DNA of 64,000 nt from assembly GCF_000371805.1 (NCBI RefSeq), contig NZ_AQUK01000001.1, forward strand, positions 694,268-758,267, in the 5' to 3' direction. Source of the DNA: Methanocaldococcus villosus KIN24-T80. Lineage in GTDB: Archaea; AGJL01; Methanococci; Methanococcales; Methanocaldococcaceae. The position numbers and the translations under genes were made by a program. A model generated the notes under the pieces. That model searched no databases. It saw nothing but the letters and a program-made list of their open reading frames with translations, and was not told the origin of the DNA. Below, one piece after another: positions 1 through 64,000 of this stretch (positions are counted from its first letter, which is position 1; each line of letters starts with the position of its first letter).

Positions 1-1193
1 CCTTCTAAATAGAAAGGATCATCCCCTACTTCCACCCAATAACTTAAATCTAAAGTTTCAGCTAAGTTTTCAGCACATTTTAATGTCTCTTCTCTAATTT
101 TTTCAACATCTTCTGGTTTTCCTATCCAAACACATTCAACTCTTAGGAATTCATTAACTCTATCTAAACCTCTAGCCCCTCCTCCTTCCCATCTGTATGT
201 CCACCCACTTCTATCAAATAATTTTATTGGATTATCCACATCTATTATCTCTCCTTCAAACAGCTGATAAAAAGGCTCACACTGTGCAGGGGCTAACACA
301 TAAGAAGGATCTCTTAACAATTTTTTTAATTTTTCAATAGGAATTTCTTTCTTAACCATCATTTCATTCACAAATTCTTTAAAAAGTTCAGGTTCTCTTT
401 TTGGAGGAGATACATAATACATACCTTCAGGTAGCCCTTCAAGGTATCTCATTTTATACATAATTTCTAGTGGTATTAGCTTAGGAAATAAAGCTTCTAT
501 AAAACCTATTTTCTTTATTCTTTCAACAATCATATTTTCAAAAGCTCTAAAGAGTGAGGCCATAGGTGGTAGATAAATCCATTGCCCTCTACCAGGAAAT
601 TTCTTTATCCATCCTTTCTGTTCAGCTAATTCTGTAGGTTCAATAAAACTAATTTTTCTCTTAGATTTATACTTCCTTATAACAGTCCCTGGAGGAATTT
701 TACATACAGTTTTTGTTAAATCTTCTTCGTCATTTTTTAAAACTAACTTTATTGCCCTATCAACTATATTCCTTTTTAAATCACTCTCACTAAGATTCTC
801 AAATATCAAAATTACTTTATCATTAATATAATTAACTTTACATTCTGGAATTTTTATATCTTTCCTTCCTCCCTCAACCTCAACTACATATTTATCAATC
901 TCAACTTTTCTAGCTCCTATTTTAAATTCTTTACCTAATCTTTGAGCTAACTGTTTTTTTAGCCTTATTATGGCATCATGTGCTCTACTGTACCTACCAG
1001 AAATGATTCTTAGCTTTAAAATATTCCCCTCAATGTTATAATCTACTATCTTTGAAGCTTCATGTTCTTTTCCTTTTGGAACTCCTTTTAAAAATATCTT
1101 ATCAGCATCTTTAATGACATCAATAACTGCCTTTTTAGCATCATCATTTAAATCTTTACTAAACACTATCTTCCCTTCTAAATCAAATTTCAC
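1..1193 (-). CDS. serS: Seryl-tRNA synthetase, methanogen type (type 2), 3' end beyond window
   Basis: Charges tRNA-Ser with serine in the cytosol. The translated minus strand starts [15 protein letters not shown] and carries the class II synthetase motifs of the rare methanogenic SerRS, including the segment [10 protein letters not shown] and the later LRVECVW. In this family a Cys-Glu-Cys set holds a catalytic zinc. About 398 codons are visible and the C-terminus lies left of base 1. The start is GTG at 1193, overlapping the stop of the upstream DUF354 gene by four bases, so translation is probably coupled. The tRNA-Ser(GCU) it would charge is at 17952. Family assignment is firm; the missing end cannot be judged. 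Confidence 0.93.
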
Positions 1194-2191
1194 TCTATCA
1201 CCTTACAAATTTCTTTAAATATCATTTCAGTAGGATCTTCCAATTTTAAAACCTTCTTTCTCTTATCTAAATTATTTTCTAAGTAATCTATAATTTCGCT
1301 TATATCAAATGTATGAATCATCCTACCTTTCTCTATTAGATATTTATCAACTCCTAAAAGTTCTTTTGGATAACAAGAAACTGTTGTTATGCCAATAATA
1401 GCACTCTCCCTATTCATTGTCCCTCCAGCCCCTATCATGGCATTAGAGTGATAAAGAAGAGATATGTTATCTAAAGTTTTTGGAACTATGGTGTTAAGCT
1501 TCTTATATAAAATTTCCTGCTTTTTTGTTCTTGGAAATGCTATTATATAACAATCAAATCTCTTTTTAATCTCTTTAATAATCTCTGGTAAAATGTCTTT
1601 CTCATTACAATAAGATGAATTTGGACATGGTCTCATAATAATTATGGGCTTATCATTTGAAATGTTTAATCTTTTTAAGATATTATGGTCAATATTTTTC
1701 AATCTTGCATTAACATTTGCCATTTCACACACTCCATCAAACTCCAAAAATTCTCTACCACCGTACTTTTCTAACAGCCACTTATTTGTAGGAATAGGTT
1801 TTATTATTTTATCCACTAAAGGCAATGTTAATCTATTCTGAGCTTCAGCATATTCATTATCAACGACAAAAATTGTTTTTATATTTAAACCAAAAGCTAC
1901 TCTTGGCAATTCAACAGAGTGTTTTGCTACAGCTACTTTTGGATTAATTTTTGATATGATCTTAGATAACTTCTTAACCCTATTTGCATATTGAATAAGT
2001 TTATCTTTTATATCCTTTCCATGTTTTCCTACACAGATAGCAGGGATATTATAAAGGTTTATTAACTCTTTTAAATGTTTTGACATTCTATAAGTTATAA
2101 AATAATCTATTCCTTCTCTTTCAAGCTTTCTTATAAGTTGTATAAAAAAATGCACATGTGGGGCATTTGTTAGATCAATCCACACACTCAT
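1190..2191 (-). CDS. DUF354 family protein, glycosyltransferase-B-like fold
   Basis: A 333-residue protein of the archaeal DUF354 family, beginning [16 protein letters not shown], the family's hallmark N-terminus. The family resembles UDP-GlcNAc 2-epimerase and GT-B glycosyltransferases, with two Rossmann-like halves. The second half has a glycine-rich loop ([11 protein letters not shown], about residues 255-265) of the kind that binds a nucleotide-sugar phosphate. No enzymatic role is established to my knowledge. ATG at 2191 overlaps the moeA stop (ATGA) and the GTG of serS overlaps this stop, so the three are probably one transcript. It may act in surface glycan or glycolipid synthesis, which is inference from fold only. 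Confidence 0.8.
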
Positions 2192-3354
2192 AAAATAAAC
2201 ACCTCTACCATCTCTCCTTTTTCATATCCTTCAACATTTTCAGGAATTAATATGTAGCCATCACACTTAACTAGTGATGTTATCACTCCACTACCACTAA
2301 TCCTTATAGGTTCTACTCCACTATCAATCTTTACTCTTACAAAATCCACCCTACCAAGCTCACTAGCTAAACTTCTTTTTAATGGAAGGACTACACTTTT
2401 TCTTTTTAAAAAATACCTATATATAAATAGTTCAAACTGTACTGCTGAAGCTACAGGATAGCCAGATAGGAGGAATATTAATTTGTTATTAACCTCTCCA
2501 AGACCAAAAGGTTTTCCTGGGCGAATATTTACACCGTGTAGGATAATATTTCCCAATTCTTTAATAGCCTTAACTGTTAAATCTCTATCCCCTACTGAAG
2601 TCCCTCCAGTAGTGATAATGAAATCATTCTCTTTTAAAGCTTTTTTTATCATCTCTTTTAACATATCTTTATCATCTCTTACTATTCCATATATTTTTCC
2701 ATCAAATCCAAGATCTTTTATTAAAGCATATAGCATATAACTGTTAGAATTAACAATTTTTTTTGTTCTTTTTAATTTCTCCAAGTTAGCATTTTCCAAA
2801 TCTTCTAACTCATCTCCTGTAGCTATAATCCCAAATTTTAAATCATAAATTGCTATCTCCTTTATAGCTAAAGATGCTAATAAATTTATATGGTAAGGAG
2901 TTATTTTTTCATGTTTATTTATAATAACATCTCCTTTTTTTACATCTTCACCAATTTTAGCTACATTTTCATTAGGATGGACAGTTTTATAAATTTCTAA
3001 TAATCCATTTTCTTCTCTACAAAACTCTTTCATAATAACAGCATTTGTATTATCTGGAATGGGATCTCCAGTGAATACCTTTTTAGCTTTCCCATGTTCA
3101 ACATCATTAGAAAGTTCTAAAATAATTGGATTTGTATATGAAGCTCCATATGTGTCTTCAGCTATAACAGCATACCCATCCATAGCAGCTTTGTTAAAAT
3201 ATGGTAAGTTTTCATTAGCTATAATCTCCTCAGCAGATACTTTATTTATTGCATCTATTAATGGAACTATTTTTATTTTATTTTTTACATAGCTATCTAT
3301 TTTACTAAAAACTTTTTTTTCAGCTTCTTTAAATGAGGTTAGTTTTTTTATCAT
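2188..3354 (-). CDS. moeA: Molybdopterin molybdenumtransferase MoeA
   Basis: Inserts molybdate (or tungstate, likely in this hyperthermophile) into adenylylated molybdopterin, the last step of cofactor synthesis for enzymes such as formylmethanofuran dehydrogenase. The 388 residues show the MoeA signatures: the N-terminal AAMDGYAV segment, the MoaB-like domain with TGDEL (about 178-182) and TTGGTSVGDRD (about 253-263), and the GVNIRPGKPFGLG stretch with LSGYPVASAVQFE. A C-terminal beta domain follows. Start ATG at 3354 has a GGTGAT site. First gene of the moeA-DUF354-serS run. Methanocaldococci usually have two moeA paralogues and I cannot say which this is. Confidence 0.93.
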   Translation of the reverse strand: MIKKLTSFKEAEKKVFSKIDSYVKNKIKIVPLIDAINKVSAEEIIANENLPYFNKAAMDGYAVIAEDTYGASYTNPIILELSNDVEHGKAKKVFTGDPIPDNTNAVIMKEFCREENGLLEIYKTVHPNENVAKIGEDVKKGDVIINKHEKITPYHINLLASLAIKEIAIYDLKFGIIATGDELEDLENANLEKLKRTKKIVNSNSYMLYALIKDLGFDGKIYGIVRDDKDMLKEMIKKALKENDFIITTGGTSVGDRDLTVKAIKELGNIILHGVNIRPGKPFGLGEVNNKLIFLLSGYPVASAVQFELFIYRYFLKRKSVVLPLKRSLASELGRVDFVRVKIDSGVEPIRISGSGVITSLVKCDGYILIPENVEGYEKGEMVEVFIL

Positions 3355-3514
3355 ATAATCACCTCATTATATTATTTCCATTGTTGTGAATGATAAAATT
3401 AGGATATTTCATTTTTTTAATTATAAATTGTTTTATATTAGCTTCTCCAAAAATACTGTATGAAAAAACTAACAATAAAAGATTTATATATTTTATTATT
3501 TTTGAGGTGAGTTT

Positions 3515-5803
3515 ATGATAAATTCTAAAGAACTGAAAGATTTTGTTAGTTCTGTTTTTATTATAAAAAAAGATGGGAAAAGAGAGAGATTTGATATAAA
3601 TAAATTAGCTAGATCCTTAATAAATTCTGGTGTTAATTACAAGGATATAGATTTTATTGTTAATGAGATACAAAAGAAAGTATACAATGGAATGACTACT
3701 GATGAGTTAAAAGAGAATATCTATAAAATTTTAAAGAAGATAGATAGAGATGTTGCTGAAAATTATTATAGAGGAATTATATTAAGGGTTAGAACATCTA
3801 ACAACCAATTTGAACCATTTGATAAAGAAAAAATTGTTAAAGCCCTTGTTAGAGAAGCTAATGCTGATATAAATATAGCTAAGAAAATAGCTGATGATGT
3901 AGAAAGAGAACTGAAGAAGATGAATGTTAGATACTTAACAGCCCCTCTAATTAGAGAAATTGTCAATTATAAGCTGATAGAATATGGGTTAGAAGAGTTA
4001 AGACATAATCACACAAGAGTAGGAATTCCAGTTTATGATATAACAAGATTAATTAAGTGTGGAAATAGGGAAAATGCTAATCTCTTACATAACCCAGAAA
4101 GTATTCATAAGTGGGTTGCTGATGAAGCTATGAAACAATATGCTCTACTAAAGCTATTCCCAAAACATATAGCTGATGCTCATTTAAAAGGAGATATTCA
4201 TTTACATGACTTAGAATATGCAGCCACTAGACCTGTATGTCTTCAACATGACCTAAGGCCATTCTTTAAATATGGGTTGAAAGTTGATGGAACAGGGTTA
4301 CATACAAGTGTGTCTAAGCCCGCAAAACATCCAGAAGTTGCTATTCAACATGCTGCTAAAGTCCTAATGGCAGCACAAACCAACATGGCTGGAGGACAGA
4401 GTATAGATGAGTTCAATATTTGGCTTGCTCCATATGTTAGAGGTTTGACTTATGAAAAAATAAAACAACTAATGCAGATGTTTATTTATGAGTTAAACCA
4501 AATGTATGTAGCAAGGGGAGGACAAGTTATTTTCTCTTCAATAAATTTAGAATTAGAGGTTCCAGATTTCCTAAAAGATAAACCAGCTATAAAAGGAGGA
4601 GAAGTTGTTGGAACATATGAAGAGTATGAAGAAGAGGCAAGGATGATATTAGAGGCATTGTTAGATGTTATGTTAGAAGGAGATGCCCTAGGAAAACCAT
4701 TCTTATTCCCAAACTTTATTGTAAAATTAAGAGAAAATGCATTTAAAAATGAAAATTATGGATTATTAATTAAAATTCATCAATTATCTGCTAAATTTGG
4801 AATTCCATATTTTATTAACATGTTCCCAGAATGGCAAAAAATAAACACTAATGCAATGGGTTGTAGAACAAGGTTATCAGCAGATTGGACAGGAGATGCA
4901 GAGAAGGATACACTAAGAACTGGTAATATGCAGTGGTACTCTATAAACTTGCCAAGGATTGCATATGAAGCAAAAGGTGATGATGATAAACTCTTTGAAA
5001 TACTAAATGATAAATTAGAGCTAGTAAAAGAAGCCTTGTTAATAAAACACAAAATTACCTTAGAAAGGTTATATAAAGATAAAATCCTTCCATTCTTAAC
5101 ACAAAAGTTTGATGGGGAAGATTACTATAGATATGAACATACCACCAAATCCATAGGATTTGTTGGGCTGAATGAGATGGTTAAGTATCACTTGGGAGAA
5201 GAGCTACATGAGAAAGAAGCTTTAAAGTTTGGAGTAAAAGTGATTGAATATATAAGAGAATATACCAATAAATTAAAAGATGAAACAGGCTTAAGATGGT
5301 CAGTAACACAAACTCCAGCAGAATCAACTGCAGGTAGATTTGCCAGGTTAGATTATAAATACTATAAAGAGGAAACACTTTCAGTTGTTAGAGGAGATTT
5401 AAATGATATAAATAGTTTATATTATACAAACTCTTCACATGTCAGAGTAGATGCTCCAATAACTTTATCAGAAAAAATATTAGTTGAGGAAAAATTCCAC
5501 CCTCTATGTAATGGAGGGCATATATTACATGTTTGGAATATTGAGAGGAGAGCTGACCCAGATGTTTTATTAGATCTAACCAAAAAAATATCTAAGAGAG
5601 ATATAGGATTTTGGACATATACAAAAAATCTAACAATATGTGAAAATTGTAGAAAGGGTTATGGTGGATTGTTAGATAAATGCCCTAACTGTGGTTCTGA
5701 GAGTTTAGCTAAGTATAGTAGAATTACAGGATATTTACAAAATATAAACAATTGGAATCCTGCTAAGAAACAAGAGTTGAAGGATAGAAAATGGTGGATT
5801 TAA
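3515..5803 (+). CDS. nrdD: Anaerobic ribonucleoside-triphosphate reductase (class III), intein-free
   Basis: Reduces ribonucleotides to deoxyribonucleotides with a glycyl radical. The 762 residues contain an N-terminal ATP-cone (about 15-95, VIKKDGKRERF-type), a second cone-like segment (about 100-175), the barrel with HLHDLEYA, and a C-terminal zinc ribbon (CENC and CPNC, about 707-730). The radical glycine is in RITGY, Gly739. The M. jannaschii orthologue is known to be split by inteins; this copy is not. The ribosome binding site GAGGTGAG is at 3504-3511. No activating enzyme NrdG is adjacent. TATA-like TTTATATAT lies just upstream of the start. Confidence 0.95.
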   Translation: MINSKELKDFVSSVFIIKKDGKRERFDINKLARSLINSGVNYKDIDFIVNEIQKKVYNGMTTDELKENIYKILKKIDRDVAENYYRGIILRVRTSNNQFEPFDKEKIVKALVREANADINIAKKIADDVERELKKMNVRYLTAPLIREIVNYKLIEYGLEELRHNHTRVGIPVYDITRLIKCGNRENANLLHNPESIHKWVADEAMKQYALLKLFPKHIADAHLKGDIHLHDLEYAATRPVCLQHDLRPFFKYGLKVDGTGLHTSVSKPAKHPEVAIQHAAKVLMAAQTNMAGGQSIDEFNIWLAPYVRGLTYEKIKQLMQMFIYELNQMYVARGGQVIFSSINLELEVPDFLKDKPAIKGGEVVGTYEEYEEEARMILEALLDVMLEGDALGKPFLFPNFIVKLRENAFKNENYGLLIKIHQLSAKFGIPYFINMFPEWQKINTNAMGCRTRLSADWTGDAEKDTLRTGNMQWYSINLPRIAYEAKGDDDKLFEILNDKLELVKEALLIKHKITLERLYKDKILPFLTQKFDGEDYYRYEHTTKSIGFVGLNEMVKYHLGEELHEKEALKFGVKVIEYIREYTNKLKDETGLRWSVTQTPAESTAGRFARLDYKYYKEETLSVVRGDLNDINSLYYTNSSHVRVDAPITLSEKILVEEKFHPLCNGGHILHVWNIERRADPDVLLDLTKKISKRDIGFWTYTKNLTICENCRKGYGGLLDKCPNCGSESLAKYSRITGYLQNINNWNPAKKQELKDRKWWI

Positions 5804-5806
5804 ATA

Positions 5807-6475
5807 TTAGACAAGAGATTTAATTTTATTAACCACTTTCTCTATAGCTTTATCTAAAAGTTTTTTTCCTAAGTTTTCATCTATAATAACACCATTTTTT
5901 TCAACTTTTTTAGCTTCTTCATCTATATCTTTATTCATCTTCCTAGCCTCTTCTAACCCCACCATTCCCACTTCAGGATATTTATTAAATTTATTATGTT
6001 CCTCTATACTACCTTCAACTATACCTATAACATAACCAATAGACACCTCTTCTGTAGCAGCATGTGTAAAAAAGAAGTCTATTTTCCATATCTTCACTTT
6101 TAATTCCTTTTCAAGATCTTTTATATAATCATTAATTATAACATTTCCTCCATGACAATTAACTATTATAAACTCCTCAATACCTATCTTTTTACCCCAA
6201 TTTATAATAAATTTTAAGTAATTGACAACATCTTCTGGTTTATTATGAATTCCATGTTTAACATAGCTAAACTCTGTTGATGGAATAACTACTCCTAAGA
6301 ACTTAGCTCCAGTCAAAATAGAGGCTTTTAAAGCAATATATGATGCTATTTTAATATCTGTATCTATTGGTAGAACAGCTCCATGGTTTTCTAAGAATGA
6401 ACCCATAGCTAAGATTCCTACTTTATGTACTCTTTCATTTAATACTTTACCAGAATTTAATCTGAGTTTTTGCAT
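5807..6475 (-). CDS. arfB: FAPy nucleotide deformylase ArfB (creatininase family)
   Basis: Removes formate from the formylamino-pyrimidine nucleotide made by GTP cyclohydrolase III, the second archaeal step toward riboflavin and the F420 chromophore Fo. The 222 residues are of the creatininase fold: [14 protein letters not shown] (about 28-41) and the VNCHGGN loop (about 107-113) supply the Fe/Zn ligands. ArfA, the preceding enzyme, is at 18123 in the same window. The 5' end overlaps the nop10 3' end by 19 bases, and ATG at 6475 has only a weak site (AGGT). It closes an aIF2-alpha, nop10, arfB operon. It ends four bases from nrdD, converging with it. Confidence 0.9.
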
Positions 6476-6627
6476 TTTAAAGACCTTTTTAACATTCTTC
6501 TATATTTTCCCCATTTATCTTCTAAAGAAAATTTTGGAGGTTTTGGGACAAATGTTTTCTCTCCACAATAAATACATATATCCTTTAAAGTGTATTTTCC
6601 ACATTTTGGGCATTTTCTAATCTTCAT
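6457..6627 (-). CDS. nop10: H/ACA RNP protein Nop10, 56 aa
   Basis: Small zinc-ribbon component of H/ACA ribonucleoproteins, which guide pseudouridylation with Cbf5, Gar1 and L7Ae. The 56-residue reading begins [16 protein letters not shown] and has two CxxC pairs (KCPKC and ICIYC), followed by the linker [19 protein letters not shown] that in known structures binds Cbf5 and RNA. ATG at 6627 overlaps the aIF2-alpha stop by four bases. The aIF2-alpha-nop10 pairing is common in archaeal genomes. It was found by reading the gap between the two longer genes; length and motifs fit the family exactly. Confidence 0.93.
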
Positions 6628-7412
6628 GATTTCACTCTATAATATTTCCCTTCACCTTTAAGCTTTTTAATGGCCTTTATTGCACTTTCACAGACGTTTT
6701 TAAATACTTCCTCTCCACTTTTATAGTCTGGAGCAATAACTTCCACTCTATATTTAGGAGCTCCAACATAAGTTATCTTAACCTCAACATCCTCATATGG
6801 ATTTGCTTTTAAAGCTTCTTTTAAAGCTTTCTTTATTCTATCTATTCCATCAGGCTCAAAGCAAGTCATTTCTATAATTCCTTCAACTTCGACATTTGTA
6901 AGCTCTATACTCTCTTTAGCCACTTCATATAAAACATTCTTCCAATCCTCACTAATATCCAACCCTTCTAATGCTTCTTTACCTTCTATAACAAGTGTTT
7001 CAAATGCATTATATAGCTCACCAAATTCATCTTCAAGTAAATATCCCACTTCATCCCAAGCTTCTTCTAAACTTTTTCCTAATTTTTCAGCAGCTCTTTC
7101 TAACATTTTAGATGCTCTTTGGAACCTTTTCCATTCTTGTATTTTTTCTCTTCTCTGCTGTTCACTAATTCTTTTTAATGATAAATCAATATGCCCTTTC
7201 TTCTCATCAACTCTCAAAACCTTAGCAACAACTCTCTGTCCAGGTTTAACATGATCTCTAATATTTTTTACCCATCCAGAAGTTACTTCTGATATGTGAA
7301 TCATTCCCTCTTTTCCAGGATATTCTAAAAGCTCTACAAAGGCACCATAAGGCTTAACTTCTTTAACAACCCCTATAACTATATCCCCTTCTTCTGGGAA
7401 TTCTTTTCTCAT
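6624..7412 (-). CDS. eif2a: Translation initiation factor aIF2 subunit alpha
   Basis: Alpha subunit of the heterotrimer that brings Met-tRNAi to the small ribosomal subunit. Domain order is standard: an S1/OB domain (EEGDIVIGVVKEVKPYGAFVELLEYPGKEG in two parts, with MIHISEV), a helical middle domain, and a C-terminal alpha-beta domain that binds the gamma subunit. The chosen ATG at 7412 (MRKEFPEEGD) has GGTGAT six bases ahead and gives 262 residues; an in-frame TTG twelve bases upstream would absorb that site. First gene of the operon with nop10 and arfB. Confidence 0.94.
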   Translation of the reverse strand: MRKEFPEEGDIVIGVVKEVKPYGAFVELLEYPGKEGMIHISEVTSGWVKNIRDHVKPGQRVVAKVLRVDEKKGHIDLSLKRISEQQRREKIQEWKRFQRASKMLERAAEKLGKSLEEAWDEVGYLLEDEFGELYNAFETLVIEGKEALEGLDISEDWKNVLYEVAKESIELTNVEVEGIIEMTCFEPDGIDRIKKALKEALKANPYEDVEVKITYVGAPKYRVEVIAPDYKSGEEVFKNVCESAIKAIKKLKGEGKYYRVKS

Positions 7413-7463
7413 GTTTATCACCAATAAATGTTTTATATAATTATTATTAAATTATTATTATAT

Positions 7464-7527
7464 ACTCCCTGATGATGACAAGGTGAGCTTCTGATATATG
7501 ATGAGAGGATGGCTGTCTGAAGGGAAT
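7464..7527 (+). ncRNA. C/D box sRNA (2'-O-methylation guide)
   Basis: The short gap between two minus-strand genes holds a full archaeal C/D box layout on the plus strand. The C box ATGATGA is at 7472-7478, D' box CTGA at 7491-7494, C' box ATGATGA at 7498-7504 and D box CTGA at 7517-7520. Both guide spacers (7479-7490 and 7505-7516) are exactly 12 bases and the D'-C' gap is 3 bases, the tight spacing typical of L7Ae/Nop5/fibrillarin particles. Flanking TCCCT (7466-7470) and AGGGA (7521-7525) pair as a terminal stem. The 3' end abuts the 3' end of hpt. Targets are not identified here. Confidence 0.9.
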
Positions 7528-8078
7528 TAATAAATAATTAATTTTCCATCCACAACATCTACTTTAACCAAAGTCTTTATTTTATATCCTGTTTTTTTCT
7601 CTACTATTTCTTTTCCATTACCTCTCTCTATAACACATATTATATCCTTTATCTCTGCCCCAGCCTTTTCTAATGCAGAGATTATTGCCATCATAGTTCC
7701 TCCTGTAGATATCACATCATCAACAATCACTACTTTATCCCCTTTATTTATTCCATTTAAATATAATTGCCCCTTGCTATATCCTGTCTTTTGAAAGACA
7801 GGAATTTCATTTGGTAAATTATATTGTCTTTTCCTCATAATAACAAATGGTATATCTGTATATATAGATAATATTGTTGCCAAGTGTATACCCATAGCTT
7901 CAGCAGTAACTATTTTATCCACTTCATCAAAATTCCCAACCTTTAATATTCTCACAGCCACTTCTCTTAATAGCTCAGGTTTAACTACAGGCACACCGTC
8001 AGTTATTGGATGAATAAAATAGTCATAATTACCTCTTTTAACTATAGGGCAAGATTTTAAAGTTTCTTCCAATAACAA
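7527..8078 (-). CDS. hpt: Hypoxanthine/adenine phosphoribosyltransferase
   Basis: Purine salvage: transfers phosphoribose from PRPP to hypoxanthine or related bases. The 183 residues carry the type I PRTase PRPP loop [14 protein letters not shown] (about 116-129) and the flexible region with EAMGIHLAT (about 60-68), matching the archaeal Hpt group. The start is TTG at 8078 with a clear GAGGTGA site. It follows the OB-fold gene with a nine-base gap, the same pairing as MJ1654-MJ1655 from memory. Base specificity (hypoxanthine versus guanine or adenine) cannot be told from the sequence alone. Confidence 0.9.
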
Positions 8079-8087
8079 CTTTTCACC

Positions 8088-8603
8088 TCATAGAGTCTTA
8101 TAAACTCTTGGCCTAGGTTCAAATATTTCTCCAATTTCAATAAGTTCATTTATAATTTCTTCTAACTCTTCTTCAGATATTGGTAGCATATCTTTAAGTT
8201 CATCAAATTTCACACTTTCTAACTTATTTATAATTTCAATAATTTTTCTTTTTAACTCCTCTTTATCTTCAATAAATGGTTCAGCAAACTCTATATACTT
8301 TCTTGTTAATTCAATCTCTAATTTTCTCAAATTTAACCATTTTTCATCTCTTCTCTTTATAATTTCAGCTTCTATAAATTTATTTCTTGGATAACCTATA
8401 ACATCAATAATATCTCCCTCTTTAACACCTTCCAAATTTCCTTTTATTAATACACCTTCTAAATAACATTCTCCTTCTCCTACTATATCAACTCTACCCA
8501 TAACCCTTATCTTTTTCAGCTTTCTATTATTTAATATTAAGCAGTTATCAACAACCTCATTATTTAAAAACTCCTCAGGATATATTTTATAAGCCACATC
8601 CAT
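8088..8603 (-). CDS. OB-fold plus winged-helix protein, RPA-associated type
   Basis: A 171-residue archaeal protein. The first half (about 25-85, IRVMGRVDIVGEGECYLEGV to IDVIGYPRNKF) has the strand pattern of an OB fold. The second half is helical and acidic, ending in a winged-helix-like segment (ISEEELEEIINELIEIGEIFEP). It resembles the archaeal RPA-associated/RPA32-like group, so single-stranded DNA binding is a reasonable guess but not shown. ATG at 8603 has GGTGA. Only 26 bases separate it from the divergent aspC start, so the two promoters must sit inside or across each other's 5' ends. Confidence 0.7.
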   Translation of the reverse strand: MDVAYKIYPEEFLNNEVVDNCLILNNRKLKKIRVMGRVDIVGEGECYLEGVLIKGNLEGVKEGDIIDVIGYPRNKFIEAEIIKRRDEKWLNLRKLEIELTRKYIEFAEPFIEDKEELKRKIIEIINKLESVKFDELKDMLPISEEELEEIINELIEIGEIFEPRPRVYKTL

Positions 8604-8629
8604 AATTTCACCATAAGGGTGATATAATA

Positions 8630-9748
8630 ATGATAGCTAAAAGATGTTTAAATATTAAACCCTCACCTATAAGAGAAGTATTTAATTTAGCTAACTCAAA
8701 CAGCATAAACCTTGGTATTGGAGAACCTGACTTTAAAACTCCTGAATATATAATAGAAGCTGCCAAAAGAGCTTTAGATGAGGGGAAAACACATTATTCA
8801 CCAAATAATGGAATTCCTGAGCTTAGAGAAGCAATATCTGAAAAGCTAAAAAAAGATTATAATATTGAAGTAAGTTGTGATAATATAATGATAACTTGTG
8901 GAGCTTCAGAAGGGTTGATGTTAGCCATCTTAAGTTTAGTAGATAGAGGGGATGTAGCTATAGTTAAGGAACACACTTTTGTGTCATACAATTCTTTAAT
9001 TAACTTAGCTGAAGGTCAAGTAAAGGCCATAAGTTTGAATGAAGAGTTTGAATTTGATGTAGAAGAGTTAAAAGAAATGATAGATAAAAGAACAAAGTTA
9101 ATAATATATAATTCTCCTTCAAATCCTACAGGAAAAGTTTATGATAAAGAAACTGTAAAAGCTATATCAGAAATTGCTGAAGATTATAATTTAATAATTA
9201 TCTCTGATGAAGTCTATGATAAAATTGTATATGAGAAAAAACACTATTCTCCATTACAATTTACTGATAGGGCTATATTGGTTAATAGTTTCTCAAAAAC
9301 ATATGCTATGACAGGTTGGAGAGTGGGTTATTTAGCTGTGCCTGAAGAGTTAAATAATGAGTTAAATTTAATAGACAATTTTATTAAAATTCATCAATAT
9401 TCCTTTGCCTGTGCTACAACTTTTGCCCAATATGGGGCTTTAGAAGCTTTAAAAAGAGACGATTTTGTCAATAAAATGGTTAAAGAGTTTAAAAGGAGAA
9501 GAAATTTGATATATAAAGGTTTAAAAGATATTTTTAATGTTTATAAACCAGATGGAACATTCTATATATATCCAGATGTTTCAGAATATGGAGACTCTTT
9601 AGAGGTTGCTAAGAAATTAATTGAAAATAATATCTTATGTGTACCTAGCATAGCTTTTGGAAATTCTAATAAATATATAAGGTTTAGTTTTGCTACAAAG
9701 TATGAAGATATTGAAAAAGCTATTGAGATTATTAAAGAATTGTTTTAG
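8630..9748 (+). CDS. Class I/II aminotransferase (aspartate aminotransferase type, MJ0001-like)
   Basis: PLP-dependent aminotransferase of 372 residues. It has the N-terminal NLGIGEPDFKTP, the cofactor-contacting YNSPSNPTG, the SDEVYDKIVY Asp/Tyr pair, the Schiff-base lysine in NSFSKTYAMTGWRVGY and the substrate carboxylate-binding arginine near the end in KYIRFSFA. The start is ATG at 8630 with GGTGAT. It closely resembles the first annotated gene of M. jannaschii. A TATA-like GATATATTTTATAAG at 8579-8593 inside the divergent gene may be its promoter. Substrate could be aspartate or an aromatic/branched amino acid; the family is broad. Confidence 0.88.
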   Translation: MIAKRCLNIKPSPIREVFNLANSNSINLGIGEPDFKTPEYIIEAAKRALDEGKTHYSPNNGIPELREAISEKLKKDYNIEVSCDNIMITCGASEGLMLAILSLVDRGDVAIVKEHTFVSYNSLINLAEGQVKAISLNEEFEFDVEELKEMIDKRTKLIIYNSPSNPTGKVYDKETVKAISEIAEDYNLIIISDEVYDKIVYEKKHYSPLQFTDRAILVNSFSKTYAMTGWRVGYLAVPEELNNELNLIDNFIKIHQYSFACATTFAQYGALEALKRDDFVNKMVKEFKRRRNLIYKGLKDIFNVYKPDGTFYIYPDVSEYGDSLEVAKKLIENNILCVPSIAFGNSNKYIRFSFATKYEDIEKAIEIIKELF

Positions 9749-9757
9749 AGGAATAAT

Positions 9758-10750
9758 ATGAAACCTATAGCAGTTTGGTTAAAGGATGAGATATATCATG
9801 ATTTTTCTATAGGTAAGTGTTTAGTTATAATATTGAAAACTATTGGTTGCTCATATAACAGATGTATTTTTTGCTCATATAAAGAAGATGCTTCAAAGGA
9901 TATAAAGGAAGAAGAAATAATTGGTCAGTTTGATCATGCTTTAAAAAAGTATAATTTAGAAGAATTAGATAGTTTTAGTGTAAAGATATTCACATCAGGG
10001 AGTTTTTTGGATGACAGAGAAGTTAGTAAGAGAGTTAGAAGATATATATATGAAAGATTAAGCCAATATAAAAACTTAAAGGAGTTTTCTATAGAATCTA
10101 GGGCAGAGTATATAACAGAGGATAAACTGGATGAGATGAGAAAATATCTAAGTTGTCATATTGATATTGGTTTGGGTATAGAAACATTTAATGAAGAGCT
10201 TAGGGAATTGTTAAATAAAGGATTAAAGTGTGAGGATATTGTTAAAGCTATAAGAATTGCTAAAAAATATGATGTAGGGATAAAGGCATATTTGTTAATT
10301 AAACCACCATTTTTAACTGAAAGAGATGCTATAAAGGATGCTATTTCTTCAGCTAAAAAGGCCTTTGAGTTAGGATGTTCAAGAATCTCTTTCTGTCCAA
10401 TTACAATACATAAAAATACAGTTTTAGAATATTTATGGAAGAAAGGTCAATATAGACCTCCATTTCTGTGGAGTGTTTTAGAGATTATAAGAAGTGTCAA
10501 AGAACATTATCCTAAAAAAATTATTGTCTGTGATACTACAGCTTTTGGTTTAAAAAGAGGAGCTCATAATATAATAGGATGTGGTTGTAATAAGATAATA
10601 AAAGAGAATATAGAAAAATTTAACCTATATCAAACTTTGGATCTTTTAGATGTTGAATGTGAATGTAAAAAAGTCTATGAAAGTTATATAATAGCTGAAA
10701 ATAAAAATATTGTACCATTTATTCAGGAATGTGACCTTCTGGAACCATAA
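9758..10750 (+). CDS. Archaeosine synthase beta-type radical SAM enzyme (RaSEA)
   Basis: Radical SAM protein of 330 residues. The [4Fe-4S] cluster motif is in GCSYNRCIFCSY (about 30-41, CxxxxCxxC spacing as in this family), followed by the barrel with SIESRAEYI and GLGIETFNEELRE. A cysteine-rich C-terminal part (GCGCNK, then ECECKK) is also typical. RaSEA works with ArcS to convert lysyl-preQ0 in tRNA position 15 into archaeosine. ATG at 9758 follows aspC by nine bases. The 3' end overlaps nikR's 3' end by 32 bases on the opposite strand. Confidence 0.82.
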   Translation: MKPIAVWLKDEIYHDFSIGKCLVIILKTIGCSYNRCIFCSYKEDASKDIKEEEIIGQFDHALKKYNLEELDSFSVKIFTSGSFLDDREVSKRVRRYIYERLSQYKNLKEFSIESRAEYITEDKLDEMRKYLSCHIDIGLGIETFNEELRELLNKGLKCEDIVKAIRIAKKYDVGIKAYLLIKPPFLTERDAIKDAISSAKKAFELGCSRISFCPITIHKNTVLEYLWKKGQYRPPFLWSVLEIIRSVKEHYPKKIIVCDTTAFGLKRGAHNIIGCGCNKIIKENIEKFNLYQTLDLLDVECECKKVYESYIIAENKNIVPFIQECDLLEP

Positions 10751-11144
10751 TACTTAATTTTACTTGCTTAACTCCCTTTAATGCAGAAATCTTATTTGTT
10801 AGCTCTTTTATTTTTTTAGCATCTCCTCTAACTAATACTGTCTCTAAACAGTGATCTTTATCTAAATGTATGTGTAAAGTAGCTACAATAATGTCATTAT
10901 AATCATGCTGTATTTCAGTCAGTTTTTCCATAACATCATTTTCATGATGATTATAAATAATATTTATAGCTCCAGCCCTCTCTCCCTCTAAACTTTGAAT
11001 CCACTTATGTTTTATTATATAATCTCTTATTGCATCTCTTATAGCTTCACTTCTACTAGCATATCCCCTTTCAGCAATAATTTCATCAAACTCCTTCAAC
11101 AGCTTTGATGGTAATGAAACACTTATTCTTTCCATATCTGCCAT
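10719..11144 (-). CDS. nikR: NikR-type nickel-responsive transcription regulator
   Basis: Ribbon-helix-helix repressor with a C-terminal ACT-like metal-binding domain. The N-terminus ERISVSLPSKLLKEFDEII and SRSEAIRDAIRDYI form the RHH DNA-binding fold. The metal domain shows the expected ligands: a histidine in QHDYND, the pair in LHIHLDKDH and a cysteine in CLETVLV. Starting at ATG 11144 (MADMERIS) gives 141 residues, the family's usual length; a TTG twelve bases upstream is the alternative. Nickel matters here for F430, hydrogenases and CO dehydrogenase. The 91-base AT-rich gap to the divergent connectase gene contains repeated AATATT units. Confidence 0.9.
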   Translation of the reverse strand: MADMERISVSLPSKLLKEFDEIIAERGYASRSEAIRDAIRDYIIKHKWIQSLEGERAGAINIIYNHHENDVMEKLTEIQHDYNDIIVATLHIHLDKDHCLETVLVRGDAKKIKELTNKISALKGVKQVKLSIMVPEGHIPE

Positions 11145-11235
11145 ACTCTCAACCAATATTATTTTTTAGTAATATTATTCATTAAAAATATTAATATTAA
11201 TAATATTAAATAATATATATTATTTTGGTGGGAGT
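11145..11235. promoter_or_regulatory. Divergent nikR/connectase control region with repeated AATATT units
   Basis: The gap between the divergent nikR and connectase starts is almost pure A+T and contains at least five AATATT hexamers (11155, 11171, 11187, 11193, 11202), several in palindromic pairs. TATA elements for both genes must lie here. NikR proteins bind spaced inverted repeats and often control their own gene, so an operator is plausible, but hexamers of this composition also arise by chance. No exact operator is claimed. Confidence 0.35.
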
Positions 11236-12114
11236 GTGTCTTTAGTGATTTGCTACTATGGAAATAATGGAGCAGTAATGGCAGGAGATAGAAGGCAGAT
11301 GTTTTTTAAAGGTCCTGAAGAGAAAAGAAAAATTTTAGAGGAAAAGCTTTATAGTGGAGAAATTCAGAATGAGGAAGATCTTTATAAATTAGCAGATGAT
11401 TTAGGAGTAAAGGTTATTATAGAAGATAATAGAGAAAAGGTTAGAAAGATAGGAAACACTTTAGTAGGTGAAGTTAGGAGTATAGGCTTAGAAGCAAAAA
11501 GAAGGAGGGTTTATGCAACTAAAGGAAAATGTATGATTTTAGAGATATTAGGAGATGTTATAACAGACAGGATGTTAAAAAATGGGGCAGGATTAATAGT
11601 TTTTGGAAATAGATATTTGAAAAATAAAGCTGAAAAAATATTAAAAAATGTAGCAAAGGATTTTCCAAAGATGGATATTGATGAGGTAGGAAAAGTTATT
11701 AAAGATGTTTTTGAGAGATTTAAAGAACATCCTACAATTAGTAGAGAATATGATATTTATGTAACTAAAAATATTGATATTAACTTTGAAAAAACTGTTG
11801 AAGAAGATATAAACAAACTATTTAAATATAGAGAAGACATAAGAAAAAAGATGATAGACTTTGGAAAAGTTATGAGTATTGTTAATAAGATTGTTAAGAA
11901 TGGAGAGGTTGGAGTTATAAAAGAAGGAAAGTTGCATTTATATGACCAATACATTGCTATTGATAAAATATCCCCAAATTTCAAAACTTTTAGGATTATT
12001 GATGTAAAAGGGGATGTTGAAGATGGAGATATTGTTGTTATTGAAAATGGAGATATGAAAATAAAAAATAAAGGTATTAAAGTTATGACAGATTATATTA
12101 TTTGCTATAAATAA
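11236..12114 (+). CDS. Connectase-type protein ligase (DUF2121, proteasome-beta-like)
   Basis: A 292-residue relative of M. jannaschii MJ0548, characterised (from memory) as connectase, a sequence-specific protein ligase related to proteasome beta subunits that recognises a KDPGA-type motif in the methyltransferase subunit MtrA. The first 20 residues resemble proteasome beta subunits, with SLVICYYG and GAVMAGDRR, so Ser2 would become the N-terminal nucleophile once Met is removed. The C-terminal third forms a separate domain. The start is GTG at 11236 preceded by GGTGGGAG. It is divergent from nikR and lies 21 bases before minD. Confidence 0.85.
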
Positions 12115-12135
12115 AATTTTTTAGGTGGAAAAGTT

Positions 12136-12921
12136 ATGGCAATTGCTATTGCAATAGCTTCTGGTAAAGGAGGTACTGGAAAAACTACAATAGCTGCTAA
12201 CTTAGCTGTAGCTCTTGCAAAATTTGGAAAAAAGGTAGCTGTCTTGGACGCAGATATTGCTATGGCTAATCTTGAGCTTATAATGGGTTTGGAGGGAAAG
12301 CCAATAACATTAAATGATGTACTAGCTGGAAAGGCAGATATTAGAGAGGCAATTTATAAAGGACCTGAGGGAGTTTTAGTTATACCAGCTGGAGTATCAT
12401 TAGAAAAATTTAGGAGAGCTAATCCAGAAAAATTAAAGGATGTTTTAAAAGAGATTCATGATTTAGTGGAGATATTAATTATTGACTGTCCAGCAGGAAT
12501 TGGAAAAGAAACATTAATAGCAATATCATCTGCTGATGGGTTAATTGTTGTAGTTAATCCAGAGATATCATCTATTTCAGATGCTTTAAAATTAATAGCT
12601 ATAACAAAAAGGTTAGGAACAGAAATAATAGGGGCTATAGTTAATAGAGTTTCAAATGAGAGTACTGAGCTTAGTATTAAAGCTATTGAAACTATTTTAG
12701 AGGTTAAAGTTATAGGAGTAGTGCCAGAAGATCCTCATGTAAGAAAAGCTGCTGCTTTTGGTACTCCATTGGTTGTAATGTATCCTGATTCTCCTGCAGC
12801 TCAGGCTATCATGGAAATAGCTGCAAAGTTAATAGGTGTTGAATATACACCAAAAATAAAGGAAAGTAAAAAAGAATCATTTATAACAAGATTTCTTAAA
12901 GGGTTATTTGGAGGGAGATGA
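12136..12921 (+). CDS. minD: MinD/ParA family ATPase
   Basis: Deviant-Walker P-loop ATPase of 261 residues. It begins IAIASGKGGTGKTT (deviant Walker A with the signature lysine), has switch I DADIAMAN and Walker B IIDCPAGIG. The C-terminus (FITRFLKGLFGGR) is amphipathic, as in MinD membrane-targeting tails, so reversible membrane binding is likely. It closely matches MJ0547. Archaeal MinD homologues act in positioning surface or polar complexes rather than a MinCE system; no MinC or MinE is seen. RBS AGGTGG precedes ATG 12136, and the stop overlaps the next start. Confidence 0.9.
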   Translation: MAIAIAIASGKGGTGKTTIAANLAVALAKFGKKVAVLDADIAMANLELIMGLEGKPITLNDVLAGKADIREAIYKGPEGVLVIPAGVSLEKFRRANPEKLKDVLKEIHDLVEILIIDCPAGIGKETLIAISSADGLIVVVNPEISSISDALKLIAITKRLGTEIIGAIVNRVSNESTELSIKAIETILEVKVIGVVPEDPHVRKAAAFGTPLVVMYPDSPAAQAIMEIAAKLIGVEYTPKIKESKKESFITRFLKGLFGGR

Positions 12922-13100
12922 TGGATTTAATTGTGCTTTATGTTGTTGTATTTATTAGTATTATATTAAACATAGCTTTGGGTATAAAAGTTATAGAACT
13001 ACAAAAAGAGTTAAATGAATTGAAACAAGCTACAAGATTAACTAAAGAGGAGGTTGATAAACTAAATGAAAGATTAAGAAGATTAAAACTTGAGGGATAA
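12918..13100 (+). CDS. Small membrane protein with coiled coil, 60 aa
   Basis: A 60-residue protein with one N-terminal transmembrane helix (about 3-25, LIVLYVVVFISIILNIALGI) followed by a charged heptad-like coiled coil (IELQKELNELKQ to KLNERLRRLK). It overlaps the minD stop (ATGA), with GGAGGG just upstream, so it is translationally coupled to minD. No family recognised. A membrane anchor or partner for MinD is a reasonable guess from coupling and topology only. Confidence 0.75.
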   Translation: MMDLIVLYVVVFISIILNIALGIKVIELQKELNELKQATRLTKEEVDKLNERLRRLKLEG

Positions 13101-13102
13101 AG

Positions 13103-13243
13103 ATGGAAAAAACAATGATGATATTTTTCCTTATAAATACCCCTTTAGGAATATTTGATAATGAAATTATTATATATATAATTATAGGGTTAGCTTTAGG
13201 GTTTTTATTTGGATTTTTAATCTTACATATAATTAGGCTATAG
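13103..13243 (+). CDS. Small single-pass membrane protein, 46 aa
   Basis: A 46-residue reading starting MEKTMMIFFLINTPLG two bases after the previous stop, with GAGGG seven bases ahead. It contains a hydrophobic helix rich in Ile, Gly, Leu and Phe (about 24-44). It was found by reading the gap. The good ribosome binding site and tight spacing favour a real gene in the minD cluster. No homologue recognised. Confidence 0.65.
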   Translation: MEKTMMIFFLINTPLGIFDNEIIIYIIIGLALGFLFGFLILHIIRL

Positions 13244-13259
13244 CTTTTTTGTGGTTTTT

Positions 13260-13946
13260 ATGATTGCAGTAATACCTGCCTATAATGAGGAGAGGAATAT
13301 TATAAAAGTATTGAAAGATTTAAATGATTTAGGTATTGATGCCATTGTCATTGATGATGGATCTACAGATAACACTTATAAAGTAGTTGAAGATTTTTCA
13401 AAAAAAGCTAAAATAAAGATTTATTTAATTAAAAATGAAAAAAATCTTGGAAAAGCTAAATCTATTAAAAAAGGTACTGAATTAGCTTTATCTTTAGGAT
13501 ATGAATTGATAATCTATATGGATGGAGATTACCAACATAAACCAAAAGATATAATTAAGCTTTATAATAAATTAAATAAATGTAATGCTGATGCAGTGTT
13601 TGGAGTTAGGAAATATAAAAAAATTCCCTTTCATAGAAAAATAATGAATGTAATAGCATCTTTTTTAACTTCTTTAGCTATAATGGTTTATACAAAAAAA
13701 ATTATATTTTTTAGAGATATACAGTGTGGTTTTAGAATAATAAAAGCTAATTTCTTGAAGGATGTTGAGTTTGGTGAAGGTTATGCAGTAGAACATTTAA
13801 TAGCTTTACAGTTAGTAAAGAAAGGAGCTAAGATAGTGGAGGAATATGTTGATGTTGATTATCATGATGAAGCTATATCTTATATAACACACAAAAAGAT
13901 TTTAAATGTTATCAGACAAATAATAAAATTTGTATTTTTTAGGTGA
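13260..13946 (+). CDS. GT2 family glycosyltransferase, dolichyl-phosphate sugar synthase type
   Basis: Family 2 glycosyltransferase of about 228 residues. It has the N-terminal VIPAYNEERN, the nucleotide-binding DDGSTDNT and the catalytic metal motif in YMDGDYQHKP, with the downstream FRDIQCGFR seen in dolichol-phosphate glucose/mannose synthases. Long C-terminal membrane segments are absent; a hydrophobic stretch lies near 135-150. It probably makes a lipid-linked sugar for N-glycosylation or surface polymers. The start is uncertain between GTG 13251 and ATG 13260; GTGGT ahead of the ATG can serve as binding site. The stop overlaps the RBS of glycogen synthase. Confidence 0.82.
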   Translation: MIAVIPAYNEERNIIKVLKDLNDLGIDAIVIDDGSTDNTYKVVEDFSKKAKIKIYLIKNEKNLGKAKSIKKGTELALSLGYELIIYMDGDYQHKPKDIIKLYNKLNKCNADAVFGVRKYKKIPFHRKIMNVIASFLTSLAIMVYTKKIIFFRDIQCGFRIIKANFLKDVEFGEGYAVEHLIALQLVKKGAKIVEEYVDVDYHDEAISYITHKKILNVIRQIIKFVFFR

Positions 13947-13951
13947 AAATT

Positions 13952-15490
13952 ATGAAGATAGCTATTTTAGCACCAACTATAACACCAATTGTCTCTTATG
14001 GAGGTTTAGGAGATGTTATGAGAGATTTACCAAAATTTTTAGATAAAGATAATGATGTTATTGTCTTAACTTTAAATCATTATGGTAAATATTATAAGCT
14101 ACCATATGAAATTATTGGAAACATCCCTATAGTTTATAAAGGTTCAAAAATTGTTTTTGAAGTGTTAAAGACAAAACATCCTGAAACTGGTGTGGAGATT
14201 ATAGCTTTTAGTAATAATAAAGTGAATAATTTAGATGTTTGGGATCCTCTAAAATATGAGATTTTTTCTGATCTTGTAGTGGCTTATTTAGATGAGAATA
14301 AGGTTGATATAGTTTCTGGTCATGATTGGATGTGTGGTTTAGCTATAGCTAAGTGTAAAGATATTCTTGACTTACCAACAACTTTAACTATTCATAATGA
14401 AGCTTTTAAAGGCTCTCTTATAGAGTATAAAGGAGAGGTATTAACATTTTTAGAGTTAGGTTTAAAGTATGCAGATGCTGTTAATACAGTCAGCCCCACC
14501 CATGCTGAAGAAATAAGAAATATTGATTATATTAAAAAATACATTGAAAATAAACCTTTCCATGGAATATTAAATGGAATTGATATTGATGAGTATGACC
14601 CATATAAAATAATAGATAGGATGTACAGATTATCAAACTGTAAATTAAATCCAAAAAACTATGCGTATGTTGCTCCATACTCTACTGAAGATGCTCATGA
14701 GACCAAACCAAAGATAAAATATTCATGGTTTTATAATGGAGGAGTATTTGAATATGTAGAAGATTGGAATAAATATTTTGATAAAATTGAAGTGCATGGT
14801 GAGATTAAAGGAGATATCACAACACCACTCATAGGTTTTGTTGGAAGGGCAACATATCAAAAAGGATTTAAAACTATATTTGAAGCCCTTCCAGAATTGT
14901 TAGAGAAGCATGATATAAGATTTGTATTTTTAACTAAAGGAGAAAAGGATATAGAAGAAAAGTTAAAAGAATTAGCTAAAGAGTTTTATGGTAAAGTGAT
15001 GTCAATAATTGGTTATTGTCTACCATTGACATCAGTTATTTTTGCTGGGAGTGATTGGATAATAATGCCATCTTATTGGGAGCCTTGTGGTTTAGTTCAA
15101 ATGGAAGCTATGAGCTACTGTACTCCTGTAATAGCTACTGAAACTGGAGGGTTAAAAGATACAATAATTTCATTAAATCCTAACCCTTTAGAAAATCCAA
15201 ACTTTAATAAAGCTACAGGAGTACTATTTAAAGTTCCTGATAAATATGGACTTATTTGGGGAATAGAACATGCATTAAATTGGAGCTTTTATAGAATAAA
15301 GGAAATATGTATGTTTATCCAATATAGAAAAATCTGTCCTGATCATCCATATGACTACAACTCTCCATTACCAATGATGATGAGAAACTGTCATCATCAT
15401 GTTGTGAAAAATCTAAGTTGGCAGAATTCACCATCTATAAAGAAGTATATTGGACTTTTTGGAGGGGGCATTTATAAGCATTACTTTTAA
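13952..15490 (+). CDS. glgA: Glycogen/starch synthase-type GT5 glycosyltransferase
   Basis: Transfers glucose from a nucleotide sugar to an alpha-1,4-glucan. The 512 residues are GT-B: the N-terminal loop SYGGLGDVMRDLP (about 16-28) corresponds to the KxGGL acceptor/donor loop, GHDWMCGLA is the family histidine segment, and the C-terminal domain has VGRATYQKG and EPCGLVQMEAMSYCTPV with the two conserved glutamates. Start ATG at 13952 has AGGTGAAA; the in-frame GTG 13943 is inside that site. It resembles MJ1606. Methanococci store glycogen, which fits. The histidine-rich YDYNSPLPMMMRNCHHHV near the end is unusual but in frame. Confidence 0.88.
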   Translation: MKIAILAPTITPIVSYGGLGDVMRDLPKFLDKDNDVIVLTLNHYGKYYKLPYEIIGNIPIVYKGSKIVFEVLKTKHPETGVEIIAFSNNKVNNLDVWDPLKYEIFSDLVVAYLDENKVDIVSGHDWMCGLAIAKCKDILDLPTTLTIHNEAFKGSLIEYKGEVLTFLELGLKYADAVNTVSPTHAEEIRNIDYIKKYIENKPFHGILNGIDIDEYDPYKIIDRMYRLSNCKLNPKNYAYVAPYSTEDAHETKPKIKYSWFYNGGVFEYVEDWNKYFDKIEVHGEIKGDITTPLIGFVGRATYQKGFKTIFEALPELLEKHDIRFVFLTKGEKDIEEKLKELAKEFYGKVMSIIGYCLPLTSVIFAGSDWIIMPSYWEPCGLVQMEAMSYCTPVIATETGGLKDTIISLNPNPLENPNFNKATGVLFKVPDKYGLIWGIEHALNWSFYRIKEICMFIQYRKICPDHPYDYNSPLPMMMRNCHHHVVKNLSWQNSPSIKKYIGLFGGGIYKHYF

Positions 15491-16498
15491 TTAAACTTTT
15501 TTATACACATGTATATACCTCACCAACTGTTTATGGATAGGTATTTTAAATAAACCCTCCAAATTCAAGTTTAAATTAATTTTTTTATTGTAAGCAAAAA
15601 CAAAATATCCATTTTCTTTTAAAACCTCTGGAAGGATTTTTATAATTTCTTCTATTTCTCCTTTCTTTGCTGTAGATATTCCATATGGAGGGTCAGTTAT
15701 TATAGCATCTACTTTTTCAATATTGTTTCTTTTTAAAAAATCTTTTACATATTTTGCATCTAAGCATTCTATTTTTATAACTTTGTCTAAAAGATTATAA
15801 TCTTCTAAGTTAATTAAGCTACCTCTTGCCATTCTCCAGTCTATATCACATCCTAACAATTTAGCTCCAATCAATCCAGCCTCTATTAAAAATCCACCAG
15901 TTCCACAAAATGGATCTAATACTATATCCCCCTCTCTAACCCTTGCAAGATTTACCATAGCCCTAGCAAGTTTTGGTAAAATAGAACCAGGATGGAAATA
16001 TTTCCTTAAATGAGGTCTATTTTCATAAAAATATTTTTTGTCTCTCATTTTAATTAAATTTCCAATAAATATTCTATCTTTTAAGATAACCACTCTTATT
16101 AAGTTTTCTGGATTAGTTAAATTAACTTTAGCTCCAGTTTTTCTCTTTATTATTGCCCCAATTTCTCTTTCTAATAATTGTGAGTTAATACTTTTATCCT
16201 TATGGAGTTTTAAAATTCTCACAGCATAGGAGCCATTTATTTTAATTTCCAAAGATCTTTCAATATCTCTTAAAAACCCCTCTAGAGAAAAATTTTCATA
16301 GTTATAACTATAAATAATCTTATGAGACTCATTTATATACCCAGCCCTATTTACAATCTCTTCTCCTCTACTTTCACCCGTCAGAACATATCTATCTAAC
16401 CTTTCTATTTTTCCTTTATACCCAAATATATCTAATAAAGCATTTAATTCAGCAAAAGCAAGATCTGTATGATCTCCACTTAAAACATAACCAATCAT
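15491..16498 (-). CDS. trmG10: tRNA (guanine10-N2)-dimethyltransferase (THUMP plus methylase)
   Basis: Methylates G10 of tRNA using SAM. The 335 residues have an N-terminal THUMP domain (about 60-160) and a Rossmann methyltransferase domain with [13 protein letters not shown] (motif I, about 203-215) and the N6/N2 amino-methylase motif TDPPYG (about 267-272). It resembles MJ0710. ATG 16498 overlaps the stop of the MATE gene by four bases and has GAGGTTGA upstream; the 15-residue N-terminal extension that is open would run into the neighbour and lacks a site. Likely cotranscribed with the exporter. Confidence 0.88.
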
Positions 16499-17808
16499 AT
16501 TTTCAACCTCTTTGTAACATAATATCCAAACATTAAAGCGCAAAATCCTGAGAACATTTCAGCAAATATAAAACCAAGAAATACTCCAAAGATTTTTAGA
16601 CATAATATGGCTGACAAAATATAGATAAAAATTATATGTGAAGAACTTCTAAATATTGAAACTAAAAGTGATAATTCTCCCCTACCTAAAGCTTGAAATA
16701 GGGCTCCAGTAGTTAATATCATTGGGGTAAATAGCAAATACCAAGGTAGTATTTTCAAACTAAGGACGAGCTTATTATATATTATATATGATGCCTTTGT
16801 ATATGTAAATAAATATGCAAGATATGGAGAGAGAAGGATGATAAATAAAATTATAAGAAATTCCATAACTGTTCCAATTTTTATTGTGTATAGGTATGCT
16901 ATTTTTACATTTTCAAACCTCTTAGCTCCATAGTTAGCACCAATAACAGAGCAAGCTCCTGAAGCTAAACCAAGCATAGGAATAAAACCAAAATCAGTTA
17001 TCCTTAAAGCCCCCGTAAATATAGCCAAATCTTCAGCACTAGTTATTGACATAATAATAGAGGTTATTATAAAAAATTCAATAGCTACTGTAAAGTCTAT
17101 TAAAGATGAAGGAAGACCTACTCTTAATAAGTCTTTTATAATCTCTAAATTTATTTTACTTAAGATTATCTTTATTCTGCTTTTTCTTAAATTTGCTGTA
17201 AGGATAAAAATAGCTATGAATATTGCCATTATTGTAGCTAAACTAGCTCCAATAATATTTAATTTAAATATATAAATTAATATAGGGTCTAAAATAATAT
17301 TACTAACTGTTGCTATCACACTAGCAATCATTACTACCTTTGTTCTTCCTTCACCTCTAAATATCCCATATAAAACATCACAAATATTAAATAGCACTGC
17401 ACTGAGGGTTAATGGTTTTAGATAATTTATAGCCAAAATTTTAGTGTCTCCTGAAACATGCATAAGATCAAAGATAATGCTTAGATTAGGATAAATTAAA
17501 AGTGTATATAAAATTCCTAAAATCACAGCTAATAATAGCCCATGGAATGCTGTTTTATTTGCAAGTTTTAAATTTCCTTCTCCTATTCTCCTTGAAATAG
17601 CTGAACTAACAGCAATTCCAAAACCCCAACTAATGGCATATATGCTAATCAATATTGGAAAACTAGCTCCAATAGCAGCTAATGCTTTATCTCCTAACCC
17701 AGATACCCAAATACTGTCAACTATACTATATAAAGATTCAACAAATGTAGCTAAGATTATAGGTTTAGAGACATTTATAACAGCTTTTTTTGGATCATCT
17801 AATAACAT
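16495..17808 (-). CDS. MATE family multidrug exporter
   Basis: Twelve-helix antiporter of 437 residues, all strongly hydrophobic with short charged loops. The N-terminal [20 protein letters not shown] segment and the [10 protein letters not shown] loop are typical of MATE/DinF proteins, which expel cationic compounds using Na+ or H+. It matches MJ0709, also paired with trmG10. It is divergent from the tRNA-Ser gene. Substrate unknown. Confidence 0.88.
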
Positions 17809-17909
17809 GTTTCCACAAGAATTGTTTTTATATTTATAAAAGTGTAAAATAATATAAAATATGACAGAAATTATTCAAAAAATAGAATATAAAGATTAAA
17901 TAATAATAA

Positions 17910-17922
17910 ACTTTATATATAT
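17910..17922 (+). promoter_or_regulatory. TATA box of the tRNA-Ser gene
   Basis: CTTTATATATATC sits about 30 bases ahead of the tRNA 5' end, preceded by A-rich bases (AATAATAAA) fitting an archaeal BRE. Spacing gives a start a few bases before the mature tRNA. Confidence 0.75.
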
Positions 17923-17951
17923 CTTTTTAAGTATTTAGTTAATGTTCATGT

Positions 17952-18036
17952 GCGGGGGTGGCCCAGCCTGGTACGGCGCGGGACTGCTAATCCCGTTGGG
18001 CTTTGCCCTTCCCGGGTTCGAATCCCGGCCCCCGCG
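17952..18036 (+). tRNA. tRNA-Ser (anticodon GCU)
   Basis: An 85-base class II tRNA. The acceptor stem GCGGGGG pairs with CCCCCGC, the D arm and long variable arm are present, the anticodon loop CTGCTAA is closed by CGGGA/TCCCG with anticodon GCT at 17986-17988, and the T loop GGTTCGAAT is standard. Discriminator base is G (18036), as required for serine. CCA is not encoded and there is no intron. It reads AGC/AGU. A T-rich tract at 18037-18052 probably ends transcription. Confidence 0.97.
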
Positions 18037-18122
18037 TTTTATTTTTTTATAAAAAATCATATCGAATATTTTATATATTTTAAAAACATCCTCTTTTATG
18101 TAATATTATAAGAGATGAGAGA

Positions 18123-18917
18123 ATGATCCAAATCACTGTAATTCAAATAGATAATTATGGCCCTTGGACAGTTACTCCAAAGCCTAGGAGAGAAAGTGAT
18201 TTACAGGCCTTACAAAGTAGATTATATTCAGATCTGAACTTACTATTTGGAGCTCACAAAGGTTTAGTTTTCTATACAAGATTTGATAATTTAATAGCCA
18301 TAACCAATGGAATTGATCTAATAACACATAAAAGAATTCAAGAAAATATTAGGAATAGATATCCCTTTACAATAAGTATGGTCATAGCTTCAGGAGAAAC
18401 CCCTTATGAAGCTCAAAAACTTGCCACAGAGACTTTGCAGGAGTATGGTAGTGCAAAGGATGAAAACAGGAGAGAGGTTTTAGATGTTGCTAATGAATTA
18501 ATAGATGGTTATGTTCAAATAGCACATATTGATATTAATAATATAACCTCATACACTGATACATTGAGTACATATGATAATTATCTAAACATAAAAAGAG
18601 TTCAACTATTATTAATGGAAGAGTTATTAAAACATGAAGCTTTGTTATTTTTTGTTGGTGGAGATAATTTTATGTCTCCATGTAATGGTATGAATGAGGA
18701 GGATTTTTTAGACATATTTGATAAAGTTTATAAAAAATTAAACTTCCATTTAAAGGCAGGTATAGGTGTAGGAAAAACTGCTGAAGATGCATCAAACTTA
18801 GCAGACATTGGATTAGAAAAGATTAGAGCTAGGGAGGTAAATAAAAGTGTTTGTTTTTTAAAGCAAGATTTTATTGAAAATCCCACTTTTAAAAGAAAAA
18901 TTTGTGGGGTAGAATGA
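18123..18917 (+). CDS. arfA: GTP cyclohydrolase III
   Basis: Converts GTP to the formylamino-pyrimidine nucleotide FAPy plus pyrophosphate, the archaeal entry to riboflavin and F420 synthesis. The 264 residues match MJ0145 in length and in motifs: two nucleotide-cyclase-like palm halves, with [23 protein letters not shown] at the start (metal-binding Asp) and [11 protein letters not shown] (about 176-186) in the second half. ArfB, which acts next, is at 5807. Start ATG 18123 is preceded by GAGATGAGAG. TATA-like ATTTTATATATTTT at about 18069 probably drives it with the following two genes. Confidence 0.93.
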
Positions 18918-19645
18918 TTTTTCTTGCTCCCATGGCTGGAATTACTGATGGAGAATTCTGTTTAAGATATAAAAATTATTTTGATGCATTTGTCCTTGGA
19001 GGTTATAATTTAGATAAGAAAACATTAGAAGCTGCTAAGCTTATAAGTAATAGGAGGAGAGAGTTTATTATTGATTTAGATAAATTTAATGACTACATTA
19101 GATGTGAAATAAAGAAAGTAAAAAAATATGGTAAAGTTTCTGTTAATGTTAGATTTTTTAATTTAGAAGAGGCTTATGATAAGCTATTGACAATCTCAAA
19201 GTATGCTGATTATTTAGAATTAAACTGTCATTGTAGGCAGAGAGAAATAACATCTTTAGGGTTAGGACAGGAACTATTAAAGGATAAGGAGAGATTGAAA
19301 TACTATTTAAAAAATATTAATTTTGATATACCTATTTTTTTAAAAATAAGACTCAATTATATACCTTTAAATACTTTAATAAGAAATCTTAATTATGTAA
19401 GAGATTATTTTGATGGGTTACATATTGATTGCTATTACCCAAATAAACCCTATCCTGATATAAACTCATTAAAAATAATATCTGAAGAATTCAAAGATAA
19501 AGAAATTATAGGAAATAATTCAATAAATTCATTAGAAAGAGCTAAAGAAATGTTAAAATATTCTGATCATATATCAGTAGCAAGAGCTGTTTTAAATAAT
19601 AATATCAGCTGGATAATGAAATTAAGGGATTATTATGGTTTTTAA
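18914..19645 (+). CDS. TIM-barrel protein related to tRNA-dihydrouridine synthase (archaeal)
   Basis: A 243-residue barrel starting [19 protein letters not shown], the Dus/NifR3-like N-terminus, with [12 protein letters not shown] (compare the NxGCP loop) and IFLKIRLN. The usual Dus catalytic cysteine region reads NCHCRQ, so it belongs to the divergent archaeal branch rather than true Dus. It is the orthologue of MJ0144, next to arfA there too. ATG 18914 overlaps the arfA stop. FMN binding is likely; the reaction is unknown to me. Confidence 0.75.
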
Positions 19646-20963
19646 GGCATATGATATAAGAGGAATTTATGGAAAAGAAATTGATGAGAGATTTGCATAC
19701 TCCTTAGGAAAATGTCTTGGAGAAAAGTTTAAAGATAAGGATGTCCTTGTAGGAAATGATGTAAGATTTGGCTCAAAAAATTTATTACCCTATTTTATTT
19801 TAGGTTTATCAGAAAATGCTAATGTTCATTATGCTGGGCTAATATCTACTCCACTATTATACTTTGGAACTAAAGGAAAATATGATTTAGGGGTTATAAT
19901 TACAGCTTCCCATAACCCTCCAGAATATACAGGATTTAAAATGTGTGATAAAAAAGCTATTCCTCTTTCCCCAAAGGAGGAAATAAAACCAATATTTAAA
20001 TTTTATGATATAGATAGAAGTGTTAAAGAAGAGGCAGAAAAGTTAGATTTGGATAATTATAAAGTAGATGTTATTGAAGAATATAAAAAGTTCTTTATGA
20101 AAAAGTTTGATAAAGATTTTGATATTAAAATAGCTGTTGATTTTGCAAATGGGGCTACAACAGTAGCTGAAAAAGAGATTTTAAAGGAATTGTTTGATGA
20201 TATTGTTTTAATTAATGACTATCCTGATGGATCTTTTCCTGCTCATCTTCCAGATACTTTAAAAGAAGAATGTTTAAAAGATATTAAAAAAGCTGTTTTT
20301 GAGAATAAATGTGACCTTGGATTAATATTTGATGGTGATGGAGATAGGTTGGGAATGGTAGATGAGAGAGAAGAGACATTGAGAGGGGATATAATAACAG
20401 CAATTATAGCTAAGGAGATTTTAAAGGAAAATAAGGGTGTAAAGATTATTTATGACTTAAGATGCTCAAAAATAGTCCCTGAAATTATTGAAAAATTTGG
20501 GGGTGTTGCTATAAAGAGTAGGGTAGGGCATTATTTCATAAAGAAGTTAATGCATGAGATTGATGGTTATTTTGCTGGAGAGTTGAGTAATCATTTCTAT
20601 TTTAAAGAAATTGGATACTTTGAAAGCCCACTTTTAGCATTATATTATATCTTAAAAATTATGGATGAAGAGGATAAGAAGCTATCAGAGTTAAATAGAG
20701 AGTTTAACAAATATTATCACAGTGGGGAGATAAACTTTAAAGTTAGTGATCAGAAAAAAGTGTTAGAAAAAATAAAAGAGATATATAAAAATTGTAAAAT
20801 AGAGGAGTTAGATGGAGTTTCAGTTTATTGTAAAGATTTCTGGTTCAATTTAAGGCCATCAAATACAGAACCTTTAATAAGATTAAACTTAGAGGCTGAG
20901 AAAGAAGAGATTTTAAAAGAAAAAGTAGAAGAGATCAAGAGATTAATTGAATCTATGAAATAA
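19635..20963 (+). CDS. manB: Phosphomannomutase/phosphoglucomutase
   Basis: Interconverts hexose 1- and 6-phosphates for nucleotide-sugar synthesis. The 442 residues have the alpha-D-phosphohexomutase domains: [10 protein letters not shown] at the start, the phosphoserine loop ITASHNPPEYTGFK (about 91-104), the Mg loop IFDGDGDRLGM (about 229-239), the sugar loop GELSNHFYF and the phosphate loop RPSNTEPLIR near the end. It resembles MJ0399. It overlaps the upstream Dus-like gene by 11 bases. A 120-base A+T-rich gap follows in which I see only promoter-like sequence. Confidence 0.92.
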   Translation: MVFKAYDIRGIYGKEIDERFAYSLGKCLGEKFKDKDVLVGNDVRFGSKNLLPYFILGLSENANVHYAGLISTPLLYFGTKGKYDLGVIITASHNPPEYTGFKMCDKKAIPLSPKEEIKPIFKFYDIDRSVKEEAEKLDLDNYKVDVIEEYKKFFMKKFDKDFDIKIAVDFANGATTVAEKEILKELFDDIVLINDYPDGSFPAHLPDTLKEECLKDIKKAVFENKCDLGLIFDGDGDRLGMVDEREETLRGDIITAIIAKEILKENKGVKIIYDLRCSKIVPEIIEKFGGVAIKSRVGHYFIKKLMHEIDGYFAGELSNHFYFKEIGYFESPLLALYYILKIMDEEDKKLSELNREFNKYYHSGEINFKVSDQKKVLEKIKEIYKNCKIEELDGVSVYCKDFWFNLRPSNTEPLIRLNLEAEKEEILKEKVEEIKRLIESMK

Positions 20964-21086
20964 TTTTTTATTATTTTTTATTACTATTTTATTTTATTAT
21001 TCATATTTTTAGTGTTAAAATTTTAATAGTAATTTATTTATAATATTAAAAATATCCTATTTTTTATTATCAGTTAGGTGAAAATG

Positions 21087-22112
21087 ATGAAAGTTTATCC
21101 ATTTACAGCTATTGTTGGGCAAGAAAAAATGAAATTAGCCTTAATATTAAATGCTATTAATCCTAAAATTGGCGGAGTTTTAATAAGAGGGGAAAAAGGT
21201 ACTGCAAAATCAACAGCAGTTAGAGCACTAGCTGATCTCTTACCAGAGATAGAAGTTATTGAAGGATGTCCATTTAATTGTGATCCTAAAGAACCTTGTG
21301 ATCTCTGTAAGGAGAGAGATAATATTAGAGTAATTAAAAGAAAAATGAAGGTTGTAAATTTACCAATAGGGGCTACAGAAGATAGGGTTGTTGGAACATT
21401 GGATATAGAAAAAGCTATAAAAGAAGGAATAAAAGCTTTAGAGCCTGGAATATTGGCTGAAGCAAATAGAAATATTTTATATATTGATGAAGTTAATTTA
21501 TTAGATGACCACATCATTGATCTCTTATTAGATGCTGCTGCATCTGGTTGGAATATTATTGAAAGAGAAGGTATAAAAATAAAACATCCTTCAAGGTTTA
21601 TATTAGTTGGTACAATGAATCCAGAAGAGGGTGAGTTGAGACCACAGATATTGGATAGATTTGGTTTAATGGTTGAAGTTGAAGGATTGAAAGATCCAAA
21701 ACAAAGGGTTGAAGTTGTTAAGAGAGTTGAAGAATTTAGTAAAGACCCTGAAGGATTTTATAAAAAATTTGAGAAAGAACAAGAAAAGCTTAGAGAAAGA
21801 ATATTAAAAGCTAGAAAAATTTTAGATAAAGTAGAAATAGATGAAGATCTTTTAGAATTAATATCAAAAACTTGTGTAGAGTTAGGAATATTTACAAATA
21901 GAGCAGATATAACTGTTGTAAGAACTGCTAAAGCTATTGCAGCTTATGATAATAGGGAAAAAGTTAATCTAGAAGATGTTAAATTAGCTATGGAACTTGC
22001 ATTACCACATAGGATGAGAAGAAAACCTTTTGAACCACCAAGAATAGATAAGAATAGGCTTGAAGAAATTATTAATAAAAATTTAGATGGGCTAAAAAAA
22101 AACATAACTTAA
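21087..22112 (+). CDS. Chelatase AAA+ subunit ChlI-like (zero-frame product of a chlI/chlD gene)
   Basis: AAA+ ATPase of about 341 residues related to the small subunit of magnesium/cobalt chelatases. It shows [19 protein letters not shown] (Walker A), a Cys-rich insert ([15 protein letters not shown]), [14 protein letters not shown] (Walker B) and the sensor motif [18 protein letters not shown]. The start is ATG 21087 (or 21084), after AGGTGA. The zero frame ends at TAA 22110-22112 just after a nine-A run. The -1 frame continues open into the VWA part, so this is probably the short product of a frameshifted chlD-type gene. A partner CobN-like subunit is not in the window. The metal is unknown (Co, Ni or Mg). 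Confidence 0.85.
22097..22103 (+). other. Candidate -1 ribosomal frameshift site A AAA AAC
   Basis: The zero frame reads CTA AAA AAA AAC ATA ACT TAA. A AAA AAC at 22097-22103 is the classic tandem slippery heptamer, inside a run of nine A (22094-22102), with a zero-frame stop three codons later. The -1 frame (CAT AAC TTA AAA from 22103) is open without a stop to 23011. No strong downstream stem is visible. A purine-rich AAGGAGCAGGAGG at 22151-22163 is too far from the next in-frame start (GTG 22202) to be a normal binding site. Confidence 0.7.
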
Positions 22113-23011
22113 AAGAAAAATTAAAAGAAAAAGAAAGTAAAGAAAATAATAAGGAGCAGGAGGAAAATAATAGTAATGGAAGTTATGGAAATAGTGAGAA
22201 AGTGTTTGGTATTGATAAAAATATAACTGTTAATCCAAATATATTAAATTTAAAATGTAAAAGCTATATAAGTGAGAGCAGAGGAAAGCATATAAAAGCA
22301 ATGGCTAAAAGGGGAAGATATATTAAGTATAAACCTACTAGTGATTTTGAAGATCTTGCTTTAGATGCATCAATAAGAAGGGCTGCTATTTATCAAAAAG
22401 ATAGAAAAAAAAGATATAAAAAAGGTCTGGCTATATATTTAGAGAAAGAAGATCTTTTAAAAAAGGTAAGACAAAGAAAAATAAGATCATATGTATTATT
22501 TGTTGTGGATGCCAGTGGATCAATGGCTGCTAAAAAGAGGATGGAAGCTGCTAAAGGAGCTGTTTTATCTCTACTTTTAAATGCCTATCAAAAAAGAAAT
22601 AAAGTAGGAATGATTGTTTTTAGAAATGATAAAGCTGATCTTGTATTACCATTTACAAACTCTGTTGATTTAGCTGAAAAATTATTAAAAGATATCCCTA
22701 CAGGAGGAAAAACTCCACTGGGTAAGGCACTGGTTAAAGCCTATGAGACAATTATTAAAGAGATGAAAAAGCCAATAATTCCAATTATGGTCATCATTAG
22801 TGACTTTAAACCAACAGTTGGAGATATTAAGGAGATAGATAAAATATGTGAGATGATAGTTGAAAAGGGGATTAATGTTATATTAATAGATACTGAAACA
22901 TCATTTGTAAAAGTAGGAATTGGTGATAGATTAGCTAAAAAGTTTGGGTTTAAATATTATAATATAAAAGATATCACTAAAGAAAATATATTAGAGAAAG
23001 TGAAACTATGA
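22103..23011 (+). CDS. ChlD-like linker and von Willebrand A domain (-1 frame extension)
   Basis: The C-terminal part of a medium chelatase subunit. From 22103 the frame gives a charged, Lys/Glu/Asn-rich linker of about 35 residues, then a VWA domain with the metal-site motif FVVDASGSM (MIDAS) and downstream TGGKTPLG and IISDFKPT. Read alone it could start only at GTG 22202, which lacks a well-placed binding site. Joined to the upstream frame by a -1 slip it gives a protein of about 641 residues with the domain order AAA+, linker, VWA, exactly that of ChlD. The stop overlaps pyrB's ATG. Confidence 0.82.
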
Positions 23012-23922
23012 AACATCTTATCTCAATGAGAGATATTGGGAAGGATGAGATTATCTCTATTTTAAAAGAATCTGAAAAAATGGAAAAGTTATTGAATAAG
23101 AAAAAGCCATTAAAAATTTTAGAAGGAAAAATTTTAGCAACTGTATTTTTTGAACCATCTACAAGAACAAGACTGAGTTTTGAGACAGCTATGAAGAGGT
23201 TAGGTGGAGATGTTATTACAATGACAGATGTTAAAACTGCATCAACAGCAAAAGGAGAAAGTTTAATTGATACAATTAGGGTTTTGAGTGGCTATTCTGA
23301 TATTATTGTTTTAAGACATCCTAATGAGGGTGCTGCAAGATTAGCATCAGAGTATTCTTCTGTACCTATAATAAATGCTGGAGATGGTAGTAACCAACAC
23401 CCTACACAAACACTTTTAGATCTTTACACAATAAATAGGGAGATTGGAAAAATTGATAATATAAAAATAGCTTTTGTAGGAGATTTAAAATACAGCAGGA
23501 CAGTTCATTCTCTTGTATATGCACTAACTCTTTTTGATGGAGTTAAGCTCTATTTTATTTCTCCAAAAGATTTAGAGATGCCAAAAGATATTACAGAAGA
23601 TCTAAAAGCTAAAGGTATTGAATTCTACAAAAGCAATTGTATTCAAGATTTAAAAAATCTAGATGTAAATGTTCTTTATGTGACAAGGATACAGAAGGAA
23701 AGATTTCCAGATCCAAATGAGTATGAAAGAGTTAAAGGTTCTTATAGGATAACTAAGGATCTCGTTGAAGATAAGAATTTTATAATCATGCATCCCTTAC
23801 CAAGAGTTGATGAAATTGATTACACTGTTGATATGTTAGAGCAAGCAAAATATTTTAAACAATCTTTTTATGGTATTCCTGTTAGGATGGCTATTTTAAA
23901 AAAACTTTTAGAGGAGGAATAA
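23008..23922 (+). CDS. pyrB: Aspartate carbamoyltransferase catalytic subunit
   Basis: Condenses carbamoyl phosphate with aspartate in pyrimidine synthesis. The 304 residues have the carbamoyl-phosphate site FFEPSTRTRLSFE (about 50-62), the HPNEGAAR loop, DGSNQHPTQTLLD and the C-terminal HPLPRVDEID. ATG 23008 overlaps the chelatase stop by four bases. The regulatory subunit PyrI is not in the window. It matches MJ1581. Confidence 0.95.
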   Translation: MKHLISMRDIGKDEIISILKESEKMEKLLNKKKPLKILEGKILATVFFEPSTRTRLSFETAMKRLGGDVITMTDVKTASTAKGESLIDTIRVLSGYSDIIVLRHPNEGAARLASEYSSVPIINAGDGSNQHPTQTLLDLYTINREIGKIDNIKIAFVGDLKYSRTVHSLVYALTLFDGVKLYFISPKDLEMPKDITEDLKAKGIEFYKSNCIQDLKNLDVNVLYVTRIQKERFPDPNEYERVKGSYRITKDLVEDKNFIIMHPLPRVDEIDYTVDMLEQAKYFKQSFYGIPVRMAILKKLLEEE

Positions 23923-24758
23923 TGAGAGAAATAATTGTTGATTTGTTTAGAGAGGCTGTAATTTATTTACCAGATGATGTTAAAAGAGCTTTAAAGGAGG
24001 CTTATGAAAGAGAGAGTAGTAAGTTAGCTAAAGATACATTAAAGGCTATTTTGGAAAATATTGAAATAGCTGAAAGAAAAAGAATCCCTCTTTGTCAAGA
24101 TACTGGAGTACCAATAGTTTATTTAAAAATTGGGAAAGGGATAGAAAGTGATAAAATATTTGATATTATTAAAGAGATAGAAAAAGGTGTTGAGATAGCT
24201 ACAAAACTTGTTCCATTAAGACCAAATGTTGTTAATCCTATAACAAGAAAAAACTTAGGAAACGTTGGTTTAGGTATGCCTATTATAGATGTAGAATTTG
24301 ATGATAATTTAAACAAAGAGATAGAGATAACAGTTTTTCCAAAAGGAGCTGGTAGCGAAAATATGAGTAAATTAAAAATGCTAAAACCTTCTGAAGGTTT
24401 AGAAGGGGTAAAAAGATTTATTTTAGAAAGTATAGCTGAAGCTTCTGGAAAACCTTGCCCTCCTATAATTGTTGGTGTTGGTATTGGAGGAACAGCAGAT
24501 TATGCTATGAAATTGGCTAAAAAAGCACTTTTAAGAGATATTGGAGAGAGAAATAAAGATGATATGATAGCAAATTTAGAGTTAGAGTTGTTAGAAAAGA
24601 TAAATAATTTAGGGATAGGAGCTATGGGATTAGGAGGAGATATTACAGCTTTAGATGTATTTATAGAAACAGCAGGGTGCCATACAGCTTCATTGCCTGT
24701 AGGGTTATGTATTCAATGTTGGGCTCATAGAAAAGCAAAGAGAAGGTTAAAATTATGA
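23922..24758 (+). CDS. fumA: Fumarate hydratase class I, alpha subunit
   Basis: The N-terminal half of the oxygen-sensitive [4Fe-4S] fumarase, which adds water to fumarate in the incomplete reductive citrate cycle of methanococci. The 278 residues include cluster cysteines in RIPLCQDTG (about 49-57), ETAGCHTASLP and VGLCIQCWAHRKAKRR near the end, plus KGAGSENMSKL. The beta subunit is encoded elsewhere, as in M. jannaschii (alpha MJ1294). ATG 23922 overlaps the pyrB stop by one base, with GGAGGA upstream. Tartrate dehydratase is a close relative, but fumarase is expected here. Confidence 0.88.
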   Translation: MREIIVDLFREAVIYLPDDVKRALKEAYERESSKLAKDTLKAILENIEIAERKRIPLCQDTGVPIVYLKIGKGIESDKIFDIIKEIEKGVEIATKLVPLRPNVVNPITRKNLGNVGLGMPIIDVEFDDNLNKEIEITVFPKGAGSENMSKLKMLKPSEGLEGVKRFILESIAEASGKPCPPIIVGVGIGGTADYAMKLAKKALLRDIGERNKDDMIANLELELLEKINNLGIGAMGLGGDITALDVFIETAGCHTASLPVGLCIQCWAHRKAKRRLKL

Positions 24759-25279
24759 GAGTAGGGATAACTAAGATGTATAAAGATATAGCTGATCTTA
24801 TTGGATTAGAAGAATATGAGATTGTAGATCCATATAATAAAAATGTGAATTGTGATTTTTTAATCATATCTAAAGGTTATAAAGAAAGAGTTAAGATGTT
24901 TAATAAAAATGCTTATATATTTGAAGTGAGATCAGCAACATTTAAAGATCTGATTGAGAGTTTAAATGAATTAAAAAAGTTAGGATTGGGAAAGAGAGAT
25001 AAGATAGATGAATCAATAGAGATGTTAAAAAAGAAGGAGAGAGATATAAAAAGTTTAATAAATTTTAAATTTAAAGTTAATCCTAAAACAGAATTTATTA
25101 AAAGGGTTGTTGAAGATTTGGGTTTGGAAATATCTGAAGATGGTGTAACAATAGCACCTGATTATGTTGGAGAGGCTGATATAATAATAGAAACACATAA
25201 AAATCTACCTTTAATTGAGAGAATAGAGGATAGGTATCTACAAATAATAAATAAAATTAAAAGACTATCCCACAATTAA
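24755..25279 (+). CDS. Uncharacterised protein, 174 aa
   Basis: ATG 24755 overlaps the fumA stop by four bases, so the two are coupled. The protein starts MRVGITKMYKDIADLIGLEEYEI, alternates short strands and helices in the first 70 residues (a small Rossmann-like half), then has a lysine-rich linker and a second alpha-beta part ending KIKRLSHN. No catalytic motif recognised. The 3' end converges with the minus-strand gene at 25265, overlapping by 15 bases. I do not recognise the family. Confidence 0.7.
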   Translation: MRVGITKMYKDIADLIGLEEYEIVDPYNKNVNCDFLIISKGYKERVKMFNKNAYIFEVRSATFKDLIESLNELKKLGLGKRDKIDESIEMLKKKERDIKSLINFKFKVNPKTEFIKRVVEDLGLEISEDGVTIAPDYVGEADIIIETHKNLPLIERIEDRYLQIINKIKRLSHN

Positions 25280-25645
25280 TTTTTTATCTAACACCTCTAT
25301 AACCTCACCCTCTATTTTTTCATCAACAACTTCTACAAACTCTCTATTAGCAATATCATTTTTTATAATCTTTAACAGTTCTCTTATATTCTCATCTTCA
25401 GCATACACCTTAGCTTTTATTTTATGTTTCCTAGCCAATCTTGCTATATCTCTTAAAGCTAATTTTAACTCTGTAATTAATTTTAAATATTCTTTAGCTT
25501 TTTCTAAGCTCTCTTCATCTCCTATTAACACAGGATATTTTACCCCTAAGGCTGGATCTTCTCTTATATCATAATTCACATTACAGAATTCAATAACTCT
25601 TGCTATTATTGATTGTGGTAAACCTGGAGGTAATTTAAGCTCCAT
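25265..25645 (-). CDS. Uncharacterised methanogen protein downstream of marker protein 7
   Basis: A 126-residue protein beginning MELKLPPGLPQSIIARVIEFC from ATG 25645, with GAGGG ahead; it overlaps the end of the marker-7 gene by 11 bases. It is alpha-beta with a helical, basic centre (RDIARLARKHKIKAKVYAEDEN). The coupling suggests it works with marker protein 7, possibly in methyl-CoM reductase activation, but I do not recognise the family and claim no function. Confidence 0.7.
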   Translation of the reverse strand: MELKLPPGLPQSIIARVIEFCNVNYDIREDPALGVKYPVLIGDEESLEKAKEYLKLITELKLALRDIARLARKHKIKAKVYAEDENIRELLKIIKNDIANREFVEVVDEKIEGEVIEVLDKKLIVG

Positions 25646-26555
25646 GCATTTCCCTCTCAAATTCTACTTCTGATTTAGGTTTTAATTTTATAAGTATATA
25701 ATTTTTCATAACACTTCTTTTTATATTTGCTATCTCATCTAACCTATACTCTCCAATTTTAACTTCTTTTATCTTATTTACATATTTATCATAATCTAAC
25801 TTTACTCTTAAACCATCTAACTGTGTAACTATTGGTAGTGGAGACAACACTCTTGCCACTTCATCTACTTGTTTCTCAATCTCATCTTTAACTACCACTG
25901 GAGGCACCACTGGAGGATCATAAGATAGCTCTTTTCTTCTGTTATTTATTAGCTCAGTAATAACTTCAACCATCTTTCTCAAAGCTCTGATTTCCTCTCC
26001 TCTTCTCAATCTATGGCTTCTTCTTCCAAGATTTCCTACATATGGGTATGGAATATCAATCTTCTCTGGCCCTCCTGTAACAACTACAGGAATCTCAACA
26101 TCAAAGAGATGAACTTTATCTTTAATACAAGCTTCAAAATTACCCATAACATAAACTGCTAAGTCATGCTCTTCTATTAAATCCTTCTCAATTTCTCTAA
26201 TTTGAGCAATATCTTTTCCTACACCTCTTGCTAACCCTATCATATTTGATTTTGCTCCAAATCTTCTTAAATATTCAGCTACATCACATGCAATGTGTGG
26301 TAGATGATGTCTTGATAAACTTGGAGCCACAACTGCAATCTCTGTTCCTGCTAATGGAGTTTCAATAATCTTACCCTTATATTTTTTAGCCTCTTCTTTT
26401 AATCTTTCAAGTTCATTGTAAGGGATGGCTAATGTCATATAAACATCTAATTGCATGACATGCTCTTGCAATATAAAACCACCAATATCTTCTATCCATT
26501 CTTTAAATACATTGTTTTTATAAACTCCTCCTTCATATCTTACAATCTCATACAT
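25635..26555 (-). CDS. mmp7: Methanogenesis marker protein 7
   Basis: A 306-residue protein restricted to methanogens, beginning MYEIVRYEGGVYKNNVFKEW with the conserved PLAGTEIAVVAPSLSRHHLPH. The family has been reported as part of the ATP-dependent complex that activates methyl-coenzyme M reductase together with McrC and other marker proteins (from memory). Cysteines at about 108 and 162 and several conserved histidines are present. ATG 26555 has GGTGAT. It leads a two-gene operon and is divergent from the phosphatase, with a 68-base gap containing both promoters. Confidence 0.85.
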   Translation of the reverse strand: MYEIVRYEGGVYKNNVFKEWIEDIGGFILQEHVMQLDVYMTLAIPYNELERLKEEAKKYKGKIIETPLAGTEIAVVAPSLSRHHLPHIACDVAEYLRRFGAKSNMIGLARGVGKDIAQIREIEKDLIEEHDLAVYVMGNFEACIKDKVHLFDVEIPVVVTGGPEKIDIPYPYVGNLGRRSHRLRRGEEIRALRKMVEVITELINNRRKELSYDPPVVPPVVVKDEIEKQVDEVARVLSPLPIVTQLDGLRVKLDYDKYVNKIKEVKIGEYRLDEIANIKRSVMKNYILIKLKPKSEVEFEREMHGA

Positions 26556-26623
26556 AATGTAATCACCAATATAATTTATAATTATAATAAAACCTATTTC
26601 CTTTATATCTTTTGGTGATTATT

Positions 26624-27070
26624 ATGGGCAAGTGTAGGCATAATGGAGAAGTTAGTATTTTTGGAGTAAGACCTGCAAGTTTTCCTTATTTTCCATTTCA
26701 TTTAAAAGATAAAATTGGAGGGTTTGTAATATTAGATGAGTTATGGTTGATAAGGTGGTGTGAAATTATAGAATATCCGATGAGAATTCCAACCTTATAT
26801 GTGCCAATTGAGGATTATAGCATTCCAACTGTTGAGGATATGGATTTGATTGTTGATTTTATAAAATATCATGTTTCTAGAGGTAAAGAAGTTGTTGTTT
26901 CTTGTATTGGTGGGCATGGAAGGACTGGAACTGTTTTAGCAATTTGGTGTGGATTAAATGGGGTTGAGAATCCAATAGAGTATGTTAGAGAGCGTTATTG
27001 TAAATGTGCTGTTGAAACAAAAGAACAAGAAGAGTTTGTAAAATATTATTTAAGTATAAGGATTGATTAA
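26624..27070 (+). CDS. Protein-tyrosine/dual-specificity phosphatase-like
   Basis: A 148-residue protein with the Cx5R phosphate loop in VVSCIGGHGRTGTVLA (about 87-102); serine replaces the usual histidine before the catalytic cysteine. A candidate general acid lies in PIEDYSIPT. Start ATG 26624 (MGKCRHNGE) has GGTGATT; the upstream in-frame TTG lacks a site. It is probably a small dual-specificity phosphatase acting on phosphoproteins or another phosphate monoester. It lies just outside the left repeat of the island. Confidence 0.82.
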   Translation: MGKCRHNGEVSIFGVRPASFPYFPFHLKDKIGGFVILDELWLIRWCEIIEYPMRIPTLYVPIEDYSIPTVEDMDLIVDFIKYHVSRGKEVVVSCIGGHGRTGTVLAIWCGLNGVENPIEYVRERYCKCAVETKEQEEFVKYYLSIRID

Positions 27071-27142
27071 TTTCTGTATAATTTTCTTAATTATATATTT
27101 TTAATTATTAGTTAGGTTATAGATGAGAAAACTTTAATAATA

Positions 27143-27234
27143 ATATAGATCGTATAAAAAAACTTGCAAAAAGAGAATCTGTTAAAAGTTTTAAGTAAAT
27201 TTAAGGAAAAAATTAAAGTAAATATTGATGATTT
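27143..27234 (+). repeat. Left copy of the direct repeat flanking the island
   Basis: 92 bases, matching 35046-35134 in the same orientation with a handful of substitutions and a net three-base length difference. It begins ATAGAT and ends GATGATTTTG in both copies. This copy continues as an open frame (archaeal ATPase remnant). Confidence 0.88.
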
Positions 27235-27394
27235 TGAAGATGAAATCTTTGAAGATGTTAAATTCCTAATAAAAAATGAGATTTTGTTTTATGATGTTGT
27301 TAATGGTGTAATAAAACCAACGTCAATAAAAAATGGTATGCTATTAAAGAGATTATTTAATTTACACCACCAACCTTTATGGTGGAGGTGTTAG
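27164..27394 (+). pseudogene. C-terminal remnant of an archaeal ATPase gene
   Basis: A 76-codon frame (TTG start, no binding site) whose product contains FLIKNEILFYDVVNGVIKP. It resembles the C-terminal winged segment of archaeal AAA ATPases such as the intact one at 43558, which ends [19 protein letters not shown]. The N-terminal ATPase part is missing, so I read it as a leftover 3' end. The right repeat copies its first part but has a stop and a two-base deletion. Confidence 0.7.
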
Positions 27395-27425
27395 TGGGTA
27401 TAGCAATAGGGCGAAGCCCTATGCT
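27363..27425 (+). ncRNA. GC-rich structured leader upstream of the DUF499 operon
   Basis: Two inverted repeats stand out in very A+T-rich surroundings. ATAGGGC (27406-27412) and GCCCTAT (27416-27422) form a perfect 7-base-pair stem with a GAA loop, extended by AGC/GCT across one bulged A. Just upstream CCACC (about 27367) can pair with GGTGG (about 27381). In hyperthermophiles such GC-rich islands often mark structured RNA. It lies 70 bases before the DUF499 start, so it could be a leader element, attenuator or guide-type RNA. Function unknown. Confidence 0.5.
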
Positions 27426-27492
27426 TATAAAATCAACATTCAATAAAGAAATGGTTTGTTATAAAAGAAGTCATCTAAAAAGAGGGGAGACC

Positions 27493-30400
27493 ATGCAAGG
27501 ATTAAAAGTTTGGAAGGATGTTTTAGATGAGACTCTCGATATGCAAGTAGCTCCTGAATTGGGGGATGTTATTAACAAAACTGCCCATAAAATTTATACA
27601 GAACCAGAAGAATTCTTTAAAAGGACATATTTTACTGACTCTATGGTACAAATACTTGATAGACTGTTAAATACTTTAAGTGGGAAAGAAAGGCATAATA
27701 TATTCTTAATATACTCTCTTTTTGGGGGAGGGAAAACACATACAATATTAACAATCTATCATGCACTTAATAGTCCTGACTCTCTTGTAAATTATGAAGT
27801 TCTAAAAGATTATCCTGAGGATAAAAAGGAGAAAATAAAAAATATTGGGTTAAAATTAAAAAACCTTCAAAATCAAAATGTAAAAATACTTCCAATATAT
27901 GGTAAAGGAAAATTGGGGCAGCCAAGTAATCCATTAAACTTTAGTGCTTATGAAGTCAAAACATTATGGGGATACATAGGGCACTGTTTAGGAAAATATG
28001 CACTTGTTGAAAATGATGATAAAAACCTGACAGTTCCTACCATAGACACAATTAGAGAGCTTTTAAAAGGAAATAAAGTAGTGTTTTTAGTTGATGAGAT
28101 TGTTCATTATATTGATAACTTATACAACAGTGGAAATGAAGATGATAGAAGATATGCAAAAAATATCTGTAAGTTCTTTGACGCCCTATGCACTGCTTTA
28201 ATTGGAACTGACAGTGTAATGATTCTAACTTTACCAATGGAAAAAGATGGGGAAAAAGTTGAAAAAGGATATAATAGGGAAATAGTTCTTTCACTTCATA
28301 GGGCAGTTGAGAGGGTTGGAGGTGCTGAGCTCTATTCTCCACTAAGAACTGAAGGCATTTCTGGAGGAGAAATTGTTGAAATTTTAAAAAAGAGAATTTT
28401 TGAAGACATAGATAAAGATTTTAAAGAGAAAATAATTGAAAAATATAGAGAAGCTTATTCAAACACTGAAATATTTGGAAGATTTGAAGAAAACTTATCA
28501 AAAACTTATCCATTCCATCCAGATTTTATAGCAACACTGAGAACCATTGTTGAGAGAGGGAACTTACAAAAAACAAGAGATATGGTTAGAATAACAAGAA
28601 TCGTAGTGAGAAATCTATTACAAGAAGAAGAGTTTCCAACTTTAATAATGCCATATCATATAAACCCAAGAAATGAGAAACTAAAAGGAATATTGTTTGG
28701 AAAAAATCAAATATTTGCCGACTATGGAGGAGCAGTGTTAGATGTAGATTTATCTCTTGAAAAATTTAAAAGATTTTCAAAACCTGAATTGGCAGAGATT
28801 ATCTTAAGATATATATTCTTAAAGACCTACCCTTATGATTCCCCAACACCACTTGAAGGATTTCCAAAAAAAGATAGTATTGCAAGAGCAGTTTATGAAA
28901 TTAGTTTCTTTGAAAAACATGCATTGCAATTAACTGATATTCCAAATACTATAAGCGAAATTGAAAAAAGCTCATCATTTATATATTTAAACAAAAAGGA
29001 TGGCGTCTTCTGGTTTTGGAGAGTTGCAAATGTATTTCAAATGGTTGAAAGCAAAAAAGAAGAGTTGCTCACACTCAATATAGTTAGTGTTCATAAGAAA
29101 CTTGAAGAATTTGTTAAAAAATTTGCTGTTGAAGGAAAGGGTCTAAAGACTAAAAAAATTGGAAATAATATAACATTTTTCAAAAAGAATAGTATTATAG
29201 TGTCAAGAGACCCACAAGAATTCCAAGATGATGAGGATTATAAATTGCAAATACTCATAAGAGATGACGTTGATAAATCTACACTTTACAGGATAATTTA
29301 TCAGTATGGAACTGGGACGAGAACATATAGAAATACTATAACTGTCTGTTATGCAGATAAAGCTCTAAACAAACTACTTGAAATAACTGCCCGTATAATG
29401 GCTTGTGATAAAGTAAAAGGAGACATTAAAGCAAAATACAAATCCTATGGAGAAGAGGTAGTTCAAATACAAACAAATATGGTAAGAAGTATTGAAGACA
29501 ATGCAAAAGCAGAGTTTGATGAATTTGTAGCAAGTGTATTTAAAAAAGTTGCATATCCTAAAGATAATGATGTGGAGATTGTTAATGCCACCCCAACATC
29601 TAAGTCAATACTTGAAAATGTCTATTCTGCACTGGTTGAATGGGGAAAAATCCCATCTAATCTAACTTTTGAAGGTCTTGAGTATTATTTAAATGAGGTA
29701 AATATAACTTTTGATAAACCAATACGATTTTCAGAACTTAGAAGTATTATTAGAACAAATACAAAACTTCCATTTATTACTGATGAACAATTAAAAGAGG
29801 CTATAAAAGAGGGTGTTAGGGATTTAAAAATTGGTATTGAAAGGGATGGATGGGTTTTATTTAAAGAGGTATATCAAAACATGCCAAATTATAATGAATC
29901 TGGAGTACCTCTTGAGGATATAAGAGAAAACGATATAATTCTTCCACAAATAAAGGCATTAAACAAACAAATAAACCAAATTTTAAAAGAAGAGAAGGAT
30001 GAAGTTGTTGATAATAAGTATATAAAAGTTTGGTATGAAGTTTGTATTTCAGATTCTGAGTCATTGCCATTAAGAGAACTTGTTGAAGAGACAGAAGATG
30101 GTTTTGTTGTCAAACCTGAGTTTGTGGATTTAGTAATAAATGGCTATATAGTAAGAAAAACTGAAGAAAAAATTATTGGAGAAAGAAATGAATTTTCTTT
30201 GAAATTGGATAGACACAATATTGAAGGAAAACCAGGAGAAAATGTGGATGTAAAAGTAGTAATAACACCATTAAAAGGACGTGGTTTTGAAGTATATCTT
30301 GAAGTTGAAGAAGGGGAATTGGATATAAACCATGGAAAGGTTCCTTATGAAACAATATGGCACATCAAAATCCCTGAATCCAAAAAAACTTATAATATAA

Positions 30401-30807
30401 GGGCAATATCTGAAGATAATATAATAAAAACTGATAAAATAACCCTTATCCCAAGAACTGATATTGTAGAAGTCCATGAATTGTCTGAAAACTTAAAAGG
30501 AGGAAAATTATTAGAAATAAAGGGAATAAAGTCCTATGATGATTTAGATATGGTTCCTGAAAACTTAAATGCCAAAGTTAGAGGAGTCTTTATTATTGAA
30601 AATGATGAATACTTTAGAGCAGATTTCAACAATCTATCTCTCAATGTTGTAAAATATATTATTGAGGAGATAGAGGGGGTTATGGAACATAAAGCAAAGT
30701 TATGTGTGGATATTATTTTTACAGATGAAATAAAGATTGATGATTTAATATTTGAGAAACTTAAATGCTTAAATAAAAAAGCAGTATTTAAAATTAAGAA
30801 ATGTTAA
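27493..30807 (+). CDS. DUF499-type AAA+ ATPase (defence-associated)
   Basis: A 1104-residue ATPase of the DUF499 family. From ATG 27493 (MQGLKVWKDV, RBS GAGGGGAG) it has the family's AGE-style N-terminus with YTEPEEFFKRTYFT, Walker A in YSLFGGGKTHT (about 74-84), Walker B in VVFLVDEIVHYI (about 196-207), then a long helical region with a DNA-binding look and a beta-rich C-terminal part (about 880-1000). DUF499 ATPases are known from prokaryotic defence islands beside helicases and DUF1156 methylases. No methylase is present here. Codon use includes CGA, CGT and CTC, unlike most neighbours. An upstream in-frame extension of 38 codons overlaps the hairpin and is rejected as start. Confidence 0.82.
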   Translation: MQGLKVWKDVLDETLDMQVAPELGDVINKTAHKIYTEPEEFFKRTYFTDSMVQILDRLLNTLSGKERHNIFLIYSLFGGGKTHTILTIYHALNSPDSLVNYEVLKDYPEDKKEKIKNIGLKLKNLQNQNVKILPIYGKGKLGQPSNPLNFSAYEVKTLWGYIGHCLGKYALVENDDKNLTVPTIDTIRELLKGNKVVFLVDEIVHYIDNLYNSGNEDDRRYAKNICKFFDALCTALIGTDSVMILTLPMEKDGEKVEKGYNREIVLSLHRAVERVGGAELYSPLRTEGISGGEIVEILKKRIFEDIDKDFKEKIIEKYREAYSNTEIFGRFEENLSKTYPFHPDFIATLRTIVERGNLQKTRDMVRITRIVVRNLLQEEEFPTLIMPYHINPRNEKLKGILFGKNQIFADYGGAVLDVDLSLEKFKRFSKPELAEIILRYIFLKTYPYDSPTPLEGFPKKDSIARAVYEISFFEKHALQLTDIPNTISEIEKSSSFIYLNKKDGVFWFWRVANVFQMVESKKEELLTLNIVSVHKKLEEFVKKFAVEGKGLKTKKIGNNITFFKKNSIIVSRDPQEFQDDEDYKLQILIRDDVDKSTLYRIIYQYGTGTRTYRNTITVCYADKALNKLLEITARIMACDKVKGDIKAKYKSYGEEVVQIQTNMVRSIEDNAKAEFDEFVASVFKKVAYPKDNDVEIVNATPTSKSILENVYSALVEWGKIPSNLTFEGLEYYLNEVNITFDKPIRFSELRSIIRTNTKLPFITDEQLKEAIKEGVRDLKIGIERDGWVLFKEVYQNMPNYNESGVPLEDIRENDIILPQIKALNKQINQILKEEKDEVVDNKYIKVWYEVCISDSESLPLRELVEETEDGFVVKPEFVDLVINGYIVRKTEEKIIGERNEFSLKLDRHNIEGKPGENVDVKVVITPLKGRGFEVYLEVEEGELDINHGKVPYETIWHIKIPESKKTYNIRAISEDNIIKTDKITLIPRTDIVEVHELSENLKGGKLLEIKGIKSYDDLDMVPENLNAKVRGVFIIENDEYFRADFNNLSLNVVKYIIEEIEGVMEHKAKLCVDIIFTDEIKIDDLIFEKLKCLNKKAVFKIKKC

Positions 30808-30817
30808 TTTTAAGTAG

Positions 30818-30831
30818 TTTTTTATATATTT
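30818..30831 (+). promoter_or_regulatory. Promoter ahead of the 152-aa/helicase genes
   Basis: A TTTTTTATATATTT box in the 74-base gap after the DUF499 gene, about 55 bases before the GTG start, with room for a short leader and the GAGGTGAT binding site at 30871-30878. The island therefore may be transcribed as two units. Confidence 0.55.
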
Positions 30832-30881
30832 AGCGTAATTATTTTTCTTTCCCTTATTTCTCTTTTTTGTGAGGTGATGTC

Positions 30882-31340
30882 GTGGAGAGTAAAAATACTC
30901 AGTATATGGTTAAGCTTAAATATATTAAACCAATAAAATTACCAATTGTAAAAGAACAAAAATTAGTAGAATTTATTCCAATAATACCTCTTGAAGATGA
31001 TAAATACATAAAAGGTAAAATTGAAGGAGCTGCAAGAGTATTTCTCCCAGAGTTTATTAATTTTGCTAAACACCTTGGCTTTGAAGTTTCTGGTAAGAAA
31101 AGAATCACATTAAAAACTGATGATGATTATGCATATCTGAGATTATTTGTTTATGCCATGGTTATGCAAGCATTAAAAGATAATACAATGTGGGGAAAAT
31201 TAGAAGACCATATTCTTTCTATGGAACCATTAGCTTTACGTTATTGGGCATCAACTTTTAGAAATAACTATTGGGAACATAATAACAGAAGAAAATTATT
31301 AAAAATTGCAAAATGTTTTTTAGATGTCGAAGAAATCTAA
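30882..31340 (+). CDS. Island protein, 152 aa, unknown
   Basis: Start GTG 30882 behind GAGGTG. The N-terminal third is beta-rich and basic (YMVKLKYIKPIKLPIVKEQ), the rest mostly helical with aromatic residues (YAYLRLFVYAMVMQALKD, ALRYWASTFRNNYWEHN). No enzymatic motif is seen. It stands 19 bases before the helicase and shares its likely promoter, so it may be an adaptor or specificity subunit of the helicase. Family not recognised. Confidence 0.72.
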   Translation: MESKNTQYMVKLKYIKPIKLPIVKEQKLVEFIPIIPLEDDKYIKGKIEGAARVFLPEFINFAKHLGFEVSGKKRITLKTDDDYAYLRLFVYAMVMQALKDNTMWGKLEDHILSMEPLALRYWASTFRNNYWEHNNRRKLLKIAKCFLDVEEI

Positions 31341-31359
31341 ATTTATGAGGGGATGAAAA

Positions 31360-34359
31360 TTGCAAGATAAAATAAAAAATTATCTCACAAAAAAGATATT
31401 TTTGCACGACCCCTTACTATTCTTCTATGCTTTAAATCATCCAACATCAAAAAAAGAAATAAAACCATTTATACACCAAATTCACCTTTTATATAATGCA
31501 ATGCTTCTCCGCCCCGTTCGTTTTTTAATTGCAGATGAGATAGGTTTAGGTAAAACAATAGAGTCTTTAGCAATAGCAAGATATTTAGAATTAAAAGAAG
31601 GCATAAAAAAGATTTTAGTCTTGACACCAAAAATTTTAAGAGAGCAATGGGAATCAGAAATAAAAAGGGTAGGAGGAATTCCAAAGATTATTAAAGATGG
31701 AAATGATATAAGTAGAATTAAGAATTCTTTTCAGTATAATTACGATTCTGCAGTTTATATTATAATCTCAATAGACCTTGCAAAAAGGTATGTTGATAAA
31801 ATATTACAAATTGATTGGGATTTGGTTATTGTTGATGAAGCCCACAACATCACTAAAAATACTCAAAGAGGAAGATTAGTAGAAAAGCTTTCAGAAAAAG
31901 TAAAAAATATACTTTTACTTTCTGCAACCCCACACAGGGGAAACCCTCAAGATTATCTATATAGGTTAAAGATGTTAGACCCTACACTTATAAATGATTT
32001 TGATAAATTAAATGCTAAAAATTTCTATCGTAGGACTCATGACATATTAGTTTTTAGAAGGACGAAAAAATTAGTAAATACTCTTGAAAATAAAAGAGTT
32101 TTTAAAGATTGTCAATTTAATGCAGTTGTAGTAGATATATCAGAAGAGGAAAAAAGATTTTTTGACCTTCTTGAAAATACTCTTAAAAATATACTGAAGA
32201 ATACAAAAAGGAATTCTCCAATAGCTCTTTTAGCAGTAATTTTGGGTAAACGAGCATCTTCAAGTTATAAAGCAGCAATTGAAACACTGAATAGGATTAT
32301 AAAAACTAACATTTTAAAAACTGATGATATTGATGTGTCAGAGGATATTCAAAACTTATTCTCATTGAGTTTTGAAGAAATGGAATTTGAAGAATATAGA
32401 GAAATATCTGACATAATAAATAATATTGTTGATAAATATTCACCCTATTTAAGCCGAGAACAAAAAGAATTATTTGAAAATCTCCTCAAAACAACAACTA
32501 ACATCATAATCAAAAAAGATAATAAAATTGACGCTTTAGCAAAAATTATTGCAGAACATATTAAAAATAATGAGAAAATTGTAGTATTTACTGAATATGT
32601 TGATACTCTCAAATATCTGAAAGAAAATCTACATAAGTATCTAAATAACTATGGCATAAAAATAGATTCAAATGAAATACTAACACTTTCAGGGGAAGAT
32701 AAAAATAGAATAGAGAATATTACTGAAGAGATAAATAGAAAATTTGAAGATCATGGAAAAATTTTACTAGCAACAGATGTTGCTTCTGAAGGGCTTAATT
32801 TGCAAATTGCAAGTGTCTTGATAAATTATGATTCCCCATGGAGCCCTATAAAATTAGAGCAGAGAATTGGTAGAGTTTGGAGGTTAGGGCAAGAAAAAGA
32901 TGTGTCTATTTATAACATTTTCCTTTCAAATAGAATGGATTTAGAACTGCTCAATAGCTTGTATAAAAAAATAATGAATATTAAAACTGCACTTGATAAT
33001 CAATTAGCAATAGGTAAAGAGATATATATTGTAAATGCTGAAAATCTATTTAACTTAGAAGAATTCGCATGCATAAAAAACTTGTCTGAATATGATATTA
33101 TAATTTCAGCAATAATGGGGAACTTAAACAGTTATACTGAAGAAATTGTCAAAACACTAAAAATTATTAGGAATAAGCTAAAAATGATGAGCATTTTTCC
33201 AGAAGAACATGCTGAAGAGATTAAAAATGAGGTTTTAAATGTTATTCAAAATGAAGATTATTTGAAGATTGAAAAGATTGAGGAAATTTTAAGGGACTAT
33301 CAAGATAAGGTTTTAAATAAGAACATACATACCCAAAGTGGGTTATATCAAATCATAAAATCAAAAAATGATGAAGATTTACAAATATCAAGAATTGTTG
33401 TAAAAAATCCAGTTAAAAATAGAGAATATTTGTTTTTTGTAAAGGTATTAAACGAAGATGATGAGGTCGTTTGGGAAATTCCATTAATGGTTTCTCGTCA
33501 AGAAAAAAATATTAAGTTAGTGACAAGTGTTGAATTATTAGAATACTTAACAAAAATATTTAGCAAAGATTTATTTTTCACAGAATACATAGAAAAACCT
33601 TATGAAAAGCAAATATTGGCTATTAAAGGAAATATTCTTACTTATGTTAGAAGTATTGTAAGTAACATAGGTAAAAGAATCTCAAATTACGAAAATCTCA
33701 AGGATTTAGGTTTAAAAGATGATAAATTATTTAAGAATTTGAAAATAAGTATTAGTGATCCTATAATTATTGATTATCTGCCAGAGAATGAATTCTCAAT
33801 TGGAAAAATTATTCCTTTAGAGATTGTGGATACTTTAGATAAAGATAATATTATTTTACCAGATGAAAATGATTTAAAGGCAATGGATAGGAATTTTCTG
33901 CCCCTTGAAGAACTTGTGAAAATTGAAAAACTGGCTATGAATGTTATAATGAATCTCGAAGAAAAAAGATTAGCAAGTAAATATGGATATGAAAATAAAG
34001 GTAAGGTTTGGGATGTTTTGGATGTTTCCCTACATGAGCATTATGATATAAAGGTTATTGAAAATGGGGATGAGAAATATATTGAAGTAAAAGGGCATAA
34101 GGGGTTATTACCAATTGCAGAACTTACAGAAGCAGAATACAGATTTGCCATGGAAAATGAAGATAAATACTATTTGTATATAGTCTGCAACCTTGGAAAA
34201 GATGAAAAAAATTTAATAGTATTTGAAATTCACAAACCTCTCAACAAAGAACATAGAAGAATATATCTAATTAAAAATGGAGAAAAGATAGATGTGAGCA
34301 AATATTATAATAACATAAATATAACTGAAAAAAAGAGATATTTGTTTAAACTTGCATAA
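31360..34359 (+). CDS. SNF2/RapA-like helicase with C-terminal DUF3883-like domain
   Basis: A 999-residue superfamily 2 protein. Lobe 1 has RFLIADEIGLGKT (Walker A, about 54-66), LTPKILREQW, VIVDEAHNI (about 156-164) and LLLSATPHRG. Lobe 2 has TDVASEGLNLQ and EQRIGRVWRLGQ (about 470-515). The last 120 residues resemble DUF3883: YDIKVIENGDEKYIEVKG, then a LTEAEY-like helix and YYLYIVCNL, the D..ExK pattern suggesting a PD-(D/E)XK-type fold. Helicase-DUF3883 fusions are typical of DISARM-like defence loci. The start is TTG 31360 after GAGGGGATG. Rare arginine codons CGC and CGT occur (31509-31520). Confidence 0.85.
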   Translation: MQDKIKNYLTKKIFLHDPLLFFYALNHPTSKKEIKPFIHQIHLLYNAMLLRPVRFLIADEIGLGKTIESLAIARYLELKEGIKKILVLTPKILREQWESEIKRVGGIPKIIKDGNDISRIKNSFQYNYDSAVYIIISIDLAKRYVDKILQIDWDLVIVDEAHNITKNTQRGRLVEKLSEKVKNILLLSATPHRGNPQDYLYRLKMLDPTLINDFDKLNAKNFYRRTHDILVFRRTKKLVNTLENKRVFKDCQFNAVVVDISEEEKRFFDLLENTLKNILKNTKRNSPIALLAVILGKRASSSYKAAIETLNRIIKTNILKTDDIDVSEDIQNLFSLSFEEMEFEEYREISDIINNIVDKYSPYLSREQKELFENLLKTTTNIIIKKDNKIDALAKIIAEHIKNNEKIVVFTEYVDTLKYLKENLHKYLNNYGIKIDSNEILTLSGEDKNRIENITEEINRKFEDHGKILLATDVASEGLNLQIASVLINYDSPWSPIKLEQRIGRVWRLGQEKDVSIYNIFLSNRMDLELLNSLYKKIMNIKTALDNQLAIGKEIYIVNAENLFNLEEFACIKNLSEYDIIISAIMGNLNSYTEEIVKTLKIIRNKLKMMSIFPEEHAEEIKNEVLNVIQNEDYLKIEKIEEILRDYQDKVLNKNIHTQSGLYQIIKSKNDEDLQISRIVVKNPVKNREYLFFVKVLNEDDEVVWEIPLMVSRQEKNIKLVTSVELLEYLTKIFSKDLFFTEYIEKPYEKQILAIKGNILTYVRSIVSNIGKRISNYENLKDLGLKDDKLFKNLKISISDPIIIDYLPENEFSIGKIIPLEIVDTLDKDNIILPDENDLKAMDRNFLPLEELVKIEKLAMNVIMNLEEKRLASKYGYENKGKVWDVLDVSLHEHYDIKVIENGDEKYIEVKGHKGLLPIAELTEAEYRFAMENEDKYYLYIVCNLGKDEKNLIVFEIHKPLNKEHRRIYLIKNGEKIDVSKYYNNINITEKKRYLFKLA

Positions 34360-34459
34360 AATTGCAAAAACCTAAATAACATGAAAGATAATGAAGAAAT
34401 AAGCAAATTAGTTAAGAAAATAAGTTCCATGATTGGGTTAAGATTATTGAGGGATGTTA

Positions 34460-34900
34460 ATGAAAGATGATAGTTCCTATTTAGATTTTGATTTTGAAAA
34501 AGGAAAAATAAGAGAAAAAATTCAGGAATTTTTAGGAAATAATACAGAATCTAAAAGAATTCTTTATGAGCATATTGATAGCTTAGAGGAATTTGTTAAA
34601 AATACTATTAAAGAACTTAAAGAGTCAGAAGAGGGCTTAAGCTCAGAAGGAAAAAATAAAATATGGGGAGCATTTCTTTATTATTCTACTTTGGTGGACG
34701 TATTTACGTTTAGTCAATTATCTAAATTTATGATTGATGAAAGTGAGATATTGAGAGTTGAAAAACTAAAAGCTGAATTAGAGGTTGCAATAGCATTGGC
34801 AAGAAGTAAATATCAAGCAAAATCAAGAAGGGATATTGTAAGGAGCATTATGTATTTATCTATTGCTTTAGGTATTATTTTTGGTTTAAAATTAATTTAA
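34460..34900 (+). CDS. Island protein with C-terminal membrane anchor, 146 aa
   Basis: ATG 34460 with GAGGG six bases ahead (an ATG six bases upstream overlaps the site). The N-terminal half is acidic and helical (EKIQEFLG, EEFVKNTIKELKES), the middle has an aromatic stretch WGAFLYYSTLVDVFTF, and the last 18 residues form a hydrophobic helix (IMYLSIALGIIFGLKLI) preceded by basic residues, fitting a tail anchor. In defence loci such proteins can be membrane effectors, but this is inference. No homologue recognised. Confidence 0.68.
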   Translation: MKDDSSYLDFDFEKGKIREKIQEFLGNNTESKRILYEHIDSLEEFVKNTIKELKESEEGLSSEGKNKIWGAFLYYSTLVDVFTFSQLSKFMIDESEILRVEKLKAELEVAIALARSKYQAKSRRDIVRSIMYLSIALGIIFGLKLI

Positions 34901-34941
34901 TGAAATATGTAAAGTCTGTTCTTGGCTTAAGGTGATTGAAA

Positions 34942-35049
34942 ATGGATTTAGATGAGTATAAGAAACTAAAGAAAAAGGTTATGGAAAAATTGAAAATTGA
35001 TGAACAAACATTGGATAAGATGATTGATGAAAAATACAATAATAAATAG
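34942..35049 (+). CDS. 35-residue protein resembling an RPA N-terminal helix pair
   Basis: ATG 34942 follows an excellent AGGTGAT site and runs to TAG at 35047-35049, where the right direct repeat begins. The peptide MDLDEYKKLKKKVMEKLKID has a hydrophobic-charged pattern and a following KMIDEKYNN segment, recalling the helical N-terminal motif of archaeal single-stranded DNA binding proteins (replication protein A). It may be a free-standing small protein or the stump of an RPA gene cut off at the island edge. Confidence 0.55.
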   Translation: MDLDEYKKLKKKVMEKLKIDEQTLDKMIDEKYNNK

Positions 35050-35134
35050 ATTATATAAAAAACTTGTAAAAAGAGAATCTATTAGAAGTTTTAAGTAAAT
35101 TTAAGGAAAATTAAAGTAAATATTGATGATTTTG
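35046..35134 (+). repeat. Right copy of the direct repeat flanking the island
   Basis: 89 bases matching 27143-27234 in the same orientation. Compared with the left copy it has a TTG TAA in place of TTG CAA and two bases fewer in the A run at 35107-35110, so it is not coding. It ends 24 bases before the HAD phosphatase start. Confidence 0.88.
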
Positions 35135-35157
35135 TTGATTTAAATAATGGTGATAGA

Positions 35158-35610
35158 ATGAGTATTATTTTATTAGATCTAAATGGAACTATAGCAGTTG
35201 ATGGAAAAATAAAAGAAGGAGTTAAAGATAGATTAAATAAATTAAAAAATAAAGCTAAAATATTTATTCTCTCAGCAGACACATATGGTACATTAAACAA
35301 TATTTTAAATGATTTAAATGTTGAAGGTATAAGAATTAATAAAGAAAATCATGAAAAAGAAAGTTTAGCTAAATTAAAAATATTAAAAGAGCTTAAGAAA
35401 AAATTTCCAAATGAAAAGATTATTGCTATAGGTAATGGTAGTAATGATGAACTAATGCTTAAGTATTCAGATTTAGGAATATGTGTAATAAATGAGGAAG
35501 GAGCTTCAGTAAAAGCAATACTTTCTGCTGATGTTGTTGTAAAAGATATAAATGATGCTTTAGATTTAATATTAAAAGAAAATAGGTTAAAAGCAACTTT
35601 AAGAAACTGA
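35158..35610 (+). CDS. HAD-superfamily protein, soluble P-type ATPase-like
   Basis: A 150-residue HAD protein with motif I LLDLNGTIAVDG (Asp7 nucleophile), motif II LSADTYGT and the C-terminal motif AIGNGSNDELML. Motif I reads DxNGT, not DxDGT; the soluble P-type ATPase-like group also lacks the second Asp. It would be a small phosphatase or phosphotransferase. GGTGATAG precedes ATG 35158. It sits at the right border of the island and converges with the helicase gene, overlapping by 12 bases. Confidence 0.8.
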   Translation: MSIILLDLNGTIAVDGKIKEGVKDRLNKLKNKAKIFILSADTYGTLNNILNDLNVEGIRINKENHEKESLAKLKILKELKKKFPNEKIIAIGNGSNDELMLKYSDLGICVINEEGASVKAILSADVVVKDINDALDLILKENRLKATLRN

Positions 35611-38001
35611 TTTATTTTCTATTTTATCTTTTAACTCCTTAACTTTATTAGCATATCTTTTATTGTATATTAATGCTATCCTTTCTACAGCATCTAAGAT
35701 ATTTAATAACTGCTCTAAATAATAGTGTATATCTCCTGCATAAGTCAATATCTTATAATTCTCATAAAGATATTTTGCTATTTGTCCAGGGGTTTTTCCT
35801 AAAGATCTGAGATTAATCAATTCTTCAATTATCTTCTCTTCAGGGTTGTGCTCAAACTCTATAATAATCATAGTTAGAATATCTTTTAGCTTTTTATCTT
35901 CTACCTTCTTTAAAGCTTCTTTTATTACTTCTAAAGCATCAAAGAATCTTGATGGAACATTTATCTTTAAAATCTTTGACAAGCTTTTTTGTAAATTTTG
36001 TGACAAATAAACATTTTCAAAAGGATAAATCTCTTTAATTAATTTTATTAGCTCTTTTTCCTTTTTAATAGCTTCTTTTATTTTTTCAGCAACTTTTGGA
36101 TATAAAAAGGAGATAGCTACAGCTCTACCATATTTTGTTAATTTAACTTCTTTTCCTTCTAAATTTATCATTCCATAACTTTTTAAGTTATTTAATATTG
36201 CATTTAAATGATGGGATCTTCCTAAATATGGAACTCTATCAATATCATAAATATTGTTAACCCCTGCTGATACTGTAGCTAATATTTGTTCTTCTTCCTC
36301 ATCTTCACTGTATTCTACATCTATTTTTTCTGGTTCTGCATTTAATAGTTTAACAGCTACTTCATCTTCAGTTTCTTGCATTTTAGCATGGTATTTTTTT
36401 CCTATCTCAACTAACAAATAAACCTTTCCAAGTTCATGCATCCCTTTTCTTCCAGCTCTTCCACACATCTGCTGAAAATCTGAAGGAGATAGCCAATCTC
36501 CACCCATAGCTAAGCTTTCAAGGATTACTGTTGATGCAGGAAAATCTACTCCAGCAGATAAAGCTGCTGTTGTAACTACACACTGTATCTTTTGATTTAA
36601 AAAATCTTCTTCTACTCTTCTTCTTCTAAAATAATCCATACCTCCATGATAAAATTCAGCTTTTATTCCTTTAGCTTTTAAAGATCTTGCAATGTATTCA
36701 GCTCTTTTTCTTGAGAATGTAAAAATTAAACTTTGCCCTCTATAACCATATTTTGAAATATTATTCCATTCTCTCTTAACTATTTCCCTAATTATTGATA
36801 ATTTATGGAATTCATTTTTACAGAAAATAATATGCCTCTCTAGTGGGACAGGTCTTTTATTATATAAAACTAAATTAGCATTCAACCTTTTTGCAAGCTC
36901 TTTTGGGTTACCTATTGTTGCTGATAAGTAGATCATTTGAGCATTAAATAAATATCTCAACCTACCAATTAACCCATCTAATCTTGCCCCCCTCTCAGGC
37001 ATGTTTAGACTGTGTATTTCATCAACAACAACTGTTCCTACATCTTTTAACTTATTTGTTCTTATAAGATAATCAATTCCTTCATAAGTCCCCACAATTA
37101 TATCAGCATTGATATCTCTATCCACATCCAATTTCTTACCAATTCTTCCAAATCCCACTCTTAATGATACTTTAAAATTGTATTTTTCTTTAAATTCAAA
37201 ATATTTTTGATTTGCTAATGCTATTAAAGGAGTTAAATATATCATTTTCCCTTTTCCTTCTAATAAATTTTTTATCCCTGCAATCTCACCAATAAGGGTT
37301 TTCCCTGAAGATGTTGCAGATACTATTAATAGATCTTTCCCTTCTAACAATCCAGCTTTTATAGCAAGAGTTTGCACTGGTAGTAGAGTATTGTATCTTT
37401 CTTTTAAAATTTTTTTAAGTTTTTCAGGAATATTTAAATCATCTATTTTATAACACTCAATATCTTCTTCAGAACTTTCAATAATATCATATCTTGTAAG
37501 TTCAGGATGATTTAGAGGGTTCTTTATCCTTAAAAGAGATAACACTTTATCCACATCTTTAAATTTTTTTAAAAACTTCTCTATCAATTCTTCACTAACT
37601 TTAATTTCCTCTTTAACCTCTTTTATAGCACATTCTAAACAAATATATATATTACCATATTTACATTTATTGTTTTTTATTAATTTTTTATAAACATTTT
37701 TTATTAAACATAGGGGGCAGAGGTTGATGTAATCAAACTTTAAATGATAGCTCTTTAATAGCTCTTCTAAACTTTTATCTTTAACAATTGCTATTTTTTC
37801 CTTCTTTAATAATTCTAAAACCTTTGAAGGCTGTATTAACTTATCTCCTAATCTGCATCTATAAAGCTTATACCTATCCCCAACTTTTTTATAATTAGCA
37901 AATATTTTATTGCTATTTCTCACTTCTACACCTTCATCAATATTCTCAACTTTTACAATCTCTATCTCATCTTTCTTTTTTATTTTCCTAATTATCAACA
38001 T
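35599..38001 (-). CDS. Ski2-like DEAD/H helicase with N-terminal zinc cluster
   Basis: An 800-residue archaeal superfamily 2 helicase. The N-terminal part has a four-cysteine cluster (LCPLC and YICLEC, about 93-125). Then come VSATSSGKTLIGE (Walker A), TPLIALANQKY, VVVDEIHSL (DEIH), LSATIGNP, and lobe 2 with FTFSRKRAEYIA, TTAALSAGVDFPA and QMCGRAGRKG, followed by a winged helix. It resembles Hel308/Ski2 relatives such as MJ1401 and probably acts in RNA or DNA remodelling. ATG 38001 has GGTGATTT; an in-frame start four codons upstream does not. Confidence 0.85.
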   Translation of the reverse strand: MLIIRKIKKKDEIEIVKVENIDEGVEVRNSNKIFANYKKVGDRYKLYRCRLGDKLIQPSKVLELLKKEKIAIVKDKSLEELLKSYHLKFDYINLCPLCLIKNVYKKLIKNNKCKYGNIYICLECAIKEVKEEIKVSEELIEKFLKKFKDVDKVLSLLRIKNPLNHPELTRYDIIESSEEDIECYKIDDLNIPEKLKKILKERYNTLLPVQTLAIKAGLLEGKDLLIVSATSSGKTLIGEIAGIKNLLEGKGKMIYLTPLIALANQKYFEFKEKYNFKVSLRVGFGRIGKKLDVDRDINADIIVGTYEGIDYLIRTNKLKDVGTVVVDEIHSLNMPERGARLDGLIGRLRYLFNAQMIYLSATIGNPKELAKRLNANLVLYNKRPVPLERHIIFCKNEFHKLSIIREIVKREWNNISKYGYRGQSLIFTFSRKRAEYIARSLKAKGIKAEFYHGGMDYFRRRRVEEDFLNQKIQCVVTTAALSAGVDFPASTVILESLAMGGDWLSPSDFQQMCGRAGRKGMHELGKVYLLVEIGKKYHAKMQETEDEVAVKLLNAEPEKIDVEYSEDEEEEQILATVSAGVNNIYDIDRVPYLGRSHHLNAILNNLKSYGMINLEGKEVKLTKYGRAVAISFLYPKVAEKIKEAIKKEKELIKLIKEIYPFENVYLSQNLQKSLSKILKINVPSRFFDALEVIKEALKKVEDKKLKDILTMIIIEFEHNPEEKIIEELINLRSLGKTPGQIAKYLYENYKILTYAGDIHYYLEQLLNILDAVERIALIYNKRYANKVKELKDKIENKSVS

Positions 38002-38068
38002 AAAAATCACCAAATTTTTATATTATTAACTTATACAATATAATCTAAAAAACATGTTTGGGATAATA

Positions 38069-38254
38069 ATGATACTTTCAAAAAGAGCCCAATTATCCTT
38101 AGAATTTTCTTTATTACTTACAGTTGTTATACTTTCAGCAATAATTGTTGGGTATTATTTAATTACATCAGCTATACATGTTAAAGACACAAATATTGAT
38201 CTTATCAATAAAACTTCAAGAATTATAGAGTCTTATCTTAGTAAGGTGAGTTAA
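38069..38254 (+). CDS. Class III signal peptide (pilin-like) protein, 61 aa
   Basis: A short secreted or pilus-type protein starting MILSKRAQLSLEFSLLLTVV. QLSLEFSLL is the archaeal class III signal (QXSXEXXXL) cut by EppA-type peptidase just before the glutamine, with the following hydrophobic helix forming the pilin core. GGGAT precedes ATG 38069. It lies directly before the UPF0200 gene with no gap. Probably a minor pilin or pilin-like protein. Confidence 0.85.
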   Translation: MILSKRAQLSLEFSLLLTVVILSAIIVGYYLITSAIHVKDTNIDLINKTSRIIESYLSKVS

Positions 38255-38842
38255 ATGCTTTTAATTGGAGTCACAGGTATGCCTGGAGCAGGGAAAAATG
38301 CTGTTTATAATATTGCTGAAGAGCTAGATATACCTATTGTTTCTATGGGGGATGTTGTAAGGTATGAAACAAAAAAGAGATCTTTGCCATTAACTCCTGA
38401 GAATGTAGGTAATATAGCCATTAAACTGAGGGAAGAATTTGGAAATGAGGCAATAGCAGTAGTAACTTTAAAGTATATTGAAGAGCATTTTAAAGATAAA
38501 GAAATTATTATTATAGAAGGAATAAGAAGTTTGTATGAGGTTAATTATTTTAGAAAACACTACCCACTAGTTTTAATAGCTATTCACTCCTCACCAATAA
38601 CAAGATTTGAGAGATTAAAAAGAAGAGGAAGGGAGGATGACCCTAATACTTGGGATGTATTTGTAGAGAGAGATTTGAGAGAACTTAAGTTTGGGATAGG
38701 TGAGGCTATAGCTATAGCAGATTTTATGGTTGTTAATGAAGATGGTTATGAAGAGTATCTTAATAATCTTAAAGAAGTTATTTTAAAAATAGTAAAAAAT
38801 AAAGATAAGTTTATGGAATATAATTTTATTTACAAAAAATAA
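38255..38842 (+). CDS. UPF0200 P-loop nucleotide kinase-like protein
   Basis: A 195-residue protein of the archaeal UPF0200 family, related to small-molecule kinases. Walker A reads [13 protein letters not shown] (about 5-17) with asparagine instead of the usual Ser/Thr after the lysine. [15 protein letters not shown] corresponds to the Walker B region and [11 protein letters not shown] to a lid. MJ1399 is the likely orthologue. Substrate unknown; adenylate- or dephospho-CoA-kinase-like activity has been suggested for the fold. Confidence 0.82.
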
Positions 38843-38844
38843 AT

Positions 38845-39345
38845 TTAATAACTCTTTTCATTAGCCAACCTCTTTTTTAGATAATTCATCAAACCTCCAG
38901 CTTCTAATATTTCCATCATAAAGTCAGGTAGTTTATTCCCATATAACACTTCTCCTGTTGTTACATTCCTTATTACTCCAGATTTTAAATCAACTTCTAA
39001 AATATCACCTTCATTTATTTTATCCACATCTTTACATTCTATCAATGGCAATCCTAAATTAATAGCGTTCCTATAAAATATCCTTGCAAAACTCTTAGCT
39101 ATAATACAGCTAATCCCTGCACCCTTTAATCCAAGAGGAGCATGCTCTCTTGATGAGCCACATCCAAAGTTCTTACCAGCAACTATAATATCTCCCTTTT
39201 TAACCTTTTTAGGAAAATCTTCATCAATACCAGTCATGACATACTTTGCCAATTCTTCAGGTTCAGTATAAACTAAATATCTTGCAGGCATTATGGCATC
39301 AGTATCAACATTGTCACCAAATTTCCAAACTCTTCCTCTAATCAT
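38845..39345 (-). CDS. leuD: 3-isopropylmalate dehydratase small subunit (LeuD type)
   Basis: Small swivelling subunit of an aconitase-family hydro-lyase. The 166 residues include VDTDAIMPARYLVYTEPEEL and the conserved NFGCGSSREHAP loop. The specificity loop after ARYL reads VY, which in methanococci distinguishes isopropylmalate/citramalate isomerase from homoaconitase (YLRT), so leucine/isoleucine synthesis is favoured. The large subunit is elsewhere. ATG 39345 with GAGGGAT lies directly after thrC. CimA at 49234 supplies the citramalate substrate. Confidence 0.85.
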   Translation of the reverse strand: MIRGRVWKFGDNVDTDAIMPARYLVYTEPEELAKYVMTGIDEDFPKKVKKGDIIVAGKNFGCGSSREHAPLGLKGAGISCIIAKSFARIFYRNAINLGLPLIECKDVDKINEGDILEVDLKSGVIRNVTTGEVLYGNKLPDFMMEILEAGGLMNYLKKRLANEKSY

Positions 39346-39346
39346 C

Positions 39347-40564
39347 CTATCCCTCCATAAGAAGTGATTTAATTTTCTCTAAGTCAGCCTCAACTTTAAT
39401 TGGTTCCTCACTCTCTCTTATAGCTATATCAGGATCTTTCAGACCATGTCCTGTTGTAATACATACAATTCTTTCATCTCTATCTATAACTCCTTCTTCT
39501 AATAACTTTTTTAACCCTGCTATAGAAGATGCTGATGCAGGTTCAACAAATATTCCCTCTTTTCTAGCTAATAACTTTTGAGCCTCTATAATTTCTCTAT
39601 CAGAAACAGCTTCAGCATATCCATTAGAATCATAAATGGCTTTTAAAGCTTTTTTTGCATTTACAGGATTGCCTATCCTAATGGCAGTTGCTACAGTCTC
39701 AGGATTTTTATAAGGTTCTATTTCAAGCTTTTTCTTTTTAAATGCTTCTACTATTGGTTTAGCCCCTTCTGCCTGAATTCCTGTCATCTTTGGTAGCTCA
39801 TCTATTAATCCTGTAATATAAAATTCTTTAAAACCTTTCCATATAGCAGATATATTTCCTGCATTTCCTACAGGAACAATAACCCTATCAGGAACATTAT
39901 AATTTAGCCTTTCACAGATCTCAAATGCTATTGTCTTTTGCCCTTCCAGTCTAAATGGATTAACAGAATTTAATAAATATATTAATCTTTCGTCAGCTAA
40001 CTTTTTGACAATCTCTAAAGCATCATCAAAATTACCTCTTATTTGTATAACTTTAGCTCCATAAAACATTGCCTGTGCTAACTTTCCAAGAGCCACTTTA
40101 CCCTCAGGTAGGAGGACTATGCATTTCATATTAGCCTTAGCTGAATATGCTGCTAGTGATGCTGATGTATTTCCTGTAGATGCACACCCAACAGATTTTA
40201 TATTCAATTCATTAGCTACTGAAACACCAACTGTCATTCCTCTATCTTTAAAACTACCTGTAGGGTTAGCTCCTTCATTTTTAACATATAATTCTTTCAC
40301 ATTTAGCTCCTTTTCTAAGTTTTTACATCTGTATAATGGAGTATTTCCCTCCTGTAATGAGATTATTTTGCTCATATCTTCTATTGGAAGAAATTCAATA
40401 TATCTCCAAACTCCAGGCTCTCTTTTTTTAAAAGTTTCTTTTGAAATCTTCTCTTTTATCTCTTCATAGTCATAAACAACCTCTAATAACCCCCCACATT
40501 CACATGTATAAACAATATCTTCTTTTTTATATGTTTTTCCACATTCTATACATCTTTGTAGCAT
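39347..40564 (-). CDS. thrC: Threonine synthase
   Basis: Converts O-phosphohomoserine to threonine with PLP. The 405 residues start with a zinc-ribbon-like segment (RCIECGKTY and YTCECGG), then EGNTPLYRCKNL, the PLP lysine in NPTGSFKDRGMTVGVS (about 101-116), VGNAGNIS (phosphate loop) and CITTGHGLKDPD. It matches MJ1465. ATG 40564 has AGGTGAA. One base separates it from leuD, so they are cotranscribed; divergent from the antiporter. Confidence 0.93.
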   Translation of the reverse strand: MLQRCIECGKTYKKEDIVYTCECGGLLEVVYDYEEIKEKISKETFKKREPGVWRYIEFLPIEDMSKIISLQEGNTPLYRCKNLEKELNVKELYVKNEGANPTGSFKDRGMTVGVSVANELNIKSVGCASTGNTSASLAAYSAKANMKCIVLLPEGKVALGKLAQAMFYGAKVIQIRGNFDDALEIVKKLADERLIYLLNSVNPFRLEGQKTIAFEICERLNYNVPDRVIVPVGNAGNISAIWKGFKEFYITGLIDELPKMTGIQAEGAKPIVEAFKKKKLEIEPYKNPETVATAIRIGNPVNAKKALKAIYDSNGYAEAVSDREIIEAQKLLARKEGIFVEPASASSIAGLKKLLEEGVIDRDERIVCITTGHGLKDPDIAIRESEEPIKVEADLEKIKSLLMEG

Positions 40565-40635
40565 AAATATTCACCTAAAGATTTATATATTAGCAGAATA
40601 GAAGTTTTTAAGATTAAAATAGTTTTTGGTGAAAT

Positions 40636-41778
40636 ATGGATTTCTATTATATATTTTTTATAGTATTGTCAATCATATTTATAATCCCAAATCTGCTGAA
40701 AAGGTTTAACATACCTGCCATAACATCAATAATGATAGCTGGTATGATAATTGGAGATTATGGGTTAAAAATTATAGAGGTTAATGAGACCCTTAAAGTT
40801 TTATCAGAACTTGGGGCAATAATGTTAATGTTTTTAGCAGGTTTAGAGGTTGATAATGAAACATTAAAGAAGGAGTTTAAAAACTCATTATTTTTAACTT
40901 TATTATCCATCCTCATTCCAGGTATTGGAGGATATTATATAGGAAATTTAATTGGACTAAACTTTTCAGGTTCTTTATTAATGGCTGTTATTTTTGCTTC
41001 TCATTCAGTAGCTATTGTTTATGCTGTTTTAAATGAGCTAAATTTAACAAATAACAGATTAGGGATAATCATATTAAGCTCAACAATAATTATAGATTTA
41101 ATAACACTCCTCCTACTTTCTGTTATTATAAAAATAAACAATGGAGATGGAAATCTTTTAATATTTTTCCTAAAAATTTTTGTATACATATCTATTCTGC
41201 TAATCTCTATTCCTATCATTTCAAAGTATATTTTAAATATTTTTGAGAAGCTTCATGCTCAGAGAATTCACTATGTTCTATTTATTATATTTATTGTAAT
41301 TATTATAGGAGAGTATCTAAATATCCACCCAATAGTGGGAGCATTTATATGTGGAGTTGCTGTCAGTGAGGCTTTAACTAAGAAAGAATGTGATGAGATC
41401 TTAAATAAAAATCTAAATGCTATTGGTTATGGGTTCTTCATACCTATATTTTTCTTAGTTCTCGGGATGGAAACTAATTTTTGGGTGATTTTTAATTTGC
41501 AAAATTTAAAGCAAATCTTACTAATATTATCATCAGCTGTGTTGTTAAAGGTAGTTTCATCTTACATTCCATTAAAACTTTTAAGATTCAATAATAAAGA
41601 ATGTCTTTTTGGAAGCCTTTTAACAGTTCCAAAGATATCAGCATCTTTAGTGGCAGCTACAATAGGAAAAGAAATGGGGATAATTGATAATAGTATTTTT
41701 GTTGCTATAATAGCAATGTCTGTGATAACCTCTACATTAGTACCAATAATTGCAAAAAACCTAAAATCTTCTTGGTGA
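40636..41778 (+). CDS. CPA2 family Na+/H+ antiporter
   Basis: A 380-residue membrane protein with about twelve helices. It has the KefB/NapA-like start NLLKRFNIPAITSIMIAGMIIG, the LGAIMLMFLAGLEVD segment and FASHSVAIVYAVL in the ion-binding crossing region. The usual paired Asp is replaced by an Asp in STIIIDLITLLLL, as in NapA-like archaeal members. It probably regulates cytosolic Na+ or pH, important for sodium-driven methanogenesis. ATG 40636 has GGTGAA. Confidence 0.85.
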   Translation: MDFYYIFFIVLSIIFIIPNLLKRFNIPAITSIMIAGMIIGDYGLKIIEVNETLKVLSELGAIMLMFLAGLEVDNETLKKEFKNSLFLTLLSILIPGIGGYYIGNLIGLNFSGSLLMAVIFASHSVAIVYAVLNELNLTNNRLGIIILSSTIIIDLITLLLLSVIIKINNGDGNLLIFFLKIFVYISILLISIPIISKYILNIFEKLHAQRIHYVLFIIFIVIIIGEYLNIHPIVGAFICGVAVSEALTKKECDEILNKNLNAIGYGFFIPIFFLVLGMETNFWVIFNLQNLKQILLILSSAVLLKVVSSYIPLKLLRFNNKECLFGSLLTVPKISASLVAATIGKEMGIIDNSIFVAIIAMSVITSTLVPIIAKNLKSSW

Positions 41779-41784
41779 AAATTG

Positions 41785-42504
41785 ATGAAAAGAATTTTAG
41801 AATTACTAGTGGTTTTAGCTATAATAATAACAGCTACAGCTGTAGCTTATAAATTTATAAATAATAATAAAGATTATGAATTTTCTGGAGATGAGATGTA
41901 TAAATGTACATGGATAGCAGATAAGATATTGAATAAAGGTTTTCCTTTAAAAGCTCATATTTATGGCTATTGGGTATATGATAAAAAATTATTTAATGAT
42001 ACGGTGGAAGTGTATTATGCTAGAGGCGGGATATTATATGCCATATACAATAATGACACAGTAACTATTGGGGGTAGATTAGCATATAAAGAGGATATTG
42101 CTGCTGAAAAAATAGAGTTGATCCCTATTGGAAAATATATAGTTGTAATTGACATAAATCCTTTAGAGGGGAAAGATTTTAGAGATATTTATGAAAGAGT
42201 TTTAAAAAATATTTCTTTTAATTATATTAAAGCATACATAGTAGGAAAAATAGCTGCAGACACAGAAACTTTTAAACCCACAGAAAGAATTAAGCTAGAT
42301 AACATATTATTTGTTGATGAAATAAAAGGGTTAGATGTTTTTTATATAGAGAATGGTTTAATATTATCTGGAAAAATTAATTTAGATAAGTTAAAGGAGT
42401 TAGATAATTATATAAAGGTTAATAAGACATCAACATCAAAATTAAAGCTATATATTGTAACTAATGATAAAGTCAGTGGCTATAAAGTAATATCTTTAAG
42501 TTGA
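41785..42504 (+). CDS. Membrane-anchored uncharacterised protein, 239 aa
   Basis: One N-terminal helix (ILELLVVLAIIITATAVAYKF) anchors an otherwise soluble, probably extracytoplasmic domain with alternating strands. GGTGAAAA precedes ATG 41785. It stands three bases after the antiporter stop and four before the Wzy-like gene, so it belongs to the same transcript. Family not recognised. Confidence 0.75.
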   Translation: MKRILELLVVLAIIITATAVAYKFINNNKDYEFSGDEMYKCTWIADKILNKGFPLKAHIYGYWVYDKKLFNDTVEVYYARGGILYAIYNNDTVTIGGRLAYKEDIAAEKIELIPIGKYIVVIDINPLEGKDFRDIYERVLKNISFNYIKAYIVGKIAADTETFKPTERIKLDNILFVDEIKGLDVFYIENGLILSGKINLDKLKELDNYIKVNKTSTSKLKLYIVTNDKVSGYKVISLS

Positions 42505-42508
42505 TAGT

Positions 42509-43588
42509 ATGATTGAATTACATCATTTATTTATTTTTTTAATAGCCATCTATATAATTTTTTCAGATGTTAGTGTTAATGCTGCAATAATTTTTTTAAT
42601 TTCTGGGATAGTATTTTACATATCTTTTATAGTTGGAAAGGATCTGTTTAAATTAGATGTTGGTAAATTTGTTGGATCAAATTATATAGATAGAGGTTTT
42701 GGGTATTTACTATTAATAATTGGATTTGTATCAGTAGTGATTGATCTTATCTTATCAGGCTCAATACCTCTTTTTGATCCTTTATCAAGAAGATTTTTAA
42801 ATGTTTATTTAACAACCTTATCTCATCTATTTATTGTTGGTTATGCAATAATTTTAGCTACTGAAAATATAGATAAGAAAAGAGCTATTATTTACACTAT
42901 AATCTTTTCTATTTTTATATCATTATTAGGCTACAGAACAAATGTTTTAGCCCTTCTTCTATCATCTTTTGCTGTTTTATATTATAAAGGAGAACTAAAA
43001 AAAAGGGAATTGTTGATATTTGGAATTATAATATTTTCTATACTTTTAACTTTATCAATATTGAGGCTTATGTTTCTAGGAGCTTTAGGAAATCCTATAC
43101 TTTCAAGAATTTCTCTCACTATGTCAATCTATGATATAATATATAACCATTATAATGACATGTTCTATGGATTTCTTCACTATGCAGCTATAATGTCCTA
43201 TTTTGGGCATAGTGTGGGGCCAAGGTATTTTATAGCAAAAACCTTGAATATTGAAGGAGTAACAATAACACCAACAGTTGTAGGAGCAATTATAGCAGAT
43301 TATGGAGTTTTAGCAATAATACCGTATTTTGGATTTTTAGGAATATTTTTAGGCTTTTTATATAAATTAGCTAAAAGATTAAGAGGGATATATTTAGGTA
43401 TCTTTGGAGTTTTATTTGCTTATACATTAATAAGTGTAGAAAGTGGAATATTAGATTTAGATGTTATTATCTATTATATATTTGGAATACTACTATGTTT
43501 AAGAACTATATTAAAGAGCTTAAGAAATAGTTGCTATAAAAAATACTTGGTGATTCTATGGAATTCTTTAACAGAGAAAAAGAAATAA
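42509..43588 (+). CDS. Oligosaccharide repeat unit polymerase-like membrane protein (Wzy-like)
   Basis: A 359-residue protein with about ten to twelve membrane helices and a large loop ([21 protein letters not shown] to [17 protein letters not shown]) typical of O-antigen/oligosaccharide polymerases. It likely polymerises or ligates surface glycan units. The last 20 residues overlap the following ATPase start by 31 bases and look like run-on sequence. A related protein is at 44641 on the other side of that ATPase. Confidence 0.72.
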
Positions 43589-44607
43589 ATGAGATTCTAT
43601 CAATTATTGAATTTGAGCCAAATTTTATTTATTTTCTTTACGGCCCTATAAACTCTGGTAAGACAGCTTTAATTAATGAGATAATTAATAATAGATTAGA
43701 TAAAGATAAATATGTAGTGTTTTACATAAATCTAAGAAGATACTTTATTTCTAAGTACAATGATTTTATTGAAGTTTTGTTTGAGGAATATAATGAAAAT
43801 AAAAAGCCAGTTGAAATAATAAAAGGTCTAATTAAAGATACTCCATTGTTATTTGGTATTCCAGTTCCAAAGAATACTTTGGAAGAGTTATTAAATAAAA
43901 AAACCACCAAAAATGTTTTTAGATATATAACTAACATACTATTAGAAATTAAAAAATCTGGAAAGATACCGATAATTATTTTAGATGAACTTCAGAAGAT
44001 AGGAGATTTAAAAATAAACGACTTCTTAATTTATGAGCTATTTAACTATTTTATCAGCTTAACAAAGCATAAACACCTATGCCATGTATTTTGTTTATCT
44101 TTTGATAGTTTATTCATTGAGAAAGTTTATAACGAGGCGATGCTTGAAGATAGGGCGGATTATATCTTAGTTGATGACTTTGATAAAGAGACAGCAATGA
44201 AGTTTATAGATTTTTTATCAGAGAATATTTTAAATAAAAAGCTTTCTAATGAAGAGAAAGAATTAATTTATAGCTATGTAGGAGGAAAACCTGTTCTAAT
44301 AATAAAAGTGATAAATAAAATGAGAACTGAGGAATTAGATGAAATTTTAAATTTTATGTTGAATGATACTAAGCAAAGGTTAAAATATTTATTAGAAGAC
44401 ATAAGGGAAGAAAATGAAGAGCTATATAAGGAAATAATAAAAGCTTTGAGTTTATTTAAAGAAAATCATGAGGTTGAAGATATAACAATAGATAAAAAAG
44501 TTAGAGAGTTTTTAGTTAAGAGAAATATTTTATTCTTAGATACAATAAAAGGGGTTATAAAACCACAGAGTTTTTTGATTTGGAATGCCATAAAAATATT
44601 GATTTAA
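43558..44607 (+). CDS. Archaeal ATPase (ATPase_2 family)
   Basis: A 349-residue P-loop ATPase of the archaea-specific family. It begins [17 protein letters not shown], has [14 protein letters not shown] (Walker A, about 26-39), [12 protein letters not shown] (Walker B, about 139-150), [11 protein letters not shown], and a C-terminal winged segment [19 protein letters not shown]. Function is unclear in general; members are often mobile and multicopy. RBS GGTGATT lies inside the end of the Wzy-like gene. Its C-terminus resembles the remnant at 27164. Confidence 0.85.
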
Positions 44608-44640
44608 ATTAATGAATGTAATATTGGGGGGTACTATAAT

Positions 44641-45747
44641 ATGTTTAAAAAAGCGTTTAAAATAGAACATCCAGTAAATATAATATTTATAGGGCATTTA
44701 ATAATTTTTCTATTAGCATTCCCCTATTATGATAAGTTAGGTTTTTCTATATTTAAAATAATTTTTATTATACTTTCAAATATTCTTACTTTTTCAATCC
44801 CATTTATATTAGATATAAAAGTAAAAATAAATAAAACAATATATTATATATCCTCTATATTATTAGCCTTTATATCATTTTATGGAGCTTTTGTTATTAC
44901 AAAATGTTTATTTTTATCAATATTGTATGTTATTTTCATTTTTATAGTTGTGGAGATATTTCTAAAATATTATTATAAAAAAATATTTAATATATTTCTA
45001 TTTGTAATTGGTGTGCTATCATTTCTATTGTTAGTTATTAAGTATAAAGCAATTCCATTATTAAATTATAATGTAAGAATGCTAATAAATTATGAACCAT
45101 TAAGAATAATATCTTTAGGAGCTTTAGCATATTCTGGAATAGAGAGTTGGAAATATTTTTTATTATCATTAGTTATTCTCTCATTAACTGGTTATAAAGT
45201 AGGGCCTGTAATATTATTTACCTCATATTTAATTTATAAAAAGTATCCTATAAAAAAAATAACTATCTTTGGTAGCATTTTAATATTACTGATATTAATA
45301 ATGAATAAAATTATTTTATCTACATCTGGCCAGTGTTGGAAGCTCAGCACAATTGAAGTTTTATGTTATAGAGCATATCTTGATCTTTATATATTTAAAA
45401 GTATAATAGAAAATCATATAACAACTTACGGTTCTATAATTTTAACTCCAGGAGGGGAAGAAAAAATAGGAGAATTATTATTTAGTTACAAACACAATTT
45501 TACAACAACAATGTTTGGTACTGTTTATATGGACTTTAATATTTTTTCACCAATTTTTTCAATTATATTTGGAATAATATCAAAGTTTTTATATGAGGGT
45601 GATTGGAAGTTATATTCTATCTATGCCTCTCTATTATTAATTTATTGTGAAATAGGAATAAACTATGGTTTTTTGGTAGTTATACTGTTACTCTTTTATA
45701 TAAACATATGTAAGGTGATAAAATATGAAATTTATAATAAAAACTGA
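44641..45747 (+). CDS. Second Wzy-like polytopic membrane protein
   Basis: A 368-residue protein with about ten helices. The central loop contains the polymerase-like RAYLDLYIFKSIIENH and FGTVYMDFNIFSPIFSIIFG. It resembles the protein at 42509 in layout, so the pair may be diverged copies now separated by the ATPase gene. GGGGGGT upstream serves as a binding site for ATG 44641. Likely acts on surface polysaccharide; the assignment rests on topology and loop pattern. Confidence 0.65.
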   Translation: MFKKAFKIEHPVNIIFIGHLIIFLLAFPYYDKLGFSIFKIIFIILSNILTFSIPFILDIKVKINKTIYYISSILLAFISFYGAFVITKCLFLSILYVIFIFIVVEIFLKYYYKKIFNIFLFVIGVLSFLLLVIKYKAIPLLNYNVRMLINYEPLRIISLGALAYSGIESWKYFLLSLVILSLTGYKVGPVILFTSYLIYKKYPIKKITIFGSILILLILIMNKIILSTSGQCWKLSTIEVLCYRAYLDLYIFKSIIENHITTYGSIILTPGGEEKIGELLFSYKHNFTTTMFGTVYMDFNIFSPIFSIIFGIISKFLYEGDWKLYSIYASLLLIYCEIGINYGFLVVILLLFYINICKVIKYEIYNKN

Positions 45748-46804
45748 AAGGGGTTTAGAAAACATAGTTGTTAATCATTTAAAAGATTTAGTAGAAAATT
45801 TTAACTATATTACTTCCCCTGATGGTTATCAAGGAATTGTTATAGTTGAGGCTGAAGAAGACATAAGGGATAAAATACTACAAATACCTGAAGTTGATAG
45901 TGTTTTAAAAGTAGATTATGAAGTTGAAACAGATTTTGAAAAGATTGTTAATATGGCTGAAAAAATAAAAGAGCATATTAATGAGAATGAGACATTTGCT
46001 GTAGAAACTAAAAAGAGAGGTAAACAAGATTTTAATTCTGTTGATGTGAATATAGTATTAGGTGCAAAGTTAAAAGATCTCACAAATGCTGAAGTTAATT
46101 TGACAAACCCTGATAAAGTCATTTATGTTGAAGTTTTTAAACATAAAACTTATATTTGTATAGGTAAAAAAGATGAGTATAAAGGTAAAAAATATACCAA
46201 AGAGAAGATAAATGCAAGAACTTTATTTAAAAAAATTTCTATTGTCCAATTACCTTATTTAGAAGATATTAAAGCTTGTAGAAAGTTTGGAGAAGCTATT
46301 GGAAGATCTGCTCAAGCTTTTGAAGTTAAAGAACTTATTATAGCTCCTAAAGATAAAGTTGATGCTTATGAATTAATGGAATTCATTAAAGGTGTAAAAA
46401 TTGGACAAATATCAAGATATGAAATTCAAAAAAAGGCATATCCATTTGAAATAAAGAAAGTACCAGTATATGTCCATGATTTATATCAGACTGTTAGAGA
46501 TAAGAGAAGAAATAATAGACTGTTAATTATAACAGATCCTAAAGGAGAGGAAATAATAAAAATAAAAGATAAATTAAAAGAAGATTTAAAGAAAAAGAAA
46601 GAAATAGTTGTATTTTGTGGTTCTAGAGAAGGGATTCCAAAAGGGGTTTTTAGATTTGCTGATTATATTATTGATTTATCCCCTCACATGACATTTGCTA
46701 CAGAGCATGCAATTCCTGCAGCTTTGATAGCCCTATGGACAGTATTTAGAGAATCTTTTGATGATGACTATGAGAGAGAAGATGATAAGAACATTGATCA
46801 ATAA
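45725..46804 (+). CDS. THUMP-SPOUT RNA methylase-like protein
   Basis: A 359-residue protein with an N-terminal THUMP RNA-binding domain (about 60-160, ending VEVFKHKTYICIGKKDEYKG) and a C-terminal SPOUT-like part with LLIITDPKG, VVFCGSREGIPKG and ATEHAIPAALIALWT. It is probably a tRNA or rRNA methyltransferase; the target is not known to me. ATG 45725 has AGGTGAT and overlaps the previous gene by 23 bases. The 3' end overlaps the Elp3 start region by about 44 bases. Confidence 0.8.
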   Translation: MKFIIKTERGLENIVVNHLKDLVENFNYITSPDGYQGIVIVEAEEDIRDKILQIPEVDSVLKVDYEVETDFEKIVNMAEKIKEHINENETFAVETKKRGKQDFNSVDVNIVLGAKLKDLTNAEVNLTNPDKVIYVEVFKHKTYICIGKKDEYKGKKYTKEKINARTLFKKISIVQLPYLEDIKACRKFGEAIGRSAQAFEVKELIIAPKDKVDAYELMEFIKGVKIGQISRYEIQKKAYPFEIKKVPVYVHDLYQTVRDKRRNNRLLIITDPKGEEIIKIKDKLKEDLKKKKEIVVFCGSREGIPKGVFRFADYIIDLSPHMTFATEHAIPAALIALWTVFRESFDDDYEREDDKNIDQ

Positions 46805-48377
46805 ATTATTGGAGGCATATAAAAGAGGAGAAAAATTAGATAAAAAAAAGATTGAAAGAATTAAAAGAGAATGTTTAAGAGAGTTTAGAGGATTAAGCTT
46901 CCCATCTACATCAGAAATTTTAGAATACGCTAATGAAGAGGAGAAAAGAATTCTTATTCCATTATTGAGAAAAAAGCCTGTAAGAAGCATTTCTGGAGTT
47001 TCTGTTGTAGCAGTTATGACATCTCCATCAAAATGCCCCCATGGGAAGTGCATATTCTGCCCCGGTGGAGTTAATAGCTGTTTTGGAGATGTCCCTCAAA
47101 GTTACACTGGAAAAGAACCAGCAACAATGAGAGGTTTAATGTTTAATTTTGATCCATATTTACAAACAAAAGCTAGATTAGAGCAGTTTAAGAAAATTGG
47201 ACATCCTATTGATAAAATTGAGCTAATAATAATGGGAGGAACTTTTCCTGCTAGAAATATAGAATACCAAGATTGGTTTATTAAAAGATGTTTGGATGCA
47301 TTAAATGAAAAAGAAAGTAAAAGCTTAGAAGAAGCACAAAAAATTAATGAGACAGCAAAACACAGATGTGTAGCTTTATGTGTTGAAACAAGACCTGATT
47401 ACTGTAAAGAGAAAGATATAAACCAAATGTTAAAATTAGGCACTACAAGAGTGGAAATAGGGGTTCAAACAATATATAATGAGATTCTAGAATTCTGTAA
47501 AAGAGGACATACTGTTGAAGATTCTATAAAAGCTACTCAACTTTTAAAGGATTCTGGATTGAAGGTTTCTTACCATATTATGCCTGGATTGCCAGGAAGT
47601 GATATTGATAAAGATAAGGAAATGTTTAAAGAAATATTTGAGAATCCAGACTTTAGGCCAGATATGGTCAAAATATATCCATGCTTAGTTATTGAAGGTA
47701 CTGAACTTTATGAGTTGTGGAAGAAAGGAGAATATAAACCATATAGAGAAGAAGAAGCTATTGAGGTTATAGCATATGCAAAGTCAATAATGCCAAAATG
47801 GGTAAGAACTTCAAGAATTCAAAGAGATATACCTGCTACTGTAATAGTTGATGGAGTAAAAAAGAGCAATTTAGGAGAGTTAGTTTATAAGTATTTAGAG
47901 GAAAAAAATATAAAATGTAGGTGTATTAGGTGTAGAGAAGTTGGGCATGTTATGTATAAAAGAGGAATAATACCAGATTTAAAACATGTTAAACTATGTA
48001 GAGAAGAATATGAAGCTAGTAATGGTGTGGAGATATTCTTATCATTTGAAGATGTTAAGAATGATATTTTAATAGCATTTTTAAGGCTAAGAGAACCTTA
48101 TAAACCATTTAGAAAAGAAATAGATGAAAAGACAATGTTAGTTAGGCAATTACATGTTTGTGGTCCAGAAAAACCATTAAAAGGAGAGTTTGAGGAGTTA
48201 TCTTTGCAACATATGGGGTTTGGTAGAAAGTTATTAATGGAAGCTGAAAGGGTAGCGGAAGAGGAGTTTGATAAAAATAAGATATTAGTAACTAGTGGAA
48301 TAGGAGTTAGAGAATATTATAGAAAATTAGGATACAAAAGAATTGGGCCATATATGGGAAAAGTTATTAAATCTTAA
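46761..48377 (+). CDS. elp3: Elp3 tRNA uridine-34 modification enzyme
   Basis: Radical SAM plus GNAT enzyme that makes 5-carboxymethyluridine-type wobble modifications from acetyl-CoA. About 538 residues: the Elp3 cluster segment [12 protein letters not shown] (about 92-103), [17 protein letters not shown], and a C-terminal acetyltransferase domain with [13 protein letters not shown] and YYRKLGY. Archaea often have Elp3 alone without the other Elongator subunits. The exact start is unclear: in-frame ATGs occur at 46761, 46764, 46770 and 46782, all inside the upstream gene's end. Confidence 0.9.
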
Positions 48378-49224
48378 TTCCCCATTTTTTTCTAACTTCT
48401 TTAAATTTCTCTTTCAATCTTTTTGTAATCTCACCAATTTTTCCATTATTTATTTTCCTACCATCTATTTCAAATACAGGAACTATTTCAGCAGCAGTTC
48501 CTGTTATAAAAACTTCATCAGCAGTGTAAAGATCATATAATGTTAATGGTTCTTCTCTAACTTCTATTCCTTCTTCTTTAGCTAATTTTATAACTACATC
48601 TCTTGTTATTCCTTTTAGAACACTGTAATAAACAGGAGGGGTTTTTAAAATATTGTTCTTTACGACAAAAATATTATCTCCTGTTCCTTCAACAATAAAT
48701 CCATTTTCATCTAATAGAAAAGCTTCATCAACATTAGCATAATTGGCCTGTAGCTTAGCTAATATACTATTTAGATAGTTTAAAGATTTAACTGCTGGAG
48801 GTAAAACATCAACAGGTAATCTTCTTACAGATGCTGTTATTACCCTTATTCCATCCTCTCCAAGTAATGGATCCATTGGGACAGCTATACATATAATATT
48901 TGGATTTTTACACTTTCTTGGATCTAAACCTAAATCTCCTTCTCCTCTGGTTATAACTAGCCTAATATATGCATCTTTTAATCCATTAACTCTAAGGGTA
49001 TTTAATACAACTTCTATCATTTCTTCCTTAGTTAATGGAATATCCAAACATATAGCTTTTGCTGAGTCATAAAGTCTATCAATATGTTCCTTCAACATAA
49101 AAACTACTCCATCATAAGCCCTTATTCCTTCAAAAACCCCATCTCCATATAATAAACCATGATCAAAAACAGAAATCTTTGCTTCTTCTTTATCAACAAA
49201 CTTTCCATTTAAGTAGATTTTCAA
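48367..49224 (-). CDS. ilvE: Branched-chain amino acid aminotransferase
   Basis: PLP fold IV aminotransferase, last step of Ile/Leu/Val synthesis. The 285 residues begin [36 protein letters not shown] in pieces typical of IlvE, with the PLP lysine in [12 protein letters not shown] (about 146) and [16 protein letters not shown]. The start is TTG 49224 after GAGGTGAG. Last of the serA-cimA-ilvE operon; it converges with elp3, overlapping by 11 bases. Confidence 0.92.
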
Positions 49225-49233
49225 TATCTCACC

Positions 49234-50709
49234 TCACAATAGTAATAAATTTATTCCTTCCATTACAGCATTTACAGAAGCTTTTATAATATCAGCATCA
49301 GATTTAACAACTTCAACAACTTCTGAACCTCTTCTTAGCTTGACTTTAACCTCAACTATTGCATCAGTTCCACTACCTATAGATTTAACAGAGTATTCTT
49401 CTAACTTAATATCAGCTACTCCACTTATTGCCTTTCTAACAGCATTTATGGCTGCATCAACAGGACCTACACCATAGGCAGTTTCTATTAAATGTCTATT
49501 TTCTCCTCTATAGTGTAATCTAACTGATGCTATTGGTGTTATCTTATTCCCTGAAACTACTGTGAGTTCATCTAACTTAATTTTCTCTTCTATACCTGAT
49601 CCCTTAACCTCTCTAACTATAGCTAATAAATCTGTATCTGATATATACTTACCAAGATCTCCAAGCTCCTTAATTTTTTCATATATCTTATTTAACTCTT
49701 CCTCTGAAACCTCTATATTCATAAGATCTAACTTATATTTCAGTGCTTTTCTACCAGAGTGTTTTCCTAATATAATTCTCCTTCTATTCCCTACCATTTC
49801 TGGTTTTATTGGTTCATAAGTTTCAGTATTTTTTATTAATCCATCAACATGAATTCCTGCCTCATGAGCAAAGGCATTATCTCCTACAATAGCTTTATTA
49901 AATGGTACAGGCAACTTCATCATTTTTGCCACAAATCTTGAAACTTCATAAAGTTTTTCTAATTTTACATTTGTGTCAATATTATAAAGGAATTTTAGAG
50001 CTGTAACAACCTCTTCTAAAGCAGCATTTCCAGCTCTTTCACCAATACCATTCACCGTCACATGAGCTTCCACTGCTCCAGCAAAAATGGCAGAGCATGT
50101 ATTAGCTGTTGCCATCCCAAAATCATTATGACAGTGCACTGCAATTGGTAAATCTACCTTTTCTGAAATATTTTTAAATAACCTTTCAGCTTTTTGAGGT
50201 GTCAAAACTCCAACTGTGTCACAGATACAGCACCTATCAGCTCCAGCCTCTTTTCCTCTATTGAATAACTCTATTAGAAACTCCTCTTTAGCTCTTGTTG
50301 CATCTTCAGCAGAAAGTTCAACTATTAAACCATGATCTTTGGCATATTCAACAGCATCAGTAGCAGTTTTTAAAACTTCATCTTCAGATTTCTTTAATTT
50401 ATATTTTATATGGATTGGGGAGGATGGAACTACTAAATGAACACTATCAACTTCACATTCTAATGCAGCATCAATATCAACTTTTAAAGCTCTGACAAAT
50501 GAGCAGATTTCAGCATTAAGATTTTCTTTAACAATCATTTTAATTGCTTCTCTCTCTCCTTTTGATGTTATTGCAGAACCTGCTTCAATAATATCAACTC
50601 CTAATTCATCAATCTTTTTTGCAATCTCCAGTTTCTCATATGGTGTTAGAGAAACTCCTGGAGTTTGTTCTCCATCTCTTAGTGTTGTATCCAGAATTTT
50701 AACTTTCAT
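49234..50709 (-). CDS. cimA: (R)-citramalate synthase
   Basis: Condenses pyruvate with acetyl-CoA to citramalate, the threonine-independent route to isoleucine. The 491-residue product from ATG 50709 has the same length as MJ1392 and very similar sequence (from memory), with LDTTLRDGEQTPGVSLT, the HCHNDFGMATANT metal site and the FAHEAGIHVDGL segment, then a LeuA-type regulatory domain (about 370-491). The alternative is 2-isopropylmalate synthase, a close relative. GGTGAAGA overlaps the serA stop. Together with leuD and ilvE in this window it covers much of branched-chain synthesis. Confidence 0.85.
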   Translation of the reverse strand: MKVKILDTTLRDGEQTPGVSLTPYEKLEIAKKIDELGVDIIEAGSAITSKGEREAIKMIVKENLNAEICSFVRALKVDIDAALECEVDSVHLVVPSSPIHIKYKLKKSEDEVLKTATDAVEYAKDHGLIVELSAEDATRAKEEFLIELFNRGKEAGADRCCICDTVGVLTPQKAERLFKNISEKVDLPIAVHCHNDFGMATANTCSAIFAGAVEAHVTVNGIGERAGNAALEEVVTALKFLYNIDTNVKLEKLYEVSRFVAKMMKLPVPFNKAIVGDNAFAHEAGIHVDGLIKNTETYEPIKPEMVGNRRRIILGKHSGRKALKYKLDLMNIEVSEEELNKIYEKIKELGDLGKYISDTDLLAIVREVKGSGIEEKIKLDELTVVSGNKITPIASVRLHYRGENRHLIETAYGVGPVDAAINAVRKAISGVADIKLEEYSVKSIGSGTDAIVEVKVKLRRGSEVVEVVKSDADIIKASVNAVMEGINLLLL

Positions 50710-50714
50710 ATTCT

Positions 50715-52286
50715 TCACCATAGATTAATAACAGCTACATCTTTAATATTTGGAATTTCTTTAATTTTCTTTATAACCTCTTCAGAAATTGGATGATCCA
50801 AGTTAATTAACATTACTGCCTCTCCTCCAGGTTCTCTCCTACCAACCTGCATACTTGCTATATTTATTCCATATTCACCTAATATCATTCCCACTTTTCC
50901 AATCATTCCTGGCCTGTCAATATGTTTAATTATAGCCAAAACTCCTTCTGGAATAAAGTTAACTTCATAACCATCTACTTCTAATATAACAAACTTATTA
51001 TTAATTATTCCCCCTACTATTGAGAATCTTCTATCTCCTTCAGCAATTATCTTTATAGCATCTCCATATTTTTTCTCTGTTGTATAACTTTCAATAACAT
51101 TAATATTTCTACTTTTAGCTATAATTGGTGCATTAATTAAATTAACTCCTGCTAATAGTATAGGATATAATAAACCTTTTAAAAAAGCCCTTGTTATTAA
51201 ATCAGTGTTCTCTTTTGTAAGGGAACCCATGTATATAATCTCAACTCTATCAACTCTATTTAATACTTGCATAACTATATTCCCAAGGGTTTCAGCTAAC
51301 AACATATATGGTTTTAATTTCCCTAACTTTTCTTTTGGTAGGCTTGGAAAATTAACAACATTTTCAGCTAATTCTCCATTTAATATTTTTTTTATTTGCT
51401 CAGCTATTATAATTCCAGCAGCCTTTTGAGCTTCTTCAGTAGATGCTCCTAAATGTGGTGTACAGATGAGATTGTCTAATTTTAACAATGGATTGTCTTT
51501 TGGAGGCTCTTTCTCAAATACATCTAAAGCAGCAGCTTTTATTCTTTTTTCTTTTAAAGCTTTGTATAAAGCTTTTTCATCAATTAATCCTCCTCTTGCA
51601 CAATTAACAATAATAGCATTTTTTTTCATTAGATTTATTTGCTCTTCACCAATCATATGTTTTGTTTTTGGTGTTAAAGGAACATGTAATGTTATAATAT
51701 CAGCCATCTTACAGAGTTCATTTAAATCATTTAATAATTTAACTCCTAAATTTTCAGCAACTTCTTTTGGAATATAAGGATCATAAGCAATAACCTCCAT
51801 ACCAAATGCTTTAGCCCTTTTAACAACTTGTTGTCCTATTCTTCCAAGACCTACAACTCCTAAAATTTTTCCATACAATTCAATACCTTTAAACTTCTTT
51901 CTTTCCCATTTTCCACTTTTAACAGAATTGTTCGCCTGTGGGATATTTCTTGCTGCAGCTAATATTAACCCCATAGTCAATTCAGCTACTGAAATGGATG
52001 AAGCATCTGGAGCATTTACAACAATAATACCTTTTTCTGTAGCATAATCAACATCAATATTATCAACTCCAACTCCAGCTCTTGCAATAATTTTTAAATT
52101 CTTCCCAGCATCTATAATTTCCCTATCAACATATGTTCCACTCCTAACAATTAAAATATTAACATCTTTAATTTTATTTAAAAGCTCCTCTTTAGATAAA
52201 TCTGTAGCTATCTCAACTTCTCCAAGCTCTTTTAATATTTTTATAGCTTCCTCATGTATAGGGTCAGTAATTAATATTTTGACCAT
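50715..52286 (-). CDS. serA: D-3-phosphoglycerate dehydrogenase
   Basis: First step of serine synthesis from 3-phosphoglycerate. The 523 residues contain the NAD-binding loop GVVGLGRIGQQVVK (about 142-155), NCARGGLIDEKAL, the catalytic histidine in CTPHLGAST, an intervening domain and a C-terminal ACT domain (IKHIDRPGMIGKVGMILGEY, about 452-471) that usually mediates serine feedback. ATG 52286 follows GGTGTAACC. Length and domains match MJ1018. It leads the serA-cimA-ilvE run. Confidence 0.95.
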   Translation of the reverse strand: MVKILITDPIHEEAIKILKELGEVEIATDLSKEELLNKIKDVNILIVRSGTYVDREIIDAGKNLKIIARAGVGVDNIDVDYATEKGIIVVNAPDASSISVAELTMGLILAAARNIPQANNSVKSGKWERKKFKGIELYGKILGVVGLGRIGQQVVKRAKAFGMEVIAYDPYIPKEVAENLGVKLLNDLNELCKMADIITLHVPLTPKTKHMIGEEQINLMKKNAIIVNCARGGLIDEKALYKALKEKRIKAAALDVFEKEPPKDNPLLKLDNLICTPHLGASTEEAQKAAGIIIAEQIKKILNGELAENVVNFPSLPKEKLGKLKPYMLLAETLGNIVMQVLNRVDRVEIIYMGSLTKENTDLITRAFLKGLLYPILLAGVNLINAPIIAKSRNINVIESYTTEKKYGDAIKIIAEGDRRFSIVGGIINNKFVILEVDGYEVNFIPEGVLAIIKHIDRPGMIGKVGMILGEYGINIASMQVGRREPGGEAVMLINLDHPISEEVIKKIKEIPNIKDVAVINLW

Positions 52287-52384
52287 TGGTTACACCTTTT
52301 CTAAAGTTTATTTTTTAAATTTTAATATAAACAATAAATAGGTTTTTATAAAAAGATTTTGATATAATAAAATAAGGTGATAAT

Positions 52385-53095
52385 ATGAGGTATGAAATAA
52401 AAATAGATGAAGAAAAAGTGGAAATTGTTAGATACTCTACAGTTTATACTGATGAAGGGATTGAAGAGATAGAGGAAACCTATTTATTAACCACTGCAGA
52501 TGACTATGAGAGTGTTTTAGGAAAATATGAGCCATTTCCTAAGAAAGATGTAACCTATTTAGGAAATCTTGAAGATTTAAAATTGGTTAGAGGTACTGAG
52601 CTTAGAACATCTGTTCCCATACCTCTTTCTATATGTAGGCCTAAGTATTTAAGAAGAGTGGAGGAGGATGATGAGAGAATAACTTATTTAGAAATAAACT
52701 CAGCCCCAATACAGAGAGGAATTATAGTAGGAATAGTTGTAGGGGTGCAGCATGGTAAGACAAGTTCAGGTAAGGATTACACAATATTTAGAGTGTTTGA
52801 TGGTTATGGTTGGGGCAAATTAAGGTTATTTGGAATTAAAGCAAATCCTGAATTATACACAGGATTATTTATTAGGGGATTTGTAAGATTTGGTTTAATA
52901 GAGTTTAGAGATGAAAAAGGAGAGTTAAGAAAAGCTATTTCTCTAACTTTAAATGATCTTCCTGTTTTAGTACAGCCTAAGGAATATATTGTCCATAAGA
53001 AGTTTGTTGATTCAGTAATATTAAAGGGAATAAAGGAGGAAAGTCAAGATAATGAAGATTATGAAATGGAAAATGAGGAGATTATAGTAAGGTGA
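52385..53095 (+). CDS. OB-fold protein, possible RPA-like, 236 aa
   Basis: The C-terminal half (about 113-200: GIIVGIVVGVQHGKTSSGKD, then IFRVFDGYGWGKLRLFG and LFIRGFVRFGLIEF) has the five-strand pattern of an OB fold; the N-terminal half is acidic. It is followed after six bases by a second OB-like protein, so the two may form a heteromeric nucleic-acid-binding complex. AGGTGATAAT precedes ATG 52385. Family not named with certainty. Confidence 0.68.
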   Translation: MRYEIKIDEEKVEIVRYSTVYTDEGIEEIEETYLLTTADDYESVLGKYEPFPKKDVTYLGNLEDLKLVRGTELRTSVPIPLSICRPKYLRRVEEDDERITYLEINSAPIQRGIIVGIVVGVQHGKTSSGKDYTIFRVFDGYGWGKLRLFGIKANPELYTGLFIRGFVRFGLIEFRDEKGELRKAISLTLNDLPVLVQPKEYIVHKKFVDSVILKGIKEESQDNEDYEMENEEIIVR

Positions 53096-53101
53096 AGTTT
53101 T

Positions 53102-53806
53102 ATGGTATTAGGAAAAATAAAAGAATTGCCTGTAAATGCACAGATAATTACTAAAGTTAAAGTAGTTGATATTAGAGAAAGGGAGAGTGAAGATGGTAGT
53201 ATATTCTATATAGGAACTATAGTTGATAAAGATGGAGTAGCTAATTTTATAACAAATATTCCATTAGAAAAAGGAAAATGTTATGAAATATTTGGTAGAG
53301 TAACTGACGAAAAGTCAGTAAAGATTATAGAAAAAGTTATTAAAGGGATAAAATACCCTAGAGAAATTCCAGAAATCCCTAAGGAAGAGTTATTCAATAG
53401 AGGAGAGGTATTTGATGTTAAAGTTCCAGCAATCTTAGAGATATCTTCAGACAATATATACATAAATTATTACTGTAGTATTTGCAATAGCTTAGTAGAG
53501 GCTAAAATAAAGCCAAAAGGTTTAGTTTATATATGTAAGAACTGTGGAGAATTGGATCCTGAAGAGGTTATAGTTAGAATAAAAGCTCTTGGAAAGATAC
53601 ACTTTGGAACAGTTTCAAAAAGATGTTACATTCCATTTTCAACACTTGAAAAATATATGCCAAGAATTTTAGAAATATTAGAGGAATTTGGAGTTGAAGA
53701 TACAATAAAAGATATAGCAATAAAACTTCATGGAAAAACATTTTTGGTTAGAGGATTTGATGGAAAAGATGGAAATTATATAATAACAGAGTTAGAAGAT
53801 ATCTAA
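53102..53806 (+). CDS. OB-fold and zinc-finger protein, RPA-like, 234 aa
   Basis: An N-terminal OB-like region ([18 protein letters not shown] to FEIFGRVTD-like strands), a helical linker and a four-cysteine zinc finger ([12 protein letters not shown] and [10 protein letters not shown], about 123-146) followed by a second beta segment. This domain order recalls archaeal RPA large subunits. It probably binds single-stranded nucleic acid together with the preceding protein. The binding site overlaps the previous stop. The 3' end overlaps rtcB's by four bases. Confidence 0.7.
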
Positions 53807-55237
53807 CCTTTTATAACACCTAATGGTCTCATTCTTGCAACTTTTAATGATATTCCAGCTGTATGACAAGTATCAGCTACTAGATCAATATTTTTATATG
53901 CTTCGGGAGCTTCTTCTGCCAATACAGCTTTTGAATCACTCATAGCTATAATTCCTTTTTCTAACAATTTTCTTTTTATTTCAGCTCCTCTCCAAAGTTT
54001 TAATGCTTTTGCTCTGCTAAGTTTTCTACCAGCTCCATGGGCAGTGGAACCAAAAGTTTCTTCCATGGCTTTCTCTGTCCCTTTCATTAAATAAGATGCT
54101 GTTCCCATGTCTCCAGGTAAAAGAACAGGCTGTCCAATGGATTTATAATCCTTAGGTACGCTCTCATGTCCTGGAGGAAATGCTCTTGTAGCTCCTTTCC
54201 TATGAACAATAACTTTAACTCTCTTACCATCAATATTATGCTCCTCTATCTTAGCTATATTGTGGGCTACATCATATACAACATCCATTTCCAAATCTTC
54301 AGCATGTATTTTGAATACACTTTCAAAACTCTCCCTTACCCAGTGTGTTATCATCTGCCTATTAGCCCATGCATAGTTAGCAGAACAGCACATGGCTTTA
54401 TAATAACTCTGCCCCTCTTCTGACTCAAATGGGGCACATGCTAGCTGTCTATCTGGAAGCTGTATGTTGTACTTCTTAGAAGCTTTTTCTAACACTCTTA
54501 AATAGTCTGTACACACTTGATGTCCCAATCCTCTTGAACCACAATGAACCATAATTACAACTTGCCCTTCAAATATACCATACACTTTAGCAGCTTCTTC
54601 ATCAAAGATCCTTTCTACAAATTGAACTTCTAAAAAGTGATTTCCACTACCTAAACTACCTAATTGAACTCTTCCTCTTTCCTTAGCTTTATCAGAAACA
54701 TAAGAAGCATCAGCATCTTTCATACATCCATGCTCTTCTAAGTGTTCAATATCTTTTTCCCATCCATAACCATTTTTCACAGCCCAATTTGCCCCTTCTT
54801 CTAAAACTTCATCCATCTCTCCTTTACTAAACTTCAATATTCCCTTACTTCCCAACCCAGAAGGGACATTTTTAAATAATGTTTTTATAAGTTCATTTAA
54901 TTTTGGTTTAACTTCTTCAGCTTTTAAATTTGTCCTTATTAATCTAACACCACAATTTATGTCGAAATCCAACACCTCCTGGGCTTATTACGCCTTCTCT
55001 TAAGTCAAAAGCTCCTACACCACCAATGGGAAATCCATAACCGTAATGAACATCTGGCATGGCAATTGAATATTTATAAATTCCTGGTAAGCAAGCCACA
55101 TTTGCTATTTGTTCTAACACTTCTTTTTCCAATTCATCTAATAAAATTTCATTTAAATATATTCTTCCAGGAACTCTCATACAGCTTTTATAATCTTTTG
55201 GCAACTCCCAAACAACTTCAGAGATCTTATTTAGCAT
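53803..55237 (-). CDS. rtcB: tRNA-splicing ligase RtcB, reading frame interrupted by one extra base
   Basis: Joins 2',3'-cyclic phosphate and 5'-OH ends of tRNA halves, using Mn and GTP. The N-terminal frame (55237-54944) reads [20 protein letters not shown] through GGVGF, then goes out of frame; the C-terminal frame resumes at [13 protein letters not shown] and runs to 53803 with [20 protein letters not shown] and the GTP-linked histidine in [14 protein letters not shown]. Exactly one surplus base at TTT CGA (54962-54967) separates them. Joined, it gives about 477 residues, normal for intein-free RtcB. All active-site residues are present. It may be a +1 recoding site, a sequencing error or a broken gene. 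Confidence 0.88.
54961..54967 (-). other. Candidate +1 frameshift site UUU CGA C in rtcB
   Basis: On the coding strand the frame reads GGA TTT CGA CAT AAA TTG TGG TGT TAG. A +1 slip of Phe-tRNA from UUU to UUC restores GAC ATA AAT TGT (D-I-N-C). CGA is an exceptionally rare arginine codon in this A+T-rich, AGA-using genome, so it would stall in the A site, the classic condition for +1 slippage. The local run is only three T. Confidence 0.5.
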
Positions 55238-55258
55238 AAATTATCACCATTAAAAATT

Positions 55259-56263
55259 TTATGGATTGATAGGAACATTCATTAACCCTTCACTCTCATC
55301 AATTCCAAACATAACATTCATATTTTGAATAGCCTGCCCACTAGCTCCTTTAATAAGATTGTCAATAGCTGATATAACAATCAAGTTTTTTCCATCAATG
55401 CCAAATCCTCCAATATCACAAAAATTAGATCCTCTAACATATGATAATTTTGGAATATCTTTGTAGATTCTTATAAATATGTCATTTTTATAAAACTTCT
55501 TATAAATCTCTATTAATTCCTCATTATCAATCTTTTCCTTTAAAAATCCATGAATAGTTGTTAAAATTCCTCTATTTATTGGACTTAAATGAGGTACAAA
55601 AGAAACTTTTATTTTATTATTTACCTTTCTTAACTCTTTTTCTATTTCTGGTTTATGTCTGTGGGTAGTTATATTGTAAGCTATAATATCTTCATTAACA
55701 AATGGGAAGTGTGTTCTTTCAGAAGGATTAGCTCCAGCACCAGTAATTCCTGTCTTAGCATCTATAATAATATTTTCTTCTATTATACCTTCCTTAACTA
55801 ATGGATATAAAGCTAATATTGCCCCTGTTGGAAAACATCCAGGGTTAGATATAAGTTGAGCCTTCTTTATCTCCTCTCTATATATTTCAGTTAGCCCATA
55901 AACTATTTTAACATTTGGTAAGCCTGTATGTTTAATCTTATAATATTTTTCATAAATAGAGAGATCTTCAAATCTATAATCCCCACTTAAATCAATAACC
56001 CTCATTCCCCTCTCTAAAAATTCTGGAACTACTTTCATAGAGGTTCCGTGTGGAAGGGCAGTAAAAACTACATCTGCATCTTTAACATCTTCAGTAAATG
56101 TTAAATCATAAAATTTTCTTAAATGAGGATGAACTTTATAAACCTTTTCTCCTTTAAATCTCCTTGATGTTATAGAAACTACATTAGCCTCTTTGTGAAA
56201 TGCTAAAAGTCTTAACAACTCTCCACCAGTATAACCAGACGCTCCTACAATGGCTACATCCAT
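55259..56263 (-). CDS. argC: N-acetyl-gamma-glutamyl-phosphate reductase (or LysY-type)
   Basis: NADPH-dependent reduction of the acyl phosphate in arginine synthesis. The 334 residues have the Rossmann start AIVGASGYTGGELLRLL (about 4-20), the catalytic cysteine in ISNPGCFPTGAILAL (about 146) and HRHKPEIE. ATG 56263 with GGTGATTAT. It matches MJ1096. Archaeal homologues can also act in lysine synthesis, so dual specificity is possible. It lies 49 bases after the S27e gene and 21 before rtcB. Confidence 0.92.
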   Translation of the reverse strand: MDVAIVGASGYTGGELLRLLAFHKEANVVSITSRRFKGEKVYKVHPHLRKFYDLTFTEDVKDADVVFTALPHGTSMKVVPEFLERGMRVIDLSGDYRFEDLSIYEKYYKIKHTGLPNVKIVYGLTEIYREEIKKAQLISNPGCFPTGAILALYPLVKEGIIEENIIIDAKTGITGAGANPSERTHFPFVNEDIIAYNITTHRHKPEIEKELRKVNNKIKVSFVPHLSPINRGILTTIHGFLKEKIDNEELIEIYKKFYKNDIFIRIYKDIPKLSYVRGSNFCDIGGFGIDGKNLIVISAIDNLIKGASGQAIQNMNVMFGIDESEGLMNVPINP

Positions 56264-56312
56264 ATAATCACCATATATAAATTTTTAAATATATTTTAAT
56301 AAAAAATAAATT

Positions 56313-56507
56313 TTATTCAAGAACTTCTAAAACCTTAGCTTTTATTTTTCCTTTACCCCCTGTAGGTTCAGCTAAAACAGTACCACAGACCACACACTTT
56401 ACAAGTGTTGCAGGTCTATCAAAGATTATCTGCTCATTATTACACTCTGGACATTGGACTTTTATAAATCTTGATCTTGGCTGTGGAATGATCTTTGCCA
56501 AATCCAT
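56313..56507 (-). CDS. rps27e: Small ribosomal subunit protein eS27
   Basis: A 64-residue zinc-ribbon ribosomal protein with [20 protein letters not shown] and [17 protein letters not shown] providing the two CxxC pairs. GGTGAGAAAC precedes ATG 56507. It is the last of the pcn-gins-L44e-S27e cluster, a conserved archaeal arrangement coupling replication and translation genes. Confidence 0.95.
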
Positions 56508-56519
56508 TGTTTCTCACCT

Positions 56520-56807
56520 TTATTTCTCTACTATTTCAAACTTCCCTGCTCTAAAACATCCATTTGCTTTTGTATGTATTTTCCCACAAACAGTACATTT
56601 AAATCTTAGATCGATTTTTTTAACGGGTTTTGATCTACCTTCTGGTTTAGGTCTTGGGAAACCTCCATATCCTGCTGTTACTCTTCTGAACTGTCTTTGC
56701 CCCCAAGTTAATTCACTTGCTTTCCCTTTCTTAGCTTTTTCTACAATATGAATTGTGTGTTTTTTACAGTATGGGCAATACCTTCTGATTTTTTTTGGTA
56801 TTTTCAC
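56520..56807 (-). CDS. rpl44e: Large ribosomal subunit protein eL42 (L44e)
   Basis: A 95-residue ribosomal protein with [40 protein letters not shown] and the second zinc pair CTVCGKIH. The start is GTG 56807 with GGGTGAG and overlaps the GINS stop by four bases (GTGA). Confidence 0.95.
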
Positions 56808-57241
56808 ATTCTCACCCTTAATTTAGAGATAATACCATGTTTTTCAAGAATAGTAGCTATCTTTTTATCTAAAGTTATGACTTCTTCTTTATTTAAATTA
56901 TAAATAAAATTGCCATCAGTGAATTGTGGAAACTGCTTATTAACTTTCACAACTTCAATATCTTTTATTGTATATATACCTTTTGGTTCCTCTTCTATGA
57001 ATTCTATTTTATTTAATATCTCTTCTTCTTCCTTTAATAAATTTTCTCTATCAAAATACATAGCTTTATATATCCTAAGCTTTCTTAACTCCCTATAATA
57101 ATATTTAGCCCTTTCTTTTTCTTTTTCATCTTCCAATTTTTTAATATATTCTCTAACTTTTTCATAGAAATCTTCAGGTAACTTTAATAAAGTATCTGAT
57201 CTAATCTCATTAAAAAAATAATTTTTTAGTTCTTTATACAT
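56804..57241 (-). CDS. Archaeal GINS complex subunit (Gins15/51 type)
   Basis: A 145-residue subunit of GINS, which joins MCM and the primase/polymerase at the fork. The helical A domain (residues 1-75, with [20 protein letters not shown]) is followed by a small beta domain ([20 protein letters not shown]), the Gins51 order. It sits next to PCNA, as in M. jannaschii (MJ0248/MJ0247). ATG 57241 has only a weak upstream site. A separate Gins23 gene is not seen here. Confidence 0.85.
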
Positions 57242-57247
57242 AGATCA

Positions 57248-57991
57248 TCAGCCTTCTATTCTTGGAGCTAATAGGAAGGTTAGATTAGCTCCACCTAAGC
57301 TATACTCTAACTTTAATGGCATGTCTGTTCCTAAATAGAGCTTAACAATATCCCCTGCTTTAATCCCTTTAACCATATCTAATAAATACTCTAAGTTAAA
57401 GGCACTTTTAGCATGCCCTTGGCTCTCTATTGATATTAAAGCTGAACTATCCTCATCAAACTCTGCTGAAAAATCATTTAATTCTCCTTTTGTCTCAACT
57501 ATGAATTTGTTATCCTCAACTTTTAAGATAACATAATCACTTATTAAATCAGCATCCTTCAAAGCCTCTTTAAAAGCATCTCCTTTTAGCATGACAACAG
57601 CAGGATACTCTATCTCTGGCATCTTTATTTCTGATGCTGATATGTCTAAGAGAGCTAAGCTAAACTTCCTTCTTCCAGAGTTCTCAAATATGACATTTAG
57701 CTTATTTTTCTCCTCATCTAATTCTAATATTAGCTTATCCTTTGATTTTGCTCTGTTCATTATCTTTTTAAATGCTTCTAAATCAATACCAATCTCTTTC
57801 TCTCCCTCTATTTCATAATCTTCAAAGCTCAATCTTGGTATTTCTAATGAGACAAGAGCTACATGGCTTGGGTCCATAGCTCTTGCAGTTATCCCATCCT
57901 CATTAGCTATTAAACAGATTTCATCTAATATTTGGGCAACAGTATCAACAACCTTCTTAAACTCCTTGGCACTCTCTAATGTGGCTCTCAT
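57248..57991 (-). CDS. pcn: DNA polymerase sliding clamp (PCNA)
   Basis: Homotrimeric ring that tethers polymerases and ligase to DNA. The 247 residues begin [20 protein letters not shown], contain the [16 protein letters not shown] segment and the interdomain linker, and end LAPRIEG, where PIP-box partners bind. GGTGATATC precedes ATG 57991. First gene of the replication-translation cluster. Confidence 0.96.
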
Positions 57992-58039
57992 GATATCACC
58001 AAAATTTTTAATATCTATTATGATTTTAAAATAAATTTT

Positions 58040-58198
58040 ATGGTAGATATAGTTTTTGAACTTTTATTTATTTTAATGGCATTTACAGTTATAGGGTATG
58101 TCTTAAGTTTAAATACTAATAACTATCTATGGTTAATAATATTTTTATTTTTAGGAATTATAGCTATGCTTTTAAGATTAGTTAAGAAGGTGAGATAA
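58040..58198 (+). CDS. Small membrane protein, 52 aa
   Basis: Found in the gap between pcn and truB. From ATG 58040 it has two hydrophobic segments ([20 protein letters not shown] and [18 protein letters not shown]) and a basic tail LVKKVR. No good binding site is visible, which suits a leaderless mRNA. The stop overlaps the truB start region. Family not recognised. Confidence 0.6.
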
Positions 58199-59154
58199 TT
58201 TTACTAGTAAGAGAAGAAGCTGAAACAAATTGGAAATATGGCTCAGATCCATATAATAGGAAGATAGAAGATTTAATCAAGTATGGGGTTGTTGTTATAG
58301 ATAAACCTAGGGGGCCCACATCTCATGAAGTTTCATCATGGGTTAAAAAAATATTAAACATTGAAAAAGCAGGACATGGTGGGACATTAGATCCAAAAGT
58401 AACTGGAGTTTTACCAGTAGCTTTAGAAAAAGCTACTAAATCTATCCCACTATGGCACATCCCCCCAAAAGAATATGTTTGCTTAATGCATTTACATAGG
58501 GATGCTAGTGAAGAAGATATTTTAAGAGTCTTTAAAGAATTTACTGGAAAAATTTATCAGAGACCTCCATTAAAATCTGCTGTTAAAAAAAGATTAAGGG
58601 TAAGAAGGATTTATGAGATAGAATTATTAGATAAAGAAGGTAGAGATGTTTTGTTTAGAGTTAAATGTCAATCAGGAACATACATTAGAAAACTCTGTGA
58701 AGATATTGGAGAGGCCTTAGGAACCTCTGCACATATGCAAGAGTTGAGAAGAATAAAAAGTGGAGTTTTTGATGAGAATGATGCTGTTTATTTACAAGAT
58801 CTTTTAGATGCTTATGTATTTTGGAAAGAAGATGGTGATGAAGAAGAATTAAGAAGAATAATAAAACCATTAGAATATGGGTTGAGGCATTTAAAAAAGG
58901 TTGTTGTTAAAGACAGTGCTGTTTCTGCTATATGTCATGGAGCAGATGTTTATGTTAGAGGGATATCTAAGTTAAGTAAGGATATTAATAAAGGAGATAT
59001 TGTTGTTGTTGAAACTTTAAAAGGAGAAGCTATTGGCTTTGGAAAAGCACTAATGAGTAGTAAAGAAATGCTAACTGCTGAAAAAGGAAAAGCTGTAGAT
59101 ATTGAAAGAGTGTTTATGGAGAGAAATGTTTATCCAAAGATGTGGAAAAGGTGA
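58195..59154 (+). CDS. truB: tRNA/rRNA pseudouridine synthase TruB/Cbf5 family with non-standard start
   Basis: Archaeal Cbf5/TruB homologue that makes pseudouridine with H/ACA RNPs or alone at tRNA U55. In frame from 58195 it reads [39 protein letters not shown], then the catalytic Asp in AGHGGTLDPKVTGVLP (about 65-80), and a PUA domain at the C-terminus with GDIVVVETLKGEAIG. It matches MJ0148, whose N-terminus is MILLVR. No ATG, GTG or TTG occurs in frame before ATG 58486, which lies past the catalytic Asp. The start must be ATA 58195 or ATT 58198 after AAGGTGAG, or the gene has an indel. About 319 residues. Nop10 at 6457 is its H/ACA partner. Confidence 0.88.
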   Translation: MILLVREEAETNWKYGSDPYNRKIEDLIKYGVVVIDKPRGPTSHEVSSWVKKILNIEKAGHGGTLDPKVTGVLPVALEKATKSIPLWHIPPKEYVCLMHLHRDASEEDILRVFKEFTGKIYQRPPLKSAVKKRLRVRRIYEIELLDKEGRDVLFRVKCQSGTYIRKLCEDIGEALGTSAHMQELRRIKSGVFDENDAVYLQDLLDAYVFWKEDGDEEELRRIIKPLEYGLRHLKKVVVKDSAVSAICHGADVYVRGISKLSKDINKGDIVVVETLKGEAIGFGKALMSSKEMLTAEKGKAVDIERVFMERNVYPKMWKR

Positions 59155-59158
59155 GATA

Positions 59159-60505
59159 TTGGATATTGATAAGATTATTAAACTTTTAGATATAGGAGAT
59201 TATGCAGATGTTAGGATAAATAGTGGATATTCAAATAGCATAGTATTAAAAGATGGAGTTTTTGAGGAAATATCTTTTGGAATGGGTAAAGGGATTGCTG
59301 TTAGGGTATTATATAAAAATGGATGGGGTTTCTGTAAATCAAAAAATATAGAAGATTTAGAAGAGTTAATAAAAAAAGCATATAAAATGGCTAAATTAGC
59401 TAATGATAATACCAAAAAAGAGGTTATTTTAAAAGATTATAAAGCTATTAATGATAAATATAAATTAATTGGGAAAATAGCCCCATATGATGTAGATATT
59501 GAAGAAAAAAAGAGAATAGCTATTGAATCATATAAAGCTATGAGAGATGAAAAGATTAAAAGTATTTCTGTTAGTTATTCAGATATTTGTGGAAAGAAGA
59601 TATTCATTAATAGTGAAGGTTCATTTATTGAAGGTGAAGTGGGAAGGGCTATAATGTATATGAGCTGTGTTGCTAAAGAAAATGGAAGATTAGAATATGC
59701 CTCTGAAAGAATTGGGGGATTTGGTTTTGAGAATATTAAGGACAATTATTTAAACAAATCCAAAGAAGCTAAAGATAGAGCTTTAAGAATGTTAAAAGCT
59801 AAACCATGTCCTAAAGGAGAATTTAAAGTTATATTAGATCATGAATTAGCAGGAGTTTTTATTCATGAAGCTGTTGGGCATGCTGCTGAAGCTGATTTGG
59901 TTTTACAGAATGACAGTGTATTTAAAGGTAAGCTCAATCAAAAGGTAGGAAGTGAGATAGTTAATGTTATTGATGACCCTACTTTAGAGAATGGTTTTGG
60001 ATCTTATAAATATGATGATGAAGGAGTTGAAGGAAAAAGAACTGTTATTATTGAAAATGGGATTTTAAAAAGTTACCTTCATTCAAGAGAAACAGCTGGA
60101 AGGTTGGATATGGAATTAACAGGTAATGGAAGAGCAGAAGGTTTAAACAGGCCAATTGTTAGAATGAGTAACACTTATATTGAGCCAGGTGATTGGAGTT
60201 TAGATGAGCTAATTGAAGATACAAAGGAAGGATTGTTTTTAAAAGGTTCAAGAGGAGGGCAAGTAGATACTGGTAAAGGGCTTTTCCAATTCTCAGCTGT
60301 TGAGGCATATAAAATAGAAAATGGAGAGTTGAAAGAGGTTATAAAAGATGCTGGATTAAGTGGGGAAATTTTAGATATTTTATTTAAAATAGATGCTATA
60401 ACTAAAGATTTAAAATTGTCAGTAGGTTATTGTGGAAAAAATGGCCAATCTGTTCCCGTAGGTGATGGAGGAGGCTGTGTAAGAACAAAAACAGTAATTT
60501 CATAA
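59159..60505 (+). CDS. tldD: TldD-family zinc metalloprotease
   Basis: Half of the TldD/TldE (PmbA) protease that in bacteria trims modified peptides. The 448 residues have the zinc motif in VFIHEAVGHAAEADL (HExxxH, about 248-262) and the C-terminal VPVGDGGGCVRTKT segment. The chosen start is TTG 59159 with AGGTGAG overlapping the truB stop; an upstream in-frame TTG at 59102 lies inside truB without a site. It matches MJ0996. The partner TldE is not in the window. T-rich sequence at 60519-60545 probably terminates both this gene and the convergent thermosome gene. Confidence 0.9.
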   Translation: MDIDKIIKLLDIGDYADVRINSGYSNSIVLKDGVFEEISFGMGKGIAVRVLYKNGWGFCKSKNIEDLEELIKKAYKMAKLANDNTKKEVILKDYKAINDKYKLIGKIAPYDVDIEEKKRIAIESYKAMRDEKIKSISVSYSDICGKKIFINSEGSFIEGEVGRAIMYMSCVAKENGRLEYASERIGGFGFENIKDNYLNKSKEAKDRALRMLKAKPCPKGEFKVILDHELAGVFIHEAVGHAAEADLVLQNDSVFKGKLNQKVGSEIVNVIDDPTLENGFGSYKYDDEGVEGKRTVIIENGILKSYLHSRETAGRLDMELTGNGRAEGLNRPIVRMSNTYIEPGDWSLDELIEDTKEGLFLKGSRGGQVDTGKGLFQFSAVEAYKIENGELKEVIKDAGLSGEILDILFKIDAITKDLKLSVGYCGKNGQSVPVGDGGGCVRTKTVIS

Positions 60506-60554
60506 ATTCAAATTAATTAATTTTTTGTTTAATAAAAAAATTATTTAGAGGGAT

Positions 60555-62186
60555 TTAGAATTCATCCCCTCCCTCTTCTTCTCCTCCAGGTCCTTTTTCT
60601 TTTTCTTTCTCTGACTTCTCTGCAGCTATAACATCATCAATTCTTAACAACATTATTGAAGCTTCTGTAGCTGAATCAATAGCTTGTGTTTTAACTTTTA
60701 ATGGTTCAACAACTCCTCTTTCTAACATATTAACAACTTCTCCTTCAAACACATCTAATCCGTAAACTTCTCCTCCTTCTTCTTCATGTTTAGCTCTTAA
60801 CTTAACTAACATATCTATTGGGTCTAATCCAGAGTTTTCTGCTAATGTTCTTGGAATGATTTCTAAAGCTTCAGCAAATGCCTTAACAGCTAATTGTTCT
60901 CTTCCAGCAACAGTTTCTGCAAATTTGCTAATTCTCTTAGCTAATTCTATTTCTGTAGCTCCTCCACCAACAACTATTCTTCCATCTTCTAAAGCACACT
61001 TAACAACTCCTATAGCATCATCTATAGCTCTTGCCACTTCTTCAACAATATGTTCAGTTGAACCTCTTGCTAATATTGTTACAGCTTTTGGATGTTTGCA
61101 GTTTTCAACAAATATCATTGCATCTCCAGCTACTTTTCTCTCCTCTACTAACCCAGCTTCTCCTAAGTCTTCTGGTGTTAAGTCATCAATTTTTGTAACT
61201 ATTCTAGCTCCAGTAGCTTTTGCTAATTTCTCCATATCTGACTTCTTAACTCTTCTAACAGCTAATATTCCTTTCTTAGCTAAGTAGTGTTGTGCTAAAT
61301 CATCAATTCCTTTTTGACAGAAGACTACATTAGCTCCAGTAGCAGCTATTTTATCAACCATTTCTTTAATCATCTTTTCTTCTTGTTCAACAAATTCCAT
61401 TATTTTTGCTGGATCAGTAATTCTTATTTCAGCATCAATCTCTGTTTCTTTAACTTCAATTGGGCAGTTTAATAATGCTATTTTAGCATTTTCTACTCTT
61501 TTTGGCATTTGTGGGTGAACTCTTTCTTTGTCAATTACAACTCCTCTAATTAATGTTGTTTCTTCAATTGGAGCTCCTTCTTTCTTCTCAACTTTTATTA
61601 AATCTTTTTCAACTTTTCCTGTTTCATCATCAATAACAGTGCTAACAGCTTCAACAACAATTTCTGCTAATTTTTCTCTTGCTTTTTCAGCACCTTTTCC
61701 AGTTATAGCAGTCATTGCTATTTTTTTGAGCATTTCTTTGTCATCTGGTTTAACTTCTTTAGCAATTTTCTTTAATTCTTCAATAGCTTTATTTCTTGCT
61801 ATTTCATATCCGTTAATTATAACAGATGGGTGTATGTTTTGATCTAATAATTCTTCAGCTTTTCTTAATAATTCTCCAGCAATAACCACAGCTGTTGTAG
61901 TTCCATCTCCTACTTCTTTCTCTTGGGTTTTAGCAACTTCTATTAACATTTTAGCAGCTGGGTGTTCAACAGACATTTCTTTTAATATTGTAACCCCATC
62001 ATTTGTAACTACAATGTCTCCTAACTCATCAACTAACATTTTGTCCATTCCTTTTGGTCCTAATGTAGTTCTAACGGTTTCAGCAATTATTCTCCCTGCT
62101 AATATGTTCATTCTTTGAGCATCTCTTCCAACGTATCTCTTTACATTTTGTGGTAATACTACTATTGGAGTTCCTGCCATGCTCAT
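60555..62186 (-). CDS. thsA: Thermosome (group II chaperonin) subunit
   Basis: ATP-driven protein-folding chamber, one of the most abundant proteins of hyperthermophiles. The 543 residues from ATG 62186 ([15 protein letters not shown]) have [16 protein letters not shown] (about 41-56), the [15 protein letters not shown] nucleotide loop and [12 protein letters not shown], and end in the Gly/Glu-rich tail [10 protein letters not shown]. It is very similar to the single M. jannaschii subunit MJ0999. AGGTGAG precedes the ATG; an in-frame GTG at 62195 lies inside that site. TATA at 62241-62250 on the minus strand. Confidence 0.96.
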
Positions 62187-62240
62187 ACATCTCACCTTTT
62201 TTTTGTTCTACAACTTCGGTATGTATATGTTATTAAAATT

Positions 62241-62250
62241 CTATATATAA
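62241..62250 (-). promoter_or_regulatory. TATA box of the thermosome gene
   Basis: The minus strand reads TTATATATAG about 60 bases ahead of the thermosome ATG, preceded by an A-rich stretch (AACCAAAAA) that fits a BRE. Predicted start about 25 bases downstream gives a short leader that contains the AGGTGAG site. Confidence 0.6.
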
Positions 62251-62333
62251 TTTTTGGTTTTGTGTAAATTATAGTCACAATTTTGAACATAAAAAATGTT
62301 AATAACCAATATTAAATATCTTAAGGATATAGC

Positions 62334-62344
62334 TTTTTATATAC
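62334..62344 (+). promoter_or_regulatory. TATA box of hdrA
   Basis: TTTTTATATAC lies 50-60 bases before the hdrA ATG, giving a predicted start near 62366 and a leader of about 28 bases with GGAGGG at 62382-62387. Confidence 0.6.
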
Positions 62345-62393
62345 TCCTGCATAATAAATTATTAGGTGTTCTATTTTATTTGGAGGGATGATT

Positions 62394-64000
62394 ATGGTTA
62401 GAGTTGGAGTTTTTGTCTGTTATTGTGGAGCTAACATTAATGGTGTAGTTGATTGTGAAGCTGTAAGAGATTTTGCTGAAAAATTAGATGGAGTTGTAGT
62501 AGCTAAAACTTATCCATTTATGTGTGCAGATCCTGGACAGAATTTGATAAAAGAGTGTATTAAAAAATACAATTTAGATAGAGTAGTTGTTGCCGCCTGT
62601 ACTCCAAAAATACATGAACCAACATTTAGAAAGTGTCTGCAAGAGGCAGGATTATCCCCATATTACTTAGAGTTTGTTAATATTAGAGAACAGTGCTCTT
62701 TTGTTCACATGTTTGATAAAGAAGCAGCAACAAAAAAGGCAATGGAGCTTGTTGCTGGGGGTGTTGAAAGAGCTAAGAGATTAGAAGATGTTCCACAAAA
62801 AGTTGTTAAAGTTGATAAATCTTGTCTTATTATTGGAGGAGGTATTGCTGGAATTCAGGCTGCATTAGATTTAGGAGATCAAGGTTATAAAGTCTATTTA
62901 GTTGAAAAGGAACCATCTATTGGAGGAAGAATGGCTCAACTTGCTAAGACATTCCCAACTGATGACTGTGCGCTGTGAATTCTCGCCCCAAAGATGGTTA
63001 GCGTTGCAAACCACCCCAATATCGAATTAATCACTTACGCTGAAATAAAAAAAGTTGAAGGATTCATAGGAAACTTTGAAGTTACTATTGAGAAAAAACC
63101 AAGATATGTTGATGAAAATATTTGTACAGGTTGTGGAGCTTGTGCTAAAGTGTGTCCTATTGAAGTACCAAATGAGTTTGATTTAGGTTTAGGTATGAGA
63201 AAAGCTATTTATGTTCCATTCCCACAGGCAGTTCCATTAGTTTATACAATAGATATGGAACACTGTATTAGATGTGGATTGTGTGCCAAAGCTTGTGGTC
63301 CAGGAGCTATAAGATATGATCAAAAACCTGAAGAAATTAAGTTGAAAGTTGGAACTATAATCTGTGCTGTAGGTTATGATGAATTTGACTGTACACTAAA
63401 AGAAGAGTATGGATATGGAATTTATGACAATGTGATAACAACATTAGAATTAGAAAGAATGTTAAACCCTGCTGGGCCTACAGGAGGGCATGAAATAAGG
63501 CCAAGTGATGGAAAACATCCAAAGAGAGTTGTATTTATTCAGTGTGTAGGGTCAAGAGATGCTAAAGTAGGAAAACCATACTGTTCAAGAATATGTTGTA
63601 TGTTTGCCTTAAAGAATGCTCAATTAATTAAGCAACATGATCCTAACACTGAAGTTTATATTTGTTACATGGACATTAGGGCATTTGGTAAAGGTTATGA
63701 AGAATATTATAGAAGAGCTCAAGAGCAGTTTGGAGTTAAATTCATAAGAGGAAGGCCAGCATGTATATTGGAAGATCCCGAAACTAAGAATTTAATTGTT
63801 AGAGTAGAAGATACATTATTAGGAGAGATAATTGAAATAGAGGCAGATTTAGTTGTATTATCTGCTGGATTATCTCCAAGAAAAGATAATCCAAAATTAG
63901 CTAAGATGTTAGGATTAGAATTAAGTCCAGATGGGTTCTTTAAAGAATTACATCCAAAATTAGCCCCAGTTAATACAAAAGTTGATGGTATTGCTATTGC
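62394..64000 (+). CDS. hdrA: CoB-CoM heterodisulfide reductase subunit A, selenoprotein, 3' end beyond window
   Basis: Flavin- and Fe-S-containing subunit of the electron-bifurcating heterodisulfide reductase that closes methanogenesis. From ATG 62394 (GGAGGG upstream) it begins [20 protein letters not shown], has the FAD loop [18 protein letters not shown], and after residue 194 the in-frame UGA at 62976-62978. The frame continues open to the window end with two ferredoxin motifs ([12 protein letters not shown] and [13 protein letters not shown]) and QCVGSRD. The UGA context TDDCAL-U-ILAPKM matches the selenocysteine HdrA of M. jannaschii (from memory). The SECIS element would be in the 3' UTR, outside this window. 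The end is truncated at 64000. Confidence 0.95.
62976..62978 (+). other. Selenocysteine codon UGA in hdrA
   Basis: In-frame TGA between CAL and ILAPKM, with more than 1000 bases of open frame and conserved Fe-S motifs after it. In selenium-independent homologues cysteine stands here. Archaeal decoding needs a 3' UTR SECIS, aSelB and tRNA-Sec encoded elsewhere. Confidence 0.94.

Follow-up and report, generated by a model that had tools for sequence, protein, structure and literature searches.

Direct repeats of ATPase-gene origin around a DUF499-helicase locus in Methanocaldococcus villosus: probable recombination scars of a split operon

Methanocaldococcus villosus KIN24-T80 belongs to a group of deep-sea, methane-making archaea, and its genome (G000; 1.25 Mb, two contigs) contains a block of putative defence genes bounded by two direct repeats. 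The block lies within a stretch of 64,000 nucleotides (the window), to which all coordinates refer unless a contig or locus is named. The initial annotation of this stretch, made from the sequence alone, proposed either that the block is an island that entered in or beside an ATPase gene, or that it was formed by recombination between two ATPase copies. What the repeats are, and how they came to flank these particular genes, is the question addressed here. Having considered island insertion, duplication of an ATPase tail by a hairpin element and the integration of a circle, we arrived at a different reading, to which we give a probability of roughly 0.58: the repeats would be recombination scars in a resident ATPase gene (ATPase-A) that split an operon, and not the attachment sites of a mobile island.

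The repeats and the genes between them

The direct repeats reported in the initial annotation are present and longer than it had stated, the left copy occupying 27114-27241 and the right copy 35018-35139, both on the forward strand, with 109 of 128 aligned columns identical and 6 gap columns. A high A+T content and the many weak matches in this region would favour a fortuitous resemblance, but the local alignment of the pair scored 82 against a best of 31 among 410 other window segments, part of the repeat has a Pfam match, and a genome-wide search gave an E value of 5.8e-33. Chance similarity is therefore extremely improbable and, given the alignment scores, excluded for practical purposes.

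Both copies are composite. From 27169 on (27169-27241 on the left, 35069-35139 on the right) they derive, as had been proposed, from the 3' end of an archaeal ATPase gene, and 67 of 73 columns are identical, with one 2-nt deletion in the right copy. That derivation does not extend to the preceding segment, 27114-27168 (about 54 nt, common to both copies), which is not recognisably ATPase and scored at the null level against 86 full ATPase genes; an internal stretch of the related pseudogene at 815 kb (codons ~222-236) was tried as its source and rejected, since 74% over 46 nt is chance level. The left copy does run on as an ATPase-like C-terminus, the whole remnant (27169-27351, forward strand) corresponding to codons about 271-330 of an MJ1010-like ATPase and matching PF21690 with an E value of 1.1e-6, above the curated cut-off. 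It matches the same-genome ATPase pseudogene (G000:C1:815233-816118(-)) at 95% over 184 nt, and intact ATPase-A genes of other species at 79-83%. The right copy is degraded, as had been described: it is truncated and frameshifted, and ends at 35139, 18 nt before a HAD gene at 35158.

Membership in a repeat family scattered over many loci without islands, which the initial annotation had raised as an objection to its own reading, holds for the ATPase copies and not for the composite repeat. The composite block was found at just these two places among the loci examined, a distribution that suggests a sister relationship between the copies, as opposed to separate derivation from two ATPase fragments. 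The same composite ATPase relic is present twice, the right repeat being the second and shorter copy. Identity between them is 85% overall and 92% in the ATPase part, short of the near identity that marks the flanking repeats of a mobile island.

Three conserved genes follow the left repeat on the forward strand. The first encodes a DUF499 AAA+ ATPase (HmaC/BrxC-like; 27493-30807; PF04465, 980 bits; PADLOC HmaC, 4.3e-44). Its open reading frame can be extended to 27379 (1142 aa), reading through a hairpin element and an ATPase tail, but comparison with a related genome (G011) indicates that 27493 is probably the true start. The next encodes a 152-aa protein (30882-31340), the third conserved member of the DUF499-helicase half; it is 93-94% identical in G006 and G011 and gave no Pfam match at E<=1, DUF3780 included. 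The last encodes an SNF2 helicase with a C-terminal NOV_C domain (DrmD/BrxH/HmaA-like; 31360-34359; DrmD 1.3e-68, BrxHI 6.3e-61, HmaA 1.2e-60). Beyond it, also on the forward strand, lie the gene for a 148-aa protein whose C-terminus, judged by eye, is probably a membrane segment (34454-34900; no tblastn relative in the fetched loci and none in viral contigs), and a 35-aa ORF that ends within the right repeat, its 3' end making up the first part of that repeat (34942-35049; no relatives in the fetched loci). None of the island ORFs encodes an integrase or transposase. The window locus has no DUF1156-type methylase, and between 27070 and 35158 there is no ORF for PglZ or iSTAND, the type-3 criterion for BREX-related (BR) systems.

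ATPase-A genes, their neighbours and the left junction

MJ1010-like ATPases are known as scattered paralogues; they are not known as breakpoints or as operon components. PF21690 matches number 1 to 21 per Methanocaldococcus genome and split into two subfamilies, here named A and B and, like the 100-nt tract length and the score threshold of 15 used below, chosen after the data had been seen; the repeats belong to A. Exact tracts of at least this post hoc length occurred in 16 of 184 within-genome ATPase pairs against 7 of 1447 between-genome pairs, and because they are so much commoner within genomes, the copies appear to recombine there, although recent gene duplication could explain part of the excess. 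The ATPase-A of the G011 operon (L213:3412-4440), for example, has a 387-nt exact 3' tract in common with another copy in that genome (L172:7924-8934), likely a gene-conversion tract. In the plasmid collection ATPase-A was found on the M. jannaschii 58-kb element only. In G007, a homologue of the HAD-family gene behind the right repeat is broken by stops and adjoins two ATPase-B genes (L099:7565-8008).

A search for DUF499 in 36 genomes of the order returned 11 loci in 10 genomes. In six of the 11 (the window remnant in G000, and G011, G015, G012, G004 and G021), an ATPase-A on the same strand ends immediately before DUF499; as some of these loci are related, the number of independent events is smaller, at most a handful given the two DUF499 classes. 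The usual order is DUF1156 methylase, ATPase-A, DUF499, the 152-aa gene and SNF2 helicase, and the methylase lies within the DUF499 locus in G011, G012, G006 and G015. The distance from the end of ATPase-A to DUF499 is 14-26 nt in G011, G015, G004 and G021 (the G021 copy being a pseudogene); in G011 and G015 a full-length ATPase-A follows the DUF1156 methylase, with 21 and 15 nt, respectively, between its stop codon and the DUF499 start. G012 has the same order, with ATPase-A about 160 nt upstream of DUF499 and a hairpin element of the type here called P between two ATPase tails, matching window positions 27352-27478. The G006 methylase is directly joined to DUF499, with a divergently oriented ATPase-A fragment next to it, in G013 and G027 the methylase abuts DUF499 without an ATPase, and in G016 it lies just upstream of DUF499 without ATPase-A; a second DUF499 locus in G021 has no ATPase-A close by.

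ATPase-A thus often, though not always, adjoins DUF499 in the operon, and does so with two different DUF499 classes. The suggestion that an ATPase gene was just the landing site of the island is not supported, and because ATPase-A usually lies directly upstream of DUF499, the left repeat copy is most likely a remnant of the island's own operon. A literature search returned nothing on a link between this ATPase and BR/Hma systems.

The left junction carries a further layer. Between the ATPase remnant and DUF499 lies a small type P element of two hairpins (27352-27426, forward strand; fold of -25.3 kcal/mol for 27363-27426), which sits between two ATPase-tail copies and has no match in Rfam. It is followed by a second ATPase-A tail with a stop codon (27427-27478, forward strand), which occupies the native position before DUF499: alignment with the ATPase-A/DUF499 junctions of G011 and G015 takes in the tail, the stop and the leader. 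In other Methanocaldococcus, the same element is seen where tRNAs and genes end, at their 3' side.

Such elements surfaced in a scan of 16-20-kb neighbourhoods for duplicated ATPase 3' ends, which otherwise gave matches under 75% identity, for the most part A+T noise. The fetched DNA was searched for three hairpin types (GCAATAGGG..CCCTATGC, TTTTGATSAAACTTTT..AAAAGTTTC and CCAATAGGG..CCCTATGG; further examples at L110:8292, L117:8180, L161:12192, L200/L223, L201/L224, L202/L225, L207/L229, L210/L220 and L169:7827). They are flanked by direct duplications of the preceding gene's 3' end, mostly of 13-45 nt, and their targets include the 3' ends of tRNA and protein genes. A flanking duplication score of at least 15 was reached at 9 of 23 sites for P, 6 of 20 for Q and 6 of 25 for R, against 1.5% of 600 random sites, in DNA that had been selected for its closeness to ATPase loci or to P matches and is not a random sample, and with some of the R scores reflecting repeats between adjacent elements and not gene-end duplications. 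They may be miniature mobile elements whose target duplications are long and variable; a literature search found no description of them. MITE-like elements with ends ATAGTTCTTTTCAAAA..TTTTGAAAAGAACTAT lie beside and inside the tail of an ATPase-A fragment in G006 (L098:10570-10752 and 11050-11164).

The distant methylase and the origin of the repeats

The genome holds one DUF499 gene and one DUF1156 methylase. The latter (ORF of 1012 aa) lies at G000:C1:818367-821318(-), 94 kb from the window half and on the opposite strand. It is 78% identical to the methylases of G011 and G006, against 88-93% for the window DUF499, and its divergence is mainly in the middle, target-recognition part (52-73%, the ends being at 80-92%), a region that also varies between G006 and G011. 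Downstream on the same strand are toxin-antitoxin-like genes (one matching UPF0175), a broken gene and the decayed ATPase-A (815233-816118); further along come another ATPase gene, of a different type, and a short remnant that is Cmr2-like, 39% identical to a cmr gene beyond the helicase in G011. A tract of 132 nt in the window (27169-27300, forward strand) matches the decayed ATPase-A at 99-100% (99% and 99.2% in two of the comparisons), the mismatch in one alignment falling at its far end; similarity drops to about 80-85% beyond 27300 and is lost altogether upstream of 27169. We propose that this is a recombination or conversion tract. The surroundings (G000:C1:806000-822000; L239) form a dense defence island of type I RM-like genes, an ATPase_2 gene, remnants, toxin-antitoxin-like genes and the methylase, with an N-terminal fragment of ATPase-A upstream of the latter.

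We infer from these comparisons that both halves came from one operon and that recombination in ATPase-A did the splitting. The ancestral operon, encoding a BREX-related defence system of RM-like kind, would have comprised the DUF1156 methylase, ATPase-A, DUF499, the 152-aa gene and the SNF2 helicase. It would then have been broken inside ATPase-A by homologous recombination among the multiple copies of this gene, leaving the methylase and the now-decayed ATPase-A at 815-821 kb (minus strand) and, in the window, a DUF499-helicase half that keeps only the last ~180 nt of ATPase-A. Two routes can be envisaged. A 94-kb inversion between oppositely oriented ATPase-A copies would suffice, in that its reversal restores the operon order on one strand; alternatively, the DUF499-helicase half would have been excised via ATPase-A repeats and re-inserted at an ATPase relic. 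The second route accounts better for the composite repeat flanking the moved half, and neither fully explains segment 27114-27168.

Several observations argue for the split: the ATPase-A tract common to both break ends, the sole methylase 94 kb away and the Cmr2-like remnant beside it. Together with the within-genome exact tracts (16/184 versus 7/1447), they make recombination between ATPase copies, the second of the two origins first suggested, the best explanation of the repeats. Other observations weigh against it. The 815-kb pseudogene and the operon ATPase-A of G011 and G015 are 46-75% identical in protein sequence, depending on segment, with mixed best matches, so that the pseudogene is not clearly their orthologue; the 132-nt match by itself could be gene conversion between unrelated copies; and ATPase-A is not universal, G013, G027 and G016 having none between methylase and DUF499.

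The main rival, which we consider possible though doubtful, is that two partial BREX-related loci were acquired independently and never formed one operon here, the 132-nt match being a later ATPase-A gene conversion. Exact tracts are indeed common among the ATPase copies of one genome, the methylase is more distant from its G006 and G011 counterparts than DUF499 is (78% versus 88-93%), and the 815-kb locus also carries toxin-antitoxin, RM and other island genes. Yet the extra divergence of the methylase is mainly in the part that varies between G006 and G011 as well, and one methylase and one DUF499 per genome is the complement expected of a single system.

A site-specific mobile island, whose attL and attR, some 110-128 nt long and set in an ATPase gene, would be the repeats, is improbable. 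It would explain why direct repeats flank the block exactly and why ATPase-A tails adjoin DUF499 in several species, and a 7.9-kb excised circle, as predicted from the repeats, is formally possible. But no integrase or transposase is encoded, the repeats are 85-92% alike and contain indels, and the adjoining ATPase-A of G011 and G015 is full-length with operon spacing and not a split target. A search for an empty site through the neighbouring PTP, HAD and mmp7 genes found no homologous one among the relatives, gene order around the flanks being scrambled across the genus; an excised circle was not seen either.

Significance and comparison with known systems

The operon-split reading corrects the island-insertion one, and the BREX-related systems of methanogens gain an ATPase gene that is often found next to their other genes, a feature of which we found no description in the literature. 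It also implies that the methylase and the restriction half of a defence system can sit 94 kb apart with their frames open. Open frames are kept by each of the four core genes, so the two separated halves may still function together in trans; at such a distance, annotation of defence systems locus by locus would overlook the methylase and call the system incomplete. More speculatively, and we think it unlikely, MJ1010-like ATPases may be a genome-wide recombination platform in the Methanococcales, their interchangeable 3' ends serving as the address at which defence modules dock, swap and split; exchange between one ATPase and another would then build up and dismantle BREX-related operons time and again. 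Were ATPase paralogues such platforms, they would offer a concrete, testable route for integrase-free shuffling of defence islands in archaea.

Like the islands that integrases insert at attachment sites in gene 3' ends, the locus is bounded by direct repeats containing the 3' end of a gene; unlike them, it has no integrase, its repeats are imperfect, and the supposed target gene is the island's usual neighbour. The ATPase part of the repeat belongs to subfamily A of the MJ1010-like archaeal ATPase family (PF01637 + PF21690), of which it is here a 3' fragment only.

The closest comparison is with BR systems, which are defined by DUF499, a DUF1156 methylase and an SNF2-type helicase, for which an EVE-domain gene has also been mentioned (PMC12839542), and which are called Hma in PADLOC (PMC8565338). 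The window locus itself has the DUF499 gene and an SNF2-type helicase of the BrxH/HmaA kind and lacks the DUF1156 methylase. Type-2 BR systems have a standalone DUF3780 gene, in whose place the 152-aa gene stands here. Taken with the methylase locus, the likeness extends to the DUF499 AAA+ ATPase, the DUF1156 N6-methylase and the SNF2-type helicase, and an EVE-domain gene adjoins the G015 locus; the differences are the additional MJ1010-like gene, ATPase-A, that several Methanococcales carry between the methylase and DUF499 genes and, in M. villosus, the methylase 94 kb away. Window and methylase locus together thus resemble a DUF499-centred BREX-related (BR/Hma-like) system, a putative defence against viruses.
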